Positions 1-64,000 of a stretch of 64,000 bases of DNA are shown piece by piece. Every line of letters begins with the position of its first letter. The stretch's first letter is position 1. The notes beneath the pieces are model-generated. The model was not told the DNA's origin and made no database searches. It saw only the letters and a program-made list of their open reading frames with translations. Origin of the DNA: Clavibacter sepedonicus (GTDB taxonomy: Bacteria > Actinomycetota > Actinomycetes > Actinomycetales > Microbacteriaceae); assembly GCF_000069225.1 (NCBI RefSeq), contig NC_010407.1, positions 806,001 through 870,000 on the forward strand. Direction: 5' to 3'. Made by a program: the position numbers and the translations under genes.

Positions 1-1083
1 GGCGAGCGCGCCGTCGTTCTCCTCGGCGACCCGCAGCTGCCGCTGGTAGCTCGCGCCGCGGTCGACGATGTCGAGGATCCCCCGCAGCTCCGCCTCGCAG
101 CCGAGCGCGTCCGCGGTGGGGGAGAGGCGCTCCACGAGCGCCCGGGTGTCGTCGCCGACGAGGGCCTCCTCGCCGGCGGCGTCCTGGATGATGATGGCGT
201 CCATCCCGTACCGGGCCGCGCGCCACTTGTTCTCGCGCACGAACCACGGCTGCATCCGCGGGAGCTCCTCGCCGCGGTCGAGCGCGGCTGACAAGTCGTG
301 CACGAGGCACTGGACCAGGGCCGCGAGCGACGCGATCTCCCCGAGCGTCGAGACGCCGTCGAACACGCGCGTCTCGAGGGTGCCCCACTTGGGCGCCGGC
401 CGGATGTCCCAGCGCAGCTCGCTGTGGTGGTCGATGACGCCGACGTGCGTCATGTCGCCGATGAGCCGCTCGTAGTCGGCCCACGTCGTGAGGTCGGGCG
501 GCAGCCCCGCGGTCGGCAGCTGCTGGAACATGAGCGCCCGGTTTGACGCGTACCCCGTCTCCTGTCCGGACCAGAACGGGCTCGACGCGCTGAGCGCCTG
601 GAACCGGGGGAGGTGCACGAGGAGCGCGTTGAGGATCGGGAGCGCCTTCGATCCGTCCTCGATCCCGACGTGCACGTGCACGCCCCAGATCATCATTTGC
701 CGCCCCCACCACCTGGTGCGGTCGAGCAGCGTGGCGTACCGCTCGTTGTCGGGGGTGACGTCCTGGTCGGGCCAGGCGCTGAAGGGGTGGGTCCCCGCGC
801 ACATGAGGTCAATGCCGAGCGGGTCCGCGACGTCCACCACCCGCTCGATGAGCCGCGCGAGGTCGTCCACGGCGTGCCCGACACGGGAGTGCGGCGCGCT
901 GACGACCTCGACCGTGTTGGTGAGGAACTCCCCGGTCACGTGCGGGTGCGCGTCGTCGTGGGGGAAGGAGCGGAGGATCTGCGGCGCGACGCCGGCGAGC
1001 TCCCCCGAGCCGCGGTCGACGCACGCGAGCTCCCACTCGATCCCGACGCGGGACGGGGGCTGGCGGGCGAAGTCGATCTGCAT
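1..1083 (-). CDS. ybdK: carboxylate-amine ligase, YbdK family (glutamate-cysteine ligase type 2), C-terminus cut by window edge
   Basis: Reading from an ATG at 1083 toward position 1 gives 361 uninterrupted codons that run off the window. The N-terminus reads MQIDFARQPPSRVGIEWELA, the usual GIEWEL start of the GCS2 family. The blocks GVHVHVGIEDG (active-site histidines), ETGYASNRALMFQQ and ELRWDIRPAPKWGTLETRVF follow. The family uses ATP to form a gamma-glutamyl-type amide; in actinobacteria the true substrate is often unknown, so thiol biosynthesis is only a suggestion. It is divergent from rpsP with about 270 bp between them. The missing 3' end is due only to the window edge. Confidence 0.9.
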   Translation of the reverse strand, partial: MQIDFARQPPSRVGIEWELACVDRGSGELAGVAPQILRSFPHDDAHPHVTGEFLTNTVEVVSAPHSRVGHAVDDLARLIERVVDVADPLGIDLMCAGTHPFSAWPDQDVTPDNERYATLLDRTRWWGRQMMIWGVHVHVGIEDGSKALPILNALLVHLPRFQALSASSPFWSGQETGYASNRALMFQQLPTAGLPPDLTTWADYERLIGDMTHVGVIDHHSELRWDIRPAPKWGTLETRVFDGVSTLGEIASLAALVQCLVHDLSAALDRGEELPRMQPWFVRENKWRAARYGMDAIIIQDAAGEEALVGDDTRALVERLSPTADALGCEAELRGILDIVDRGASYQRQLRVAEENDGALA

Positions 1084-1222
1084 GCGGGTCCTGCCGTCCA
1101 CGGGGTCTCGGGGCGCATGCGCCGGGTGTCGTCCGATCATGCCACGCACCCCTCGGGAGGGCCGGGCGATGACGCCGTGCGGCGCGCCGACACCGGGGGT
1201 CCCGGCCGGGCCCGGCGTCTGC

Positions 1223-1228
1223 CATAAT
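1223..1228 (+). promoter_or_regulatory. -10 element for the rpsP operon
   Basis: CATAAT is a good -10 hexamer about 130 bp before the rpsP start. It implies a 5' leader of roughly 120 nt. No clear -35 is visible. Confidence 0.45.
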
Positions 1229-1356
1229 GATCTGTCGAGTCCGCGATCGTCCGACCCTCTAATCAGGCGCCGCGAGACCCCATCGAACCAATGCCGAGTG
1301 TGCCCCCACGCTCACGGCCGTCAGTTCACCCCACACAAAAGAAATTCAGGAGAATT

Positions 1357-1764
1357 GTGGCTGTCAAGATCCGTCTGAAGCGCCTGGGCAAGATCCGCGC
1401 GCCGTACTACCGCATCGTCGTCGCCGACTCGCGCGCCAAGCGCGACGGCCGCGTCATCGAGGAGATCGGCAAGTACCACCCCACCGAGGAGCCCTCGTTC
1501 ATCGAGGTCCAGTCGGAGCGGGCGCAGTACTGGCTCTCCGTGGGCGCCCAGCCCACCGAGCAGGTCGAGGCCCTCCTCAAGCTCACGGGCGACTGGGGTC
1601 GCTTCAAGGGCGACAAGGACGCCGTCTCCACCGTCCGCACCCGCGAGGCGAAGCCCGCCTACGTCGCGGACGAGAAGAAGAAGCCGGTCCTCAAGCCGAA
1701 GACCGAGAAGGCCGCGCCCGAGGCCGCTGCGCCCGAGGCCGAGGCGACCGAGGAGCAGGCCTAG
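1357..1764 (+). CDS. rpsP: 30S ribosomal protein S16
   Basis: The 135-residue product opens (M)[19 protein letters not shown], the invariant S16 N-terminus, followed by [23 protein letters not shown]16 binds 16S rRNA early in small-subunit assembly. The GTG start at 1357 is chosen because AGGAG lies just upstream (about 1348-1352) and homology begins there; a longer upstream frame has no S16 similarity. The Ala/Glu-rich tail after about residue 105 is typical of actinobacterial S16. First gene of rpsP-khpA-rimM-trmD, with 3 nt to the next start. Confidence 0.97.
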
Positions 1765-1767
1765 CCC

Positions 1768-2004
1768 ATGCTCGCTCCCGCGCTCGCTCATCTGGTCAAG
1801 GGCATCGTCGAGCACCCGGACGACGTCTCCGTGACGAGCAAGGGATCCCCCCGCGGCGAGGTCCTCGAGGTGCGCGTGCACCCCGAGGACCTCGGCCGGG
1901 TCATCGGCCGAGCGGGTCGCACCGCGAAGGCCCTCCGGACGCTCGTCTCGGCTCTCGCCGACGGCCAGCGCGTCCGCGTCGATGTGGTGGACACCGATTC
2001 CTGA
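1768..2004 (+). CDS. khpA: KH-domain RNA-binding protein KhpA
   Basis: This 78-residue protein is a single KH domain. It reads HPEDLGRVIGRAGRTAKALR, with the IGRAGR loop giving the GxxG RNA-contact motif, and ends [11 protein letters not shown]. The family (formerly YlqC) binds RNA, usually as a partner of KhpB/Jag, and affects cell elongation. It lies between rpsP and rimM, its standard place in Gram-positive bacteria. The gene starts 3 nt after rpsP and its 3' end overlaps the rimM start by 23 nt, so the genes are co-translated. Confidence 0.93.
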   Translation: MLAPALAHLVKGIVEHPDDVSVTSKGSPRGEVLEVRVHPEDLGRVIGRAGRTAKALRTLVSALADGQRVRVDVVDTDS

Positions 2005-2617
2005 GGACATCGTCCGTGACCCCGCGGCGTTCCGCGTGGGCCGGCTGACCAAGGCGCACGGGCTCAAGGGAGCGGTCAAGCTCGAGCTGTTCACGGACGA
2101 CCCCGACAAGCGGTTCGTCCCCGGAGCCGAGTTCTCGCTCCAGGTCCCCGACTCGTCCCCCTGGCACGGACGCACCCTCACGCTCACCGAGCTGCGCTGG
2201 TACAACAGCCACCCGGTCGGGTTCTTCGAGGGCGTCGCCGACCGCACGGCCGCCGAGTCGCTCGCGAAGGCCATCCTCTGGATGACGCCGCCGGCCGACG
2301 AGCCCGCCGAGCCCGATGCCTGGTACGACCACCAGCTGGTGGGCCTGAAGGTCCTCCGCGACGGCGTCGAGGTCGGCACCGTCTCGCTGGTCGACCACTT
2401 CCCGGCTCAGGACCTGCTGCATGTCGACACCCCGTCCGGCACGGTGCTCGTCCCGTTCGTGCAGGCCATCGTGCCATCGGTGGACGTGGAGGCCGGCACG
2501 CTCGTCATCACGCCGCCGCTCGGCCTGTTCGAGGAGATCCCGGACGAGCAGCCGACGCCCTCCGCGACGTCGGATGCCGAGCCCGGGTCCGCCCCCGAGG
2601 GCGACGACGCCCGCTGA
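1982..2617 (+). CDS. rimM: ribosome maturation factor RimM
   Basis: The 211-residue protein carries [20 protein letters not shown], the RimM N-terminal beta-barrel signature, and a PRC-barrel half with [21 protein letters not shown] and [21 protein letters not shown]. RimM binds S19 and 16S rRNA during 30S maturation. The ATG at 1982 lies inside khpA; the next in-frame start candidate (GTG, 2036) would remove part of the conserved strand, so the overlapping start is preferred. The last ~35 residues are an acidic, low-complexity tail. Confidence 0.93.
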
Positions 2618-2618
2618 C

Positions 2619-3305
2619 ATGCGGATCGACATCGTCTCGATCTTCCCCGAGTTCTTCGGGGTGCTCGACATCTCCCTGCTCGGTCGCGCGCGCCAGTCCG
2701 GCCTCATCGACCTCCGCCTGCACGATCTGCGCGCCTTCACCCACGACCGCCACCGCACCGTGGACGACACGCCCTACGGGGGCGGAGCCGGCATGGTGAT
2801 GCGCCCGGAGCCGTGGGGCGAGGCGATGGACGAGGTGCTCGCCGACGACACGGATCCCGTCGTGATCTTCCCGTCGCCCGCCGGCGAGGTGTTCACGCAG
2901 GCCATGGCCCAGGAGCTCTCCGCCGAGCCGCACCTGGCGTTCGGCTGCGGTCGATACGAGGGCATCGACCAGCGCGTCGTCGACCACACCGCCACCCGCG
3001 CCCGGGTGCGCCTGGTGAGCCTCGGCGACTACGTGCTGAACGGCGGCGAGGTCGCGGTCATGGCCATGATCGAGGCGATCGGCCGGCTCGTGCCCGGCGT
3101 CGTCGGCAACCCCGCGAGCCTCGTGGAGGAGAGCCACTCCGACGGCCTGCTCGAGCACCCCAGCTACACGAAGCCGCCCGAGTGGCGCGGTCTCGCCGTG
3201 CCCGACGTGCTGCGCAGCGGCAACCACGGCGCCATCGCCGCATGGCGACGCGAGCAGCAGCTCGAGCGCACCCGCCGCGTCCGCCCGGACCTCCTGCCCG
3301 ACTAG
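2619..3305 (+). CDS. trmD: tRNA (guanine-37-N1)-methyltransferase
   Basis: This 228-residue SPOUT methyltransferase begins [13 protein letters not shown] one base after the rimM stop. It contains [12 protein letters not shown], the SAM-binding trefoil-knot segment [13 protein letters not shown] (about residues 107-119), and [13 protein letters not shown] (about 134-146). It methylates G37 of tRNAs to prevent +1 frameshifting. Length and motif order are normal. It ends the rpsP operon here: the following gene, map, runs the other way, so rplS is not directly downstream as it is in many bacteria. Confidence 0.96.
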
Positions 3306-3339
3306 GCCGGCGCGGCGCGGGCCCGCAGGCGTCCCGGCG

Positions 3340-4107
3340 TCAGGAGCGGGCGGTGAGGATCAGCGGGCCGGACTCGGTGATCGCGACCGTGTGCTCCATG
3401 TGCGCGCCGCGCGAGCCGTCGGCGCTGCGGAGGGTCCAGCCGTCCTTGTCCGTGTATATCTCGTCGGTGCTCTGCAGGAACCACGGCTCGATCGCGATGA
3501 CCAGTCCGGGACGCAGCGGGACGCCGCGGTTCGGCCGACCCTGGTTCGCGATGTGCGGATCGCTGTGCATGGTGCGACCGACGCCGTGTCCGCCGAAGTC
3601 CGTGTTGACCGAGTAGCCGGCCTCGGTCGCGACCGCGCCGATCGCCGCCGAGATGTCGCCCGTGCGCCCGCCCGGCTGCGCGGCGCGGATGCCCGCCTCG
3701 AGGGCGGCGGTCGTCACCTCGATGAGGCGGACGTCCTCCGCGCGGGGCGTGCCGACGATGACGCTGACAGCCGAGTCGCTGACCCAGCCGTCGACGGACG
3801 CCGCGAAGTCGAGGCTCAGGAGGTCGCCGTCCTGCAGCCGGTAGTCGTGGGGGAGCCCGTGCAGCACGCCGTCGTTGACGGACGTGCAGAGCACCTTGCC
3901 GAAGGGCATGGCGCCGAAGGACGGGTGGTAGTCGATGTAGCAGGACTCGGCGCCGCGCGCGCGGATCATGCGGTGCGCCTCGCGGTCGAGGTCGAGCAGG
4001 TTGACTCCGACGTCGGCCTTCGCGGCCAGGGCCGTGAGCACGGAGGCCACGAACTCCCCGGCGGGTCGCATCTGGTCCATCTCGGCGGGCGTTCGCAGTT
4101 CCATCAC
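3340..4107 (-). CDS. map: type I methionine aminopeptidase
   Basis: The product (254-255 residues) has the five MetAP metal ligands in order: Asp in SLDFA, Asp in SDSAV, His in GGHGVGRTMHSDP, Glu in AIEPWF and Glu in AHMEHTVAITESG. It removes N-terminal Met from nascent proteins. GTG at 4107 and ATG at 4104 are both possible starts; a TAGGAT box 7 nt upstream of the GTG suggests a leaderless message starting at the GTG. The gene lies convergent to trmD, breaking the usual trmD-rplS linkage. Confidence 0.95.
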   Translation of the reverse strand: MMELRTPAEMDQMRPAGEFVASVLTALAAKADVGVNLLDLDREAHRMIRARGAESCYIDYHPSFGAMPFGKVLCTSVNDGVLHGLPHDYRLQDGDLLSLDFAASVDGWVSDSAVSVIVGTPRAEDVRLIEVTTAALEAGIRAAQPGGRTGDISAAIGAVATEAGYSVNTDFGGHGVGRTMHSDPHIANQGRPNRGVPLRPGLVIAIEPWFLQSTDEIYTDKDGWTLRSADGSRGAHMEHTVAITESGPLILTARS

Positions 4108-4114
4108 GCGAAGG

Positions 4115-4120
4115 ATCCTA
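4115..4120 (-). promoter_or_regulatory. leaderless -10 for map
   Basis: Reverse-strand TAGGAT lies 7 nt before the GTG at 4107. This spacing puts transcription initiation at or very near the start codon. Confidence 0.55.
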
Positions 4121-4166
4121 CGGGAGCGGGGATCCCGACCCTCCTGCGATGCCCAGGATCCGCTCC

Positions 4167-4172
4167 TAGCAT
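4167..4172 (+). promoter_or_regulatory. leaderless -10
   Basis: TAGCAT ends 6 nt before the ATG at 4179. There is no Shine-Dalgarno sequence, so a leaderless mRNA is expected. Confidence 0.55.
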
Positions 4173-4178
4173 GGGGCG

Positions 4179-4670
4179 ATGCAGCACTCCCCGGCCCTCG
4201 GTCTCCGTCGCGCGCTCTACCGCTGGCAGTTCGCCGCGGTCGTCGTGCTCCCCGCCTGGCTCCTCGTCGGCTGGGCGGCCGCCGGCTCCGGCGGATGGGA
4301 GCTCCTCCTCGTGATGCTCGCGGTCGGCGCCCTCGGGATCGCCCTGCTCGCCGCCCTCGGCCTCGTGCTGGCCCGGCGGTCCGTCCGCACCGCGCGGGCC
4401 GTCTCCCCGGCGGACGCGCTGGCCATGGGCGTCGTGACCCTCGCCGTCATCGGCACGGGCACCTACTCCGTCGTCAGCACCTGGTGCGCGGTCATCGCGG
4501 CCCTCGCCGTCGTCGCGCTCGTCGCGCTCGCCATCCGGCAGCTGCTCGTGGAGACGAGAGCGCGGATGCAGGAGGTCATCGCCGTCATCGAGCGGGACGC
4601 CCAGCCGCGACCGCCCGAGTGGAAGGCCGCCGAGGGGCCCGACGCCGGACGCACCATCCGGCTGGAGTGA
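4179..4670 (+). CDS. small integral membrane protein, function unknown
   Basis: This 163-residue protein has about four hydrophobic segments: FAAVVVLPAWLLVGWAA, LLLVMLAVGALGIALLAALG, ADALAMGVVTLAVIGTGTY and VIAALAVVALVALAI. A soluble, charged C-terminal tail with PRPPEWKAAEGPDAG follows. I do not recognise a family. It lies between map and rplS and is expressed from its own leaderless promoter, so it need not be linked functionally to either. Codon use and GC match the neighbours. Confidence 0.75.
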   Translation: MQHSPALGLRRALYRWQFAAVVVLPAWLLVGWAAAGSGGWELLLVMLAVGALGIALLAALGLVLARRSVRTARAVSPADALAMGVVTLAVIGTGTYSVVSTWCAVIAALAVVALVALAIRQLLVETRARMQEVIAVIERDAQPRPPEWKAAEGPDAGRTIRLE

Positions 4671-4693
4671 CCGGCCGCGCGAGGACCTGCGCT

Positions 4694-4723
4694 TTGCGCT
4701 CGACGCGCCCGAGGTGACACAAT
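4694..4723 (+). promoter_or_regulatory. sigma-70-type promoter of rplS
   Basis: TTGCGC at 4694-4699 and CACAAT at 4718-4723 are 18 nt apart. They predict a transcript starting near 4730, about 110 nt before rplS. Confidence 0.5.
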
Positions 4724-4749
4724 GGGCGATCGTGCCTGCCGTCGACCCT

Positions 4750-4819
4750 GCCACGGGGGAGTCGGCCACTCATGCGGGCCGTTCCCCTTCCAGACATTGA
4801 TGCGCAGTCGACCCGTGGC
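4750..4819 (+). promoter_or_regulatory. structured rplS leader (candidate autoregulatory element)
   Basis: Inside the ~110-nt leader, GCCACGGG at 4750-4757 is complementary over 8 nt to CCCGTGGC at 4812-4819, closing a large stem 22 nt before the L19 start. Autogenous leaders are common for ribosomal proteins. Its function here is inferred from position and pairing only. Confidence 0.3.
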
Positions 4820-4840
4820 GGTTGCAGAGAGCGGTACACC

Positions 4841-5185
4841 ATGCACATCCTCGATTCCGTCGACAAGGCGTCGCTGCGGTCGGACATCCCCGACTTCCGC
4901 GCCGGCGACACGGTCAAGGTCCACGTCAACATCGTCGAGGGCAGCCGCTCGCGCATCCAGGTGTTCCAGGGCATCGTCATCGGCCGTCAGGGCGAGGGCG
5001 TCCGCGAGACGTTCTGCGTCCGCAAGGTCAGCTTCCAGGTCGGCGTCGAGCGCACCTTCCCGGTGCACTCCCCGGTCATCGACCACATCGAGGTCGTGAC
5101 GCGCGGCGACGTGCGCCGCGCCAAGCTCTACTTCCTGCGCGACCTGCGCGGCAAGAAGGCGAAGATCAAGGAGAAGCGCTCCTAG
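4841..5185 (+). CDS. rplS: 50S ribosomal protein L19
   Basis: The 114-residue product starts [19 protein letters not shown] and contains the L19 core [32 protein letters not shown] and [21 protein letters not shown]19 sits at the 30S-50S interface. The ATG at 4841 fits the family start; an upstream in-frame extension is not conserved-looking. It is transcribed separately from trmD because map intervenes, and is followed by lepB. Confidence 0.97.
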
Positions 5186-5211
5186 CGCATCCCCACCTGT
5201 CATCCCACTGG

Positions 5212-5239
5212 GCTCCCGGCGCATATGCTTGCCGGGAGC
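5212..5239 (+). terminator. hairpin between rplS and lepB
   Basis: GCTCCCGGC (5212-5220) pairs perfectly with GCCGGGAGC (5231-5239) around a 10-nt loop. There is no T-run behind it. The loop also contains TATGCT (5224-5229), a plausible -10 for lepB, so the site may combine attenuation with promotion. Confidence 0.45.
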
Positions 5240-5251
5240 TCAGGCGGTTAA

Positions 5252-6004
5252 ATGACAGACAGCACGGCACCCGTGGGGACGAGATCCTCGGGCAGGCACA
5301 GCGGCAGCGGGTCGCGTGGATGGAAGACGTTCCTCCGGGACGTCATCGTCATCTTCGTGGTGGCCCTCCTGGTATCCATCCTGATCAAGGCGTTCCTGAT
5401 CCGGTCCTTCTACATCCCCTCGGCGTCGATGGAGGACACCCTCCAGATCAACGACCGCATCGTCGTCAATCAGCTGACTCCGCGGCTGATGCCGCTCCAG
5501 CACGGCGACGTCGTGGTGTTCCGTGATCCGGGCGGTTGGCTGACGCCGTCGCCTGAGGTCGACAAGCCGCCTCTCGCGGCCGCCGTCGACTGGGCGCTCA
5601 CCACGGTGGGCCTCTCCGCGTCCGACAGCAACGACCACCTCATCAAGCGCCTCATCGGGCTGCCGGGCGACCATGTCGTCTGCTGCAACTCCCTCGGCCA
5701 GATGAGCGTCAACGACGTGCCCCTCGACGAGCCGTACCTGAAGCTCGTCCCCGGCGACACGCGCGCGTCCGACGTCGACTTCGACGTCACCGTCCCTGCG
5801 GACTCCCTCTGGGTGATGGGCGACAACCGCGGCAACTCCGCGGACTCGCGCTACAACGTCGACGGTCCCACGAAGGGCTTCGTGCCCATCGACCACGTGG
5901 TCGGCCGCGCGTTCGTCATCACCTGGCCCATCGACCGCTGGTCGATCCTCAGCGACCACCCCGAGACGTTCGGCGACGTGCCCGACGCGGTCCCCGCCGG
6001 CTGA
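5252..6004 (+). CDS. lepB: signal peptidase I
   Basis: This 250-residue membrane protease has one N-terminal transmembrane segment (DVIVIFVVALLVSILIKAF, about residues 31-49). The catalytic Ser is near residue 59 in IPSASMEDTL and the general-base Lys near 132 in HLIKRLIGLPGDHV. Box E reads MGDNRGNSADSRYN. It cleaves Sec/Tat signal peptides outside the membrane. Secreted candidates nearby include the transglycosylase-like protein and the LPXTG protein. Its stop overlaps the rnhB ATG by one base, so the two are translationally coupled. Confidence 0.95.
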   Translation: MTDSTAPVGTRSSGRHSGSGSRGWKTFLRDVIVIFVVALLVSILIKAFLIRSFYIPSASMEDTLQINDRIVVNQLTPRLMPLQHGDVVVFRDPGGWLTPSPEVDKPPLAAAVDWALTTVGLSASDSNDHLIKRLIGLPGDHVVCCNSLGQMSVNDVPLDEPYLKLVPGDTRASDVDFDVTVPADSLWVMGDNRGNSADSRYNVDGPTKGFVPIDHVVGRAFVITWPIDRWSILSDHPETFGDVPDAVPAG

Positions 6005-6663
6005 TGCCGGTCGCCGATCCGACGTTCGAGATCGAGCACGAGCTGCTCGGCGCCGGCGCCGCCCTCGTCATCGGCTGCGACGAGGTCGGGCGCGGTGCCC
6101 TCGCCGGCCCGGTCGCGGTGGGCATGGCGGCTGTCGGCCCCGACGCGGATGCGTTCCCGGTGGGCCTGCGGGACTCGAAGATGCTCAGCGAGAAGCGCCG
6201 AGAGGCCCTGCACCCGCTGGTGTCCGCGTGGGCGGGGCACTCCGCGGTCGGCATGGCGTCAGCCGAGGAGGTGGATGCGCTCGGGATCACGGCCTGCCTC
6301 GGCCTCGCCGGGCGGCGTGCGCTCGTCGAGCTGCACCACCTCGGCGTGCCGCTCCTCGACAGCGTGGTGCTCCTCGACGGGTCCCACGACTGGCTCACGC
6401 CCGCGCTCGTGCATCCGGTGCCGGTGCGGCTCCGCGTCAAGGCCGACCGCGACTGCGCGTCGGTGGCCGCGGCGTCGGTGCTCGCCAAGGTGCACCGCGA
6501 CCGCCTGATGGCCGCGTGGCACGAGGAGTCGCCCGAGTACGGCTGGGCAGGCAACAAGGGCTACGGGAGCCCGGCCCACCTCGACGTGATCCGCGCGAAC
6601 GGGGCGTCGCGGATCCACCGGCGCACGTGGCTCACCGGCGTCCTGGCTTCCCCGGGTGCCTGA
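6004..6663 (+). CDS. rnhB: ribonuclease HII
   Basis: The 219-residue protein contains GCDEVGRGALAGPVAVG with the first two acidic catalytic residues (Asp26, Glu27), then RDSKMLSEKRRE, VVLLDGSHDWL and KADRDCASVAAASVLAKVHRD, completing the DEDD active site. It removes ribonucleotides from DNA. It starts within the lepB stop codon. Length is normal. Confidence 0.95.
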   Translation: MPVADPTFEIEHELLGAGAALVIGCDEVGRGALAGPVAVGMAAVGPDADAFPVGLRDSKMLSEKRREALHPLVSAWAGHSAVGMASAEEVDALGITACLGLAGRRALVELHHLGVPLLDSVVLLDGSHDWLTPALVHPVPVRLRVKADRDCASVAAASVLAKVHRDRLMAAWHEESPEYGWAGNKGYGSPAHLDVIRANGASRIHRRTWLTGVLASPGA

Positions 6664-6754
6664 GGCCCTTCCTCATTCGGGCCCGGGCGCGGCATCCCGT
6701 GGGCGGGGGGTCGGGCGGCGGCCCCGGCCGGACGGAGGCGGCTGCGCGGGCGGT

Positions 6755-6760
6755 TAGGAT
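6755..6760 (+). promoter_or_regulatory. leaderless-type -10
   Basis: TAGGAT lies 9 nt before the ATG at 6770, with no Shine-Dalgarno sequence between. Confidence 0.5.
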
Positions 6761-6769
6761 CGACGGACC

Positions 6770-7093
6770 ATGGATGACGACGAGTTCGAGGACTACGACC
6801 GCGAGGTGGAGCTCGCGCTCTACCGGGAGTACCGGGACATCGTGTCCCAGTTCAAGTACGTGGTCGAGACCGAGCGGCGCTTCTACCTCGCCAACGAGGT
6901 CGAGCTGGTGCGCCGCGACACGGAGCACGACTTCTACTTCGAGCTGAGCATGACCGACGTGTGGGTCTGGGACGTGTACCGCTCCGACCGCTTCGTGAAG
7001 TCCGTGCGCGTGCTCACCTTCAAGGACGTGAACGTCGAGGAGCTGTCGGCGAAGGAGTTCGAGCTCCCCAAGGAGCTCGCCATCGACGAGTAG
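6770..7093 (+). CDS. DUF2469 family protein
   Basis: This 107-residue acidic protein begins MDDDEFEDYDREVELALYRE and continues FKYVVETERRFYLANEVEL. It is the strongly conserved actinobacterial DUF2469 family, found beside rnhB and yraN in most of the phylum. It is soluble, with no signal peptide or metal motif. Its function is unknown. Position and conservation suggest a basic cellular role, but nothing in the sequence shows one. Confidence 0.9.
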   Translation: MDDDEFEDYDREVELALYREYRDIVSQFKYVVETERRFYLANEVELVRRDTEHDFYFELSMTDVWVWDVYRSDRFVKSVRVLTFKDVNVEELSAKEFELPKELAIDE

Positions 7094-7204
7094 GGCTCCT
7101 CACGGGATCCCTCCCCAGGCGCTCGCCCCATCCGCACCGCACGGCCTCGCGTCCGAGGGCGGGCGTCGCCGCCGCGACGACGCATCCTCCTCGCGGAGGT
7201 GCGC

Positions 7205-7561
7205 ATGACACGCGAGCAGGACCTGGGACGACGCGGCGAGGATCTCGCCGCACAGCATCTGATCGAACGCGGCTACGCGCTCGTCGAGCGCAACTGGCGG
7301 TGCCGCGAGGGCGAGGTCGACCTCGTGATGACCCACGGGGGCACGACCGTGCTCGTGGAGGTCAAGACGCGGGCGGGGCTCCGCTACGGGCATCCGCTCG
7401 AGGCGGTCACGCGCGCGAAGGCCGCACGGCTCCGGGTCCTCGCCGGCCTCTGGCGCCAGGCGCATCCTGAGCGGCGCGGGCCGGTGCGGATCGACGTGGT
7501 CGGGGTCGTCTGGCCCCGGGGCGGACAGCCGTCGGTCGAGGTCGTGCGGAGCGCCTGCTGA
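7205..7561 (+). CDS. YraN/UPF0102 family endonuclease-like protein
   Basis: This 118-residue protein has the PD-(D/E)xK-like core [26 protein letters not shown] (catalytic Asp) and VLVEVKTR (ExK). The family is predicted to act on DNA, though its substrate is not established. ATG 7205 is preferred because GGAGG at 7195-7199 is 5 nt away; an in-frame GTG at 7199 overlaps that ribosome site. Its stop overlaps the comM ATG, giving the conserved yraN-comM-dprA order. Confidence 0.9.
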
Positions 7562-9117
7562 TGGCCGTCGGCCGCACGCTCGCCGTCGCCCTCTCGGGCC
7601 TCGACGGAGCGCTCGTCGACGTGGAGGCGGACATCACGAGCCAGCTCCCCGGGTTCGTCCTCATCGGCCTGCCGGACGCCGCGCTCAGCCAGGCCCGGGA
7701 ACGCGTCCGTGCCGCGACCGGCAACGCGGGGTGCGAGTTCCCCGTGCGCCGGGTGACCGTCAACCTCTCGCCGGCCGTCCTTCCCAAGCACGGCTCCGGC
7801 TTCGATCTCGCGATCGCCCTGGCGGTCCTCGCCGCGGGCGGGTCGGTGTCGGCCGAGTCGGTGGCCGGCACGGTGCACCTGGGCGAGCTCGGCCTCGACG
7901 GGAGGCTGCGTCCGACGCACGGCATCCTGCCGGCCGTCCTCGCGGCGCGCCGCGCCGGCGTCCGGCGGGTGATGGTGCCGCGCTGCCATGCGGATGAGGC
8001 CTCCCTCGTGCCCGACATGCGCGTCATCGCGGTGGCGGGGCTGCGGGACGCGGCGATCCACCACGGCGCCGAGCTCGAGCCGGAGCCGGAGGACGACGAC
8101 GCAGGGTCGCGGGCGGCGACGGGGACCGACCCGACGCGGATCCTCGGCGGTGCGGAGCCCGCGGAGCCCTGCCTGGGTGACGTGGTCGGCAACGAGGAGG
8201 CCGTCGAGGCGCTCGTGGTCGCCGCGGCGGGCGGGCACCACATGTTCCTCCTCGGGCCACCGGGCGCGGGGAAGACGATGCTCGCGCAGCGGCTGCCCGG
8301 TCTCCTGCCCGACCTCGACGAGGAGGCCGCGCTGGAGGTCGGCTGCATCCGCTCGCTGTGCGGGGAACGGCTGGGCCCCGAGCTGCCCGTGCGGCCTCCA
8401 TTGGAGGCACCGCACCACACGGCGAGCGCCGCGGGCATCGTCGGTGGCGGCAGTGGCCGCATCCGTCCGGGGGCGGCTGTGCGGGCCAGCGGGGGAGTGC
8501 TCTTCCTCGACGAGGCACCGGAGTTCGCGGGCGCGGTGCTCGACTGCCTGCGTCAGCCGCTCGAGTCCGGCGTCATCAGCATCCACCGGGCAAACGGCGT
8601 CGCCCACTTCCCGGGGCGCTTCCAGCTGGTGATGGCGGCGAACCCGTGCCCGTGCGGTTCGTACGGCGTCGCGGGCTCCGACTGCTCGTGCCCGCCCCAG
8701 GCGCGGCGGCGCTATCTCGCGCGACTCTCCGGCCCCCTCATGGACCGCATGGACATCCGGCTGGGCGTCCGACGGGTCACGACGGCCGTGCACCTGGCGG
8801 CGGGTGATGCCCCTCGCGTTACGACGCCCACGGCGCGCGTCCGCGTCGCCGCCGCCCGAGCGGCCGCGGCGGAGCGATGGGCCGCGACGCCGTGGCGCAC
8901 GAACGCCCACGTCTCGGGCACCTGGCTCCGGCGGGAGGCCCGCATCGCCCGCGGGGCGACGGCGGCCCTCGACCGCGCGCTGGACCGGGGGCTCCTGACC
9001 ATGCGCGGCTACGACCGGGTCCTCCGGATCGGGTGGACGCTCGCGGACCTGGAGGGCGCGTCGAGCCCCGACGCGGATCACCTGGGCCGCGCGCTCCTGC
9101 TACGAGGCGCGTCGTGA
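7561..9117 (+). CDS. comM: YifB/ComM family Mg-chelatase-like AAA+ ATPase
   Basis: The 518-residue protein has an N-terminal Lon-like S5 fold (LPGFVLIGLPDAALSQARERV, VNLSPAVLPKHGSGFDLAIAL). A Walker A, GPPGAGKTM, lies near residue 235 and a Walker B in GGVLFLDEAPEF. It continues with NPCPCGSYG and a Mg-chelatase C-terminal domain. ComM homologues are hexameric helicases that drive branch migration during uptake of transforming DNA. The gene is coupled to yraN upstream (1-nt overlap) and dprA downstream (GTGA overlap), so the block fits recombination or DNA processing. Confidence 0.92.
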   Translation: MAVGRTLAVALSGLDGALVDVEADITSQLPGFVLIGLPDAALSQARERVRAATGNAGCEFPVRRVTVNLSPAVLPKHGSGFDLAIALAVLAAGGSVSAESVAGTVHLGELGLDGRLRPTHGILPAVLAARRAGVRRVMVPRCHADEASLVPDMRVIAVAGLRDAAIHHGAELEPEPEDDDAGSRAATGTDPTRILGGAEPAEPCLGDVVGNEEAVEALVVAAAGGHHMFLLGPPGAGKTMLAQRLPGLLPDLDEEAALEVGCIRSLCGERLGPELPVRPPLEAPHHTASAAGIVGGGSGRIRPGAAVRASGGVLFLDEAPEFAGAVLDCLRQPLESGVISIHRANGVAHFPGRFQLVMAANPCPCGSYGVAGSDCSCPPQARRRYLARLSGPLMDRMDIRLGVRRVTTAVHLAAGDAPRVTTPTARVRVAAARAAAAERWAATPWRTNAHVSGTWLRREARIARGATAALDRALDRGLLTMRGYDRVLRIGWTLADLEGASSPDADHLGRALLLRGAS

Positions 9118-10550
9118 TCGCGCAGGACGGGGTCGGCGAGGAGGTGCCTCGCTCATCCGGGGACGCCGAGCGGAGCCGCGTCCGCGCACCGGACTCGGCA
9201 CGAGCCCGTTCCGTCGCCCGGCTCGGCCTGCCCGCGCGCGAACTCGACGAGCTGATGGCTTCGCTCCGCCCCGATCCCGGATGGCCGGGCGATGGGGCAG
9301 CCGACACGGACTCGGCGGAGGTGGCGGCTCGTGCCACGTGGTCCGGCATCGCCGAGCCGGGCGATCGCGTGGCCGGGGCGGTCATCGGCGTGCTCGGCGC
9401 CTGCGCGGCCCTGGCCTCCTTGGTCGACGGCTGCCCGGCCGACACCGTGGTCGGCGCGATGCTCGAGGCGGGGCTCGACCTGGAGCCGGACGGGCGGGCT
9501 GCCCTCGTCGGCGAGGTCGCCGGAGCGCTGGAGCGCTGGCGGCCCCGCGTCGTGCGGAGTGAGGCCCTGGCCCGGCTGCACGCCGCGCGTGCGGTGGGCG
9601 CCCGGGTGCTCGTGCCGGGTGATCCGCATTGGCCGGTCGGCGCGGACGACCTGGGGCCGCACTCGCCGCTCGTCCTCTGGTGCACGGGCGCGCCGGACGC
9701 GATGGCCGCGCTCTCGAGGTCCGTGGCCATCGTGGGAGCGCGTGCCGCCACCGGGTACGGCGAGCACGTCACCGCCGAGCTGGCCGCCGGGCTCGTCGAC
9801 CGCGACGTGGCGGTGGTCTCCGGCGGTGCGTACGGCATCGACGGCGCGGCGCACCGCGCGGCCATCGGATCGGCGGGGCGCACGGTGGCGTTCCTCGCGG
9901 GCGGCGTGGACCGTCTCTACCCCTCCGGTCATGCGGAGCTCTTCGCGCGGATGCGACGCGACGGGGCCGTGGTGTCGGAGCTGCCATGCGGCGCGTCGCC
10001 GACACGCTGGCGGTTCCTCTTGCGCAACCGCCTCATAGCGGCGGCGAGCGCAGCCACCGTCGTCGTGGAGGCAGGTGCGCGCAGCGGGTCGCTGAACACC
10101 GCTAACCACGCGATCGCGCTGGAGAGGCCTCTCGGGGCGGTCCCCGGCCCGGTGACGAGCGCGTCGTCATCCGGGTGCCATCGTCTCCTCCGCGAGTCCC
10201 AGGCGGTCTGCATCACGTCAGCCGATGACGTGATGGACCTCGTGCCGGGCTGGAGCGGAGCGGGTACGCAGGTGCAGGAGCCGGGATCCGCGCATGCGTC
10301 CTCTCGGGACACGCCGAGCGGCGCCGCCGACGACCGCGTCGGTGCGCGTGCCGCGGAGGATCGTGGCGACTCGCGCGTCGTGCGCGTGCTCGACGCCCTC
10401 GCGGTCCGACGCGGACGAGGGACCGCGGACGTCGCGGCACGAGCCGGTCTCGGAGTCGCCGAGACCTCGTCCGTGCTCGGCATGCTCGAGCTCGAGGGGA
10501 CGGTGGCCCGGCCGGACGGCGGATGGGTACGGCGCCCCGGATCTCGCTGA
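9114..10550 (+). CDS. dprA: DNA-processing protein DprA/Smf
   Basis: The Rossmann-like DprA core is complete: VAIVGARAATGYGEHVTAEL, SGGAYGIDGAAHRAAI, FLAGGVDRLYPSGHAELF, RFLLRNRLIAAASAATVVVEA, RSGSLNTANHAI and GPVTSASSSGCHRLL. A C-terminal winged-helix-like region follows (residues about 420-475). DprA loads RecA on incoming single-stranded DNA. GTG 9114 overlaps the comM stop (GTGA) and yields 478 residues; an internal ATG at 9255 would give a more usual N-terminus, so the true start is uncertain. Confidence 0.9.
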   Translation: MIAQDGVGEEVPRSSGDAERSRVRAPDSARARSVARLGLPARELDELMASLRPDPGWPGDGAADTDSAEVAARATWSGIAEPGDRVAGAVIGVLGACAALASLVDGCPADTVVGAMLEAGLDLEPDGRAALVGEVAGALERWRPRVVRSEALARLHAARAVGARVLVPGDPHWPVGADDLGPHSPLVLWCTGAPDAMAALSRSVAIVGARAATGYGEHVTAELAAGLVDRDVAVVSGGAYGIDGAAHRAAIGSAGRTVAFLAGGVDRLYPSGHAELFARMRRDGAVVSELPCGASPTRWRFLLRNRLIAAASAATVVVEAGARSGSLNTANHAIALERPLGAVPGPVTSASSSGCHRLLRESQAVCITSADDVMDLVPGWSGAGTQVQEPGSAHASSRDTPSGAADDRVGARAAEDRGDSRVVRVLDALAVRRGRGTADVAARAGLGVAETSSVLGMLELEGTVARPDGGWVRRPGSR

Positions 10551-10715
10551 CGGGCCCCGGGCGTGGAGATCCGGCCTCGCGCGCGAGGTGGGATGCGTGC
10601 GCATCGGAGGGGCGCGGCCGACCGGCGCGATCGGATGCGCCGGTCGGTGGCCACGATGAGAACCGTCCTCTTCCCGCCCGTCCGCGTGCCGGCGCACCCA
10701 GCCGGCGGGTCGACG

Positions 10716-10721
10716 TAGCCT
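10716..10721 (+). promoter_or_regulatory. leaderless -10 for xerC
   Basis: TAGCCT ends 6 nt before the ATG at 10728, with no ribosome-binding sequence. Confidence 0.55.
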
Positions 10722-10727
10722 TCGGGG

Positions 10728-11714
10728 ATGGAGACGGATCAGGTCGGCGGCGGACACGTCGATGGCGTGGTCGACCATGGACAGCCTCAGCGCGGTGCTC
10801 CTGCCGCGACTCCGCTCGAGGCCGACATCTCGGAGTTCGCGACCTCCATGGACCGGGAGCGGGGGAGCGCGGCCCACACGGTGCGGGCGTACTCCGCCGA
10901 CCTGCGCGACCTCGCTGCGCATGCCGCGAGGCAGGGCGTCACGACGTCAGCCGGCCTCGATCTGGACGTGCTGCGCGACTGGCTGTGGCGGGGATCCCAG
11001 GCCCGGCTCGCCCCCGCGACGCTGGCGAGGCGCTCGGCCGCCGTGCGCGGATTCGGAGCGTGGCTGCTGCGCACGGGCCGCGTCGACGCCGACCCCGCCG
11101 TCCGGCTCAAGGCGCCGCGGGCGGGATCGCACCTCCCGCGGGTGCTGGCGCGCGAGCAGATGTCGGCCCTGCTCGCCGATCTCGCCGCACAGGCGGCGGA
11201 CGACGACCCCGCCGCGCTGCGGGACCTCGCCGCCATCGAGCTGCTCTACGCGTCCGCCCTCCGGGTCTCCGAGCTGACGGGCCTCGACCTCGGCGACGTC
11301 GACGCGTCCCGCCTCACCGTCCGCGTGGTCGGCAAGGGCGATCGCGAGCGGGTCGTGCCGTTCGGCGTCCCCGCCGCGGAGGCGCTCGACGCCTACGTCA
11401 CTCGCGGTCGTCCGGCGCTCGTCACCCCGCGGACCGGGACGGCGCTGTTCCTCGGCGCGCGCGGAGGGCGGCTGGGATCCCGCGCGGTCTACGGCCTCGT
11501 CGCCTCGCTGCTGGCGGACATCCCCGGGTCAGGACCGCAGGGGCCGCACGCCCTCCGGCACACGGCGGCGACGCACCTCCTCGACGGGGGAGCGGACCTC
11601 CGCACTGTGCAGGAGATGCTCGGCCACGCGAGCCTCGGGACGACGCAGATCTACACGCACGTCTCGATCGAGCGGCTGCGGCGCAGCTACGAGGGCGCCC
11701 ACCCGCGCGCCTGA
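10728..11714 (+). CDS. xerC: tyrosine recombinase XerC
   Basis: The 328-residue protein has an N-terminal SAM-like domain ([19 protein letters not shown]) and a catalytic domain. The latter carries Arg in [10 protein letters not shown], Lys in [11 protein letters not shown], His-x-x-Arg in [15 protein letters not shown], His in [10 protein letters not shown] and the nucleophile Tyr near 309 in QIYTHVS. With XerD it resolves chromosome dimers at dif. It sits between dprA and the M23/rpsB block, the usual actinobacterial position, so it is the housekeeping recombinase rather than a mobile-element integrase. Confidence 0.93.
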
Positions 11715-11793
11715 CCCCGCGCGTCGGAGGAGGGGGCGAGCCGGCCAGAGCTCACGTCCGTCGTCACGGCTGCGCTCGGGCCTCGACCGGTCG

Positions 11794-12357
11794 TCACGGA
11801 TCCAGCGGCAGCAGCACCGCGTGCTGCAGGGCGGCCAGCAGCAGGGCCGGATCCACGTACTCGCCGTGCAGGCGCGCCCCGAGGTGCAGCCCGCCGTCCC
11901 GCTCGTGGCGGGGTGACTCCGCGAGCGTGCCGATGACCTGCCCGGCGACGACGGAGTCGCCCGCGGCGACCAGCGGCACGACCGGCTCGACGGAGGACAC
12001 GAGCCCGTCCGCGTGCCGGATGCTCACGACCGGGCGGTCGACGACCACGCCGGCGAAGGAGACGGTCCCGTCCGCCGGAGCGCGGACCTCGGCGCCGGGG
12101 TCGACCGCGATGTCGATGCCGCGGTGACCGGGTCCGTACGTCGTGGTCGGCGCCTGGAACGGCCGCGTGACCGTGTGGGGCGGATCCACCGGCCATCGCC
12201 ACCGCGGGGTCGCGGGCACGGACGCCGAGGCGGACGACGCATCCGCCGACGCCCGTTCCGGGACCCCCGGCGTCGCGACGCCGAAGAGCAGCCCGACCGT
12301 GACCCCCACCGCGAGCGCCACCCCAGCCGCCGTCCGCTGTCCGCCCCTGCCGCGCAT
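11794..12357 (-). CDS. secreted M23 family (LytM-like) metallopeptidase
   Basis: This 187-residue protein has an N-terminal signal/anchor (RTAAGVALAVGVTVGLLFGVA) and an M23 domain: YGPGHRGIDIAVDPGAEVRAPADG with the zinc ligands His and Asp, then RDGGLHLGARLHGEYVDP in place of the usual LHFE/LHLG block. M23 enzymes cut peptidoglycan cross-bridges or act as regulatory LytM domains. ATG 12357 follows a G-rich ribosome site (GGGAGGGAGGG). It lies between xerC and rpsB as in related genomes. With few HxH ligands obvious, it may be catalytically weak. Confidence 0.85.
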   Translation of the reverse strand: MRGRGGQRTAAGVALAVGVTVGLLFGVATPGVPERASADASSASASVPATPRWRWPVDPPHTVTRPFQAPTTTYGPGHRGIDIAVDPGAEVRAPADGTVSFAGVVVDRPVVSIRHADGLVSSVEPVVPLVAAGDSVVAGQVIGTLAESPRHERDGGLHLGARLHGEYVDPALLLAALQHAVLLPLDP

Positions 12358-12474
12358 GCGCCCTCCCTCCCCGGCGGACGCGTCCCGGCCCCCGGTCGGC
12401 GGAATCATGCCCCCTGCGGCGTCGGTTGCCCGCCGGGTGACCGCCCCGTCGGAGAAGTGGCAGAGTGGTCCCCT

Positions 12475-13926
12475 GTGAACGAGACGACGACCCCCCGGGA
12501 TGACAAGAAGCTCCAGCGACGCGCGATAGGCCTGGCCGTCTCGGCCGCGGTGGGGGGCTTCCTCTTCGGGTTCGACTCCTCCGTGATCAACGGCGCGGTC
12601 TCCGCCATCCAGGGCCGCTTCCAGCTCAGCGAGACGCTCATCGGCTTCGCGGTCGCCAGCGCGCTCCTCGGCTGCGCGCTCGGCGCCTACCTCGCGGGCC
12701 GCATCGCCGACCGCATCGGCCGCCGCTGGACGATGATCATCGGCGCCGGCTTCTTCTTCATCAGCGCCTTCGGATCCGGGTACGCGTTCAGCGTCTGGGA
12801 CCTCACCATCTGGCGCATCGTCGGCGGCCTCGGCATCGCCTCCGTCGTCGCCCCCGCGTACATCGCGGAGATCTCGCCCAAGCTCCTCCGCGGCCGCCTC
12901 GCGTCGCTGCAGCAGCTCGCCATCACGCTCGGCATCTTCACCGCGCTCCTCTCGGACGCCGTCTTCGCGGGAGCCGCGGGCGGCGCGTCGGAGGACTTCT
13001 GGCTCGGGCTCGAGGCCTGGCGCTGGATGCTCCTCGTCTGCGCCATCCCGGCCGTGATCTACGGCTTCCTCGCCTACCGCCTGCCCGAGTCCCCGCGCTT
13101 CCTGGTCGAGAAGGGCCGCAAGGACGAGGCCCAGGCGATCCTCGCGAGCGTGTGGAAGCAGGAGGACATCGACCGCGCGAGCCGGGACCTCGAGCGCCAG
13201 ATCGAGGAGGATCGCGTCGCGAAGCGCACGGGCACACTCCGCGGCAGCAAGCTGGGCCTGCAGGGCATCGTCTGGATCGGCATCATCCTGTCCGTGTTCC
13301 AGCAGTTCGTCGGCATCAACGTGATCTTCTACTACTCCACGACCCTCTGGCAGGCCGTCGGCTTCGACGAGTCGCAGTCGCTCACCACCTCGGTCATCAC
13401 GGCGGTCACGAACGTCGCCGTCACGTTCATCGCCATCGCGCTCGTCGACCGCATCGGCCGCCGCCCCATCCTCCTGTCCGGCTCGCTCGCCATGGCCGTC
13501 TCCCTCGCCGTGATGGCGATCTGCTTCAGCCAGTCCTCGACCGTCGACGGCGAGGTCGCTCTGCCGCAGCCCTTCGGCGTCATCGCGATCATCGCGGCCA
13601 ACGTCTTCGTCATCGGCTTCGGCGCCTCCTGGGGCCCGCTCGTCTGGGTGCTGCTCGGCGAGATCTTCCCGAACCGGATCCGCGCCAAGGCCCTCGGCGT
13701 CGCCGCGATGGCCCAGTGGATCGCGAACTTCGCCATCACCGTGTCGTTCCCAGCGCTGTCGGCCTTCTCGCTGCCCTTCACGTACGGCATGTACGCGGCG
13801 TTCGCCGCGCTCTCCTTCGTCTTCGTCCTCATGAAGATCCCGGAGACGAACGGCATGTCGCTCGAGGAAGCGGAGACGCTCTTCGTCGACAAGCCCAAGA
13901 AGCGCAAGGCCGCCGCGCGCTCCTGA
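12475..13926 (+). CDS. sugar porter family MFS transporter
   Basis: This 483-residue, 12-helix protein has all sugar porter signatures: GFLFGFDSSVINGAV in helix 1, RIADRIGRRWTM in loop 2-3, PESPRFLVEKGR at the end of the first half, QQFVGINVIFYYS in helix 7, DRIGRRPIL in loop 8-9 and PETNGMSLEEAE after helix 12. It should import a hexose, pentose or polyol by proton symport; the substrate cannot be read from sequence. GTG 12475 is the likely start, since upstream in-frame sequence lies opposite the M23 gene. It splits the usual M23-rpsB neighbourhood. Confidence 0.93.
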   Translation: MNETTTPRDDKKLQRRAIGLAVSAAVGGFLFGFDSSVINGAVSAIQGRFQLSETLIGFAVASALLGCALGAYLAGRIADRIGRRWTMIIGAGFFFISAFGSGYAFSVWDLTIWRIVGGLGIASVVAPAYIAEISPKLLRGRLASLQQLAITLGIFTALLSDAVFAGAAGGASEDFWLGLEAWRWMLLVCAIPAVIYGFLAYRLPESPRFLVEKGRKDEAQAILASVWKQEDIDRASRDLERQIEEDRVAKRTGTLRGSKLGLQGIVWIGIILSVFQQFVGINVIFYYSTTLWQAVGFDESQSLTTSVITAVTNVAVTFIAIALVDRIGRRPILLSGSLAMAVSLAVMAICFSQSSTVDGEVALPQPFGVIAIIAANVFVIGFGASWGPLVWVLLGEIFPNRIRAKALGVAAMAQWIANFAITVSFPALSAFSLPFTYGMYAAFAALSFVFVLMKIPETNGMSLEEAETLFVDKPKKRKAAARS

Positions 13927-13962
13927 CCCGAGGCACCGCCCCGTCGGTCGCCCCGCGGGTGG

Positions 13963-13968
13963 TAGCAT
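13963..13968 (+). promoter_or_regulatory. -10 element of rpsB
   Basis: TAGCAT predicts a start near 13975 and a leader of about 190 nt before rpsB. Confidence 0.45.
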
Positions 13969-13975
13969 CGACGAG

Positions 13976-13995
13976 CACCCGATTCAGGTCGGGTG
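13976..13995 (+). promoter_or_regulatory. 5' hairpin of the rpsB leader
   Basis: CACCCGA (13976-13982) pairs with TCGGGTG (13989-13995) around a 6-nt loop, right at the predicted 5' end of the rpsB transcript. It could stabilise the mRNA or take part in S2 autoregulation. The role is inferred. Confidence 0.3.
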
Positions 13996-14164
13996 ACTAC
14001 GCGTGCCCATCAGGCCGCCGCATCCACTCGGTCTCCTCATGGCGATGATCCCTGTCGCCGAAGGAGCGGATGCGCGCTGGGCACCAGGATCAGCGGTCGT
14101 CCCGACCGCCGAGCGAACCGACGAGGCGTGCCGCGACAGCGCGCGCCGGAACAGGAGTACGGCC

Positions 14165-15127
14165 ATGGCCGTCGTCACCATCCGCCAGCTGCTCGACTGC
14201 GGCGTCCACTTCGGTCACCCGAAGACGCGCTGGAACCCGAAGATGAAGCGCTTCATCTTCACCGAGCGCTCCGGCATCTACATCATCGACCTCCAGCAGT
14301 CGCTGGCCCTCATCGACAAGGCGTACGACTTCGTCAAGGAGACGGTCGCCCACGGCGGCACCATCCTCTTCGTCGGCACGAAGAAGCAGGCGCAGGAGTC
14401 CATCGCCGAGCAGGCGCAGCGCGTCGGCCAGCCCTACGTCAACCAGCGCTGGCTGGGTGGTCTGCTGACCAACTTCCAGACCGTGCACAAGCGCCTCAAC
14501 CGCCTCAAGGAGCTCGACCTCGTCGACTTCGACGACACGACGCGCGGCTTCACGAAGAAGGAGCTGCTCATCCAGCGTCGCGAGCGCGACAAGCTGGAGA
14601 AGAGCCTCGGCGGCATCCGCAACCTCACCAAGACGCCGTCGGCGATGTGGGTCGTGGACACCAAGAAGGAGCACCTCGCCATCGACGAGGCGCGCAAGCT
14701 CGGCATCCCCGTCATCGGCATCCTCGACACCAACTGCGACCCGGACGAGGTCCAGTACCCGATCCCGGGCAACGACGACGCGATCCGCTCCGTCGCGCTG
14801 CTGACGCGCATCATCGCCGACGCCGCCGCCGAGGGCCTCATCCAGCGCCACCAGAAGCCCGACGCCGAGGGCTCCGCCCCCGCCGAGCCGCTGGCCGACT
14901 GGGAGCGCGAGCTGCTCGAGCAGGGCGATGCGGCCAAGGCCGCGCTGCCCGTCGAGGAGAACGACGTCGACGCCGAGGTCTCCGCCAAGAACGAGGCGAA
15001 GTCCGATGACGAGGTCCCCGCCCCCGTGCACGCTCCCGAGTCCGACGACGCCACCGAGGCGAAGATCGAGGCCGAGGCGACCGAGGCCGAGGCAGCGCCT
15101 GCTACGACCGGTCCGGTCTCCGAGTAG
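14165..15127 (+). CDS. rpsB: 30S ribosomal protein S2
   Basis: The 320-residue product begins [18 protein letters not shown] and includes [25 protein letters not shown] (read in two parts), [29 protein letters not shown] and the usual S2 core. The last ~65 residues form an acidic Ala/Glu/Asp-rich tail, common in actinobacteria and longer than the ~250-residue enterobacterial protein. ATG 14165 fits family homology; longer upstream frames lie in the leader. It is followed by tsf, separated by a strong hairpin. Confidence 0.97.
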
Positions 15128-15150
15128 TCCGACCACACGCACCATCCCGT

Positions 15151-15179
15151 CGGGCGGGCGCGGGTTCCGCGCCCGCCCG
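15151..15179 (+). terminator. GC-rich hairpin between rpsB and tsf
   Basis: CGGGCGGGCGCGG (15151-15163) pairs perfectly with CCGCGCCCGCCCG (15167-15179) around a 3-nt loop. There is no following T-run, so it is probably a partial terminator or processing site setting the S2:EF-Ts ratio. Confidence 0.5.
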
Positions 15180-15237
15180 TCGGGCACTCACCTCCGGGAG
15201 ACCCCCGGATCATCACCTACAGAAGGAGTCCATGAGC

Positions 15238-16065
15238 ATGGCGAACTTCACTGCCGCTGACGTCAAGGAGCTGCGCGACCGCCTCGGCGCCGGCATGATG
15301 GACAGCAAGAACGCGCTGGTCGAGGCCGACGGCGACATCGAGAAGGCCATCGAGATCCTCCGCCTCAAGGGCCAGAAGGGCAATGCCAAGCGCGGCGACC
15401 GCTCCACCGCCGAGGGCCTCGTCGCCGCGTCCGAGCAGGACGGCGCCGCCACCCTCATCGAGCTCGCGTGCGAGACCGACTTCGTCGCGAAGAACGACAA
15501 GTTCATCGCGCTGTCCGAGTCCGTCCTGGCCGCCGTCGTCGCGGCCGGCGCGTCCACCGTCGAGGAGGCCCTCCAGGCCCCCGCCGGCGAGCAGACCGTA
15601 GACCAGCTGATCAGCGACCGGGCCGCGATCCTCGGCGAGAAGATCGCGCTCCGTCGCGTCGCCCGCCTCGCCGGCGAGCACCAGGAGATCTACCTCCACC
15701 GCACGTCGAAGGACCTCCCGCCCCAGGTCGGCGTCGTCGTCGACTACAGCGGCACCGACGCGGAGACCGCGCGCAGCATCGCCCAGCACATCGCGTTCGC
15801 CAACCCGGAGTACCTCGCCCGCGAGGACGTCCCGGCGGACAAGGTCGAGGCCGAGCGCGCGATCGTCACCGAGATCTCCCGCAACGAGGGCAAGCCCGAG
15901 GCCGCCCTGCCGAAGATCATCGAGGGTCGCCTCACCGGGTTCTTCAAGCAGGTCGCGCTCCTCGAGCAGGACTACGCGAAGGACAACAAGCAGTCGGTCA
16001 AGAAGGTCGTCGAGGCCGCGGGCCTCACGGTCACGGGCTTCGCCCGCTTCAAGGTCGGCGCCTAG
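15238..16065 (+). CDS. tsf: elongation factor Ts
   Basis: The 275-residue protein begins MANFTAADVKELRDRLGAGM, has MDSKNALVEADGDIEKAIEIL (N-domain, UBA-like) and the EF-Tu contact motif TDFVAKNDKF. It recycles EF-Tu-GDP. ATG 15238 is preferred over ATG 15232 because it sits 9 nt from AAGGAG (15223-15228), whereas the earlier ATG is only 3 nt away. It is followed by a strong terminator. Confidence 0.96.
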   Translation: MANFTAADVKELRDRLGAGMMDSKNALVEADGDIEKAIEILRLKGQKGNAKRGDRSTAEGLVAASEQDGAATLIELACETDFVAKNDKFIALSESVLAAVVAAGASTVEEALQAPAGEQTVDQLISDRAAILGEKIALRRVARLAGEHQEIYLHRTSKDLPPQVGVVVDYSGTDAETARSIAQHIAFANPEYLAREDVPADKVEAERAIVTEISRNEGKPEAALPKIIEGRLTGFFKQVALLEQDYAKDNKQSVKKVVEAAGLTVTGFARFKVGA

Positions 16066-16078
16066 CACCACCACCACG

Positions 16079-16110
16079 GGGAGCCCGGGTCGCATGCGAC
16101 CCGGGCTCCC
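16079..16110 (+). terminator. rho-independent terminator after tsf
   Basis: A perfect 16-bp inverted repeat: GGGAGCCCGGGTCGCA (16079-16094) against TGCGACCCGGGCTCCC (16095-16110), followed by TTCT. It lies 13 nt after the tsf stop codon. Confidence 0.85.
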
Positions 16111-16224
16111 TTCTCCATGTCCGGGGAGAGCGGCCGCGAGGCGCCCCCGCCCCCGCCGGGCGGCACAGTACATTGGACCGGGGCCGGATCCGGCGACCGG
16201 AACGCGAGGACGGGAACAGCACCT

Positions 16225-16941
16225 ATGACCGATCAGACCACCACCCGCCGCGTCCTCCTCAAGCTCTCCGGGGAGTCCTTCGGCGGCGGCCAGATGGGCG
16301 TCGACCCGGACGTCGTCAGCGCGCTGGCCCGCGAGATCGCCGAAGCGGCGAAGACCGTCGAGGTCGCCATCGTCGTCGGCGGAGGCAACTTCTTCCGCGG
16401 CGCGCAGCTCTCGCAGCGCGGCATGGACCGCGGTCGCGCGGACTACATGGGCATGCTCGGCACCGTGATGAACGCCCTCGCGCTGCAGGACTTCCTCGAG
16501 CAGGCCGGCGCCGCCACACGCGTCCAGTCGGCCATCTCCATGACCCAGGTCGCCGAGCCGTACATCCCGCGCCGTGCCGTGCGCCACCTCGAGAAGGGCC
16601 GCATCGTGATCTTCGGCGCCGGCGCCGGGCTGCCGTACTTCTCCACCGACACGGTGGCCGCGCAGCGCGCCCTCGAGATCTCGGCCACCGAGGTCCTCGT
16701 CGCCAAGAACGGCGTCGACGGCGTCTACACGGGGGATCCCCGCACGGACTCGACCGCCACGCTCCTCGACACCGTCACCTACCAGGACGCCCTCCAGCGC
16801 GGCCTCAAGGTCGTCGACTCGACCGCGTTCAGCCTCTGCATGGACAACGACATGAAGATGGTCGTCTTCGGCATGGAGCCCGGCGGCAACGTCACCCGGG
16901 CCATCCGGGGCGAGCGCATCGGCACCATCGTCTCCAACTGA
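16225..16941 (+). CDS. pyrH: UMP kinase
   Basis: The 238-residue amino-acid-kinase fold enzyme shows [14 protein letters not shown] (phosphate loop), [61 protein letters not shown] and [19 protein letters not shown]. It phosphorylates UMP to UDP for pyrimidine nucleotide synthesis. ATG 16225 fits the family. The gene is separated from tsf by a terminator and stands before frr in the standard order. Confidence 0.96.
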
Positions 16942-17006
16942 CGACCGGCGCTCCGCCGACGCCCCCGTCGGGCCGCGTCGCGGTCGGAGCGCCTCTCCAT
17001 CCGCGT

Positions 17007-17012
17007 TAAGAT
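17007..17012 (+). promoter_or_regulatory. -10 element before frr
   Basis: TAAGAT lies 43 bp before the frr start, in the pyrH-frr gap. The gap also holds a loose GGCGCTCCG/CGGAGCGCC inverted repeat. Confidence 0.4.
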
Positions 17013-17054
17013 CGACCGGGCGCCTGCCGCGCCCGCACTACCGAAGGAGATCCC

Positions 17055-17612
17055 GTGACCGTCGCCGAAGTCCTCGCAGATGCCCGAGACCGGATGGGCA
17101 AGGCCGTCGAGGCCGTGAAGGAGGACTTCGGGAGCGTGCGCACGGGCCGCGCCAACCCCGCCCTCTTCCAGAAGGTCATGGTCGAGTACTACGGCAGCCC
17201 CACGCCCCTCGGCCAGCTCGCGAGCATGAACAACCCCGAGGCGCGCACGCTCATCGTCACGCCCTACGACAAGACGGCCCTCAAGGAGATCGAGAAGGCC
17301 CTCGTCAACGTCCCCAACCTCAGCGCGACGGTCGGCAACGACGGCGAGATGGTGCGCTTCACTCTCCCCGAGCTCACCGAGGACCGCCGCAAGGAGTTCG
17401 TCAAGATCGTCCGCGGCAAGGCGGAGGAGGGGCGCGTGAGCGTCCGCAACATCCGCCGCCGGTCCAAGGACGAGCTGGACGCGCTCAAGGGCGAGGTCGG
17501 CGACGACGAGGTCGCGCGCGTCGAGAAGGAGCTCGAGGCCCTCACCAAGACGCACACCGACCAGGTCGACGACGCGCTGAAGCGCAAAGAGACCGAACTC
17601 CTCGAGGTCTAG
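17055..17612 (+). CDS. frr: ribosome recycling factor
   Basis: The 185-residue protein matches [73 protein letters not shown] and [12 protein letters not shown]. With EF-G it splits post-termination ribosomes. GTG 17055 follows the ribosome site GAAGGAG (17043-17049). Its stop is directly followed by the cdsA GTG, so the two are co-transcribed. Confidence 0.96.
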
Positions 17613-18653
17613 GTGGCCAGCCCCGAGGATCCCGTCGAGCGGGCGCCCATCGTGCCGCCCGCCTCGGGCCCCGACGGCGCTCCGCGGATCCGTCGGCACC
17701 GCGGCCGCGTGACGCGCGCCGAGTTCGAGGCGCAGGTGCAGGCGACCCGCGCCGACCTGACGGCCCAGGTGCGCGCGACGCGCGCGTCCATCGAGGCGAC
17801 GAACGCCCGCATCAACGCCCGCACGGGTCGCAACCTGCTATTCGCGGTGAGCGTGGGCCTCCTCCTCGGCGGGGTCGTCCTGGCGAGCCTCGTCGTCGAG
17901 AAGCAGCTGTTCCTGCTCATCGGCATTGCGCTCGTGGCCTTCACCGCGTACGAGCTCGCCACGGCGCTGCGCCAGGCGGGTCGTCGCGTGCCGCGCGTCG
18001 GCTCGGTGATCGCCGTCGTCGCGCTCGTGCCGATCACCTACTACGGCAGGCCGGACGGGCAGTGGCTGGGGCTCGTCGGGGCCATGGCCTTCGTCGCGCT
18101 CTGGCGTGTGGTGGAGCAGGCGGTGCCCGCCCGGCGGACGTCCGCGCGCGCCGTCGTGGGCGACATCGGCTCGAGCGTCTTCCTGCTCGCCTACGTGGGG
18201 CTCCTCGGCTCGTTCGCCGTGCTGCTCACCGCGGGCGACGGTGGCGAGTGGTGGACCCTGGCGTTCCTCATCCTCGTGGTGTGCTGCGACACGGGCGCCT
18301 ACGTCGCCGGGCTCAACTTCGGCAAGCACCCCATGGCGCCGACGATCAGCCCGAAGAAGACATGGGAGGGATTCGCCGGCGCGGTCGTCGCCGCGGTGCT
18401 CGCCGGGATCTTGCTCTCGCTGTTCATGATCCAGCAGGAGTGGTGGTTCGGCGTGGTGCTCGGCCTCGTGATCGTGGTGACCGCGACCCTGGGCGACCTG
18501 GCCGAGTCGCTCATCAAGCGCGACCTCGGCGTGAAGGACATCAGCTCCTGGCTGCCGGGCCACGGAGGGTTCCTCGACCGCCTCGACTCGGTCCTGCCCT
18601 CCGCCGCGGTGGCCTATGCGCTGTTCCTCATCGTCACGGGCGCTTCCTCGTAG
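17613..18653 (+). CDS. cdsA: phosphatidate cytidylyltransferase
   Basis: The 346-residue protein has a ~70-residue basic/helical N-terminal extension, then about eight transmembrane helices. The CdsA signature follows: SPKKTWEGFAGAVVAAV, then GDLAESLIKRDLGVKDIS and LPGHGGFLDRLDSVLPS. It makes CDP-diacylglycerol for phospholipid synthesis. GTG 17613 abuts the frr stop. The extension before the first helix (RAEFEAQVQATRADLTAQVR and on) is repetitive and helical; its role is unknown. Confidence 0.93.
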   Translation: MASPEDPVERAPIVPPASGPDGAPRIRRHRGRVTRAEFEAQVQATRADLTAQVRATRASIEATNARINARTGRNLLFAVSVGLLLGGVVLASLVVEKQLFLLIGIALVAFTAYELATALRQAGRRVPRVGSVIAVVALVPITYYGRPDGQWLGLVGAMAFVALWRVVEQAVPARRTSARAVVGDIGSSVFLLAYVGLLGSFAVLLTAGDGGEWWTLAFLILVVCCDTGAYVAGLNFGKHPMAPTISPKKTWEGFAGAVVAAVLAGILLSLFMIQQEWWFGVVLGLVIVVTATLGDLAESLIKRDLGVKDISSWLPGHGGFLDRLDSVLPSAAVAYALFLIVTGASS

Positions 18654-18656
18654 GAT
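18651..18656 (+). promoter_or_regulatory. leaderless -10
   Basis: TAGGAT overlaps the cdsA stop codon and ends 7 nt before ATG 18664. This supports that start over ATG 18655. Confidence 0.45.
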
Positions 18657-18663
18657 GTCCCGG

Positions 18664-19209
18664 ATGACCACCACCTTCCCGAGCGCCGGGCGCCGCGAGC
18701 GCGGCTACGACCCGGACCAGGTCAATGCCTTCCTGCGCGACGCGCGCCGCTGCTACGACGACGAGGCCGACCGGTCGCTGACGTCCGAGACGATCCGGCG
18801 GGTGTCCTTCGACATGCGCCGCGGGGGCTACTCGGCCGCCGCCGTCGACCGCGTGCTCGAGCGCCTGGAGGACGCCTTCGCCGTCCGGGAGCGCGACCGC
18901 ACCATCGCCCGGGTGGGTGCCGACGCGTGGAACGCGGAGGCGCGTCGCGCGGCCCAGGAGATCCTCGACCGGGTCAGCCGGCCGACGGGGGAGCGGTTCG
19001 ACCGGGCGGGGTTCCTGACCACCGGGTACGACCGGCGCGAGGTCGACCGCTTCGCGGACCGCATCGCGAAGTACTTCCGCGGCACCAAGCCCATGAGCGT
19101 GGACGACGTCCGGACGGTGGCGTTCCACCCGCGCCGCGGCGGGTACCGGGAGGCGCAGGTCGACCTGCTGCTGGACGCGGTCATCGACGTCATGAACGCC
19201 GTCCGCTGA
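18664..19209 (+). CDS. DivIVA-domain-like protein
   Basis: This 181-residue soluble protein contains two related segments, RERGYDPDQVNAFLRDARR near residue 10 and TTGYDRREVDRFADRIAKYF near residue 120. Each is followed by a RRGGY..A.VD.(L/V)L block. The G-Y-x-x-x-x-V pattern is that of the DivIVA N-terminal membrane-curvature motif. It probably binds polar or septal membrane or partner proteins. It follows cdsA and is likely driven by its own leaderless promoter. The long coiled coil of a classical DivIVA/Wag31 is missing. Confidence 0.75.
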   Translation: MTTTFPSAGRRERGYDPDQVNAFLRDARRCYDDEADRSLTSETIRRVSFDMRRGGYSAAAVDRVLERLEDAFAVRERDRTIARVGADAWNAEARRAAQEILDRVSRPTGERFDRAGFLTTGYDRREVDRFADRIAKYFRGTKPMSVDDVRTVAFHPRRGGYREAQVDLLLDAVIDVMNAVR

Positions 19210-19294
19210 GGAACCGGGAGCTCCTCCTCATCCGATCCGCCTGGCAGGACGCCCCCGATCCGGTCCGGGAGTCGCCATCCGGGTAACGGTTGGG

Positions 19295-19300
19295 TAAAGT
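19295..19300 (+). promoter_or_regulatory. -10 element
   Basis: TAAAGT lies 11 nt before the ATG at 19312, giving a very short or absent 5' leader. Confidence 0.4.
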
Positions 19301-19311
19301 CATGCGGAGCC

Positions 19312-20028
19312 ATGGGTAGACACACGAACGATCTCGCACCTCGCCAGCCGCTCACCACCGCGCCGAGGCCCGTTCCGCGACGGCGCTCCGCGTTCTCGCG
19401 CGTGGCCGCCCCCACCATCGCCTTCGGCGCAGCTGCGGCGTTCATGCTTGTCAACGTCGTGGATCCCACGTCCGGCGCGGTCGCGAACCCCCAGTACCAG
19501 GAGTACCAGGCGACCGTCGCGCAGCTGGCCCGTGCGGACGCACAGACGCTCGCGGTGCCCTCGGCCGACACGGCGGTGGAGATCGAGCCCGGCTTCGAGT
19601 CCGTGGCCGCCCCGCCGCCCCCGCCGCCCGTCGAGACCCCCGCCCCGTCGACCGGATCCGGTGTCGGCTCCGGTTCCGGTGCGAAGTCGTCCGGCTCCGC
19701 CGGTGGAGGTGCCATCGCGATCCCCGACCCTGGCAGCGCCAAGGGCATCGCCCGCAGCATCCTCGCCTCGCAGGGCATGGGCGACGACCAGTACGCGTGC
19801 CTCGACTACCTCTGGACCAAGGAGTCCGGGTGGCGGGTGAGCGCCTACAACCCCAGCGGTGCGTACGGCATCCCGCAGGCCCTGCCCGGCAGCAAGATGG
19901 CGTCCGCGGGCGCCGACTGGCAGACGAACCCGGCCACGCAGATCACGTGGGGCCTCGGCTACATCGACTCGCGCTACGGCTCGCCGTGCGGTGCGAAGGC
20001 GCACAGCGTCCTCAAGAACTGGTATTGA
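19312..20028 (+). CDS. secreted transglycosylase-like protein (aggregation-promoting-factor C-terminal type)
   Basis: The 238-residue protein has a basic N-terminus, a hydrophobic segment (VAAPTIAFGAAAAFMLVNVV, about residues 27-46), a Pro/Gly/Ser-rich linker (about 95-135) and a C-terminal domain. That domain reads YACLDYLWTKESGWRVSAYN, SGAYGIPQALPGSKMASAG and TQITWGLGYIDSRYGSPCGA. The Glu in KESGW matches the catalytic Glu of lysozyme-like lytic transglycosylases. It should act on peptidoglycan outside the membrane. Confidence 0.85.
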   Translation: MGRHTNDLAPRQPLTTAPRPVPRRRSAFSRVAAPTIAFGAAAAFMLVNVVDPTSGAVANPQYQEYQATVAQLARADAQTLAVPSADTAVEIEPGFESVAAPPPPPPVETPAPSTGSGVGSGSGAKSSGSAGGGAIAIPDPGSAKGIARSILASQGMGDDQYACLDYLWTKESGWRVSAYNPSGAYGIPQALPGSKMASAGADWQTNPATQITWGLGYIDSRYGSPCGAKAHSVLKNWY

Positions 20029-20084
20029 CGACGCCGCGTCCGCGACCCCGCGCTGAGGCGCGCGGCGCGGACACGTCGCCCGGC

Positions 20085-20090
20085 TAGCCT
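20085..20090 (+). promoter_or_regulatory. leaderless -10
   Basis: TAGCCT ends 6 nt before the ATG at 20097. Confidence 0.55.
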
Positions 20091-20096
20091 CGGGTC

Positions 20097-21827
20097 ATGG
20101 ACTACGCGGCTCTCGGTGTCGTCGGGATCGCGATCCTGGTGGCCGTCACGCTCGTGGCGCGTCGCATCGGCGTGGCCACCCCGCTGGTGCTCGTGCTCGT
20201 GGGCGTCGGCATCTCGTACCTGCCGGGCGTGCCCCCTGTGGAGGTGCCGCCTGAGCTGATCCTCGCCGGCGTCCTCCCGCCGCTGCTCTACGGCGCGGCG
20301 GTGACGGTGCCGCTCGTGGACTTCCGGCGCAACCTCCGCACGATCGTCAGCCTCTCGGTCGTCCTGGTGCTCGTGTCCGCCTTCGGGATCGGCCTGCTGC
20401 TCTACGCGCTCTTCCCCGACCTCTCCTTCGCCAGCGCCCTGGCCCTCGGCGCCGTGGTCAGCCCGCCCGACGCGGTGGCCGCCACGAGCATCGCCCGTCG
20501 GCTCGGCCTCCCGCCCCGGCTCGTGACCGTGCTCGAGGGGGAGGGCCTCGTCAACGACGCGACGGCCCTCGTGCTGCTGCGCACCTCGATCGCCGCGGTC
20601 GGCGCATCCGTCGACCTGTGGCAGGCCGCCGGCGGCTTCGTGCTCTCCGCGGTGGGCGCCCTGGCCATCGGGATCGCCGTCGGCATCATCACCACCGAGG
20701 TGCGGCGACGGCTCGACGACCCGGTCCTCGACACCGCGATCTCCTTCGCCGTGCCGTTCGTCGCCTTCATCCCCGCGGAGGAGGTCGGGGCCTCCGGCGT
20801 GCTCGCGGTGGTGGCCGCCGGGATCTGGTCGGGCCACCGGAGCGCGTCGACGCTGTCGGCGCAGTCGCGCATCAACGAGCGGCTCAACTGGCGGACCGTG
20901 CTGTTCCTCCTGGAGAACGGCGTCTTCCTCGTGATGGGGCTGGAGCTCCGCGACATCCTCGACGAGGTGCAGGAGGCCGACCTCGGGGTCGGCAGGGCGG
21001 TGGCGTACGGGGTCCTCACGCTGGTCGTCCTGACCCTCATCCGCTTCGGGTTCCTGGTGCCGCTGCTGCTCGGACTCCGGCGCCACGAGGAGCACGTCGC
21101 GGCGCGCACGCGCCGGGTGCGGCGCGGCCTCGAGCGACTCCGGCGGGAACGGGGCGACGACCGGCCCTCGCGTCGGGAGCGGGCGGCCACGCGGATCCTC
21201 CGCCGTCGTCGCGCCGACCTGCAGGCCCTCCGCTCGCACGGGCTCGGATGGCGCGGCGGCCTCGTGCTCGGCTGGGCGGGCATGCGGGGCGTGGTGACGC
21301 TCGCGGCCGCGCAGTCGCTGCCGTCGGGGACGCCGTACCGCGCGCAGCTCGTGCTGATCGCCTTCACGGTCGCGATCGTCTCGCTGCTGGTCAACGGCGG
21401 CACGCTCCCCGCCGTGATCCGGCTGAGCGGGATCCGCGGCAGCGACGCCGTCGAGGACCAGCGCCAGCTCGCGGGGCTCGTCTCCGAGCTGGCCGAGGCG
21501 GGGATCCGCGCCGTCGACGAGGGCGTCCGCCAGCTGCCCGAGGGGACCCTCGTGGACGACGACGTCGTCGAGCGCGTGCGCCGCGACACGGCGCTGAAGG
21601 CCGAGTGGGTGACCGAGCGCGCGGACGCCATGGCGGCGGACGACGACGCGCCCCTCAGCCCGCGCGCCGCGTACCTGCTGCTGCGGCGTCACGTCCTCGA
21701 CGCCGAGCGCGCCGCGCTGCTCGAGGCGCGCGGCACGGGGGAGCATCCGTCGCGCGTGCTCGCTCGCGCCCAGCGCATGCTCGACCAGGAGGAGGCGCGC
21801 CTCGGCCGCCAGGCGGACGCCGGCTGA
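20097..21827 (+). CDS. CPA1-family Na+/H+ antiporter
   Basis: This 576-residue protein has about 12 transmembrane helices. Key blocks are GVLPPLLYGAAVTVPLVDFRR, ALGAVVSPPDAVAATSIARRLG, VTVLEGEGLVNDATALVL (the ion-binding ND motif) and GWAGMRGVVTLAAAQSLP. A soluble helical tail of roughly 150 residues follows. It exchanges cytosolic Na+ (or K+/Li+) for protons for pH and salt homeostasis. Between helices 10 and 11 a charged Arg/Glu-rich cytosolic loop (about residues 325-380) is longer than usual. Confidence 0.92.
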   Translation: MDYAALGVVGIAILVAVTLVARRIGVATPLVLVLVGVGISYLPGVPPVEVPPELILAGVLPPLLYGAAVTVPLVDFRRNLRTIVSLSVVLVLVSAFGIGLLLYALFPDLSFASALALGAVVSPPDAVAATSIARRLGLPPRLVTVLEGEGLVNDATALVLLRTSIAAVGASVDLWQAAGGFVLSAVGALAIGIAVGIITTEVRRRLDDPVLDTAISFAVPFVAFIPAEEVGASGVLAVVAAGIWSGHRSASTLSAQSRINERLNWRTVLFLLENGVFLVMGLELRDILDEVQEADLGVGRAVAYGVLTLVVLTLIRFGFLVPLLLGLRRHEEHVAARTRRVRRGLERLRRERGDDRPSRRERAATRILRRRRADLQALRSHGLGWRGGLVLGWAGMRGVVTLAAAQSLPSGTPYRAQLVLIAFTVAIVSLLVNGGTLPAVIRLSGIRGSDAVEDQRQLAGLVSELAEAGIRAVDEGVRQLPEGTLVDDDVVERVRRDTALKAEWVTERADAMAADDDAPLSPRAAYLLLRRHVLDAERAALLEARGTGEHPSRVLARAQRMLDQEEARLGRQADAG

Positions 21828-21850
21828 GCGGACCCGCGAGCGCGGCCGCC

Positions 21851-21856
21851 TAGGAT
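21851..21856 (+). promoter_or_regulatory. leaderless -10
   Basis: TAGGAT ends 6 nt before the ATG at 21863. Confidence 0.55.
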
Positions 21857-21862
21857 CGGATC

Positions 21863-22159
21863 ATGCCGCGCAGCAATCGACCCCGGGGGAGACGCGCGCG
21901 GGAGGAGGAGGACGAGGACGTGCTCACGCGCCTCCTCAGCGGCTCCCAGCACACCGAGACCCGACGGGGCCGCGTCTGGAACGTGCAGCCCGTGTCCGCC
22001 GCGCGGGCCCTCAAGCTCTACCGCTGCCCGGGTTGCACCCTCGACATCGAGCCCGGCCACGCGCACGTGGTGGCCTGGCGCGCCGACGGCATGATGGGCG
22101 AGCAGAGCGACCTCGCCGCCCGTCGCCACTGGCACACCCACTGCTGGAAGGTCTCATGA
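21863..22159 (+). CDS. small zinc-ribbon-like conserved actinobacterial protein
   Basis: The 98-residue protein has an Arg/Glu-rich N-terminus, then VWNVQPVSAARALKLYRCPGC, IEPGHAHVVAW and RRHWHTHCWK. C-P-G-C with the later His and Cys looks like a metal site. Such proteins occur widely in actinobacteria and are sometimes called ATP/GTP-binding, but no P-loop is visible. Its stop overlaps the ATG of the next gene (ATGA), so it is co-translated with a hydrolase. Function unknown. Confidence 0.8.
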   Translation: MPRSNRPRGRRAREEEDEDVLTRLLSGSQHTETRRGRVWNVQPVSAARALKLYRCPGCTLDIEPGHAHVVAWRADGMMGEQSDLAARRHWHTHCWKVS

Positions 22160-22890
22160 CGGACACCGCCCCCCGCCCGATCACGAGCTCCACCGAGCTG
22201 CCCGCGCGTCGCGAGGACGTCGAGCTCGTCACCGCCGACGGCCTGCGGCTCGTGGGGGAGCTGGCGCTGCCCGCCGACCGGGATCCTGTGGCGACGCTCG
22301 TGACGCTGCACCCGCTGCCCACGGCGGGCGGCTTCATGGACTCGCACGTGCTCCGCAAGGCCGCGCTGCGCCTGCCCGCGATGGCCGGGCTGGCGGTGCT
22401 GCGCTTCAACACGCGCGGCACGACGTCGGCCCGGGGCACGAGCGAGGGCGCCTTCGACGGCGGGGACGCGGAGCGGCTCGACCTGGCGGCAGCCATGGAC
22501 CTCGTCGCGGCGCGGGGCCTCCCCGCCCCGTGGATCGTCGGCTGGTCGTTCGGCACGGAGATCGCGCTGAAGCACGGCCGCGAGCACCCCGTCGAGGGCG
22601 CCATCCTGCTGTCGCCCCCGCTGCACCGCGCGAGCGCCGACGAGGTGGCCGCGTGGCACGGGGATCCCCGCCGCCTCGTGATCCTCGTGCCCGAGCACGA
22701 CGACTTCCTGCGGCCCGCCGAGGCGCGCGAGCGCTTCGCGTCGGTGCCGGAGGCGGAGCTGATCGCCGTGGACGGCGCCAAGCACCTGTGGGTGGGGGAG
22801 TCGCAGGTGTCGCGCGTGCTCACCGAGATCGTGCGGACGGTCGCCCCTGAGGCGCTGCCGCTGCCGACCGAGTGGCCGGCCGCGCGCTGA
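22156..22890 (+). CDS. alpha/beta-fold hydrolase
   Basis: The 244-residue protein has the hydrolase order: LVTLHPLPTAGGFMDSHVL (oxyanion region), VLRFNTRGTTSARG, the nucleophile Ser in GWSFGTEIALKHG, an acidic residue in LVPEHDDFLRP and His in DGAKHLWVGE. It resembles the small YcjY/DUF1749-type hydrolases that act on esters or peptides; the substrate is unknown. It begins in the stop codon of the zinc-ribbon gene and is convergent with the next gene, leaving a 15-bp gap. Confidence 0.85.
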   Translation: MTDTAPRPITSSTELPARREDVELVTADGLRLVGELALPADRDPVATLVTLHPLPTAGGFMDSHVLRKAALRLPAMAGLAVLRFNTRGTTSARGTSEGAFDGGDAERLDLAAAMDLVAARGLPAPWIVGWSFGTEIALKHGREHPVEGAILLSPPLHRASADEVAAWHGDPRRLVILVPEHDDFLRPAEARERFASVPEAELIAVDGAKHLWVGESQVSRVLTEIVRTVAPEALPLPTEWPAAR

Positions 22891-22905
22891 ACCCGCGCGA
22901 CGCGG

Positions 22906-23964
22906 TCAGCGCTCGTTCTGCAGCGGGACCGCGACCTGGCGGATGATCAGCAGCACCGCGGCAGCCACCGGCACCGCGATGAGCGCCCCGAGCACGCCGA
23001 GGAGGGTGCCGCCCGTGAGCGCCGCGATCACCACCACGACGCCCGGCACCTTGACCGCGCGGTTCATGATGTTGGGGCTCAGCACGTACGCCTCGATCTG
23101 CATGTAGACGAGGTAGTAGACGGCCACGGCGATCCACGTGTTCATCGACTCCGGCAGCAGCACGATCTGGCCGAGCACGATGAGCGCCGAGCCGGTGATC
23201 GTGCCTACGAGGGGCAGCAGCGAGAACAGGAACGCGATGAACGCCCACACCGCGGGCAGGGCCGCTCCGACGATGCTGAGGTAGACGAAGCTGAGAACGC
23301 CGTTGCAGAGCGCGAGGCCGACCTGGCCCATGACGTAGCGGCCGACGGACTGCGTGATCTGCTCGGCGATGTCGGCGAAGCGGGCGCGGCGCGTGGCCGG
23401 CACCAGCTTGTAGAGGCCGCTCTTGAACGAGTTGAGCGAGGCCGTGAAGTACATCGTCAGGATCACGACGATGACCAGGCCGAAGAGGAAGTTGCCGATC
23501 GTGAAGGCGACCGTGAGGACGTTGCCCGTGATGGTCGCGACGTTCGAGGCGTTGGAGAGGTACTGGACCAGCTGGTCCGCCCCGGTCTGCACGTCGAAGA
23601 CCTCGCGCGGCACGAACGACTGCAGGTTCTCGATGAACTGGTCGCCGCTGACGCTCTGCGCGTACTGCACGATCTGCGTGACGAGGGCGCTCGCCTGGTT
23701 CACGACGACGGGGATGACCGCCAGCAGCACGCCGGCGAGCGAGCCGAGCAGCGCCAGGAAGATCACGAGGATCGCGACCGGGCGGGGCACGCCCTTGCGC
23801 TCGAGGAACGTGACGAGCGGGTCGATGCCGAGGGCCAGGAAGATGGCCGTGCCCACGTAGGTGAGGACGGTGCCGAGCGACACGAGCGCCCCGCCGATGA
23901 CGAGCGCGGTGAGCACGCCGAGGCCCGCCAGGAGGCCGAGGCGGTAGGGGTTCTGGATCTTCAC
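22906..23964 (-). CDS. AI-2E family transporter (UPF0118)
   Basis: This 352-residue membrane protein carries family features: GTAIFLALGIDPLVTFLERKGVPRPVAIL near the N-terminus, a central soluble region, QVGLALCNGVLSFVYLSIVGAALPAVWAF, LIVLGQIVLLPES, YVLSPNIMNRAVKVPGVVVV and LGVLGALIAVPVAAAVLLI. About eight helices. Members were named for AI-2 export, but many act as ion/proton antiporters, so the substrate is open. GTG 23964 follows GGAG at 9 nt. Confidence 0.9.
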   Translation of the reverse strand: MKIQNPYRLGLLAGLGVLTALVIGGALVSLGTVLTYVGTAIFLALGIDPLVTFLERKGVPRPVAILVIFLALLGSLAGVLLAVIPVVVNQASALVTQIVQYAQSVSGDQFIENLQSFVPREVFDVQTGADQLVQYLSNASNVATITGNVLTVAFTIGNFLFGLVIVVILTMYFTASLNSFKSGLYKLVPATRRARFADIAEQITQSVGRYVMGQVGLALCNGVLSFVYLSIVGAALPAVWAFIAFLFSLLPLVGTITGSALIVLGQIVLLPESMNTWIAVAVYYLVYMQIEAYVLSPNIMNRAVKVPGVVVVIAALTGGTLLGVLGALIAVPVAAAVLLIIRQVAVPLQNER

Positions 23965-23990
23965 GTCGTGTGCTCCGAGTCGGCGCGCGA

Positions 23991-25766
23991 TCAGCGCGCG
24001 GTGCGGGATTCGTCGTCGTCGGAGGAGGCGTCGTCCGCCTGGGTCAGCACGCCGCGGACGTTCTCGAGGTACGCGGCCACCGCCTCGCGCTCGATCCTAA
24101 TGCGGTCGAGCCGCTCCTCCGCGTCGGCCACGGTCTCGCGCGCACGGCGCTCCGCGTCGGCCACGGTCGCGCGCGCGCGGCGCTCCGCGTCGGCGATGGC
24201 GGCGCGCGCGTCGTGGTCGGCGTCGTCCCGCACCGTGCGGGCGGCGTCGCGGCTCTCCTTCGCGAGCGTCTCCGCCTCCTCGCGCGTGGAGGAGAGCAGC
24301 GCCGTCACCTCCTGCAGCCGCGCCTCCGCCTCGCCGAGGTATTCGGCGGTGCGCTCGGCGGCCTCGCGCTGGCGCTCGGCGGCGTCGCGGGCGTCGTGGT
24401 CGCGGCGCGCGGTGATCTCGGCGTCGAGGTCGAGGTGGCCCTGCTCGATCTCGCGGCTGAGCATCAGGCGCGCCTCGTCGGCCTCGGCCTGGATCTCGCG
24501 CCGGGCCTCGGCGGCCTCCCGCTCGAGGCGGAGGCGCTCGGCCTCCCGACGGTCGGCCTCCAGGGCCTCGGCCTGGGCGATCTCCCGCTCGAGGGCGGCG
24601 CGGGCGGTGACGGCCTCGAGCTCGAGCTGCTCGCGCGTCGCCCGGGTCTCGCGCTCCAGGCGCTCGGTGCCCTGGGCGATGTCGCGGGCGAGGTCGGTGC
24701 GGGCCTCGTCGACGTCGCGCGCGAGGTCGGCCCGTGCGCTCGCCACCTCGAGCTCCAGCGCCTCGCGCGTCTCGGCGATCTCCCGCTCGAGAGCGGCGCG
24801 GGTCTCCTCCACGTCGCGGTCGAACGCGGTGCGCTCCGCGTGGATCCGGCGATCGAAGTCGTCGCGCGACGCCTGCAGCTCACGGTCCCAGTCGGTGCGC
24901 GCCTGCTCGATCTCGCGGTCGAGGTCGGCGCGCGTCTGCTCCTCGAGCTGGGCGAGGGCGATGCGCCGCGTCTCCTCGTCGAGCCGCAGGCGCTCCTCGG
25001 TCTCCCGCGCGTCGCGGTCGAGGTCGGCGCGCTCCTCCGCGACGGTCTCGTCGTGCCGCGCGCGCGCGTCGGCGAGCTCGCGCTCGAGCGCGCCGCGGGC
25101 CAGGACGGTCTCGCGGGCGAGGTCGGCGGCGTCGCGACGGGCCTCGTCGGTCTCGCGGTCGACGCGGGCGCGGAGCTCCGCGACCTCGCGCGCCGCCTCC
25201 GCGCGCTGGGCGTCGGTCTCGCGCTCCGCGGTGGAACGGAGGTCGGCCACCTCGGTGCGCGTGCGGAGGAGGAGAGCCGCCGCCTCGCGCTCGGCGTCGC
25301 TGCGGAGTCCCTCCGCGCGGTCGTCCGCGCGCTCGTGCAGGTCGTCCGCCTCGCGGCGCGCGGCGTCGAGGATCTGCGCGGCCTGCGCCCGCGCGGAGTC
25401 CACCAGGTGGCGGGCGGTCGCCTCGGCCTCGGCGCGCTGCGCGTCCGTCTCCTCCTGCGTGGCGCGGCGGAGCCGTGCGGCGTCCACGTCCGCCTGCGCG
25501 ACCAGGCGCGTCGACTGCTCCTCGGCGACGCGGAGGGTCGCCTCCAGGCGACTGCCGAGCCCGGCGAAGGTGGGGCTGCCCACCTCCTCCAGCTCGTCGC
25601 GCAGCTCCTGCTCGCTGCGGCGGAGGCGGTCGGCCTCGGCACGGAGCTCCGCGCCCTGCTGGTTCGAGCGGATGAGCTCGCGGCGCAGGTCGGCGACGGC
25701 CCGGTCGACCTCGTCGCGGTTGTAGCCGCGCATGGCAGGGCTGAACGGCGTGTCGTCGTGGGGCAC
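23991..25766 (-). CDS. long coiled-coil protein with DivIVA-like N-terminus
   Basis: The 591-residue product starts at GTG 25766, 7 nt after an excellent AAGGAG site. Residues 12-25 read MRGYNRDEVDRAVA, matching the DivIVA N-terminal motif (G-Y-x-x-x-x-V-D). Almost all of the remainder (about 30-560) is charged heptad-rich sequence with repeated blocks such as REIAETREALELEVASA, DVDEARTDLARDIAQGTER and ADAERRARATVADAERRARE. There is no membrane segment. By analogy with Scy/FilP/DivIVA it may form a polar scaffold, but this is inferred. GC-skewed repeats create long false frames on the other strand. Confidence 0.85.
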   Translation of the reverse strand: MPHDDTPFSPAMRGYNRDEVDRAVADLRRELIRSNQQGAELRAEADRLRRSEQELRDELEEVGSPTFAGLGSRLEATLRVAEEQSTRLVAQADVDAARLRRATQEETDAQRAEAEATARHLVDSARAQAAQILDAARREADDLHERADDRAEGLRSDAEREAAALLLRTRTEVADLRSTAERETDAQRAEAAREVAELRARVDRETDEARRDAADLARETVLARGALERELADARARHDETVAEERADLDRDARETEERLRLDEETRRIALAQLEEQTRADLDREIEQARTDWDRELQASRDDFDRRIHAERTAFDRDVEETRAALEREIAETREALELEVASARADLARDVDEARTDLARDIAQGTERLERETRATREQLELEAVTARAALEREIAQAEALEADRREAERLRLEREAAEARREIQAEADEARLMLSREIEQGHLDLDAEITARRDHDARDAAERQREAAERTAEYLGEAEARLQEVTALLSSTREEAETLAKESRDAARTVRDDADHDARAAIADAERRARATVADAERRARETVADAEERLDRIRIEREAVAAYLENVRGVLTQADDASSDDDESRTAR

Positions 25767-25822
25767 GGGGAGACTCCTTCGCGGGCGGCTCGCGCACGCC
25801 GGGCGGGGCGCAGCAGGTGCCG

Positions 25823-25828
25823 ATCCTA
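25823..25828 (-). promoter_or_regulatory. -10 element for the coiled-coil gene
   Basis: Reverse-strand TAGGAT predicts a start about 47 nt before GTG 25766, leaving room for the observed ribosome site. Confidence 0.45.
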
Positions 25829-25905
25829 CCGAGTCGGCATCCGGCGACCCGGCCCGTCTCCCGGGGTGCGCGGCCGCCCGGGCAGGCGCTCCCAGGGTCG
25901 TCCGG

Positions 25906-25911
25906 TATCCT
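25906..25911 (+). promoter_or_regulatory. -10 element for the gene at 26052
   Basis: TATCCT predicts a leader of about 135 nt. The 285-bp divergent gap otherwise holds nothing I can name. Confidence 0.35.
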
Positions 25912-26051
25912 TCGATGTCGTCGTCCGCCGCCGGTCCGCCGGAGCACGGCGGGTCCGTCGCGAGAGCACACGTGCTCATCGGCCGCCTCGGTCGGCATCC
26001 CGACCGCCGCGCATGCGGCCGCCGCCCGCGACGACACGAGAGGAGACACCC

Positions 26052-27896
26052 GTGCGATTCGTCCTGGCGATCGCGACCTTCGTGGTCGCCGCCCTCATGA
26101 TCGGGCTGGGGATCGCCCAGCACACCTTCCTGGCAGGGCCCGACCGCATCACCGCGGCCACGTCCTCCGCCGACGGCGCCGCGTACACGGTCGTCGACGG
26201 GAAGACGCTCAACGCGCACCCCGGCCTGCAGGACACGGTGGTCCGCGGCGACGGCGAGGTCTTCGCGGCCTACGGCCCCACGTCCGACGTCGAGGCGTGG
26301 GTGGGCAGCAGCCCGTACACGCGCATCGCGATGGACGACGAGGGCGCGCTGACGAGCCAGGTCGTCGAGCCCGAGGCGACGACGCCGAGCCCCACCGCCG
26401 GGTCCTCCGGCACCGACGCGTCGGGCACCGCCGCGGCGACGCCGACGGTCACCGATCCGCGCGGATCCGACCTCTGGCTCTCCGAGCAGACCGGACAGGG
26501 CGAGGTGTCGCTCAGCACCCGGCTCCCGGACGACGTGAGCCTCATCCTCGCCACCGACGGCCAGGCGGCGGCACCGGCTGACGTCGAGCTCTCGTGGCCG
26601 TCCGAGGGCGAGTCTCCCTGGGTCGTCCCGCTCGTGATCGGCGGCATCGTCCTGCTCGTCGTCGGGCTCGTCCTCTACCTCCTGGCGCTCCGCCACCTGC
26701 GCCGCAGCCGGGGGCCCCGCCGCAACCTCCCGCCGCGCGGCGGCCCGCGCATCCCGCGCATCGGCCCGGCCGCCCGTCGTGCGGCGCTCACCGCAGGCAC
26801 GGGGGCCGCACCCGTGGCGCCCCGGGGACGCGGGCGTCGCAGCCGCATCGCGCTGCCCGTCCTCGTCGTCACCGGCCTCGCGCTCAGCGGGTGCACCGCG
26901 CAGGGCGCGCCGGCCGACCTCGCCGCGGGCGTGGGATCCACCGCGACGCCCACCCCCACCTCATCGCTCGACGCGGCCCGGGAGGCGGAGGACGCGGATC
27001 CGCCTGTCGTCACCCAGGACCAGGCCGAGCGCATCGTGTCCCGCGTCTCCGAGGTCGCGACCGCCGCGGACCAGTCCCTCGACGCCGCGACCCTGGCGCC
27101 CCGGTTCGCCGGCCCGGCGCTGCAGGAGCGCACCTCGGACTACCAGGTGCGCAAGGCCAAGCCCGACATCGCCGCCGTCCCCGCGATCCCCGCGGGCGAC
27201 CTGCAGCTGACGCTGCCGCAGGCGACGCTGACCTGGCCGCGCACCGTCGCGGCGGTCGTCAAGGACCCCGACACGGAGGACGCGCCCACGCTCTCCCTGA
27301 CGCTCGTGCAGGACAGCCCGCGCGAGAACTACCGGGTGCTGTACGCGATGCCCATCTCCACCACCGCGGCGCTGCCCGACGTCGCGCCTGCCGCCATCGG
27401 CGCGGCGCGGCTCGCTGCGGACGTGAAGCTCCTGGCCGTGCAGCCGGATCAGCTCTCCGCGGCCTACGCGGACGTGCTCAACAAGGGCGACGCCAGCCAG
27501 TACGCCGACCTGTTCGACCCGGCGGACGACGGCGTGCGGGCGCAGGACGCCAAGCGCAAGGTCGACTTCACGGCGTCGATCGGCGAGACCGGCTCCGTCG
27601 AGTTCACGGCCGCTGCCGACTCCGCCACGCCCGTCGCGATGTCGACGGTCGAGTCGGGTGCGCTCGTGAGCGTCACCGTGCAGCTCGGCATCGTCGCGAA
27701 GCCCACCGCGGAGGGCGCGAAGATCAACGCGAACCCGGAGGTCCAGGCGATCACCGGGCTCACCGACTCGGCGAAGGGCTTCGACACCGTCCGCACGGCG
27801 CAGATGCTCATGTACGTGCCGCCCGTGAACTCGGGCGAGAAGATCCGCCTGTACGCCTCCAGCACCCACATCACCTCGGCCAAGGAGCTCCCATGA
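26052..27896 (+). CDS. large membrane protein with internal lipobox-like segment, function unknown
   Basis: The 614-residue frame starts at GTG 26052 behind GAGAGGAGAC. It has an N-terminal helix (VLAIATFVVAALMIGLGIA), an extracellular-like domain with a Thr/Ala/Pro linker, and a second helix near 190-214 (VVPLVIGGIVLLVVGLVLYLL). A basic Pro/Arg stretch leads to a third hydrophobic segment ending VVTGLALSGC, with Cys near 281. The region after that Cys looks like a lipoprotein (Thr/Pro-rich, then a ~300-residue domain). The family is unknown to me. It overlaps the next gene by ATGA. Confidence 0.75.
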   Translation: MRFVLAIATFVVAALMIGLGIAQHTFLAGPDRITAATSSADGAAYTVVDGKTLNAHPGLQDTVVRGDGEVFAAYGPTSDVEAWVGSSPYTRIAMDDEGALTSQVVEPEATTPSPTAGSSGTDASGTAAATPTVTDPRGSDLWLSEQTGQGEVSLSTRLPDDVSLILATDGQAAAPADVELSWPSEGESPWVVPLVIGGIVLLVVGLVLYLLALRHLRRSRGPRRNLPPRGGPRIPRIGPAARRAALTAGTGAAPVAPRGRGRRSRIALPVLVVTGLALSGCTAQGAPADLAAGVGSTATPTPTSSLDAAREAEDADPPVVTQDQAERIVSRVSEVATAADQSLDAATLAPRFAGPALQERTSDYQVRKAKPDIAAVPAIPAGDLQLTLPQATLTWPRTVAAVVKDPDTEDAPTLSLTLVQDSPRENYRVLYAMPISTTAALPDVAPAAIGAARLAADVKLLAVQPDQLSAAYADVLNKGDASQYADLFDPADDGVRAQDAKRKVDFTASIGETGSVEFTAAADSATPVAMSTVESGALVSVTVQLGIVAKPTAEGAKINANPEVQAITGLTDSAKGFDTVRTAQMLMYVPPVNSGEKIRLYASSTHITSAKELP

Positions 27897-28888
27897 CGAA
27901 CGTGCCCCCCTCCGCCGCCAGCCTCCGTGGCGCGGTCGACCTGTCCTCGCTCGTGAACCGGGCGCAGTCCCCGGCCGCGCCCGCAGGAGCGCCGGCCGCC
28001 TCGGGTGCGCCGGGTGCGCCCGCCGCACCGGGTAGCGCGGCCGGTGCCCCGCAGACGGTCGACGTCCCTGGCCTCGTGCTCGCGGCCGACGACGCGTCCT
28101 TCACGCAGTTCCTCGACATCTCGTCCGTGGTGCCCGTCATCGTCGAGCTCGTCTCGACGGGCCTCGCCTCCAGCCGCGAGCTGTCGCCCGTGCTCGAGCG
28201 CGTGGTGACCGAGCAGGGCGGGCGCGTGCTCCTCGTGCGCATCGACGTGGACCAGAGCCCGCAGCTCGGCCAGGCCTTCCAGGCGCAGACCGTCCCCACG
28301 GTCGCGGCGCTCATCGGCGGACGCCCCGTCGGCCTGTTCGCGGGCGTGATCCCAGAGGACCAGGTGCGCGACGTCATCCAGCAGGTGCTGGAGCTGGCGC
28401 AGCAGAACGGCGTGACCGGCCAGGCCGTGGCGCCCGACGCAACTGCCGCTCCCGCCGCCCCGGTGGAGGAGCCGCTGCCGCCGCACCACGCGGAGGCGTA
28501 CGCCTTCATCGAGCAGGGCGACTACGCGTCCGCCGCCGCCGAGTACCGCACGGCCATCGCGCAGAACCCCCGCGACGCCCTCGCCGTGGCCGGCCTGGCC
28601 CAGGTGAGCCTCCTCGAGCGTCTCGACGGGAAGGCGGCGGACGAGATCCGCGCCGGTGCCGCGTCCGGGCCCGACGACGTGGACGCGCAGCTGCTCGTCG
28701 CCGACCTCGACCTCTCCGGCGGGCACGTGGAGGACGCGTTCACGCGCCTCCTCGAGCTGTTCCCGTCGGCGGACGCCGCCGGTCGCGACGCCATCCGCCA
28801 GCGCCTCCTCGAGCACTTCGAGGTCGTCGGCCTCGAGGACCCGCGGGTCGGGGTAGCCCGCCGCCAGCTCACGCGCCTCCTCTACTGA
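27893..28888 (+). CDS. YbbN-like thioredoxin/TPR protein lacking CxxC
   Basis: This 331-residue protein has a Pro/Ala-rich N-terminus, a thioredoxin-like fold (residues about 60-175: VPVIVELVSTGLASSRELSP, RVLLVRIDVDQSPQLGQAF, QTVPTVAALIGGRPVGLFAG) and C-terminal TPR-like helices (AYAFIEQGDYASAAAEYRTA). The position of the catalytic CxxC is occupied by STGLASS, so it cannot be a redox enzyme. YbbN/CnoX relatives act as chaperones or holdases. It begins in the stop codon of the upstream membrane-protein gene and is followed by a bidirectional terminator. Confidence 0.88.
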   Translation: MTNVPPSAASLRGAVDLSSLVNRAQSPAAPAGAPAASGAPGAPAAPGSAAGAPQTVDVPGLVLAADDASFTQFLDISSVVPVIVELVSTGLASSRELSPVLERVVTEQGGRVLLVRIDVDQSPQLGQAFQAQTVPTVAALIGGRPVGLFAGVIPEDQVRDVIQQVLELAQQNGVTGQAVAPDATAAPAAPVEEPLPPHHAEAYAFIEQGDYASAAAEYRTAIAQNPRDALAVAGLAQVSLLERLDGKAADEIRAGAASGPDDVDAQLLVADLDLSGGHVEDAFTRLLELFPSADAAGRDAIRQRLLEHFEVVGLEDPRVGVARRQLTRLLY

Positions 28889-28902
28889 CGCGCGTCCCCA
28901 CG

Positions 28903-28949
28903 GACGACGACGGCGCCGCACCCCCTCGGGGATGCGGCGCCGTCGTCGT
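28903..28949. terminator. bidirectional terminator between the YbbN-like gene and glgB
   Basis: Left arm GACGACGGCGCCGCA and right arm TGCGGCGCCGTCGTC, with CCCC/GGGG near the loop, form a near-perfect stem of about 20 bp. It lies between the 3' ends of two convergent genes. Confidence 0.75.
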
Positions 28950-28963
28950 CGGGTCGGACGGGA

Positions 28964-31531
28964 TCAGACGGTGGGCACCCGCGGGGCGCCGTCGTCGGAG
29001 CCGGGAGCGTCATCCGTCGCGGACAGGCCCTCGACGGGCGGCTGCGCGTCGGGCGACTGCGGGAGCACGGGCGCGGCCGTGGCCTCGGCGAACGGCGTGC
29101 CATCGGCGCGCGTCTCGTCCGCGTCGGGTGCCGCCTGCGCCGGGGCCTCGACGGGGCGGAGATCGGCCGGATCCTGCTTCAGCCGGAGCCACAGGCCCGC
29201 GAGCGGCGGCAGCGTCAGCTCGGCCGACGCGGGTCGACCGTGCCAGCCCTCCTCGCCCGCGTGCACGGCGCCGAGGTTGCCCACGCCGGATCCGCCGAAC
29301 TGCTCGGCGTCCGTGTTGAGGATCTCCTCCCACACGCCCGCCTGCGGCAGCCCCAGCCGGTAGCCCGAGATCGGCGCACCGGAGAAGTTGTGCACGACGG
29401 CGACCTGGTTCCCCTCGCGGTCGCGACGGAGGAACGCGAGCACGTTGCGCCCGGCGTCGCCCGCGTCGATCCATTCGAAGCCGGCCGGGTCGTTGTCGAG
29501 CGCCCAGAGCGCGGGCGTGTCGACGTACGTGCGGTTGAGCGACCCGACGAGGTCGAACAGGGCGCGGTGGAGGGGCTGGTCGAGGATCCACCAGTCGAGT
29601 CCGCGCTCCTCGCTCCACTCGGACACCTGCCCGAACTCCTGGCCCATGAACAGCAGCTGCTTGCCGGGGTGCGACCACATGAAGCTGAGGTAGGCGCGCA
29701 CGTTGGCGAGCTTCTGCCAATGGTCGCCCGGCATCTTGCCGACGAGCGAGCCTTTCCCGTGCACGACCTCGTCGTGGCTGATGGGGAGGAGGAAGTTCTC
29801 CGTGTACGCGTAGACCATCGAGAACGTGATCTGCCCGTGGTGGTACGAGCGGTACATCGGGTCCTCGGCCGCGTAGTCGAGGGTGTCGTGCATCCAGCCC
29901 ATGTTCCACTTGAGCCCGAAGCCGAGGCCGCCGTCGCTCGTGGGGCGCGTGACGCCGGGGAAGCTCGTGGACTCCTCGGCGATCATCACGATGCCGGGGT
30001 GCGTGCGGTACGCGGTGGCGTTGACCTCCTGCAGGAAGCTGATCGCCTCCAGGTTCTCGCGGCCGCCGTGCACGTTGGGGAGCCACTGGCCCTCCTCGCG
30101 CGAGTAGTCGAGGTACAGCATCGAGGCCACGGCGTCGACCCGGAGGCCGTCGATGTGGAACTCCTCGAACCAGTACAGCGCGTTAGCGACGAGGAAGTCG
30201 CGGACCTGCGAGTGGCCGAAGTCGAAGACGAGCGTGCCCCAGTCCTGCTGCTCGCCGCGGCGCGGATCCGTGTGCTCGTAGAGCGGCTGGCCGTCGAACT
30301 GCGCGAGCGCGAAGGCGTCCTTGGGGAAGTGGGCGGGGACCCAGTCCACGATGACGCCGATGCCGGCGCGGTGCAGCGAGTCGATGAGGTGCTTGAGGTC
30401 GTCGGGGGATCCGAAGCGCGAGGTGGGCGCGTAGTAGCCGGACACCTGGTAGCCCCAGGATCCGCCGAACGGGTGCTCGGCGAGCGGCAGGAACTCGACG
30501 TGGGTGTACCGCAGCTCCTGCAGGTAGGCGACGAGCTCGCCGGCGACCTCGCGGTAGCCGAGGCCGGGGCGCCAGGATCCGAGGTGCATCTCGTAGACAC
30601 TCATGGGGGAGTCGTGCGGGTCGCGCGCGGCCCGCTCCTCGAGCCAGGCGTCGTCGTCCCACTGGTAGTCGCTCGTCTCGACGCGCGAGGCGGTGGCCGG
30701 CGGGACCTCGGTCATGCGGGCCATGGGGTCGGCCTTCTCGATCCACTCGCCGGCCTGCGTGAGGATCTCGAACTTGTACGAGACGCCGGGCTCGACGCCC
30801 GGGACGAAGAGCTCCCAGACGCCGTTGCCGTCGAGGCGGCGCATCGCGTGCTGAACGCCGTCCCACCCGTTGAACGAGCCGATGACGCGGACGGCCCGGG
30901 CGTGCGGCGCCCAGACGGAGAAGGAGACGCCGACGTACGTCTGCGCGACGCCCCAGTGCTCGCGGTGGTGGGCGCCGAGGACGTCCCAGAGGCGCTCGTG
31001 GCGGCCCTCGCCGAACAGGTAGAGGTCGAGGTCGCCCACGGTGGGGAGGAAGCGGTACGGGTCCTCGGCGGTCCAGGTGCCGCCGTCGGAGTAGCGCGCC
31101 TCGACCTGGTAGTCCTGGAGGCCGAGCACGTGCGCGCCCTGCCAGACGCCGTGGCCGACGTGGGCGAGCGCGACGCGGGCGCCCGTGGAGAGGATCACCG
31201 AGACCGCCTCCGCCAGGGGTCGCAGCGCGCGGACGACCACGAGGTCGTCGGAGACGCCGTCGATCGCCACGGGGTGCTGGCCGAGGACCGAGTGCGGTCC
31301 GGAGTGGACGCCCTCGGCGACGGCGCGCAGGTCGTGGTCGGCGACCTCGGGGAGGCGGACGGGGTCGGCGGAGGCGGGTGCCTCCTCGGCTGCGCTGTCG
31401 TCGGCCGGGGGCACGCTCACGTCGGCACCCTGCTCGATGTCGGCGTCGGCGGCCGGCGGCACGACGACGTCGGCGCCGGGGAGCTCGTCCCGGGGGTCCC
31501 GGGGGTCCTGCTGGGGGGTGGTGTCTGTCAT
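28964..31531 (-). CDS. glgB: 1,4-alpha-glucan branching enzyme
   Basis: The 855-residue GH13 enzyme carries GlgB motifs: [19 protein letters not shown] (CBM48), [49 protein letters not shown] with the nucleophile Asp, [16 protein letters not shown] with the acid Glu, and [22 protein letters not shown]. It adds alpha-1,6 branches to glucan made by GlgE. The first ~80 and last ~80 residues are acidic low-complexity extensions. ATG 31531 sits 9 nt behind AAGGG; an ATG at 31540 overlaps the glgE stop (ATGA) and is the alternative. Confidence 0.95.
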
Positions 31532-31536
31532 GTCCG

Positions 31537-34029
31537 TCATCCCTTCGATGCGGTCGGGGTGACCCGGAGCACGTGCACGGGGTGCGTGAACGCGTCGAGC
31601 CGGACGAAGTTGGAGGTGGACCACGTGTAGACGTCGCCCGTGAGGAGGTCCTCGACCTCGAACACGGCGTCCTCGGCGAGGCCCCAGCGCGTGGGATCCA
31701 GGTGGACCTGGGTCTCGCGCGCGGAGTGCGGGTCGACGTTCGCGACCACGAGGATCGTGTCGGCCTCGCCGGTGCCGGTGTGCTCGGCGGCGAGGTGCTT
31801 GGAATAGACGAGGATCGAGTCGTCGTCGCTCCAGTGCACGTCGAGGTTGCGGAGCTGGCGGAGCGCGGGGTGCTGGCGGCGGATCTCGTTGAGGCGCGTG
31901 ATCTCCGGCGCGATGGATCCGCCGAGCTCCTCCTGGCGCGCCCAGTCGCGCGGCTTGTACTCGTACTTCTCGTTGTCGATGTTCTCCTCGGCGCCGGGGC
32001 GCGCGACGTTCTCGATCAGCTCGTAGCCCGAGTAGATGCCCCAGGAGGGCGAGGCGGTCGCGGCGATCGCGGCGCGGATCCGGTAGGCGGCACGCCCGCC
32101 GAACTGCAGGTAGGGCGTGAGGATGTCGTGCGTGTTGGCGAAGAAGTTCGGGCGGAGGTAGTCGCTCGTCTCGTGGCTGACCTCGGTGAGGTACTCCTCG
32201 AGCTCCTGCTTCGTGTTGCGCCACGTGAAGTACGTGTACGACTGCTGGAAGCCGATCTTGGCCAGCGTCCGCATCATCGCCGGGCGCGTGAACGCCTCGC
32301 TGAGGAAGATCGCGTCGGGCTCGTCGCGCATGACCTGGTGGATGAGGCGCTCCCAGAACACGAGCGGCTTGGTGTGCGGGTTGTCGACGCGGAAGATCTT
32401 GACGCCGAGGCCCAGCCACACCCGCATGACGCGGAGCATCTCGCGGTACGACCCTTCGGGGTCGTTGTCGAAGTTCAGCGGGTAGATGTCCTGGTACTTC
32501 TTCGGCGGGTTCTCCGCGAAGGCGATGGACCCGTCGGGCAGCGTCGTGAACAGCTCCGGGTGCGTCGTGACCCAGGGGTGGTCGGGCGAGGCCTGCAGCG
32601 CGATGTCGATCGCGAGCTCCATGCCGTGGTCGGCGACCGCGCGGACGAACTCGCGGAAGTCGTCCGCGGTGCCGAGCTCGGGGTGGATGCTGTCGTGGCC
32701 GCCGTCCTCGGAGCCGATGCCGTAGGGCGAGCCCGGGTCGTGCGGGCCGGCGGTGAGCGTGTTGTTCGGGCCCTTGCGGTTGGTGCGGCCGATGGGGTGC
32801 ACCGGCGGGATGTAGACGACGTCGAAGCCCATGTCGCGGATCGCGGGGAGGCGGCGGGCGGCGGTCGCGAACGTGCCGCTCGTCCAGGAGCCGTCCTCGT
32901 GCTCGACGGCGCCCTCCGAGCGCGGGAAGAACTCGTACCAGGATCCGACGGCTGCGCGCTCGCGCTCCACGACGATCGTGCGCTCCGGGGAGAGCGTGAC
33001 GAGGCTGCGGAGCGGGACGCGGTCGATGGCGGCGAGGACCTCGGGGGTCGTGGCCGCGGCGAGGCGCGCGTCGGGCGCCGCGTCGGCGTCGGAGATGCCG
33101 GCCAGGGCGGCGCGGAGCACGTCGCGGTCGGCGGCGTCCCGGGTCCCGTCGGCGGCCGCGCGCTCGAGCGCCTCCGCGCCCAGGGCGAGCATCACGTCGA
33201 CGTCGAGGCCGGCGGGCACCTTGATCTCGGCGTTGTGCAGCCAGGTGCCGAAGTCGTCGGACCACGCGCTGACGCGCCAGGTCCAGACGCCCTGGGTCTC
33301 GAGCTGTGCGGACGTGATCCACCGGTCGAGGCCGGGCTTCGTGGCGTCGAGCGACATGCGGTGCGAGGTCTCCGCGCCGGTGGGATCGGTGAGGAGGACG
33401 TCGGCGCCGATGAGGTCGTGGCCCTCGCGGAAGATCGTCGCGCCGAACGGCACCACGTCGTGGACGAAGCTCTTGGCGGGCCAGAGGTCGTCCTCGATCT
33501 GCGGGGTGAGCGACAGGATCGGGATGCGGCCGATGACGGGGACGTAGTCGTCGGTCGCGGGGTCGGCGGTCTGCGCGGGCTCGGCGGATGGTGTCGGCTC
33601 GATCGGCAGGTCGCGCTCGGCGCCGGGCGTCGGCTCGGCGACGGGGGCGGCGTGGCGGGGAGCGGACGGCGTGACCGGCTCCGGCGTGGATGCGGGCTCC
33701 GGGGCGGGCGCGGAGGGCGGGGGTTCGGCGGCGGCTGCTGCGGCGGGCTCGGGCTCCGCGGGGGCGGGTGCCGGAGGGGCCACCGGCGTGGCGGGCGTCA
33801 CGGGCTCCGCGGGCACCACGGGCTCCGCGGGCGGCACGGGCGCCTGCGGCTCCGGCGCGGCGGGCACGGGAGGCTGCGCCGCCTGCGCGGGCGCCTCGGG
33901 GATCAGCGGGATCCGGGGCTCGGGCGGCTTCTGGGCGTCCTGGAGCTTCTGGGCCTTGGCGGCCTTGCGGGCTGCACGGCCGCGCACCGGGCGGGGGAGG
34001 GGATCGGGTCCGTCCTGGGGTGTGGTCAC
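31537..34029 (-). CDS. glgE: alpha-1,4-glucan:maltose-1-phosphate maltosyltransferase
   Basis: The 830-residue GH13_3 enzyme shows [68 protein letters not shown] with the nucleophile Asp, [14 protein letters not shown] with Glu, [14 protein letters not shown] and WGIYSGYEL. It extends alpha-glucan from maltose-1-phosphate. The core is preceded by ~150 residues of Ala/Pro/Glu-rich sequence absent from most GlgE proteins. GTG 34029 lies 6 nt after a TACGGT box, so the message is probably leaderless. It is coupled to glgB. Confidence 0.95.
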
Positions 34030-34035
34030 TGTTCG

Positions 34036-34041
34036 ACCGTA
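34036..34041 (-). promoter_or_regulatory. leaderless -10 of the glgE-glgB operon
   Basis: Reverse-strand TACGGT ends 6 nt before GTG 34029. The IS left end is only 150 bp further upstream. Confidence 0.45.
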
Positions 34042-34191
34042 GCCCGTGCGCCGTCCGCCTGTCGCTCGCCGCGGCGGTGGCGGACGTCGTGCGGACGCCC
34101 GTTCCCCGCGCGTCACCGTCCCGGCGGTCCCCGTCCGCGTGCGGCGCGTGGGCGGATGGGCCGCTGGTGCCGCCCCCATCGCGCCCCTAGG

Positions 34192-34219
34192 TGTACTCGG
34201 CCATGACGTTGGTGACACT
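34192..34219 (+). repeat. left terminal inverted repeat of the IS
   Basis: Starts TGTACTCGGCCATGACG and ends GACACT. It differs from the right repeat at positions 7 and 10. Confidence 0.9.
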
Positions 34220-34287
34220 TCGGGGCGTGTGAAGAGGCCTCCTGGCTTGATGGAGCTGTTCAGTTCAACCATCGCCAGGAGGCCTCG

Positions 34288-35250
34288 ATGTCCCACGGTA
34301 ATGCTCGTCTGACGGTTCACGGGAGGGTTCTCCTCGTGCGGCGGGTGGTGGAGGATCGTCGGCCGGTCGCGCACGTCGCGCGGGAGCTGGGGGTGTCGCG
34401 GCAGTGCGCGCATCGATGGGTGAACCGGTTCCGTGCCGAGGGGCTGCGAGGGCTGACGGATCGGTCATCGCGGCCCCGGTCAGTACCGAGGCGAACGAGC
34501 CCGGAGCGGGAACGGGCCGTGCTGGAAGCGCGGGCCCAGTTGCGGGCGGGTCCTGCGCGGCTGGCGCCGGTGACAGGTGTTCCATCCCGTACGATCTCCC
34601 GCATCCTGCGCCGGCACGGGGCGCCGCCGTTGGCATGGTTGGACCCCGTCACCGGGGCCGTGATCCGGGCATCCCGGTCAACGGCGCACCGGTATGAGCA
34701 CGAGCATCCGGGTGATCTGATCCACGTGGACGTGAAGAAGCTCGGGAGGATCCCGGACGGAGGCGGCTGGCGGGTCCACGGGCGCAGCGAGCAGGTCCGC
34801 GGCCGCGGGATCGGGTTCGATTACGTCCATGCCGCGGTCGATGACCACACCCGTCTCGCCTACGCGGAGATCCATCCCGATGAGAAAGGCGCGACCGCGG
34901 CCGGGTTCCTGACCCGCGCAGCGGCGTACTTCGCCGGGCGCGGGATCACCCGGATCGAGCGGGTCATCACGGACAACGCGTTCGCCTACCGGCACTCGAC
35001 CGTGTTCAAGAACGCCGTCCAGGACCTGGGCGCGCGGCAGAAGTTCATCCGCCCGCACTGCCCCTGGCAGAACGGCAAGGTCGAGCGCTTCAACCGGACC
35101 CTCGCGACCGAGTGGGCCTACCGGCAACCCTTCACCGGCAACCAACACCGGGCCGACGCGCTTGACCCCTTCATCGAGCACTACAACACTGAACGGATCC
35201 ACTCGAGCCACGGGCTCACGCCCGCGGCCCGAGTGTCACCAACGTCATGA
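34288..35250 (+). CDS. IS481-family transposase
   Basis: The 320-residue transposase has an N-terminal HTH (VAHVARELGVSRQCAHRWVNRF) and an rve-type DDE core: Asp in DLIHVDVKKLGRIPDGGGWR, Asp in ERVITDNAFAYRHS and Glu in WQNGKVERFNRTLATEWAY. The frame is intact and the stop codon lies inside the right inverted repeat, as in related elements. GC is slightly lower and codon use more mixed than in neighbours. The element may be active. Confidence 0.93.
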   Translation: MSHGNARLTVHGRVLLVRRVVEDRRPVAHVARELGVSRQCAHRWVNRFRAEGLRGLTDRSSRPRSVPRRTSPERERAVLEARAQLRAGPARLAPVTGVPSRTISRILRRHGAPPLAWLDPVTGAVIRASRSTAHRYEHEHPGDLIHVDVKKLGRIPDGGGWRVHGRSEQVRGRGIGFDYVHAAVDDHTRLAYAEIHPDEKGATAAGFLTRAAAYFAGRGITRIERVITDNAFAYRHSTVFKNAVQDLGARQKFIRPHCPWQNGKVERFNRTLATEWAYRQPFTGNQHRADALDPFIEHYNTERIHSSHGLTPAARVSPTS

Positions 35251-35259
35251 CCCAGTACA
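35232..35259 (-). repeat. right terminal inverted repeat of the IS
   Basis: On the reverse strand it starts TGTACTGGGTCATGACG. It carries the transposase stop codon. Confidence 0.9.
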
Positions 35260-35260
35260 C

Positions 35261-35344
35261 CTAGAGCGCGCGCAGGCGGATCCGCTCACCCTGGAGGATC
35301 CGCGCGCCGTATCGCTGCGGGTCGCCCGCGTCCGTCCATGTCAT
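35261..35344 (-). pseudogene. 5' remnant of a GNAT-family acetyltransferase gene beside the IS
   Basis: ATG 35344 opens 27 codons ending ARILQGERIRLRAL, the typical GNAT N-terminal strand (G-E-R-x-R-L-R). The reading frame ends in a TAG formed by the CTAG at the IS boundary. No GNAT C-terminal part exists on the other side of the IS in any reverse frame (34030-34190). The rest of the gene is therefore missing, most simply by an IS-associated deletion. Confidence 0.55.
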
Positions 35345-35387
35345 GCGGCCATGGTGCCACGGTCCGGGTGCGGGTCGGGGGCGGCGA

Positions 35388-36047
35388 TCAGGTGCCGGGC
35401 AGCGTGAGGGTCAGGATCCCGTCGCGCACCTCGACCGTCGTGCCGCGGTGGTCGCGCACGCGGGGGAGGTCGACCGTGGTGTCGCTCTCGTGGTCGCCCA
35501 CGATGACCACGCGCATGCCCGCGGCGAGGCCCGCGCGGATGCCGGCCTCGGCGTCCTCGTAGACGATCGCGTCGGCGGGGTCCACGCCCAGGCGCGATGC
35601 CGCGAGCAGGTAGCCGTCCGGGTGCGGCTTGCCGTTCTCCACGTCCTCGGCGGTGACGAGCAGGTCGGGCACGCGGATCCCGGCGCCGGTGAGGCGGGCG
35701 CGCGCCAGCTCGCGGCCGGCGCTCGTGACGAGGGCGTGGGATCCGGCGGGCAGCGCGGCCACGAGGTCGCGGGCGCCGGGGATCTCGACGGTCGCGGGGC
35801 TGCCGTCGAGCTCGAGGCGGTCGAGCTCGGCGAGGAGCGAGGGCACGTCGGTGCCCTCGGGCGCGTACCGGGCGATGCTGTCGGCGGCGCGCACGCCGTG
35901 GATCCCGCGGATCAGCTCGGCGGGGTCGTGGCCGAAGCGGTGGGCGAGCATCGTCCAGATCTCCTCGACGAGCGCGGTCGAGTCGACGAGCGTCCCGTCC
36001 ATGTCGAGGAGGAGCGCGCGGGCGGTGAGCGTGACGGGGGAGGACAT
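35388..36047 (-). CDS. HAD-IA family sugar-phosphatase-like hydrolase
   Basis: The 219-residue protein has the HAD motifs in order: DMDGTLVDS (nucleophile Asp and acid Asp), LVTSAGRELARARL (motif II), Lys in ENGKPHPDGYLLAA (motif III) and IVYEDAEAGIRAGLAAGM (motif IV). The EDAEAGI form is typical of phosphoglucomutase/hexitol-phosphatase-type HADs. Substrates are probably small sugar phosphates. ATG 36047 lies 6 nt after a GAGACT box, suggesting leaderless translation. Confidence 0.88.
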   Translation of the reverse strand: MSSPVTLTARALLLDMDGTLVDSTALVEEIWTMLAHRFGHDPAELIRGIHGVRAADSIARYAPEGTDVPSLLAELDRLELDGSPATVEIPGARDLVAALPAGSHALVTSAGRELARARLTGAGIRVPDLLVTAEDVENGKPHPDGYLLAASRLGVDPADAIVYEDAEAGIRAGLAAGMRVVIVGDHESDTTVDLPRVRDHRGTTVEVRDGILTLTLPGT

Positions 36048-36053
36048 GGGTCC

Positions 36054-36059
36054 AGTCTC
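36054..36059 (-). promoter_or_regulatory. leaderless -10 of the HAD gene
   Basis: Reverse-strand GAGACT ends 6 nt before ATG 36047. The same box and spacing (CAGACT) occur before the WYL regulator at 49944. Confidence 0.35.
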
Positions 36060-36178
36060 CCGGACGGGCGGGGACGGCACACGGCGGGTGGAGGCGGTGG
36101 GCGCCGTCGGCGTGCGCTCCGCGTCCGCCCTGTAGAGCGGCCGCACGAGCATCGCGGCCGGTGCTGCACGGTGTCGGG

Positions 36179-37345
36179 ATGCCCGCCCCCATCCGGATCC
36201 TGTTCTCCTTCGCGCGCGGGAGGGGGCACCTCGGCCCCCTGATGCCGCTCGCGCGCGCCGCCCAGGCCCGCGGCCACGCGACCGACCTGACCGGCACGCG
36301 CGTCGTCGTGCTCGCGCAGACCGGCTTCGCGCGCCTGCACCCCGACGCGACGGGCGAGGGCCGCGACGACGAGGGCACGGGCATCCTGGCGCGGCCGGAT
36401 CCCCACCGCGCCTACCCGCGCATGGCGCAGGTGTTCCTGGGTGCGTCGGCGGACGCGGCCGCGGAGCGCGTGGGGCGGATCATCGCGGAGCGGCGGCCGC
36501 ACGTCGTGGTGTGCGACGAGCACGACTTCGGCGCGATGGTGGCGGCCGAGCGGGCGGGGGTGCCGCGGGTCGCGGTGGAGGTGCTCGCGACGGGGTACGC
36601 GGGGTGGCGGCCGGACCTGCGAGACGGGCTCGGGCGGCTGCGCGCGGCGGCGGGGCTCGCGCCGGATCCCGCGCTCGCCATGCTCGACGGCGACCTCGTG
36701 GTCGTGCCGTTCCCCGCGTCGCTCCGCGGGCCCGAGGCTGTGCCGCGCCCCGTGCTGCGCGTCCGGCCGGAGCCGCCGGAGACCGCGGCCGCGCATCCGG
36801 CCGCTGCCTGGCTCGCCGCTGGCGACGAGCCGCATCGCGCGTACGTGACGCTCGGCACCGAGTTCAACGTGCGGTCGGGCGATCTGCTGCCGCGCATCGC
36901 CGTGGGGCTCGCGACCCTGCCGGTGCGGACGCTCGTGACGGTGGGGCCGGGCGTGGATCCCGCCTCGCTCGGCTCGACGCTGCGCCTGCGCGTGGAGCGG
37001 CACGTGCCGCAGGGCGCCGTGCTCGGGCTCGCCGACGCGGTCGTGTGCCACGGCGGATCCGGCACGCTCACGGGCGCGCTCGCGCAGGGGGTGCCGGTCG
37101 CGGTGCTGCCGATGGGCGCGGATCAGGTGCTCAACGGGCGGGCCGCGGAGCGCATCGGCGCGGGGCGGATGCTCGACGCAGCCACCGCGACCCCGGCCGG
37201 CATCGCGGCTGCGGTGGCGGCGCTGCTGTCCGACCCGGCCGTCGCGCGCTCCGCCGCCGACGTCCGGCGCGAGATCGAGGCGCTGCCCCCGGTGGAGCGG
37301 GCGCTCGACGCGATCGAGGCGCTGGCGGCGGGGCGCTCCGCCTGA
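36179..37345 (+). CDS. GT1-family glycosyltransferase (MGT type)
   Basis: This 388-residue GT-B enzyme begins IRILFSFARGRGHLGPLMPLARAAQARGH, the acceptor-side start of macrolide/UDP-glycosyltransferases. Its donor-side motif reads GLADAVVCHGGSGTLTGALAQGVPVAVLPMGADQVLNG, with the HGGSGT nucleotide-diphosphate loop. It should transfer a sugar to a small hydrophobic acceptor such as a pigment, lipid or antibiotic. It stands alone, so neither donor nor acceptor can be named. Confidence 0.88.
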   Translation: MPAPIRILFSFARGRGHLGPLMPLARAAQARGHATDLTGTRVVVLAQTGFARLHPDATGEGRDDEGTGILARPDPHRAYPRMAQVFLGASADAAAERVGRIIAERRPHVVVCDEHDFGAMVAAERAGVPRVAVEVLATGYAGWRPDLRDGLGRLRAAAGLAPDPALAMLDGDLVVVPFPASLRGPEAVPRPVLRVRPEPPETAAAHPAAAWLAAGDEPHRAYVTLGTEFNVRSGDLLPRIAVGLATLPVRTLVTVGPGVDPASLGSTLRLRVERHVPQGAVLGLADAVVCHGGSGTLTGALAQGVPVAVLPMGADQVLNGRAAERIGAGRMLDAATATPAGIAAAVAALLSDPAVARSAADVRREIEALPPVERALDAIEALAAGRSA

Positions 37346-37439
37346 CGCGTGCGGCGGGACCTCGGCCCCACCCGCCTCCGCGACTCGGGCACGATGGGAG
37401 GGGCGGCCGGCCCGGACGCGAGGACGCCAGGGGGACGGC

Positions 37440-37676
37440 ATGCGCGACGACGACGCGGAGGCAGCGAGGATCCGGACGCTCGCCGGCATCGCGGCCTTCA
37501 CGCTGATGCTGGGGCTGCTGATCGTGGGGCTCCTCCCCGACCTGTCGACGCTGGGCGGCCGTGCGGGTGGGACGCCCGCCTGGTTCGGCGCGTGCCTCTT
37601 CGCGCTCCTCGGCCTCGCCGGCCTCGGCTGGGCGGCGTTCCGCGCGATCCGCCTGCGGAGGCGGACGCGTGCCTGA
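37440..37676 (+). CDS. small two-helix membrane protein
   Basis: The 78-residue protein has two hydrophobic helices (IAAFTLMLGLLIVGLLPDL and FGACLFALLGLAGLGWAAF) with a short Gly-rich loop and a basic tail (RLRRRTRA). An AGGGGG ribosome site precedes the ATG. It overlaps the next small gene by 8 nt, implying joint expression. Function unknown. Confidence 0.65.
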   Translation: MRDDDAEAARIRTLAGIAAFTLMLGLLIVGLLPDLSTLGGRAGGTPAWFGACLFALLGLAGLGWAAFRAIRLRRRTRA

Positions 37677-37863
37677 TCTGCTGGAGAAGGCGCTGCAGGT
37701 CGTGACGATCGTGTGCCTCATCGGCATGGGCGTGAGCTCATTCCGCGCGCTGAACCACACGTCGCGGACGAACGAGCCGGCGCCGAGATCCATGTACCTC
37801 GCCGCCCTGCCCTTCGCCGTGGTCGGCCTGCTGGCCATCATCGCTGGCTTCGCGTTCGACTGA
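37669..37863 (+). CDS. small membrane protein overlapping its upstream neighbour
   Basis: Translation from GTG 37669 gives 64 residues with two hydrophobic stretches (VVTIVCLIGMGVSSF and LAALPFAVVGLLAIIAGFAF) around RALNHTSRTNEPAPRS. It overlaps the preceding gene by 8 nt in another frame, the arrangement of translationally coupled pairs. No family is recognised. The pair is followed by a terminator at 37950. Confidence 0.55.
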   Translation: MPDLLEKALQVVTIVCLIGMGVSSFRALNHTSRTNEPAPRSMYLAALPFAVVGLLAIIAGFAFD

Positions 37864-37949
37864 GCGGCATGTCGTCGCCCGAACGGCGTAGCGAAGCGCG
37901 GTGTCGCTAGCATCAATCCACACCCCCGGCGGCTTCGGCTTTCGGACGC

Positions 37950-37975
37950 GAGGCTCCTTCCGCGGAAGGAGCCTC
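37950..37975 (+). terminator. palindromic terminator
   Basis: GAGGCTCCTTCCG and CGGAAGGAGCCTC form a perfect 13-bp stem, followed by AGCTTCTTCT. It lies 87 nt after the small membrane gene pair. Confidence 0.7.
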
Positions 37976-38083
37976 AGCTTCTTCTCCTCCACTTCCGGTC
38001 GTGCGACTCCTTACGGCAGGTCGCCATCGGCACCCATCGGTTACGGCTCCCGCCGGGCCCGGCCGCCCGCCGCGGGCCGCCCG

Positions 38084-38089
38084 TAGCCT
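38084..38089 (+). promoter_or_regulatory. leaderless -10
   Basis: TAGCCT ends 6 nt before the ATG at 38096. Confidence 0.55.
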
Positions 38090-38095
38090 GGGGGC

Positions 38096-39256
38096 ATGGC
38101 GGGATCCACCGGGCGCGGGCGCGCATCGCACCATGTCGTCATCGGCGCGGGGCTCGCGGGGGCGGCGACCGCCTGGCAGCTCGCGAGCCGCGGGCACGAG
38201 GTCACGGTGCTGGAGCGCGACCGGCCGGCGGGCATGCTCGGCAGCTCGCACGGGTCCGCGCGCATCCTCCGCTACGCCTACGACGACCCCTTCTACGTGC
38301 GCCTCGTGCGCGACGCCCGCGTGCTCTGGGACCGCCTCGAGCGCACCACGGGCGCGCGGCTCGTGACGCCGACCGGATCCGTCGACTCCGGCCTCGTGCG
38401 CCGCCCCGCCGAGCTCGCGCGCGTGCTCGAGCGCGTCGGCATCGAGCACGAGCTGATGGGCGCGCGCGAGGCCGAGGACCGCTGGCCCGAGATGTCGTTC
38501 GACTCCGACGTGCTGTTCCACCCGGCCGCGGGCGTCGTCGACGCGGAGACCGCGGTGCGGACGATGCTCGACCTCGCCGTCGCGCAGGGCGCCGTCGTGC
38601 ACGAGGGCTGGGAGGCGGTGTCCGTCGCGCGCGTCGGCGCGGGATTCGCCGTGACCTCCGACGACGGCCGCCGCGTCGAGGGCGACAGCGTCGTGGTGGG
38701 CGGGGGTGCCTGGCTGCCCGAGCTGCTCGGCGGCGCGCTGCCGCTGCCGCGTGCCGCGCTCGACCGCATCCCACCGCTGCGCGTGCGGCAGGAGCAGGTG
38801 TTCCACTTCCCGTATCGGCGGAGTGCGTACATGGACGGCCCGCGTGCCCGGCCCGTGCCGACCTCCATCCACATGGACGAGCGCATGCAGGTCTACGCGC
38901 TGCCCGGCGGACGCGACGCAGACCACCGCGGCCACAAGGTCGCCGAGTTCGACGGCGGGCGGGTGATCCCGTCGGCCGCGCACCAGGACGGCGTCGTGGA
39001 TCCGGCCAACCGCGCCCGCGTCGTCGACTGGGTGCGCCGCAACCTGCCGGGCGTCGAGCCCGTGCCGTACGCGGAGGCGACGTGCCTGTTCACGAGCACG
39101 CCCAGCGAGGACTTCGTGATCGACCGGGTCGACGGGATCACGATCGTCTCGCCGTGCTCCGGCCACGGCGCCAAGTTCGCGCCGCTCATCGGGAGCCTCA
39201 CGGCGGATGCAGCGACGGGCGAGCGCGTCGAGCCGCGGTTCGCGCTCGCGCCCTGA
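38096..39256 (+). CDS. solA: N-methyl-L-tryptophan/sarcosine oxidase-like FAD enzyme
   Basis: The 386-residue DAO-fold flavoenzyme has the dinucleotide motif VVIGAGLAGAATAWQLASRG, then GSSHGSARILRYAYDD, a signature of monomeric sarcosine and N-methyltryptophan oxidases. The block EATCLFTSTPSEDFVIDR contains the Cys that carries covalent FAD in MSOX/MTOX, followed by SPCSGHGAKFAPLIGSL. It should oxidise an N-methyl amino acid to the amine plus formaldehyde and H2O2. The exact substrate is not determined. Monocistronic with a leaderless promoter. Confidence 0.88.
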   Translation: MAGSTGRGRASHHVVIGAGLAGAATAWQLASRGHEVTVLERDRPAGMLGSSHGSARILRYAYDDPFYVRLVRDARVLWDRLERTTGARLVTPTGSVDSGLVRRPAELARVLERVGIEHELMGAREAEDRWPEMSFDSDVLFHPAAGVVDAETAVRTMLDLAVAQGAVVHEGWEAVSVARVGAGFAVTSDDGRRVEGDSVVVGGGAWLPELLGGALPLPRAALDRIPPLRVRQEQVFHFPYRRSAYMDGPRARPVPTSIHMDERMQVYALPGGRDADHRGHKVAEFDGGRVIPSAAHQDGVVDPANRARVVDWVRRNLPGVEPVPYAEATCLFTSTPSEDFVIDRVDGITIVSPCSGHGAKFAPLIGSLTADAATGERVEPRFALAP

Positions 39257-39268
39257 CGCAGGGCCCGA

Positions 39269-39946
39269 TCAGACCTTCTGCGCGCGCCCGCGGCCGCCGG
39301 TGCGCACACGGGTGCGGCCCGGATCCCGCGTCTCCGTGCGCTCGGCGGAACGCTCCCGATCCGCCGCCAGCCGCGCCAGCTCCTCGCGCAGTCCGGAGAC
39401 GCGCTCGTCGCGTCCCTCCTCCGGGAACGCGCCGGGCAGCAGCTGCGGGGAGAGGCGGGCGCGCACGATCTGCTCGAGCGCCGAGTCGCGCGCGATGACC
39501 AGCACCTCGCGGAGCGCCTCCGGGTCGCGCGACAGGGCGCCCAGCCGCTCGACGATCTCCTCCGCGATCTCGGCGCGGAGCCGCAGCCCCGGCACGTCGC
39601 CCTCGCGGTAGTCGTCGGGCCGGCGTCCCTTGCCGTCGCGGAGCGCCGCGCGGTCGCGGGCCATGCGCAGCCGCTCCGCCTCGCCGCGCTTCTCGCCGAT
39701 GAGCTCTGCCAGCTCGCCGCGGAGCGCCTCGATGAGCGACTCCTCGTCGTACGGGCGCCGCTCCCGGAGCGTGCGCATGATGATGAGGTTCACCATCTGG
39801 ATCCGGAGCGCGACGCCGACGAGCAGCAGCGCCTCCTCGACGAGCACCTCCTTCTGCGCCGGATCCGCGGCCACGCGGGCGGCGACGGAGGGCGGCGGGG
39901 CGCCGGGCTTGGAGGACTTCTCGGGGCGGATGCGGGGCCGGGGCAT
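39269..39946 (-). CDS. basic helical protein, function unknown
   Basis: Translation from ATG 39946 (behind GGGAGG) gives 225 residues. After a Pro/Arg/Lys-rich start comes a helical region (VLVEEALLLVGVALRIQMVNLIIMRTLRERRPYDEESLIEALRGE, in parts). A conserved-looking domain to about residue 170 and a highly basic C-terminus (ADRERSAERTETRDPGRTRV) follow. There is no signal peptide or enzyme motif. The basic ends suggest nucleic-acid or membrane contact, which is only inference. It is convergent with solA, with a 12-bp gap. Confidence 0.7.
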   Translation of the reverse strand: MPRPRIRPEKSSKPGAPPPSVAARVAADPAQKEVLVEEALLLVGVALRIQMVNLIIMRTLRERRPYDEESLIEALRGELAELIGEKRGEAERLRMARDRAALRDGKGRRPDDYREGDVPGLRLRAEIAEEIVERLGALSRDPEALREVLVIARDSALEQIVRARLSPQLLPGAFPEEGRDERVSGLREELARLAADRERSAERTETRDPGRTRVRTGGRGRAQKV

Positions 39947-40080
39947 GACGTCCTCCCGGTCCGCTCGCTCCACCGGCGAGGTCCTCCCAGGTTACGCGGA
40001 ACGGCCGACATCGTGGCGGGCAGCGCCCCCATCCCCGTGCGGATGCGCGGCCGTCACCGGTGGTCGGCGCCCGGCCGTCG

Positions 40081-41040
40081 TCAGCCCATCCGGCGCTTCA
40101 GGAACGCGAGCGTGCCGAGCTCGTCGTCGATGCCGCCGCCGTCGTGGCCGTTGTACTCCCACTCGACGATCTCCTTCTCGCCCGCGTAGGCGTTGAACGC
40201 CCCGTAGACGGTGGAGGGCGGGCAGGTCGCGTCCATCAGCCCGACCGAGAAGCGGGCGGGCGCGGTCGCGCGGCGGGAGAACGCGACGCCGTCGAAGTGC
40301 CGCAGCACGGCGTGCACGTCCTCGCCACGACCCCGGTGCGTCTTCAGGTAGTCGACGACCTCGTGGTACGGGTACGCGTCGGTGATGTGCGTGGCCCGCT
40401 CGATGTCGCTGAGGAACGGCACATATGCGGAGACCGCGGCGAGGTCGTCGCGGAGGCCGGCGACCGCGAGGGCCATGCCGCCGCCCTGGCTGCCGCCCTG
40501 CACGGCGATGCGCGCGGGATCCACGACGTCGAGCGACCGCGCCACGTCGACCGCGCGCACGGCGTCGGTGAACAGGCGGCGGTAGTAGTAGGTCTCGCGG
40601 GAGGCGATGCCGCGGGTCATGAAGCCGGGGATCGCGGGACCGGCCTCGCCGTGGTCGGCGGTGTCGCCCGCGCTCCAGTACGAGCCCTGGCCGCGGGTGT
40701 CCATCTGCAGGTGGGCGAAGCCGGCGGCCGCGTAGATCAGCGTCTCCTCGGCGCGACCACGGCCGCCGCCGTAGCCGACGTACGAGACGACCGTGGGCAG
40801 CGGGCCGGTCGCGCCGCGCGGGGTGCGGAGCCAGGCGCGCACGTCGGTGCCGCCGGATCCGGCGAAGGTCACGTCCTGCACGTCCACCAGCGCGAGGTCG
40901 GTCTGCACGGGCGCCAGCCGCACGTCGAGGTCGTGCTGCGCGGCCTCGGCGAGGGTGTCGGCCCAGAACGCGTCGAAGTCCTCCGGGTCGACGTGGCTGC
41001 TGACGTGCGCGCGGGCGGCGTCGACGGGTTCGATGAGCAT
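40081..41040 (-). CDS. acetyl xylan esterase / cephalosporin-C deacetylase family (AXE1)
   Basis: The 319-residue CE7-type hydrolase contains RAWLRTPRGATGPLPTVVSYVGYGGGRG, MDTRGQGSYWS, RETYYYRRLFTDAVRAVD, the nucleophile Ser in VQGGSQGGGMALAVAGL, Asp in VGLMDATCPPSTVYGAFN and His in EYNGHDGGG. These are all diagnostic of CE7 enzymes, which deacetylate xylan-derived oligosaccharides. That would suit a plant-associated bacterium. GGAGG lies 4 nt before the ATG. It follows the TetR gene in the same direction after a G-rich 150-bp gap. Confidence 0.92.
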   Translation of the reverse strand: MLIEPVDAARAHVSSHVDPEDFDAFWADTLAEAAQHDLDVRLAPVQTDLALVDVQDVTFAGSGGTDVRAWLRTPRGATGPLPTVVSYVGYGGGRGRAEETLIYAAAGFAHLQMDTRGQGSYWSAGDTADHGEAGPAIPGFMTRGIASRETYYYRRLFTDAVRAVDVARSLDVVDPARIAVQGGSQGGGMALAVAGLRDDLAAVSAYVPFLSDIERATHITDAYPYHEVVDYLKTHRGRGEDVHAVLRHFDGVAFSRRATAPARFSVGLMDATCPPSTVYGAFNAYAGEKEIVEWEYNGHDGGGIDDELGTLAFLKRRMG

Positions 41041-41063
41041 GGATCCTCCGGGCGTTCGGCGGT

Positions 41064-41082
41064 GGGCGGGCGGGTGGGTGGG
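41064..41082 (+). repeat. G-quadruplex-forming G3 runs
   Basis: Five GGG runs separated by single C or T bases lie just upstream of the esterase ATG, on its template strand. The pattern meets and exceeds the minimal G3N1 quadruplex rule. Confidence 0.6.
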
Positions 41083-41139
41083 TGGCGTCCGCGTGCAGGT
41101 GGGCCGCGTCGCCTCGATCATCATGCCCGCCTGCGCGCC

Positions 41140-41167
41140 GGGTGGCACGGGCCGGGTGGCACGGGCC
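41140..41167. repeat. 14-bp tandem duplication
   Basis: GGGTGGCACGGGCC occurs twice back to back in the gap between the TetR gene and the esterase gene. Confidence 0.8.
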
Positions 41168-41190
41168 GGGCAGCGCCGCGCGGCGTCGGC

Positions 41191-41910
41191 TCAGCGGAAG
41201 AGCGGCGTCCCGTCGGCGGGATCGACGAGCTCCGCGTCGAGGAAGGTCCAGATCCACTCCCGCGCGCGCGTGTTGTCGAGGCCGGGCACCTTCTGGGAGA
41301 GCTGCGTCGCGATCCCGTCGCTGTAGGCCGCGAGCTTCAGCGCGACCTCGGGCGCGTCCACCGTCCGGAAGACGCCGCGCTCGACGCCGCGGCGGATCGT
41401 GCGGACCAGGCACGCCTCCCACACGCGGATGCGCTCCAGCCGGTCGGCGGTGAGGCCGGGCTGGCGCGCCACGGTGGTCCAGTAGTCCGACCAGAGCCGC
41501 CAGTGCGCCTCGGCCTCGACGGTGCCCGTGAAGAGCGGCTCGACCAGCAGGCGGATGGCGTGCACCGGATCGGGATCCGCGTCCACCTCCTCGACGATCG
41601 ACGCGTAGAAGCGGTCCGTCTCGAGCACGACGACCTCGTCGAGGATCTCCGCGACGCTCGCGAAGTGGTAGGTCACGGTGCCGACCGAGACGTCGCCCTC
41701 CGCCGCGATGTCGCGGAGGCCGGTGGCGGTGAGGCCCTGGCGGAGGATCACCGCGCGCGCGGCCTCGACGATCATCGCGCGCCGCACCTCGGGCTTCTCG
41801 CGCTTGCCGCCGCGGCGCGCGGCGCCGGTGGTGCCGGCGGTCGCGGTGGTGCCCGCACTCGCGCTCGTCGCGGTGCCCGCGGTCGTGCCCGCCCCTGTGC
41901 CCGCGCTCAC
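41191..41910 (-). CDS. TetR/AcrR-family transcriptional regulator
   Basis: From GTG 41910 the 239-residue protein has an Ala/Gly/Thr-rich N-terminal stretch, then a TetR DNA-binding domain (RRAMIVEAARAVILRQGLTATGLRDIA, VSVGTVTYHFASVAEILDEVV, in parts) and a helical ligand domain. The GTG overlaps the stop of the CocE gene (GTGA), making this the last gene of the peptide-transport operon. A palindrome at 49268-49287 before the first gene is its likely operator, which would give end-of-operon autoregulation. Confidence 0.9.
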   Translation of the reverse strand: MSAGTGAGTTAGTATSASAGTTATAGTTGAARRGGKREKPEVRRAMIVEAARAVILRQGLTATGLRDIAAEGDVSVGTVTYHFASVAEILDEVVVLETDRFYASIVEEVDADPDPVHAIRLLVEPLFTGTVEAEAHWRLWSDYWTTVARQPGLTADRLERIRVWEACLVRTIRRGVERGVFRTVDAPEVALKLAAYSDGIATQLSQKVPGLDNTRAREWIWTFLDAELVDPADGTPLFR

Positions 41911-43964
41911 GCGGAGGTCCGCGGCACGAGGTCGTCGAACACGCGGTCGGCGACGAGCACCTCGGAGGTGCCCGGGCCGCCGTCGCGCGCCCACGCCCGC
42001 AGCGTGTTGACCACGCGGAAGGCGTCGGCGTCGGCGGTCACGCGCGAGGTCGTCTCGAGGCGTGCGCGCCAGCCGAGCTGCTCGAGGCCGATGGCCCAGC
42101 GCGACTCGGCGACGGCGGACGTCGGGTCGCCGTCGGTGATCCGGTAGGTCTCGCGGCTCGACTCGGTGAACACGAGGCCGTCGGGGTAGATCCGGGATCC
42201 GCCGTAGCCGGGGTCGACGTCGAGCGTCCACTCGCCGGTCGCCAGGTCGTGGGTGACGCTGCGCTCGGGCAGGCCGGAGTCGTCGGGGATCCGCTCGATC
42301 GCCATCGGCGTCGACTGCACGGCCTCCTCGAAGCGCACGCCGTCGTCCTCCGCGCGCGTCCAGACGGGCAGCGTCACGGAGCTGCGGGAGGGCGCGACGG
42401 CGAGGGTCGCCTCGCGGGCGTGGGGCCAGATCCACGGCCAGTACGCCGACGAGACCGCGATGCGCATCCGGTGCCCGGCCGGGAACGCGTGCCCCGTCGA
42501 GACGAGCGCCACGCGCACGACCTCCTCGGAGCCCGGGACCATCGGGTCGTTGCGGGCGCGGTCGATCCGCGTGTTGAGGTTGAGCGCCCCGCGCGTCACG
42601 AGGGTGGACGCGCCGTCGGGTGCCACGTCGCAGAGCCGCACCACGAGGTTCGCGTCGGGCAGGTCGCTCGTGACCGCGAGGTCGACGAGCACGTTGCCGA
42701 GCACGTCCAGCGGCTCGTCGAGCAGCAGGTCGAAGCAGACGGAGAGGCCGTCCTCGGCGCGCTGGTCCGGCGGCAGGTCGGTCGCGTTGCCGAAGGGGAA
42801 GAAGCGGCCGGCGTCGAGCCCGGTGCGCTGGGGCGAGCGGACCACGACGGCATCGCCCGCGGCGGCCGGCCCGTGGAACGCGGACAGCGGCAGCACGGGC
42901 TGGGCCGCGACGGACGCGGGCGGCGGCCACGACTCCGCGGCGACCCAGCGCCCGGTGCGCTCGGGGTAGCTCGTGGCGGGCGGCTCGGAGTCGCTGATGA
43001 AGGCGCGGAGCGCGGGATCCGCCTCCACCCCGGTGTCGACGCCCTTCAGCCAGCGGTCCCACCAGCGCAGCGTCTCCTGCAGGAAGCCGATCGACGGGCC
43101 GGGCGCGAGGCCGCGGTCCGGGTACTGGTGCGACCACGGGCCGACGATGCCCTTCACCGGGCCGGGCAGGTTCGCGACCAGGCGGAGCACGGCGTCGCGG
43201 TAGGGATCCGCCCACCCGCCGACCGCGAGCACGGCCGCGCCGATCGAGCCGTAGTCTTCGCACACGCTGCCGTGCCGCCAGTAGTCGTCGCGCTCCTGGT
43301 GCGCGAGCCAGGTCGGCGTCATCGGCCGGTTGGACTCGAGGCGCTCGCGCCAGCGGTCCACCCAGCCGGCGCCCACGACCTCGGGCCGAGGCGGCCGGGA
43401 GTTGAACGCGAACATCGTCGCGCCCCACGCCGCCATGTCGATGCCGAGCACCGCGCCGCCCATGTAGTGCACGTCGTCGTCGTACCGGTCGTCGGTGGAG
43501 CACACCGTGACGACGGCCTTCAGGGCCTCGGGCGCGCGGGCCGCGAGCTGCAGGCCGTTGAAGCCGCCCCACGAGATCCCGAAGACGCCGACGGCGCCCG
43601 TGCACCAGTCCTGCGCGGCGATCCACTCGATCACGGCGACGCCGTCGTCGAGCTCCTGCGCGGAGTACTCGTCGACGAACAGGCCGTCGGAGGATCCGGT
43701 GCCGCGGATGTCGACGCGAATGGACGCGTAGCCGTGGGCCGCGTACCAGGGGTGCCGCTCGCTGTCGCGCGGGGCGGTCCAGTCGTCGAGGCGGTAGGGG
43801 AGGTACTCGAGGAGCGCCGGGACGGGTGCATCGGTGGCGGGCGCCCAGATGCGGGCGTGGAGCGGCGTGCCGTCGGGCATCGGGATCCAGACGTCGCGAT
43901 GCGTCACGGCGGCGTCAGCGGCTCCGGCCTCGGTCGCGCTCGTCTCGTGTGCGGCGTCGGTCAT
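41907..43964 (-). CDS. CocE/NonD family X-Pro dipeptidyl-peptidase-type hydrolase
   Basis: The 685-residue protein starts PMPDGTPLHARIWAP, then RGTGSSDG, the nucleophile Ser in GVFGISWGGFNGLQ, GPWSHQYPD with the catalytic His, and a C-terminal jelly-roll (VRLCDVAPDGASTLVTRG, FPAGHRMRIAVSSAYWPW). This is the S15/CocE architecture, cleaving X-Pro dipeptides, esters or amides. It is not exported (no signal). Encoded inside a peptide ABC-transporter operon with ATGA overlaps on both sides, it probably processes the imported substrate in the cytosol. Confidence 0.92.
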   Translation of the reverse strand: MTDAAHETSATEAGAADAAVTHRDVWIPMPDGTPLHARIWAPATDAPVPALLEYLPYRLDDWTAPRDSERHPWYAAHGYASIRVDIRGTGSSDGLFVDEYSAQELDDGVAVIEWIAAQDWCTGAVGVFGISWGGFNGLQLAARAPEALKAVVTVCSTDDRYDDDVHYMGGAVLGIDMAAWGATMFAFNSRPPRPEVVGAGWVDRWRERLESNRPMTPTWLAHQERDDYWRHGSVCEDYGSIGAAVLAVGGWADPYRDAVLRLVANLPGPVKGIVGPWSHQYPDRGLAPGPSIGFLQETLRWWDRWLKGVDTGVEADPALRAFISDSEPPATSYPERTGRWVAAESWPPPASVAAQPVLPLSAFHGPAAAGDAVVVRSPQRTGLDAGRFFPFGNATDLPPDQRAEDGLSVCFDLLLDEPLDVLGNVLVDLAVTSDLPDANLVVRLCDVAPDGASTLVTRGALNLNTRIDRARNDPMVPGSEEVVRVALVSTGHAFPAGHRMRIAVSSAYWPWIWPHAREATLAVAPSRSSVTLPVWTRAEDDGVRFEEAVQSTPMAIERIPDDSGLPERSVTHDLATGEWTLDVDPGYGGSRIYPDGLVFTESSRETYRITDGDPTSAVAESRWAIGLEQLGWRARLETTSRVTADADAFRVVNTLRAWARDGGPGTSEVLVADRVFDDLVPRTSA

Positions 43965-45691
43965 CGTGCGTCCTCCCAGTCCCGGATCCGGTGCCCGTCG
44001 CCGAGCTCCCTCCACCCTCCACCCGCGGCGTCGCGCCAGGTGGCCGTCACGTCCTCCACAGTCGGCAGCTCGGTCGCGCCGGGTTCGAGCGTCGCGGCGA
44101 GCAGCTGCCGCGTGTAGGGGTGGTTCGGCCCCTGGAACACGCGCTCGGTCGGGCCGATCTCCACGATCCGCCCGCCGGTCATCACGGCCACGCGGTCCGC
44201 GACGCCGCGCACGACGGCGAGGTCGTGGCTGATGAAGAGGCAGCTGAGGCCCTTGTCGCGCTGCAGCCTGGCGAGCAGATCCAGGATCTCGGCCTGCACG
44301 CGCACGTCGAGCGCGGTCGTGATCTCGTCCGCGATCACGAGCTGCGGTCCGGCCGCGAGCGCCCGGGCGATCCCGACGCGCTGCCGCTGGCCGCCCGAGA
44401 GCTGGCTCGGCAGCCGGGCCGCGAAGTCCGGTGACAGCCCGACCTCGGTGAGGATCTCGCCCACGCGCTCCGCGGAGGCCCGGCCCGTGAACAGCTTGAG
44501 CGGCCGGGCGATCGCGGCGCCGACCGTGCGCCGGGGGTTGAGCGAGGTATCCGCGTTCTGGAACACGAGCTGCACCGCGCGCCGCAGCTCGGGCGAGCGG
44601 CCGGCGACCGCCCGGGTCAGGTCGCCCGTGACGCCGTCGCCGGTGAAGCGGAACGTGCCGGACTCGGTGGGCACGAGACCCGCGAGCGCGGTCGCGAGCG
44701 TGGTCTTGCCGCTCCCGGACTCGCCGACGACCGCGAGCGTCTCGCGCGGCGCGATGGTGAACGACACGTCGGACACCGCGGGCGGCAGTCCGCGCGCGTA
44801 CCGGACGACGAGGCCGTCGGCGGCGACCATCGGGGCCTCCGAGTCGGGAGCCGGAAGAGGGGCGGCGGTCGCCGGACCACGCGGGATCGCCGCCAGCAGC
44901 TCCCGCGTGTACGCGTGCTCGGGCGACGCGAACAGCTCCGCGGTCGGCCGGTGCTCCACGATGACGCCGTCGCGCATCACCGCGATCTCGTCGACCATCG
45001 TCGAGACGACGCCGAGGTCGTGGCTGACGAGCAGCACCGCCATGCCGAGCTCGCGGGCGAGGTCGCGGATCAGGGTCAGCACCGCGGCCTGCGTCACGAC
45101 GTCGAGCGCGGTCGTCGGCTCATCGAGCACGAGCACCCGGGGGCGCGCGGCGACGGCCATCGCGATCGCGATGCGCTGCTGCTGCCCGCCGGACAGCTGG
45201 TGGGGGTAGCGCCGCACGATGGTCGCGGGGTCGGGGAGGCGCACGAGCCGGATCAGCTCCTCGACCCGCTCGTCCTCGCTCGGCAGCCCGTGGCTCTCGA
45301 GCGCCTCGCGGAGCTGGCGGCCCACGCGCATGGAGGGCGTGAGCGCCTGGCCGGCGTTCTGCGCGACGACCGCTGCGGTGCCGCCGCGGAGCTCGCGCGT
45401 CGCGGCGGGCGAGAGGGCGAACACGTCGTCGCCGGCGACCTCCACGGATCCGCCCACGATGCGGGATCCGCGGCGCAGGTGCGCGAGCAGCGTCCGCGCG
45501 ACGGTGGACTTGCCGCTGCCCGACTCCCCGACGAGCCCGAGCGCGCGCCCGGCACGGATCTCGAAGCTCACGCCGCGGACCACCGGCACGTCGGTGCTCC
45601 CCGCCGCGTAGGAGATCGCGAGGTCGGCGACGCGGACGACGGTGCCGAGCCGCACCTGGCCGGTGAGGGTGTCTTCGACGTTCCCGGGCAT
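43961..45691 (-). CDS. fused double-ATPase of a peptide ABC transporter (DppD-DppF type)
   Basis: The 576-residue protein carries two complete ABC domains. The first has Walker A GESGSGKST (residues 55-63), LSGGQQQRIAIAMAVA and VLVLDEPTTALD; the second has GESGSGKTT (about 321-329), QLSGGQRQRVGIARALA and LVIADEITTALD. Each ends with the oligopeptide-specific tail HAYTRELLAAIP or HPYTRQLLAATL. It powers the two permeases encoded upstream. The second Walker B ends in D-E-I rather than D-E-P. Start TGATG overlaps the permease stop. Confidence 0.94.
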   Translation of the reverse strand: MPGNVEDTLTGQVRLGTVVRVADLAISYAAGSTDVPVVRGVSFEIRAGRALGLVGESGSGKSTVARTLLAHLRRGSRIVGGSVEVAGDDVFALSPAATRELRGGTAAVVAQNAGQALTPSMRVGRQLREALESHGLPSEDERVEELIRLVRLPDPATIVRRYPHQLSGGQQQRIAIAMAVAARPRVLVLDEPTTALDVVTQAAVLTLIRDLARELGMAVLLVSHDLGVVSTMVDEIAVMRDGVIVEHRPTAELFASPEHAYTRELLAAIPRGPATAAPLPAPDSEAPMVAADGLVVRYARGLPPAVSDVSFTIAPRETLAVVGESGSGKTTLATALAGLVPTESGTFRFTGDGVTGDLTRAVAGRSPELRRAVQLVFQNADTSLNPRRTVGAAIARPLKLFTGRASAERVGEILTEVGLSPDFAARLPSQLSGGQRQRVGIARALAAGPQLVIADEITTALDVRVQAEILDLLARLQRDKGLSCLFISHDLAVVRGVADRVAVMTGGRIVEIGPTERVFQGPNHPYTRQLLAATLEPGATELPTVEDVTATWRDAAGGGWRELGDGHRIRDWEDAR

Positions 45692-46572
45692 CACGCCATC
45701 CCCCTCTGCGCGCGGTCGACGCCGAGCGACTTGCTGAGCCCGTCGCCGCTGAGGTTGAGGCCGACCACGAGGGTCGCGAGCGCCACGATCGGCGCGAGCG
45801 TCCCGAGCGGCACGACCGTGAGGGCGGTGCGGTTCTCCTGCACCATCAGCCCCCAGTCGGGCGTCGGCGGGTTCGCGCCGAAGCCGAGGAAGGAGAGCGT
45901 CGAGATCAGCAGCACGATCCACGAGGCGCGCATCGCGTACTCCACGAGCACGACGTCGAGCACGTTCGGGAGGATCTCGCGGAAGACGATGCTCAGCGGC
46001 CCCTCGCCCCGGGCGCGCGCGGCCGTGACGTAGTCCTGCGTGATCACGGTCCGCGCGGCCCCGCGCACCACCCGCGTCACGGCGGGCGCGTACACGACGG
46101 TCACCGCGAGCACGATCACCCAGAGGCCGGATCCGAACACGGTCACCACCACGAGCAGCGCGAGGATCGACGGCACGCTCAGCAGAGCGTCCACGATCCG
46201 CATCACGACCTCGTCGAGCCAGCCCTCCGCGTACGCCGTGACGCAGCCGACGACCGTGCCGACCGCGACCGCGATGGTGGTCGCGAGGAACGTGACGACG
46301 AGCGCGTAGCGGCCGCCGTTGAGGGTGCGGGAGAGCACGTCGCGGCCGTACTGGTCGGTGCCGAGCCAGTGCGCCCACGTCGTGCCGGAGAGCACGTCGG
46401 TCGAGTCGGTCACGACGGGGTCGTGCCCGGCGATCCACGGCGCGAGCACCGCGAGCACGACGTGGATCGCGATGATCCCGAGGCCGACGGAGAGCGCCGT
46501 CGACGCCCGGAGCGGGGTCGTCCATCCGCGCAGGCGGCCGCCTCGGCGGGTGGGCAGGGGCGTCGCGGTCAT
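45691..46572 (-). CDS. peptide ABC transporter permease, DppC type
   Basis: The 293-residue protein has an N-terminal helix followed by HWLGTDQYGRDVLSRTLNGGRYAL, the OppC/DppC signature. About five further helices follow with the EAA loop DYVTAARARGEGPLSIVFREILPNVL, and it ends GFGANPPTPDWGLMVQENR. ATG 46572 overlaps the upstream permease stop (ATGA). It forms the membrane pore with the DppB-type permease. Confidence 0.94.
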   Translation of the reverse strand: MTATPLPTRRGGRLRGWTTPLRASTALSVGLGIIAIHVVLAVLAPWIAGHDPVVTDSTDVLSGTTWAHWLGTDQYGRDVLSRTLNGGRYALVVTFLATTIAVAVGTVVGCVTAYAEGWLDEVVMRIVDALLSVPSILALLVVVTVFGSGLWVIVLAVTVVYAPAVTRVVRGAARTVITQDYVTAARARGEGPLSIVFREILPNVLDVVLVEYAMRASWIVLLISTLSFLGFGANPPTPDWGLMVQENRTALTVVPLGTLAPIVALATLVVGLNLSGDGLSKSLGVDRAQRGMA

Positions 46573-47594
46573 GCGCGGGCCTTCCGTCGGGTGGATCGGG
46601 ATGATCGGGTGGCGGATCGGGCGGGCCGGGTGCGGCGGGCGCGCTGCCGGGTGCGGAGCCGGGGATCCAGCGCGAGCGCGATGAGGTCGGCGGCCAGGTT
46701 GCAGACCACGTACACGCCGGCGCTCAGCAGCGCGATGGCCTGGATCGTCGGCAGGTCGCGCGTGAAGACCGACTCGAGCATGAGCTTCCCCATGCCCGGG
46801 TAGTTGAAGACGTTCTCGACCACGACCACGCCGCCGAGCAGCCACGCGACGTTGAGCGCGACGACGTTGAGCGTCGGCAGCAGCGCGCTCGGCACCGCGT
46901 GCCGCCACACCACCTGCCGCGTGGTGAGCCCCTTGAGCTCGGCCGTCGTGACGAACTCCGAGGCCATGACGTCGATCGTCGAGGAGCGCATGGTGCGCAC
47001 GATGTAGGCGGCCATGGCGAGCGTCAGCACGATCACCGGCAGCGCCACCGAGGGCAGCAGCTCGGCGACCGTGGCGTCGCTGCCGCGGAGCACGACGGCG
47101 GGGAACACCGGGATCGTGATGGCGAACAGCAGCACGAGCACGGTGGCGACCATGAACTCGGGCACGCTCATCACCACGAGGCTCACGATGCTGATGACCG
47201 AGTCGCTCGCGCGGCCCCGGCGCACGCCCGCGACGACGCCGAGCACGAGCGACAGCGTCACGCCGACGAGCATCGCCGGCACCGCGATCAGCATGCTGTT
47301 GCGGAAGGCGACGAGCAGGGTCGGCGCGACCGGATCCCCGCTCACGAGCGAGGTGCCGAAGTCGCCGTGCGCGGCCCCCAGCAGCCAGTCGCCGTACCGC
47401 AGCCACACGTTCCGGTCGAGCCCGAGCGACTCGCGGAGCGTCGCGACCGCCTCGGGCGTCGCGTCCTGGCCGAGGAGCTGCTGCGCCACGTCGCCGGGCA
47501 GCAGCTGGATCGCGAGGAACACGAACAGCGAGGCGAGCACGATCGTGAGGATCGCGGTGCCCAGGCGGCGGGCGACCTGCACGGAGACGTTCAT
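46569..47594 (-). CDS. peptide ABC transporter permease, DppB type
   Basis: The 341-residue protein shows DppB features: VARRLGTAILTIVLASLFVFLAIQLLPGD at the N-terminus, LGLDRNVWLRYGDWLLGAAHGDFGTSL, the EAA loop SEFVTTAELKGLTTRQVVWRHAVPSALLP, and ENVFNYPGMGKLMLESVFTRDLPTIQ. The tail is very basic (RLRTRQRARRTRPARSATRS). Its ATG overlaps the stop of the binding-protein gene by 4 nt. Confidence 0.94.
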   Translation of the reverse strand: MNVSVQVARRLGTAILTIVLASLFVFLAIQLLPGDVAQQLLGQDATPEAVATLRESLGLDRNVWLRYGDWLLGAAHGDFGTSLVSGDPVAPTLLVAFRNSMLIAVPAMLVGVTLSLVLGVVAGVRRGRASDSVISIVSLVVMSVPEFMVATVLVLLFAITIPVFPAVVLRGSDATVAELLPSVALPVIVLTLAMAAYIVRTMRSSTIDVMASEFVTTAELKGLTTRQVVWRHAVPSALLPTLNVVALNVAWLLGGVVVVENVFNYPGMGKLMLESVFTRDLPTIQAIALLSAGVYVVCNLAADLIALALDPRLRTRQRARRTRPARSATRSSRSTRRKARA

Positions 47595-49248
47595 CGGCGG
47601 AATCCGATCGTGAGGTGGTCGAACTCGAAGCCGTACTCGCGGTAGTTCACGACGTCGCGGGAGATGCCGACGAGCCGGTCGCCGAACATGGGCGTCATGT
47701 CGGCGCTGTCCTCCACGACGATCCGCTGCGCGTCCTGGTAGAGCATCCGGCGCCGGTCGTCGTCCATGGTGGCGCGGGCGTCGTCGAGGAGCGCGTCGAA
47801 GGTCGGGTTCGACCACGCGCTCTCGTTGCAGGAGGAGCCGGTGCGGAAGATCTGGTTGAGCAGCTGGTCGATGGGCCGGCCGGTGAACCAGTAGCTCACC
47901 ATGAGCGGCTTCTGCATCCAGATCTCCGTGTAGTATAGGAGTCCGAGGACGCGTTGGTGACGGTGAGGTCGATCCCCGCGGCCTTCACCTGGTCGCGGTA
48001 GGCGACCGCCATGGGCGTGAACACCGACTCGTAGCTCGAGGTGTGGATCGTCGTCCGGAGCCCCGGCACGCCCGCCTTCGCGAGCAGCGCCTTCGCCTGC
48101 TCGGGGTCGTAGGCGCGGTCGACGTCGACGAACGCGGCGAGCGACGGCGGCACCGGGTTGTCCCAGCCGGCGGTGCCCGTGCCCTGCAGCGCGGTCGCGA
48201 GGATCTGCTCCGGGTCGTAGGCGAGCTTCATGGCCTGGCGCACGAGCGGGTCCTGGAACTCGGCGCTCGTGGCGAGCATCGGGATCGTGTACCACTGCGC
48301 GTTGTCGACCCGCGCGACCGTGGCGCGGCTCGACGCGGAGACGACGCGGGCGGTCGCGAAGTCGAGGTTGGTCTGCGAGATGAGGTCGATCTGCCCGGCG
48401 AGCAGCGCGTTCACGCGGGCCGTCGTGTCCTGGATGGAGGAGAAGTCGATGCCGTCGAGCACGGGTCGCCCGGCGAAGTGGCCATCGAAGGCCTCGACGC
48501 TGCCGGATCCCGCCGGGTGGAACGACGAGAGGCGGAACGGCCCCGTGCCGATCCCGGTGCTGCCGATGGTCGCGATCGCGTCGGCCGGCACGATGTAGCA
48601 CTGGTACGCCGTGAGCAGCGACGGGAACTCCGCGTTGGGGGTCTTCAGCTGGAAGACGAGGGTGAGCGGATCCGGCGCCGACATGCTGCCCGGGTCGAGC
48701 ATGTCACCGAGCACGCCGCCCTGCGGGGACGCCGTCGCGGGGTCGATGACGTGCTGGATGGAGGCGATCGCGTCGGCCGCCGTGAACCTGGTGCCGTCGT
48801 GGAAGCGCACGTCGCGGCGGAGTCGGAAGGTCCAGGTGACGCCGTCGGGCGACGCCGACCACTCCTCCGCGAGGTCCGCGACGGTCTGGCCCGTCTCGTC
48901 GAGCTTGACGAGCCGGTTGTAGAGGGCGCCGAGGTACTCGTACGCGGACAGCGAGCTGGCGGAGTCGAGCGTCTCGGCGGCGGATGCGGCCGGGCGCGCG
49001 ACCCGGAGGCGGCCGCCGGGCACGGGCGTGCCGGTCGCGGCGGCCTCGGGGATGGTGGTGCTGCTCGCGCCGGTGCTGCATCCGGTGAGGGCGAGCAGGC
49101 CGAGCCCGGCGAGCCCGGCGATCCCCGCGGTGCCCGCGAGGACGGCGCGGCGGCTGGGAGTGCGCGGCCGGTCCGGACGGTCGGCGATGCGCAGGGTGCG
49201 CGCGCTCGCGCCGGCGAGCGTGGCGCGGGTGGTGACGATCGATGGCAT
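47591..49248 (-). pseudogene. peptide-binding lipoprotein (SBP family 5), frameshifted
   Basis: From ATG 49248 the frame encodes a twin-arginine lipoprotein signal (SRRAVLAGTAGIAGLAGLGL, then LALTGCS) and a DppA/OppA-type binding domain (VADLAEEWSASPDGVTWTFR, FHDGTRFTAADAIASIQHVI). At about 47932-47938 (codon ~437) the frame is lost. The last ~115 residues (YYTEIWMQKPLMVSYWFTGR to GFEFDHLTIGFRR) continue in another frame. The junction reads TCCTATACTACACGG where TCCTACTACACGG would be in frame, i.e. an extra TA. The remaining operon genes are intact. Confidence 0.88.
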
Positions 49249-49267
49249 CGGGACGGGCCCTCCTCGT

Positions 49268-49287
49268 TATCGTTCAGGTGAACGATA
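49268..49287. promoter_or_regulatory. perfect palindromic operator candidate of the peptide-transport operon
   Basis: TATCGTTCA and TGAACGATA are perfect 9-bp inverted arms separated by GG. They lie 20 bp before the binding-protein start, just upstream of its GAGGAGGG ribosome site. Size and symmetry fit a TetR-family operator, and the last operon gene encodes a TetR protein. Confidence 0.7.
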
Positions 49288-49372
49288 GGCGAGATGCGGG
49301 CCCGTGGCGAATGCGGGGGCGCGCGCGGGCTCGGCGTCCGTGCGCGCCCCGGCCGTCGTGGGGTCTGCGCGA

Positions 49373-49840
49373 TCAGCCGGCGGCGGGCGCCTGCACGTCG
49401 AGGATCCAGGTGACGCCGAACCGGTCGGTGAGCATCCCGAAGCCCGCCGACCAGGCGGATGCCGCGAGCGGCTCGATCACGGTCGCGCCCTCGGCGAGCC
49501 CGCGCCACAGGCCCTCGATCTCGTCTAGCGTCTCGCCCCGCACCGACTGGAAGAAGGTGCGGTCGGTGATCGTCGCGCCCTGCGCGCGCGTCGTGGTGCC
49601 GGCGATCGCGCTGCCGTCGGCGTCGTCCTGGCCGGGCACGTCGTACGCCATGAGCCGGAAGCCGTCCGCGGTCTCGAGCTGGCCGAAGACGACCTTGTCC
49701 GCGCCGGGGGCCTCGGCCGGCATGCCGAAGTCGGAGTAGGCCGTGACGGCGACCTGCCCGCCGAAGACGCCCTGGTAGAAGTCGAGCGTCTGGCGCGCGG
49801 TGCCGCGGAAGTTGAGGTGGGTGGTGGTCGTGATGGTCAC
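49373..49840 (-). CDS. VOC-family (PhnB-like) protein
   Basis: The 155-residue protein begins TITTTTHLNFRGTARQTLDFYQGVFGGQVAVTAY, the PhnB/glyoxalase-3 start, and contains KVVFGQLETADGFRLMAYDVP, FFQSVRGETLDEIEGLWRGL and SAGFGMLTDRFGVTWILDV. Members bind small molecules or metals in a VOC fold; the catalytic role is unclear. GTG 49840 is preceded by GAGGAGACACC. It is divergent from a WYL regulator gene 103 bp away, which probably controls it. Confidence 0.87.
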   Translation of the reverse strand: MTITTTTHLNFRGTARQTLDFYQGVFGGQVAVTAYSDFGMPAEAPGADKVVFGQLETADGFRLMAYDVPGQDDADGSAIAGTTTRAQGATITDRTFFQSVRGETLDEIEGLWRGLAEGATVIEPLAASAWSAGFGMLTDRFGVTWILDVQAPAAG

Positions 49841-49931
49841 GGTGTCTCCTCGTGTGGGTGCGGGCCGGGGATCGGACCGCTGAGGAGCACTCTCCCGGGA
49901 GTGGAGGTCAGGGACGGTCCTCTACTCCGGC

Positions 49932-49937
49932 CAGACT
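49932..49937 (+). promoter_or_regulatory. leaderless -10 of the WYL regulator
   Basis: CAGACT ends 6 nt before ATG 49944, with no ribosome-binding sequence. Confidence 0.35.
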
Positions 49938-49943
49938 GGATCC

Positions 49944-50930
49944 ATGATCGGGAGCTCGTCGCGGATGCTGTCCCTCCTGTCGCTGCTGCAGACCCGGCGC
50001 GACTGGCCCGGGCGGATCCTCGCCGAGCGCCTCGAGGTCACCCCGCGCACCGTCCGCCGCGACGTCGAGCGGCTCCGCGAGCTCGGGTACGAGATCCGCT
50101 CGGTGAAGGGGCCGGACGGCGGCTACCGGCTGGCGGCCGGGGCGGAGCTGCCGCCGCTGCTGTTCGACGACGAGCAGGCCGTCGCGATCGCGGTCGCACT
50201 CCAGGCGGTACCCGCGATGGGCGTCGACGTCGACGAGGCGGCGGCGCGTGCCCTGGCGACCGTGCGGCAGGTCATGCCGTCGCGGCTGCGACACCGGGTC
50301 GACGGGATCCGCTTCACGGGCGCGGAGCCGGAGCCCGGGCCGGGGTCGGGCGCCGAGCCCCGCGTGGATCCGACGGTGCTGGAGGCCGTGAGCGCGGCGG
50401 TCCGCGACCGGCTGACGCTGCGCGTCGACCTGGCCGACCGCGTCGGGCAGGAGGGATCGTCCCGACGCGTCCAGCCGCACGCGATCGTGGCCCGGCGCTC
50501 GCGGTGGTACCTCGTGGCGTGGGACCTCGACCGTGACGACTGGCGCACCTTCCGCCTCGACCGAATGCTGCCGCGCACGCCGGCGGGCCCGCGGTTCGCG
50601 CCGCGGGAGCTGCCCGCGGCGGACGCGCGGACGTTCGTCGCGGCCCGGGCGAAGGGATCCGAGGCGGAGGACCGCTGGCCGTGCACGGGCGAGCTGCTCG
50701 TCGAGCTGCCCGCCCGGGCGGTCGCGCCGTGGATCGGCGACGGCGAGATGGAGGAGGTGTCGGCGACCTCGACGCGGATCACCGTCGGCTCGTGGTCGTG
50801 GACCGGGGTCCTCGCCGCCGTGGCCCGCTTCGACGCGCCGTTCTCCGTGATCGAGCCGGAGGAGCTGCGCGAGGCGGCCGGCGTGCTGGCCGCGCGCCTC
50901 CGCTCCGCGCAGGAGCCGCCGCGCGCCTGA
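49944..50930 (+). CDS. YafY-type HTH/WYL transcriptional regulator
   Basis: The 328-residue protein has an N-terminal winged helix (MLSLLSLLQTRRDWPGRILAERLEVTPRTVRRDVERLRELGY) and, after about residue 140, a WYL domain (RVQPHAIVARRSRWYLVAWDLDRDDWRTFRLDRM). A C-terminal extension follows. WYL regulators sense nucleic-acid or other ligands and often control a divergent VOC gene, as here. The 3' end is only 16 bp from the convergent permease-gene fragment at 50947. Confidence 0.9.
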   Translation: MIGSSSRMLSLLSLLQTRRDWPGRILAERLEVTPRTVRRDVERLRELGYEIRSVKGPDGGYRLAAGAELPPLLFDDEQAVAIAVALQAVPAMGVDVDEAAARALATVRQVMPSRLRHRVDGIRFTGAEPEPGPGSGAEPRVDPTVLEAVSAAVRDRLTLRVDLADRVGQEGSSRRVQPHAIVARRSRWYLVAWDLDRDDWRTFRLDRMLPRTPAGPRFAPRELPAADARTFVAARAKGSEAEDRWPCTGELLVELPARAVAPWIGDGEMEEVSATSTRITVGSWSWTGVLAAVARFDAPFSVIEPEELREAAGVLAARLRSAQEPPRA

Positions 50931-50944
50931 CGGGAGCGCGACGC

Positions 50945-51122
50945 CCTCAGCTCACGTGCACGTCCGGCCGCCGCGACCGCACCGGCTCGGCGCGCCGCAG
51001 CACCTCGCGCGTGACCGGGGCGACCTCGCCCGTGCCCGTCACGAGGAAGCGCAGGAGGTTGCCGAGGGGCGACCCCTCCGTCCACTCGAAGTAGACGCCG
51101 GGCTTGACGCCCGTGAGGTCGC
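50945..51122. repeat. 178-bp direct repeat, copy 1 (intact permease 3' end)
   Basis: This segment matches 52621-52797 except for about three substitutions and one extra base (GAGGGGCGACCC here, GAGGGTGACCC there). Both copies have the same orientation and bracket a ~1.5-kb segment. Confidence 0.93.
50947..51122 (-). pseudogene. orphan 3' end of an APC-type permease gene
   Basis: The fragment encodes the last ~58 residues of the permease ([20 protein letters not shown] and on to RRPDVHVS with its stop at 50947) in an unbroken frame, but has no 5' part. Its sequence past GTGAGGTCGC diverges from the permease gene. The close convergent fit with the WYL gene suggests this copy keeps the original gene junction and that DNA was inserted or duplicated behind it. 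Confidence 0.8.
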
Positions 51123-51371
51123 CATCGCGGCCAGGCCCTCAAGAGTCGTGAGTCCATGGGTCGGGCGGGCGATCGGTGGAGAGGAGCCTGTGAGCGTGGG
51201 CCGGTCAAGTCTTGGGTGGGGTGCGAGTCGACTCTGCTGGCGAGCGGGGCGACGACGGTCTCCGCATCGGAGCCTCCCCGCACAGGGCGCGACGTCTGTG
51301 GCGACATCGCACCCCGCGCCGGGCAGGATCACGAGGATTCCTTAGGTGACGTAGAAGGCGTGACCCGTAAG

Positions 51372-51620
51372 TCAGTACCCGCGCGGTGTGTCGCGCCTGT
51401 CGCTCTCGCGTCGTTCCTCGGTGACCGGCTCAACACCTTCGCGTCGCCTTCGAGCCCGGTACTCCAGGAATCCGACGATCAGAAGGACCCCAGTGGCACC
51501 GATCGCGATCCCTTGGACAAGAGCCCGCTCGGTGGGAAGGACGATGCTCAGAGTCCCGACCCCGATCAAGATCACGAAATAGAGGACATCCGATGGCCTG
51601 GCGTTCTTGATCTTGTTCAC
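51372..51620 (-). CDS. small two-helix membrane protein, possible immunity protein
   Basis: From GTG 51620 the 82-residue protein has two hydrophobic helices (VLYFVILIGVGTLSIVLP and LVQGIAIGATGVLLIVGFL) and a highly charged tail (YRARRRREGVEPVTEERRES). It starts 7 nt after the stop of a secreted-protein gene, so the two form an operon. Small membrane proteins in this position often confer immunity to a secreted antagonist; nothing in the sequence proves that. Base composition is lower in GC than the flanks. Confidence 0.55.
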   Translation of the reverse strand: MNKIKNARPSDVLYFVILIGVGTLSIVLPTERALVQGIAIGATGVLLIVGFLEYRARRRREGVEPVTEERRESDRRDTPRGY

Positions 51621-51627
51621 TACCGCC

Positions 51628-52525
51628 TCATTCGCAATTCGAATGATCAGTGCGGACCCAGGGGCGGTTGGCCTCGATACGCGTCTGGTAGCAGGTCGAG
51701 AACCCGTAGGTTCCGGAATTGTACGCGTCTCTCACGAAGCCGATGATGTCTCCGAGCTTCGGTGCCCCGAACGCCGCGCAGCCAGCGATGATGAACCACT
51801 TCACTGCACTTGGGATCTTCGAAGACGCTGCGCACAGTCCAGCGACACCTGTTGATCCGAGGAATGCGGCTGCAGCAGCGATCGCACGCATCTGCGAGCC
51901 CAGGAGGTTCACGTAGAAGCCAACACCTTGGGCAGCGTTGCCGAGGCCGAAGGTGACGAGCGGATCCACGGCGACGGGGAACGCGGCGTGATCGGGATCG
52001 ACGGTCTGAGTGAGCGTGTCCCCAGCGAGTGAGAAGTGGGTCGCGACCGGGCGACCATGGGCATCGACGGCCCACGGAGCGTCGATGTGCCCGGCCGTGA
52101 TGCTTCCGGCGCCAGGCTCGAGAGCGGACACAATGTCAAATCCGGTTCCGCGGGCCACAGCGTGGAAGCCATCGGGGAGGCGGGGGGAAAGGAGGTCGAG
52201 CGGGCACCATCGCGCAGTACGGTGACCGCTTGCACTTCTCCCGAACGGACTTGGACCAGGGACTCCTCTGGCAAAGCCGACGTGACGCTCACCGCCCGGC
52301 GGCGGTGGGAAGGGCGGCGGCGGGGGTCAGACTGCTCGGAGCTGACCAGTCGAGCCCGACGCGTTCGCGTTGACCGACGGCCACGAGCGCTCTATCTATT
52401 ACTGCATGAGTTGACTGGTCGTTCGTCCTGTCAGCTGCCGAGACGGCTTCGGCCGTCAGGCCGTTGACGCAGATGGTAACTGCCAGAGCGAGGAGCATCG
52501 TTGCTCCCCGGACATGAGCTTTCAT
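51628..52525 (-). pseudogene. decayed secreted protein with actinobacterial 'AVDAxGxPVxTHF' repeat region
   Basis: ATG 52525 starts a clear signal peptide (MLLALAVTICVNGLTAEAVS, cleaved after VSA). The frame is lost near 52290-52330, continues in a second frame (TSALPEESLVQVRSGEVQAV) and shifts again near 52180-52215. The third frame reads ITAGHIDAPWAVDAHGRPVA, THFSLAGDTLTQTVDPDHAA, FPVAVDP and a hydrophobic C-terminal domain ending with four Cys in about 75 residues. The middle is common in secreted actinobacterial proteins with variable C-termini, some antibacterial. Two frameshifts make it a likely pseudogene. Confidence 0.6.
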
Positions 52526-52620
52526 CGGGTTCCATTCGATTTGCGACGCCCAGCGGCGTCGCGCCGAACATACGCATTCGGGAGGCGCGTGCGCCGAGCT
52601 CCTGCACAGGCGTGGCACCG

Positions 52621-52797
52621 CCTCAGCTCACATGCACGTCCGGCCGCCGCGACCGCACCGGCTCGGCGCGCCGCAGCACCTCGCGCGTGACCGGGGCGAC
52701 CTCGCCCGTGCCCGTCACGAGGAAGCGCAGGAGGTTGCCGAGGGTGACCCCTCCGTCCACTCGAAGTAGACGCCGGGCTTCACGCCCGTGAGGTCGC
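52621..52797. repeat. 178-bp direct repeat, copy 2 (within the permease pseudogene)
   Basis: This copy is 177 bp, with a one-base deletion near 52740 that shifts the permease frame. The match to copy 1 begins at CCTCAGCTCAC and ends at GTGAGGTCGC. Confidence 0.93.
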
Positions 52798-54610
52798 GCA
52801 CGGCGAGGAGCACCGCGGCGATCGTGTTGGGGACGTTGCCGCTCGTGACCTGGAGCACGCGGAAGCCGCAGCGCACGATGCCGCGCACCACGAGGTCCTC
52901 CTCGAACTCGGACGAGTCGCCCGGGGTCACCTCGAGGAAGATCACGGGCGCGCGCGCCGGGATCCCGCTGTCGCGCCGCTCGTCGCTCGCCTTGCGGCGG
53001 TACTCGGCGATGCGCTCCTCCTCCGTCAGCGCCTCGTCGGGCTCGTCGGGCTCGTGCGCGATGATGCTCACCGCGCCGTAGTCCTCCGCGTCCTCGACGA
53101 CGAAGGCGCGCGCCCGCTCGTCCATCGTGAGCGAGGTGGCGCGCAGCTGGAACGAGCGCTGCACGCGGCTGACGATCGAGACCACGAGGATCCCGAGGAT
53201 GAACAGCGCCGCGATCCGCACGCCGTCCGGCCGCTCGATCACGTTCACCACCGTCGTGTACGCGAACACCGTCGCGATGACCGCGAAGCCGATGGTGCGC
53301 TTCCGCTGCCCGGCCTTCCGCGCCGACAGCGTCACCGCGACCGACGCCGAGGTGATGAGCACGAGAACGCCGGTCGCGTAGGCGCCGGCCTGCGCATCCA
53401 CATCGGCCTGGAACACGAGCGTGACGATCACGGCGATGGCCGTGAACACCAGCACGAGCGGGCGCACCGCCGCGGCCCAGTGCGGCGCCATGCCGTAGCG
53501 CGGAAGGTAGCGCGGCACGATGTTGAGGAGCCCGGCCATCGCGGAGGCGCCCGCGAACCAGAGGATGCAGATGGTGCTGATGTCGTAGAGCGTGCCGAAG
53601 CCGTCGCCGAGGAACTGGTGCGCCAGGTACGCGAGCGCGCGGCCGCTGGCCTTGCCGCCGTCCTGGAACTCGGCCTACGGGATCAGCAGGGTCGTCACGA
53701 AGCTCGACGTGATGAGGAACGCGCTCATGATGAGCGCGGCCACCGTGAGCAGCCGCTTCGTGCCGTGGATACGGGCCCGCGGCACCCCGTCGGCGTCGTC
53801 CTCCCCGCGCACCTGCGGCATCACGGCGACGCCCGTCTCGAAGCCGGACAGGCCGAGCGCGAGCTTCGGGAAGACGATGAGCGCGATGCCCACCATCACG
53901 AGCGGGTTGCCGTGCTGCGCCGTGAGGGCGGCCCACCAGTCGTCGATGACGACGAGGTCCTCGGCGACATGGAAGAGGGAGACGACGATCACGACGGCGT
54001 TGAGCGTCAGGAACACGCCCACGAGCACGACCGCGATGGAGATCGCCTCCTTGAAACCCCGCAGGAACACGAACGCGAGCGCGGCCAGCAGCACGAGGGT
54101 CAGCAGCACCTCGTTGCCGGAGAACCACGCGGGCGCGAACGGGTTCTCGACGGCGTGCGCGGTCGCATCCGCCGCCGACAGCGTGATGGTGATGAGGAAG
54201 TCGGTCGCCGCGAACCCGAGCAGCACGAGCACGAAGAGCTTGCCACCCCACCAGGGGAGGAGCCGCTCGAGCATGGCGATGGATCCCTCGCCGCGCGGGC
54301 TCTCGCGCGCCACCCGCCGGTAGACGGGGAGCGCGCCGAGCAGCGTCAGGAGGATGAGGACGAGCGTTGCCAGCGGCGACAGCAGACCCGCCGCGACCGC
54401 CGCGATGGCCGGCTGGTAGCCGAGCGTGGAGAAGTAGTCGACGCCCGTGAGGCACATGACGCGCCACCACGAGTGCGTCTTCTCGACGGTCTCGGCGTGT
54501 GGGCCGGGGTGCGCGCCGGACGCGCCGGGCAGGCCGTCGAGGAGCCAGGCGGTGATCCCGTCGCGGGCGCGCCGCTGCTCGGGCGCGCGCAGCAGCTTCG
54601 GGGCGCTCAC
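52623..54610 (-). pseudogene. APC-superfamily amino-acid/cation permease, disrupted
   Basis: The reconstructed product is ~662 residues: about 12 helices from [21 protein letters not shown] through [22 protein letters not shown], then a cytosolic C-terminal domain. An in-frame TAG at 53675-53677 (probably a former CAG) stops translation after 311 residues, between helix regions. A second lesion, a one-base loss near 52740, shifts the last ~40 residues. Copy 1 of the repeat keeps the undamaged 3' sequence. GTG 54610 overlaps the stop of a 22-codon upstream frame. Confidence 0.85.
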
Positions 54611-54676
54611 GAGCGGGCCGCCGAGGTGGCGGAGCGGAGCGGGGACGTCATCTGACCGTGATCCGGGCAGTGCACG
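54608..54676 (-). other. 22-codon upstream frame with strong ribosome site before the permease gene
   Basis: GTG near 54676 follows AGGAGGATCCCCC and encodes [20 protein letters not shown] plus two residues. Its TGA overlaps the permease GTG (GTGA). The permease start has no ribosome site of its own, so coupling through this short frame is plausible. It may instead be the relic of a longer permease N-terminus. Confidence 0.35.
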
Positions 54677-54931
54677 GGGGATCCTCCTGAGGCGGCGCCG
54701 GGACCCCGTCTCGCGGATGCGACGGTCGGGCCCGGCAGCATCGTCGGCCCATCGTGCCGCTGCCGGGCGGGAGGCGGGTGGGCGTGGAGCGTGCGGTCAT
54801 GCGGGGGACGGTTCGCGGATGGTGCGGCGGGCGGCGGGACGGCCTCGAAGCGCCCGTCGACAAAAATGTCGGTATAAGAGCGAGGGCACGACAAGCGAGG
54901 ACGGAACCGAGCCCAATGATGGCGCTTATTC
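54677..54931. other. intergenic boundary between permease gene and low-GC island
   Basis: About 255 bp without a credible gene. The GC content falls sharply near 54860, where CGACAAAAATGTCGGTATAA begins. This marks the left edge of the low-GC island. I see no insertion-sequence end or tRNA here. Confidence 0.4.
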
Positions 54932-55414
54932 CTAGCGCTGTTCCTTCTTTGTCAATTGGTTCAGTCTCATGATGACCCTCCTTCCGGCTTCGACAGCGGC
55001 GTGCAGTTTTTCGAGCTGCTGATGATTCAGTGATACGGGCGTACTTGCTCCGTCCGGCAACCGGCATCTCCCGACCGCGGCCGCGAACTGCTCGCTTAGC
55101 CGGGCGAGGCGCCCGTCGGCAAGCTGCTCTGCCCATTCGTCGAGTCGTTCCACACGAACGTGAGAGCCAGGCGTACTAAGAGCAAGCAGGTGGTCTGCGT
55201 GTTGCTCACCTCGACTGAGGGTGTTCAAAAGCTCATTCACAACAACTCGCAGTTCTGGCGGCACGTTGGAGACTCGTCGCGCTGTGGCCTCTCGGTTCGT
55301 CTGGACCAACGCGAGGACGCTGATGCCGATGCTCACAATAGACGCGATCAGTGCGATCCAGTCGACACCGGGAGCGCTCGGGGATGCGGAGGCCAACACG
55401 GCTTCGGTCAGCAT
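54932..55414 (-). CDS. single-pass membrane protein with long helical cytosolic domain, function unknown
   Basis: The 160-residue protein has one N-terminal transmembrane helix (WIALIASIVSIGISVLALVQ, residues about 19-38) followed by a helical domain with NREATARRVSNVPPELRVVV, RLDEWAEQLADGRLARLSEQ and LNHQQLEKLHAAVEAGRRVI. GGAGAAGG precedes the ATG. It is divergent from the sce7726 gene with only 38 bp between, so their promoters overlap and they may be co-regulated. Its GC content is well below the window average. Family unknown. Confidence 0.7.
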   Translation of the reverse strand: MLTEAVLASASPSAPGVDWIALIASIVSIGISVLALVQTNREATARRVSNVPPELRVVVNELLNTLSRGEQHADHLLALSTPGSHVRVERLDEWAEQLADGRLARLSEQFAAAVGRCRLPDGASTPVSLNHQQLEKLHAAVEAGRRVIMRLNQLTKKEQR

Positions 55415-55439
55415 GCCTTCTCCGTCTGCCGACCACCGG

Positions 55440-55445
55440 TATCGT
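55440..55445 (+). promoter_or_regulatory. leaderless -10 of the sce7726-family gene
   Basis: TATCGT ends 7 nt before GTG 55453 and no ribosome site is present. Confidence 0.4.
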
Positions 55446-55452
55446 CTCTGGT

Positions 55453-56064
55453 GTGAGAGATGTCGACATCCGAGCGGCGCTGATCGCAGGCATTCGCCGC
55501 GACCACCCGGACCTCAGCGAGAACCGAGTATGGTCTGAGCTCGCGGTCGTGCTGGGCGCCTCGCGAGTGGACGTGTGCCTGGTAAATGGGGCGCTGACCG
55601 GCTGGGAGATCAAGTCCCCGCGCGACAACTTCGACCGGCTCGACGCGCAGATCCTCCACTACGACCAAGTGCTCGACTTCGCTCATATCGTAGTCACCTC
55701 CAAGGACATCCAGCGAGCTCGCATGCGGGTTCCTGCGCGGTGGGGCATCGTTGAGGCGACTGAGCAGGACGGCGTGGTCTCGCTAAAAAGGCGTCGACAG
55801 GCCAGACAAAACCGAACCCCTAAGCCTCTAAGCCTCGCGCAACTGTTGTGGCGTGATGAGGCCATGGATGAGTTGCGAACACGTGGGGTGACCGGTTCCT
55901 GGAGTAAAGCGACCCGCTGGGATCTCTGGGACGCTCTCGTCGCAGTGCTCACGGTCGACGAGCTTCGTGCGGCAGTCCGAAGCCGTCTCAAAGCTCGCCC
56001 CGCCCGCGAAGCTGATCGACCATATACGCAAGATGGTGCGATGTCGCCACGGCTCGCCAAGTAG
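55453..56064 (+). CDS. sce7726-family protein with PD-(D/E)xK-like motif
   Basis: From GTG 55453 the 203-residue protein begins VRDVDIRAALIAGIRRDHPD. It contains Glu29 (VWSEL), Asp40 (SRVDVCLVNG) and Glu52-x-Lys54 (GWEIKSPRD), spaced as in PD-(D/E)xK nucleases, then FDRLDAQILHYDQVLDFAHIVVT and a C-terminal helical part. This is the start and core of the sce7726 family, whose function is unknown. A nuclease-like activity is inferred from the motif. Its 3' end overlaps the Beta-family gene on the other strand by 77 bp. Confidence 0.8.
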   Translation: MRDVDIRAALIAGIRRDHPDLSENRVWSELAVVLGASRVDVCLVNGALTGWEIKSPRDNFDRLDAQILHYDQVLDFAHIVVTSKDIQRARMRVPARWGIVEATEQDGVVSLKRRRQARQNRTPKPLSLAQLLWRDEAMDELRTRGVTGSWSKATRWDLWDALVAVLTVDELRAAVRSRLKARPAREADRPYTQDGAMSPRLAK

Positions 56065-57124
56065 AAGCGTTCCCTGTGCCTACGCGTGCGGGGACAGTAA
56101 CGTCCTCGATTGCGCTTGCGGCGGCCTCATGAACGTAGTGATCTCCCCAGGATGCCTCCGGCGAGGTCGCATCCCGCCCAAGTTCATCAAGAATCTGAGC
56201 GCATATGTCGTAAAATTGCTTATGTCCACGACGTTCCTGACGCTTACCTTTGCGCACTATCCAGTCGCGGTCCTGCGTGTAGCGCAGTTGTGGGGGTGCG
56301 GCAAAAGCAGCGCCTACGGGAAGGGTAGGGTGGGTTACTCCGTAGTCACTGAACTGTAGACCTCCGGCGATGGCGAGGTCGAAGTCGCGGAGACTCTCCC
56401 ACAAGTGATAGTCCCATCGTGGAATTCTGGCTGACGAAAATGCCTGCACTCCAGCCAGATTTACTGGGAACGCGCCGGCAGCGACCGATAGGCTCGCCCA
56501 ACGAACTTCGTCGAGCTGTGGCAGAACAAAACGTGCGAGACGCGCGGCGAGCTTCATTGGGCCTTCATCGGTCACGGCGCCGAAGTCAAGGAGCACCGAG
56601 ATGTCAGAGGTCGGTAATCCTAGCCCACTCGCGACATCACCAACCAATCGTCGCAGTGGAATAATTGACTCATCTAGGTCTTCAGCCGTGACTCGAATCA
56701 GGGCGCGTGAGATCCCCGTGGCTTCAAGTACGCTTCCGATCTGGCTCACATATGAGGCGTCCGCTGACGCGCGGATCGCTGGCGCCACGGACACGTCTGA
56801 TGCTGACAATTCATGCAATAACTGAGCAAGAACGGGCCTGCTAGTACGCCAGTTCTCTGAACCGTCGCCAAGGTCGGGTTCGGCATAGGCCGCGTCGATA
56901 TAGGCAATGGCCCGCTTCTGGTCCCAAGCGCGCTTGATTCGCCGAACGGCTGAGTCAATTTCTGGCTGGTCCTCGACATCACGGGTTTCTACAGTGGAGT
57001 CCTCCTGGCGCTCCCAAGGCGTTACCTCGATCACAGGCGAGAGGTCAGGACGCCGGATGTCGTCCCAGTTCTCGAGCGCCTTGAGTTCGCCTTGGCGCGC
57101 CTTCAACACTGGCAAGTAGGTCAC
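55988..57124 (-). CDS. Beta-family protein (T4 beta-protein type)
   Basis: The 378-residue protein begins MTYLPVLKARQGELKALENW, the typical 'Y-x-P-x-L-K-x-x-x-G-E-x-x-A-L' start of the Beta family, shared with sce7725-type proteins. It continues ISRALIRVTAEDLDESIIPL, ISVLLDFGAVTDEG and DWIVRKGKRQERRGHKQF, and ends AYMVDQLRGRGEL. Alternating strands and helices suggest a TIM-barrel-like fold. Biochemical role unknown. Beta/sce7725 genes commonly sit beside sce7726 genes, as here. GTG 57124 follows GGAGCG. Markedly low GC. Confidence 0.8.
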   Translation of the reverse strand: MTYLPVLKARQGELKALENWDDIRRPDLSPVIEVTPWERQEDSTVETRDVEDQPEIDSAVRRIKRAWDQKRAIAYIDAAYAEPDLGDGSENWRTSRPVLAQLLHELSASDVSVAPAIRASADASYVSQIGSVLEATGISRALIRVTAEDLDESIIPLRRLVGDVASGLGLPTSDISVLLDFGAVTDEGPMKLAARLARFVLPQLDEVRWASLSVAAGAFPVNLAGVQAFSSARIPRWDYHLWESLRDFDLAIAGGLQFSDYGVTHPTLPVGAAFAAPPQLRYTQDRDWIVRKGKRQERRGHKQFYDICAQILDELGRDATSPEASWGDHYVHEAAASAIEDVTVPARVGTGNASTWRAVATSHHLAYMVDQLRGRGEL

Positions 57125-57449
57125 GTTTGGCGCTCCTGGTTCGTCGTTAGCACGTCAAGACCTGATTTGAGTCCGTAGCGCGAACATAGCGCACAGAATA
57201 CGCTGACGGTAGTCAAATGGGGCGCATCCGCAGGGTGATTTCAGCTCAAACCGCGTCCGTCGACGGCACGATCGGCAACAGGACTCGACGCATTGCCGAA
57301 GCGGGCGTCGGTCAACGAATGCCATTTGTACCGCAAGCCGCCGAGGGGTAGGGGTGCCTGCTCCCGATTGACATGCGCCTTCCGGTCTGGGTTCGACTTC
57401 GGCCGCCTGACTGGGGGGCGCCGAGCGTCCTCCAGCTATTTGACGCGGA
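57125..57449. other. low-GC intergenic region, no gene seen
   Basis: About 325 bp between DUF3892 and the Beta gene. On the reverse strand it contains TTGACT and TATGTT, a possible but poorly spaced promoter for the Beta gene. Short open frames present have no support. Confidence 0.35.
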
Positions 57450-57698
57450 TCAACAGTTCTCGAGATTATCTAGGTTATTAGGCGAGTAGTCGTCTGGTGC
57501 AGTGGTCAGGTACGGCTGGCCCTTGCGTGTGCCGACGCGGACGTAAACGCTCCTGCCGTGGACTGAGACAAAATATGAGTTGAGGCCAGTGCGGATGTGC
57601 CCGATGACTTCGGACTTGCTGTGGTTCCAGCCGTACCCACAGAGGCCAGTGATGTCTCCGTCGATGTCCTTCTTGCTCTTCGTAACTTGCAGTGCCAT
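57450..57698 (-). CDS. DUF3892 family protein
   Basis: The 82-residue protein reads ALQVTKSKKDIDGDITGLCG, SKSEVIGHIRTGLNSYFVSV, YVRVGTRKGQPYLTTAPD, and ends YSPNNLDNLENC. The family C-terminal 'PNNLDNLP-x-C' motif is clear. Its function is unknown; members occur as single small genes in variable DNA. GAAGGGG precedes the ATG. It is the right-hand gene of the low-GC island. Confidence 0.85.
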   Translation of the reverse strand: MALQVTKSKKDIDGDITGLCGYGWNHSKSEVIGHIRTGLNSYFVSVHGRSVYVRVGTRKGQPYLTTAPDDYSPNNLDNLENC

Positions 57699-58026
57699 GG
57701 TGACCCCTTCGTCGGCAGCTATGTCCAGCTAGAGCAAGTGTGAGCGGATGGCAGCGCGCACCTCTACCCCCTGTCCGGGCCGAAGGGCCACGCTCTCGAT
57801 GCGCGGAAGAGTGCGCGAACGGCGCACGTGCATCTGCACAAAAAGTTGGAGAGGCGGGCAGGTTCGCGCCGAGTAGGGCGAGGCCTCAGCGGCACCGATT
57901 TACAGCCCGTCCACTGCCTTGCTCCGGGCTCGTGCAGGACATCATCACCCCGCCCGATGCGCCTAGCCTCGACAGGGGCCGCGCCGCACGGCCGCCCCAC
58001 CGGATCCACGAGGAAGAGGAACGCGC
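57699..58026. other. intergenic region at the right edge of the low-GC island
   Basis: About 330 bp. The left 150 bp is still mixed in composition with no credible gene; the right part holds the promoter and ribosome site of the SDR gene. No repeat matching the left island edge was found by eye. Confidence 0.4.
57964..57969 (+). promoter_or_regulatory. -10 element of the SDR gene
   Basis: TAGCCT lies 57 bp before ATG 58027. A GAGGAAGAGG ribosome site lies between. Confidence 0.45.
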
Positions 58027-58857
58027 ATGACGACCTGGCTGATCACGGGATGCTCCACGGGGCTCGGCCGCGCGTTCGCGGTCGAGGCGCTGGAGCGCGG
58101 GCACGACGTCGTCGTCACGGCGCGCGACGCCGCGAACGTGCAGGACCTCACCGACACGTACCCCGAGCACGCCCTCGCGCTCGACCTCGACGTCACCGAC
58201 CCGGCGCAGGTGTCCCTCGCGGTCGACGAGGCGACGGCCCGCTTCGGCGGGGTCGACGTGCTCGTCAACAACGCGGGCTACGGCTACCGCGCGGCCATCG
58301 AGGAGGGCGACGACGCCGACGTCGCGCGCCTGTTCGACACGCAGTTCCACGGCAGCGTCCGCATGATCAAGGCGGTGCTGCCCGGCATGCGCGAGCGCCG
58401 CAGCGGCACGATCGTGAACCTCTCGTCCATCGGCGCCGCGCGCACGGGCGCGGGATCCGGCTACTACGGCGCCGTGAAGGCCGCGATCGAGCAGATGACC
58501 ATGGCGCTGCGCACCGAGCTCGAGCCGCTCGGGATCGTCGCGACGGTGGTGGCGCCCGGATCCTTCCGCACCGACTTCTCGGGCCGCTCGCTCACGCAGT
58601 CGTCCACCGTGATCGACGACTACGCCGAGACCGCGGGCAAGCGCCGCAAGGAGAACGACACCACCGACGGCACGCAGCCCAACGACCCGGCGCTCGGCGC
58701 GAAGGTGCTCGTGGACGCGGTCGAGGAGGGAGCTCCCTTCTACCTGCTGCTCGGCGGCGACGCGGTGGAGATCGTCACGGGCGCGCTCGACGACCTGCGC
58801 GCCGACGTCGACGCGTGGGCGGAGCGCAGCCGGTCGACGGCGTACGACGCGGGCTGA
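58027..58857 (+). CDS. short-chain dehydrogenase/reductase
   Basis: The 276-residue classical SDR begins TTWLITGCSTGLGRAFAVEAL with the TGxxxGxG cofactor motif. It has DVLVNNAGYGYRAAIEEGD, the catalytic Ser in IVNLSSIGAARTG and the YGAVKAAIEQM active site (Tyr-x-x-x-Lys), followed by VVAPGSFRTDFSG. It probably uses NADP(H), though no basic specificity residue is obvious. Substrate unknown. It is the first gene after the low-GC island, with composition back to normal. Confidence 0.92.
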   Translation: MTTWLITGCSTGLGRAFAVEALERGHDVVVTARDAANVQDLTDTYPEHALALDLDVTDPAQVSLAVDEATARFGGVDVLVNNAGYGYRAAIEEGDDADVARLFDTQFHGSVRMIKAVLPGMRERRSGTIVNLSSIGAARTGAGSGYYGAVKAAIEQMTMALRTELEPLGIVATVVAPGSFRTDFSGRSLTQSSTVIDDYAETAGKRRKENDTTDGTQPNDPALGAKVLVDAVEEGAPFYLLLGGDAVEIVTGALDDLRADVDAWAERSRSTAYDAG

Positions 58858-58891
58858 GCCGGAAGGCCGCCGCCGCTCGCGCCCGCGCCGC

Positions 58892-59335
58892 TCACCCCGG
58901 CGCCGCGTCCGAGGAGGCCGGCGCGACGAAGATGCAGAAGGGGTGGCCCGCCGGATCCCGCAGCACGTAGAGGGGCTCGTCCGGGTCCGTCGACCGGTCC
59001 TGCAGCAGCTCGGCGCCGAGATCGACCGCTCGGGACCGTTGCCGCTCCAGGTCCGCGACGGATCCGACCGTGAGGTCGAGGTGCAGCATCTGCGGCGGCG
59101 ATCCCGCGGGCCAGCGCGGCGCGGGCATGCCGGGCGCGAGCTGGAAGGCGAGGCGGCGGGAACCGTCTGTGTCGACGAGGACCAGCCAGTCCGGATCCGG
59201 CCCCGCCTGCTCGGGCTCGTCGCCCGGGCGGTACCGGAAGCCGAGGAGCTCGCGGTAGAACTCGGCGAGGCGGCGCGGATCCGGGGTGTCGAGCACGGTC
59301 TGCAGCAGGCGCGGGTGGTCGGGTGAGGTAGCCAT
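58892..59335 (-). CDS. VOC-family glyoxalase-like protein
   Basis: The 147-residue protein starts HPRLLQTVLDTPDPRRLAEFYRELLGFRY and contains DWLVLVDTDGSRRLAFQLAP, PQMLHLDLTVGSVADLERQR and PLYVLRDPAGHPFCIFV. This is a single-domain VOC protein of the bleomycin-resistance/dioxygenase type. Ligand unknown. It is first in a reverse run with two short membrane proteins, each of which has its own promoter. Confidence 0.88.
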   Translation of the reverse strand: MATSPDHPRLLQTVLDTPDPRRLAEFYRELLGFRYRPGDEPEQAGPDPDWLVLVDTDGSRRLAFQLAPGMPAPRWPAGSPPQMLHLDLTVGSVADLERQRSRAVDLGAELLQDRSTDPDEPLYVLRDPAGHPFCIFVAPASSDAAPG

Positions 59336-59343
59336 GCCCCTGT

Positions 59344-59601
59344 CTACGCCGGCGGGGGCGGGGTGTCGTCCGCTGCGGGGCCGACGCGCTCCGCCTTCTT
59401 CGGGCGCATGCCCATCACGAAGAAGGTGATGCCGAGGACCACGAACGGCAGCCCGGCGACGCGGGTGTCGTCGAGGGTCAGCATGAGCACGAGGCCGAGC
59501 ATCCCGAAGACGATGCCGAGCGAGGTGTTCGTGCTCGAGGAGTCGTCGTCGTCCTCCGCGGGCGGATCCGTGGGGCCGCCGGGTGTCGTCGGATCGGTCA
59601 T
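59344..59601 (-). CDS. short two-helix membrane protein
   Basis: The 85-residue protein has an acidic, Ser-rich N-terminus (DPPAEDDDDSSSTNTSLGIV), two helices (IVFGMLGLVLMLTL and LPFVVLGITFFVMGM) and a basic/Pro tail. ATG 59601 lies 6 nt after a reverse TAGCGT box. Layout and sequence (GI(L/V)F..G..(M/L)) resemble the next gene at 59669, so they are likely paralogues. Function unknown. Confidence 0.6.
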   Translation of the reverse strand: MTDPTTPGGPTDPPAEDDDDSSSTNTSLGIVFGMLGLVLMLTLDDTRVAGLPFVVLGITFFVMGMRPKKAERVGPAADDTPPPPA

Positions 59602-59607
59602 GGCCCC

Positions 59608-59613
59608 ACGCTA
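59608..59613 (-). promoter_or_regulatory. leaderless -10
   Basis: Reverse TAGCGT ends 6 nt before ATG 59601. Confidence 0.5.
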
Positions 59614-59668
59614 GGGAGCGGGGCCGGGCGCCCGCGTCCGCCTCGTGGGGGACGCGGGCGGGTCCCGA

Positions 59669-59887
59669 TCAGCGCCGCGCGCCCCGGCGACGCCACCTGA
59701 CGACCGTGGCGGCCAGGAACACGACGGCGCTCACGACCATCAGCAGCAGACCGAGGGAGCGCAGGTCGTCGCGGGCGAGCACCATCGCCACGCCGATCGC
59801 GAAGAGGATCCCGAGCGCGGTGTCGCGAGACCGGCCGGCGCCTGCGCCGATCGCCGCGCGGTCGCCGGGGACCGTGGGTTCGTCCAT
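59669..59887 (-). CDS. short two-helix membrane protein (paralogue of 59344)
   Basis: The 72-residue protein reads ALGILFAIGVAMVLARDDLRS, GLLLMVVSAVVFLAATVV and [11 protein letters not shown] 59887 is chosen because TAGCGT ends 7 nt before it; a GTG at 59896 would overlap that box. Like 59344 it has a polar N-terminus and two helices. Function unknown. Confidence 0.55.
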   Translation of the reverse strand: MDEPTVPGDRAAIGAGAGRSRDTALGILFAIGVAMVLARDDLRSLGLLLMVVSAVVFLAATVVRWRRRGARR

Positions 59888-59894
59888 GCCCTCC

Positions 59895-59900
59895 ACGCTA
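59895..59900 (-). promoter_or_regulatory. leaderless -10
   Basis: Reverse TAGCGT, the same hexamer as before 59601, ends 7 nt before ATG 59887. Confidence 0.45.
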
Positions 59901-59945
59901 GGCGCGGGCCCGCGCCCGCCGCGTCCGCCGGATGGCGGAGCCCGG

Positions 59946-60572
59946 TCAGATCCGCCCCTCCAGCTCCAGCAGCGTCGTCTTCGCCGCGAGCCCGCCGATG
60001 TAGCCGCCGAGCGTGCCGTCGGAGCGGAGCACGCGGTGGCAGGGGATCACGACGGGCAGCGGGTTCGTCGAGCACGCCGTGCCGACCGCGCGCGTGGCGT
60101 CCGGGCTGCCCGCGGTCTCGGCGACCTCGCGGTAGGTGCGCGTGGATCCGTACGGGATCTCCGGCAGCAGCCGCTGCACCCGGTCGCGGAAGCCCGTCGA
60201 GAGGCGGCGGTCGAGCGGCAGGTCGAATGCGCGGCGGCGGCCCGCGAAGTACTCGTCGAGCTCGCGGGCAGCCTGGTCGAGGCGCTTCGGGGCGCGCAGG
60301 ATCCGCGGGCCGAGCCGGCGCGCGAGGTCGCCGAGCACGGTGTCGTGGTCCTCGCGGGAGTAGGCGACGCGGATCAGGCCGCGGTCGGTGGCGGCCAGCA
60401 GCAGCGGGCCGACGGGGGAGTCGATCGTGGTGAAGCCGACGTCGAGGGATCCGTCCGCCTCGGCCCGGTCGGCGAGGCGGAGGCGGAGGGCGTCGAGCGC
60501 GGGGGCGGTCGGGTCGGCGGCCTCGAGCGCGTCGGCGTCGAGGAAGGGCACGGTGTCGTCGGGATCGGTCAC
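59946..60572 (-). CDS. ogt: methylated-DNA-[protein]-cysteine S-methyltransferase
   Basis: The 208-residue protein has SPVGPLLLAATDRGLIRVAY, LDQAARELDEYFAGRR, RVQRLLPEIPYGSTRTYREVA (DNA-binding helix) and the acceptor Cys in LPVVIPCHRVLRSDGTLGGY. It removes alkyl groups from O6-guanine in a suicidal reaction. GTG 60572 follows GGAGGACGACC and overlaps the stop of the sigma-factor gene. That linkage suggests the sigma factor controls it. Confidence 0.93.
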   Translation of the reverse strand: MTDPDDTVPFLDADALEAADPTAPALDALRLRLADRAEADGSLDVGFTTIDSPVGPLLLAATDRGLIRVAYSREDHDTVLGDLARRLGPRILRAPKRLDQAARELDEYFAGRRRAFDLPLDRRLSTGFRDRVQRLLPEIPYGSTRTYREVAETAGSPDATRAVGTACSTNPLPVVIPCHRVLRSDGTLGGYIGGLAAKTTLLELEGRI

Positions 60573-61093
60573 GGTCGTCCTCCGGTGGTGGTGGGTGCGG
60601 GAGCGCGGACGCCACGCGGCGGATCCGTCCCCATCGTCCGTCGGAGGCTCGCCACCCCGTCCGCGGCGGCGCGCCGCACGGCCTCCGGGGTCCCGCCGAC
60701 GATCTCCGCCACCTCCGCGTGCGGCAGCCCGCCGAGGTACCGGTACGCGACGGCGAGACGCTGCCGCTCGGGCAGGGCGGCGACGGCGCGCCAGAGGTCG
60801 GGGTCGGAGGAGTCGGGCACGCCGAGGTCCGAGACGCGCTCGGGCACCTCGTCGACAGGGATGGCGCGGCGGCCGCGGGCGCGGATCGCGTCGAGGGCCT
60901 TGCGGTGCGCGATGGTGACGAGCCAGGCGCGCACGTCGGCGCGCGGGCCGAGCCGCGGGTAGGCGACCAGCGCCGACAGGAACGTCTCCGACCACGCGTC
61001 CTCGGCGTCCGCGTGCCCGCCGAGCACCGCCCGGCACACGCGGAGCACCACGGCGCCGTGCTCGGTCACGACCCTGTCGAACGGCTGCATCAT
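60569..61093 (-). CDS. ECF-type RNA polymerase sigma factor
   Basis: The 174-residue protein has sigma region 2 (VVLRVCRAVLGGHADAEDAW, SETFLSALVAYPRL, VRAWLVTIAHRKALDAIRAR) and region 4 (LPERQRLAVAYRYLGGLPHAEVAEIVGGTPEAV). The ATG at 61093 is used; ATG 61090 and GTG 61099 are alternatives. No anti-sigma factor gene is adjacent. It is coupled to ogt by a 4-nt overlap, pointing to a DNA-alkylation or stress role. That role is inferred. Confidence 0.88.
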   Translation of the reverse strand: MMQPFDRVVTEHGAVVLRVCRAVLGGHADAEDAWSETFLSALVAYPRLGPRADVRAWLVTIAHRKALDAIRARGRRAIPVDEVPERVSDLGVPDSSDPDLWRAVAALPERQRLAVAYRYLGGLPHAEVAEIVGGTPEAVRRAAADGVASLRRTMGTDPPRGVRAPAPTTTGGRP

Positions 61094-61414
61094 CTCCACA
61101 CCGGGTAGACGCCGGGGCGGGGTGATCCGTGAGGTCTGCGTTCGGATCAGTCTCGCGGATCCGGCGGCCGGCCCGACAGCGCGGCGCGACCCGCCGTCGC
61201 CTGCGGACGCGCCGTGCGCCTCCTCGCGGTCTCCGGTGCTGCGCCCGTGCGCGCCGTAGGGACTACCCGTGACGGTCCCCGGGGATGACGACCCGGCGCC
61301 TCCCGGTCGCGAGGATGGAGGCGCGGCCCACCCCCGGCCGCGCGCTCCGTGAGGAGCATCCGCCGCCGGCCCGTCCCCCCGGGCCGGCGGCGCATCCGAC
61401 GGAAGAGGATCCGC
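61094..61414. other. divergent intergenic region of sigma factor and response regulator
   Basis: About 320 bp without a gene. It contains the GC-rich hairpin at 61362-61391. No clear promoter hexamers stand out in either direction. Confidence 0.4.
61362..61391. promoter_or_regulatory. GC-rich hairpin before the response-regulator ribosome site
   Basis: GCCGCCGGCCC (61362-61372) and GGGCCGGCGGC (61381-61391) form a perfect 11-bp stem, ending about 10 nt before GGAAGAGGA. It could attenuate transcription or hide the ribosome site. Confidence 0.35.
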
Positions 61415-62176
61415 ATGGGCAACACCCTGAGCCCCGCCGCACGCGACGACGAGCAGGCGGTGCCCGGTCAGGCGTCCGGCGAGATGCCCGGCGACGCGCC
61501 CCGCGTGCTGCGCGTCTTCGTGGTCGACGAGGAGGCGCCCATCACGCAGCTGCTGTCGCTCGCTCTGCGGATGGAGGGCTGGGACGTGCGCGTCTTCGCC
61601 ACCGGCCGCGCCGCGATCGCCGCCGCCGTCGAGGCCGCGCCCGACGCGATCCTGCTCGACATGATGCTGCCCGACGTCTCGGGCGTCGAGGTGGTCGGCG
61701 AGCTGCGGCGCGCCGGCGTCGCGACCCCCATGCTGTTCCTCACGGGCCGCGACTCGCTCGAGGACCGCCTCGCGGCCTTCGGTGCGGGAGCCGACGACTA
61801 CGTCACCAAGCCGTTCGGCCTCGAGGACGTCGTCGAGACGCTGCGCGTGCTCTTCCGCCGGCGCGGCCTGGCGCCGACCATGATCACCGCGGGCGACCTC
61901 GTGCTCGACCCGGCCACGGGCGAGGCGTGGCTCGCGGGCGTGCCGCTGGAGCTGGATCCGATGGACCTCGTCGTCGTGCGCGCGCTCGCCGAGGAGCCGA
62001 CGCGCCGGCTCTCCCGCCGCGAGCTCGTGCACCGGCTGACGGACGCCGGCTGGGATCTCGTCGCCCCGCGCGCGCTGCTCGACCTGCCGTCCGTGACGGG
62101 CCGGCGCGCGGGCCGCGACCAGGTCGTGCTGCTCGCCGTCGCGGGCGACGACCTCGTGCTCGCGCCGGCGGTCTGA
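61415..62176 (+). CDS. orphan OmpR-like response regulator with degenerate output domain
   Basis: The 253-residue protein has a full receiver domain (residues about 30-150): LRVFVVDEEAPITQLLSLAL with the acidic pair, the phospho-acceptor Asp in DAILLDMMLPDVSGVEV, Thr in LFLTGRDS and Lys in DYVTKPFGLEDVVETL. The C-terminal part begins like an OmpR winged helix ([30 protein letters not shown]), but the recognition helix and wing are replaced by RALLDLPSVTGRRAGRDQVV. No histidine kinase gene is adjacent. DNA binding is doubtful. Confidence 0.85.
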   Translation: MGNTLSPAARDDEQAVPGQASGEMPGDAPRVLRVFVVDEEAPITQLLSLALRMEGWDVRVFATGRAAIAAAVEAAPDAILLDMMLPDVSGVEVVGELRRAGVATPMLFLTGRDSLEDRLAAFGAGADDYVTKPFGLEDVVETLRVLFRRRGLAPTMITAGDLVLDPATGEAWLAGVPLELDPMDLVVVRALAEEPTRRLSRRELVHRLTDAGWDLVAPRALLDLPSVTGRRAGRDQVVLLAVAGDDLVLAPAV

Positions 62177-62445
62177 CGCGCGTCCGGGCCCCGCCCGACC
62201 GTGCGCGGCCACCCCAGACCGGGGGCCGCAGCGGCGAGTCACCCCCGCAACTCCGGGGATCACGAGTCACACGCGTCACACTCCCCGAAAGATTTCCCCA
62301 GGTGGGTAGCGGGAACTTCTACAGTCGGCGGTGGGGAGCAGATCCTCCCCGACGCGTCCTCGAGACCCGGGAGCGCGTCCCCTCCACCGCACGATCGCGG
62401 CACAGCAATGGCGCGCACGGGCGGTCCTGCACCCCTGGAGCTGTC

Positions 62446-63714
62446 ATGACCCGTCCCACCCCCGCCGCCGGTCGCGGCAGGTCGTTCCGCCGCGCCGCCG
62501 CTGGCGCCTGCCTCTCGGCGTCGCTCGTGATCCTGCCCCTCGCGATGGCGCCCGCCGCGCACGCCGAGACCGTCCCGGTCGACTCCGCGCCCGCCGCCGT
62601 CGAGGCGCCCGCCGCCACGCCGACGCCCGCCGTCGAGACCCCGGCCCCCGACGCGACGCCGACGCCCGCGCCCACCGAGACGGCCGACGAGACGGCCCCC
62701 GTCGCCGACGCCCCCGTCGAGACCACGCCGACCCCGGCCGTCCCGACCACCCCCGGCACCCCCTCGACCGGCCTCCCGTCGCTCGAGCCGACCGCGCCCG
62801 TCGTCGAGCTGCCCTTCACCTGGACCACGCCCGACCGCGGCGTCGCCCTCCCGATCAACGAGGCCGTGCCGTTCGCCGGCACCGGCACCGCGGGCAGCAT
62901 CGTCACGGCCAGCTACTTCAACGCCGTGGGCGTCAAGTCGATCGCCGGCATCGGCATCGTCGGCGCGGACGGCACGTACGCGTTCCCCGCGAGCTTCACC
63001 GAGCTGCTGCAGGACTCGAAGACCGCGAGCGTCACGCTGACGCAGGTCGGCCTCGACCTCACCGTCAAGGGCGAGATCCGCGGCCTGGTGCGCTTCGCGG
63101 AGGCACCCGTCGGCCCGTTCGTGCGCGCCGAGGCGTCGTTCTCGACGATCTCGCCGATCTCTGTCGCCCAGGCCACCAGCATCCTCGGCGGCGTCAAGGT
63201 CAACGCGACCGGCTACCTCCGCTACGAGGCCGTCGAGGTCATGGTCACCGCGCCCGACGGCCGCGTGATCCAGATCAGCGACGAGAACGGCGGCGTGGGC
63301 GTCGGCACCCGCTCGCTCAAGGACCTGGTGCGCGCCGACGTCGACGGCACCTTCGCGCAGCCGATCATCCTGTTCGGCGACGTGCAGCCGGGCACGTACA
63401 AGGTGTCCGTCGCGGGCCTCGAGTCGGGCCTCACGCAGGGCGGCACCGTCGAGCTGACCGCGGCCGACGCGGGCGGACCGGTCATCCCGGGCCTGCCGGG
63501 CGTCCCCACCCCGACGCCGACCACGCCGTCGATCGACCCCGCGGGCACGCCGGCGAAGCCGATCACGAAGCCGGCCGCGCACCATGACGACACCCTGCCC
63601 GTCACGGGCACCGACGGCGCCGCGGCCCTCGGCCTCGGCGGCCTCGGCGCGCTGATGGCCCTGGCCGGCGCGGGCACGCTCGTCGCCCGCCGCCGCCTGC
63701 GCTCCGCGGAGTAG
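62446..63714 (+). CDS. LPXTG-anchored surface protein
   Basis: The 422-residue protein has a signal peptide (SFRRAAAGACLSASLVILPL, cleaved near AHA-ET), a ~75-residue Pro/Thr/Ala-rich spacer, and a ~270-residue domain (WTTPDRGVALPINEAVPFAG, GSIVTASYFNAVGVKSIAGI, ISDENGGVGVGTRSLKDLVR). A second Pro/Thr linker leads to the sorting signal LPVTGTDGAAALGLGGLGAL, a hydrophobic stretch and RRRLRSAE. Sortase should link it to peptidoglycan. The central domain family is not recognised. A terminator follows. Confidence 0.88.
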   Translation: MTRPTPAAGRGRSFRRAAAGACLSASLVILPLAMAPAAHAETVPVDSAPAAVEAPAATPTPAVETPAPDATPTPAPTETADETAPVADAPVETTPTPAVPTTPGTPSTGLPSLEPTAPVVELPFTWTTPDRGVALPINEAVPFAGTGTAGSIVTASYFNAVGVKSIAGIGIVGADGTYAFPASFTELLQDSKTASVTLTQVGLDLTVKGEIRGLVRFAEAPVGPFVRAEASFSTISPISVAQATSILGGVKVNATGYLRYEAVEVMVTAPDGRVIQISDENGGVGVGTRSLKDLVRADVDGTFAQPIILFGDVQPGTYKVSVAGLESGLTQGGTVELTAADAGGPVIPGLPGVPTPTPTTPSIDPAGTPAKPITKPAAHHDDTLPVTGTDGAAALGLGGLGALMALAGAGTLVARRRLRSAE

Positions 63715-63740
63715 CGGCACCGCACCACCCGCACCACGCA

Positions 63741-63780
63741 CGACGACGGCCGGATCCCCGCGGGGGTCCGGCCGTCGTCG
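63741..63780 (+). terminator. rho-independent terminator after the LPXTG gene
   Basis: CGACGACGGCCGGATCCCCG pairs with the next 20 bases with a single mismatch, giving a 20-bp stem 27 nt after the stop codon. Confidence 0.75.
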
Positions 63781-63889
63781 CGTGCGGGCGCCGCCTTGTC
63801 CCGCCCCACGGCCTCCCCGTACATTTGACGTGACCCGCAACGAATCACCCGCACGCGGATCCGCACCCCGTATGAGACGAAGGAGTCCC

Positions 63890-64000
63890 ATGTCCGACAC
63901 GCAGCCCAGCGCCCCCGCGACCACGACCGGAGGCGCCCTCGGCGTCGCGATGATCGGCCACGGGTTCATGGGCGCCGCCCACTCGCAGGCCTGGCGCGTC
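63890..64000 (+). CDS. Gfo/Idh/MocA-family oxidoreductase, 5' end only
   Basis: The first 37 codons, running off the window, read MSDTQPSAPATTTGGALGVA and MIGHGFMGAAHSQAWR. G-H-G-F-M-G with the following H-S-x-A-W matches the N-terminal NAD(P)-binding motif of the family (myo-inositol dehydrogenase-like). AAGGAG precedes ATG 63890 by 5 nt. Substrate cannot be judged from this part. Confidence 0.8.
   Translation, partial: MSDTQPSAPATTTGGALGVAMIGHGFMGAAHSQAWRV

Follow-up and report, generated by a model that had tools for sequence, protein, structure and literature searches.

A horizontally acquired block in Clavibacter sepedonicus encodes a convergent, overlapping cII–Beta gene pair related to anti-phage systems, and a candidate membrane partner

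The window, which is the whole 64,000-nucleotide stretch of C. sepedonicus contig NC_010407.1 analysed here, contains a variable block of four genes (Table 1). Conservation of the left flank stops at position 54861 in six of 17 congeneric intervals and between 54746 and 54839 in the others, while right-flank similarity resumes at 57947–57956 (blastn, 17 congeneric intervals). These edges lie close to the limits of 54860–57750 drawn by an earlier sequence-only reading. The GC content of positions 54862–57948 is 60.2%, compared with a mean of 72.6% (s.d. 3.1) in 245 overlapping 3-kb windows, including those that overlap the block, and none of these windows falls below the value of the block. The low-GC four-gene island described in that reading, with a GC content below both flanks, is thus confirmed. 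Relative to the congeneric copy, all four genes show dN/dS values of 0.05–0.13, indicating purifying selection and hence that the four predicted ORFs are real genes. In the same comparison, dS is 0.71–1.19 for the block genes versus 0.105 for the adjacent core gene. All 18 congeneric genomes have the flanking core genes, and the distance between the flanking queries in them ranges from 740 to 9336 bp. The block occupies the Kup–SDR site in two of these congeners, and type I restriction-modification genes are found there in three. Relatives frequently have ordinary genes there, an MFS permease for example, so the site is plastic and not a hotspot reserved for defence. The presence/absence comparison that the earlier reading called for therefore points to an accessory and transferred block, and the assignment as horizontally acquired accessory DNA is supported.

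Table 1. Positions of the block and its features in the window
Feature	Position	Strand	Remarks
Variable block	54862..57949		between Kup potassium transporter gene and SDR gene
M, 160 aa, N-terminal hydrophobic segment, divergent from sce7726	54932..55414	-	8 homologues; dN/dS 0.13
Possible -10 element TATCGT	55440..55445	+	7 nt 5' of the sce7726 GTG; read by eye
sce7726/cII-family protein, 203 aa, probable PD-(D/E)xK nuclease	55453..56064	+	NF033832; PADLOC cll 2.9e-22
Tail-to-tail overlap of sce7726 and Beta, 77 nt	55988..56064		Beta stop antisense of Leu179-Lys180 codons
Beta-family protein, 378 aa, homologue of P4 Beta and PD-lambda-2 C	55988..57124	-	PF14350 2e-61
DUF3892 protein, 82 aa	57450..57698	-	PF13031 1e-9; probable island cargo

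The sce7726-family protein, whose likely start is the GTG at 55453, scores 150.5 bits against NF033832 (cut-off 70), and profile comparison identifies it as a homologue of P4 cII; it is denoted cII below. Counted from this start, Glu29, Asp40 and Glu52-x-Lys54 occupy exactly the positions assigned to them before. The four residues are invariant in all 54 aligned sequences, as well as in a nine-sequence set that includes P4 cII, and they match the E/D...D...E-x-K pattern of PD-(D/E)xK nucleases. The protein is accordingly a probable member of this nuclease class. A PDB sequence search with the sce7726 profile returned nothing meaningful (best E-value 0.24). Gln66 is noted alongside the four residues above. 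The hexamer TATCGT upstream of the GTG, at whose place four relatives have TATAGT (by eye), is a possible -10 element, and the sce7726 mRNA may be leaderless.

The assignment of the partner to the Beta family is borne out by its match to PF14350. Among the PADLOC models, Beta scores better to PD-Lambda-2_C (1.3e-37, 127.8 bits) than to P4 beta (4.8e-10, 36.7 bits). PDB sequence searches with the Beta profile gave nothing meaningful, and viral contigs searched with Beta alone yielded no relative. Beta-family proteins are rare and accessory, occurring in three of 396 genomes of the phylum; genome G221 of this sample carries Beta with no sce7726 in the stretch examined. The start of Beta had been described as common to sce7725 proteins. 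The N-terminus of sce7725 is indeed Beta-like, but Beta is not a sce7725 protein: it matches no NCBIfam model, including NF033831 of that other family, and hhalign gave a probability of 8.9% over approximately 65 N-terminal columns. A genuine sce7726–sce7725 pair lies elsewhere in the same genome, co-directional and accompanied by a RES-domain gene, and RES-domain genes adjoin such pairs in the genus. These loci have the sce7726 family in common with the block, whereas their genes are co-directional with a RES-domain third gene and the block pair is convergent.

Correcting the earlier note, sce7726 and Beta are convergent here, with 3' ends that overlap by 77 nt. Related loci were sought using a four-sequence alignment of sce7726 as the query. 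Both genes are present in 73 of 104 loci, convergent in every one of the 73, and their 3' ends overlap in all intact pairs except that of P4. Of 79 pairs, 73 have an overlap length of 2 mod 3, as do 60 of the 65 non-redundant ones, which corresponds to one antisense frame. In 44 of the 79, the stop codon of Beta falls antisense to a single conserved codon pair of sce7726. The pairs span 10 phyla and are found on phages, P4, viral contigs and plasmids. The pairwise distances of cII and of Beta correlate (Mantel r 0.61, with 0 of 2000 permutations as high) across 61 loci, with six truncated or split loci and near-copies left out; the Beta tree was a quick tree. The convergence of cII and Beta with a largely fixed antisense frame is a new observation, and it is unusual for an antisense overlap to keep a single frame over ten phyla.

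The membrane protein M was likewise proposed as a third component. Of its 19-residue stretches, the one starting at residue 19 is the most hydrophobic (mean hydropathy 2.54), suggesting that M is membrane-anchored; mycobacterial M proteins are only weakly hydrophobic, and one of them, at locus L120, peaks at residue 118. A role as a mere passenger was considered when tblastn at 1e-3 gave two islands only, and was rejected after phmmer and profile searches added six more, all in the same position. The eight homologues all lie head-to-head with sce7726 in one M–cII–Beta layout, with leave-one-out E-values of 2.8e-9 to 6.4e-41 (database size 10,908), and the 10,908 ORFs of the 104 loci gave nothing further with an E-value under 0.3. 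M is thus a real third gene of the module, identified here. In the 396 phylum genomes, with about nine candidates scored per genome, M was detected only in the window genome, apart from one weak match that lies within a 699-aa frame. The remaining 65 of the 73 loci with the pair do not contain M, and the third partner varies by locus among Gop, Xre-IrrE, FRG and M. A same-strand ORF of at least 100 aa ends within approximately 60 bp of the Beta start in 18 of the 73 loci, although some of these ORFs may not be genes. The DUF3892 gene, previously counted as part of the system, occurs in two islands only (the window and G009) among the loci searched, and is probably cargo, not a component.

In P4 (NC_001609), cII and Beta are homologous to those of the block and also convergent. 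The gop-beta-cII locus of P4 has published anti-phage activity, against lambda and P1; Gop is reported to be toxic without beta, the two likely acting as toxin and antitoxin, and the locus is described as non-essential. gop lies 2 nt from beta, whereas Gop is absent from the block: no same-strand ORF of at least 60 aa ends within 300 bp upstream of Beta, and only DUF3892 lies farther up. P4 cII and beta do not overlap but are separated by a 27-bp gap annotated as a putative terminator, in contrast to the overlapping block pair. PD-lambda-2, also with reported anti-phage activity, is described as three genes comprising a HigB-like A, an Xre-peptidase B and a C related to a P4 antitoxin, the last being required for defence against lambda-vir; the term 'sce7726' does not appear in the main text of that report. 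C is homologous to the block Beta, whereas the HigB-like A and Xre-IrrE B are absent from the block. The earlier statement that the sce7726 and Beta families have no assigned function is therefore outdated, as the Beta-containing gop-beta-cII and PD-lambda-2 are anti-phage systems. Since relatives of the pair protect E. coli against viruses, the block is probably a little-known antiviral module. Parallels are found in convergent type II restriction-modification systems (AhdI, Esp1396I) and in noncontiguous operons of prophage defence genes: there too, a gene that is dangerous or confers immunity and the gene of its partner occupy opposed transcription units. We claim no homology to either, and infer the regulation of the block pair.

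The neighbours of the pair were compared with those of Beta-less sce7726 genes. For 39 pairs, two neighbours per side (140 in all) matched 185 PADLOC families; for 25 of 29 Beta-less loci, three neighbours per side (137 in all) matched 53. This comparison was a loose one: it covered proteins of up to 900 aa, the two sets differ in taxa and in sampling, and many of the families are generic. PD-Lambda-2_B matches seven of the 140 neighbours of pairs and is not among the 25 families listed for the Beta-less loci. Xre genes adjoin cII–Beta pairs on plasmids. In 31 of the 104 loci, sce7726 occurs without Beta (contig ends may explain some), and many of these loci have neighbour genes in common. A DNA polymerase III alpha-like gene lies near sce7726 in five of them by reading, one of which was confirmed by PDB matches (best 3e-127). 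The sce7726 domain is therefore not always a defence gene.

The earlier proposal of a nuclease plus sensor anti-phage module gains from the accessory nature of the block, the invariant residues, the anti-phage relatives and M, but loses DUF3892 and the sce7725 identity. We favour, with some reservation, the reading that the block is a horizontally acquired phage or mobile-element conflict module. It would comprise the three genes M, cII and Beta and belong, as a variant, to the gop-beta-cII/PD-lambda-2 family. It is improbable that the block is a toxin–antitoxin addiction module that serves to maintain its island or plasmid and plays no part against phages. The likely toxin–antitoxin nature of P4 Gop and beta, the tight pairing, overlap and plasmid carriage of cII–Beta, and the RES-domain genes beside sce7726–sce7725 in the genus would accord with it; however, gop-beta-cII and PD-lambda-2 reportedly act against phages, and family-model searches matched no block protein to a small toxin. 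We give still less credence to the view that the block carries, as accessory cargo, a nuclease linked to DNA repair or replication together with its regulator, and that phages are not its target. The polymerase-linked sce7726 genes of Obscuribacterales-type genomes suggest such a role, but those copies lack Beta, which is itself rare and accessory and resides on phages and plasmids. That unrelated cargo genes came together by chance, the pair being a decayed remnant, is very unlikely and largely refuted: DUF3892 is indeed unlinked to the pair in other loci searched, but purifying selection acts on each of the four genes, whose frames are intact in two species, and M, cII and Beta share one layout at eight loci.

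Under the favoured reading of a conflict module, cII would be the nuclease effector and Beta its controlling partner, which may restrain the toxic part, the role of P4 beta towards Gop, and may also be required for the response, like PD-lambda-2 C in defence. M would take the place of Gop, Xre-IrrE or FRG, either sensing infection at the membrane or adding a second killing activity. Infection may upset the balance, releasing cII and/or M, so that either the infected cell or the DNA of the phage would be destroyed. Because the genes are convergent and overlap, transcription of either would run antisense to the end of the other, and the dosage of cII and Beta would be tied. The tail-to-tail overlap may also keep the pair inherited as a single unit.

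A broader proposal, which we advance tentatively and regard as open to considerable doubt, is that cII–Beta forms one ancient, antisense-locked immunity core of gop-beta-cII, PD-lambda-2-like and M–cII–Beta loci, combined with interchangeable toxic or membrane partners. PD-lambda-2-like loci would then contain an overlooked fourth gene, and the overlap would set the ratio of nuclease to keeper. M, for which PADLOC-DB 2.0.0 gave no match at E-values up to 1, is a component new to its models. If the proposal is true, gop-beta-cII and PD-lambda-2, described in separate studies, would have one core in common.

The island at 54862–57949 contains the four open reading frames assigned by the sequence-only reading, and their families are as named there. 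The block has a GC content of 60.2%, and across the 64 kb no lower value occurs in 245 overlapping 3-kb windows, in agreement with the low GC initially described. A second, smaller dip (about 61–67%) at 51250–52500 lies outside this finding. The longer ORF of sce7726 starts at 55351, but the family match opens just past GTG 55453. When numbered from this GTG, the earlier positions of Glu29, Asp40, Glu52, and Lys54 agree. Inspection by eye found TATCGT 7 nt upstream of the GTG and TATAGT at the corresponding place in four relatives, which suggests that the sce7726 mRNA may be leaderless.

The Kup and SDR flanks were found near each other and in a single order in all 18 genomes compared (the window genome and 17 others of the genus), with 740 to 9336 bp between the Kup and SDR queries. 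The left conserved flank stops at 54861 in six of the 17 congeners and earlier in the remainder, while the right conserved sequence restarts at 57947–57956. The block occupies this site in two of the 18 genomes, that of the window (G000) and one congener (G009). A third congener (G011) carries a distinct sce7726–Beta pair at another location. Type I RM genes occupy the site in G010, G013, and G017; PADLOC scans covered all three genes (R, S, and M) in G010, S and M in G013, and S alone in G017; R of G013 and R and M of G017 were assigned from similar N-termini and equal lengths. Further genomes hold, by eye, MFS permease or hydrolase-like genes, among others. The block copies of G000 and G009 differ at 17–19% of sites per gene. 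Their dS of 0.71–1.19, versus 0.105 in the adjacent core gene, and their dN/dS of 0.05–0.13 together point to separate acquisition or ancient exchange of a functional unit.

Search peptides outside the overlap (NGA[LM][TS]G[FW]E-type and QLLWR-type) were used, and the locus set comprises 104 loci with an sce7726 ORF: the window, P4, three other phages, two plasmids, four genus loci (one of them, L093, from the window's own genome), 21 viral contigs, and 72 genome contigs. By the labels of the Beta tree, the genome loci span 10 phyla (Actinomycetota, Acidobacteriota, Bacillota, Bacteroidota, Chloroflexota, Dormibacterota, Myxococcota, Nitrospirota, Planctomycetota, and Pseudomonadota). Beta is absent from 31 loci and present in 73, in all of which the two genes are convergent. 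Six pairs from plasmid and phylum searches bring the total to 79. The overlap, measured from the best-scoring ORF of each gene, equals 2 mod 3 in 73 of the 79, L138 entering this count by arithmetic, and in 60 of the 65 non-redundant pairs remaining after removal of near-copies (>80% alike in the last 120 nt of sce7726). The other five deviate: P4 has a 27-bp gap, L116 has a split frame, L164 lies at a contig end, and the alphaproteobacterial pairs L167 and L178 are in another frame. Genes are split in L105, L116, and L138, giving negative best-ORF lengths; with the nearest fragment, their overlaps are 11, 26, and 20, each 2 mod 3. The shared frame is most simply explained by inheritance of the overlap as a unit from a common ancestor. 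In 44 of the 79 pairs, the position of the Beta stop is precisely antisense to the Leu/Ile-Lys/Arg codons (Ile-Thr in one pair) of the conserved sce7726 LKxR motif; in 28 it falls at different codons in the same frame, in five it does not fit, and in two it could not be placed. Since most Beta-less copies also show the motif, it is a protein constraint of which the Beta stop makes use.

Starting from Beta, the association recurs. Beta relatives identified by tblastn occur in four phage records (two being one phage), each with a converging sce7726; sce7726 relatives occur in 13, three of which are P4 entries labeled cII or sce7726 family. An sce7726 gene adjoins Beta in 15 of 15 plasmid records, seven judged from the annotation under the match alone and eight by sequence (seven intact and convergent; L199 with both genes broken). 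The partner is present in all three congeners with Beta and in two of three Beta genomes of the phylum sample; the available stretch around Beta in the third (G221) contains no sce7726. Beta-less sce7726 genes of Obscuribacterales-type genomes have a common gene order, in which they precede a DNA polymerase III alpha-like gene, confirmed as DnaE in L174, and two imuA/imuB-like genes seen by eye; a PDB search with the imuB-like protein of L162 gave no match.

The Pfam Beta family is named after P4 beta. The window Beta is PD-Lambda-2_C by PADLOC (1.3e-37). Rousset et al. 2022 (PMC9122126) report that gop-beta-cII protects against lambda and P1 and that Gop becomes toxic when beta is missing. 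In PD-lambda-2, described by Vassallo et al. 2022 (PMC9519451), defence requires the third component, "related to a P4 phage antitoxin". The gene upstream of Beta varies. Among 140 neighbours taken from 39 genome loci, seven are Xre-IrrE (PD-Lambda-2_B); a second FRG protein, besides that of L130, also occurs among them. In 55 of 73 loci (manual count), no same-strand ORF of at least 100 aa terminates within roughly 60 bp of where Beta begins. HigB-like/Xre-IrrE pairs resembling PD-lambda-2 A–B were observed on four plasmids (L201–L204). Because no adjoining beta or sce7726 is annotated there, and the four records are missing from the Beta and sce7726 matches, the toxin half also exists apart from the Beta half. 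On the Acinetobacter plasmid NZ_CP014478 (L205, L206), the Xre-IrrE end of a PD-lambda-2-type locus is parted from the sce7726 end by an intervening segment that is bounded by IS30-family transposases and contains resistance genes. PMC9394441 lists the sce7726–sce7725 pair and a RES-domain protein together for a mobile element. A co-directional operon of this kind also exists in the genus (RES matches of 1.5e-20 in L093 and 3.6e-23 in L095) and forms a parallel class whose third gene is of another toxin type.

Features and partner loci by position or locus
Feature	Locus	Coordinates	Strand	Basis
ORF in second GC dip	window	51628-52158	minus	
ORF in second GC dip	window	52289-52618	minus	
Xre-IrrE partner	plasmid L007			PADLOC
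Xre-IrrE partner	plasmids L196, L198			Pfam
Xre-IrrE partner	plasmid L200			annotation
FRG partner	L130			
gop partner	P4			
sce7726-sce7725-RES operon	L093	3880-6744 (G000:C2 about 419045-421909)		RES PF08808 match
sce7726-sce7725-RES operon	L095 (G005)	2871-5735		RES PF08808 match
Beta-less sce7726 synteny group	L162, L163, L174, L177, L179; L175 in part			

The membrane protein M, proposed as a possible third component, recurs beside sce7726. Its homologues among ORFs divergent from sce7726 come from six loci beyond the two islands, and all eight are divergent, at a distance of about 30–95 nt that varies with the starts chosen. The profile recovers these eight, with E-values of 2.8e-9 to 6.4e-41 in leave-one-out searches, and no other ORF of the 10,908 scores below E 0.3. 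The carriers are Actinomycetota (the window genus twice, Arthrobacter, Actinotalea, Mycobacterium twice, and Aldersonia) and one viral contig. Across the phylum sample of 396 genomes, with about nine candidates scored per genome, M was found in G000 alone, besides a weak match inside a 699-aa frame; among the 18 congeners, it was found in G000 and G009, plus one weak match containing a stop. In a Flavobacteriales MAG (L122, 2214–2750), a 179-aa protein with a hydrophobic N-terminal segment, by eye, ends at the Beta start; it shows no clear homology to the M profile (E 0.49) and is perhaps an independent membrane partner.

The sce7726 protein is a predicted nuclease, based on motif conservation and the depositor's "exonuclease" label on its Gordonia phage Powerball homologue. 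By analogy with P4, Beta may act as the keeper, and gene position and the hydrophobic segment suggest a putative role for M. Convergent transcription could couple the dosage of sce7726 and Beta; opposed layouts can regulate, as described for convergent R-M systems in PMC5333194 and for prophage immunity genes in noncontiguous operons in PMC11364771. In the available portions of the open-licence literature, we found no account of the conserved frame in the convergent pairs, of cII beside PD-lambda-2, or of M. The protein families and the two defence systems are already known, and the block is probably a moderately surprising variant of this defence module family.
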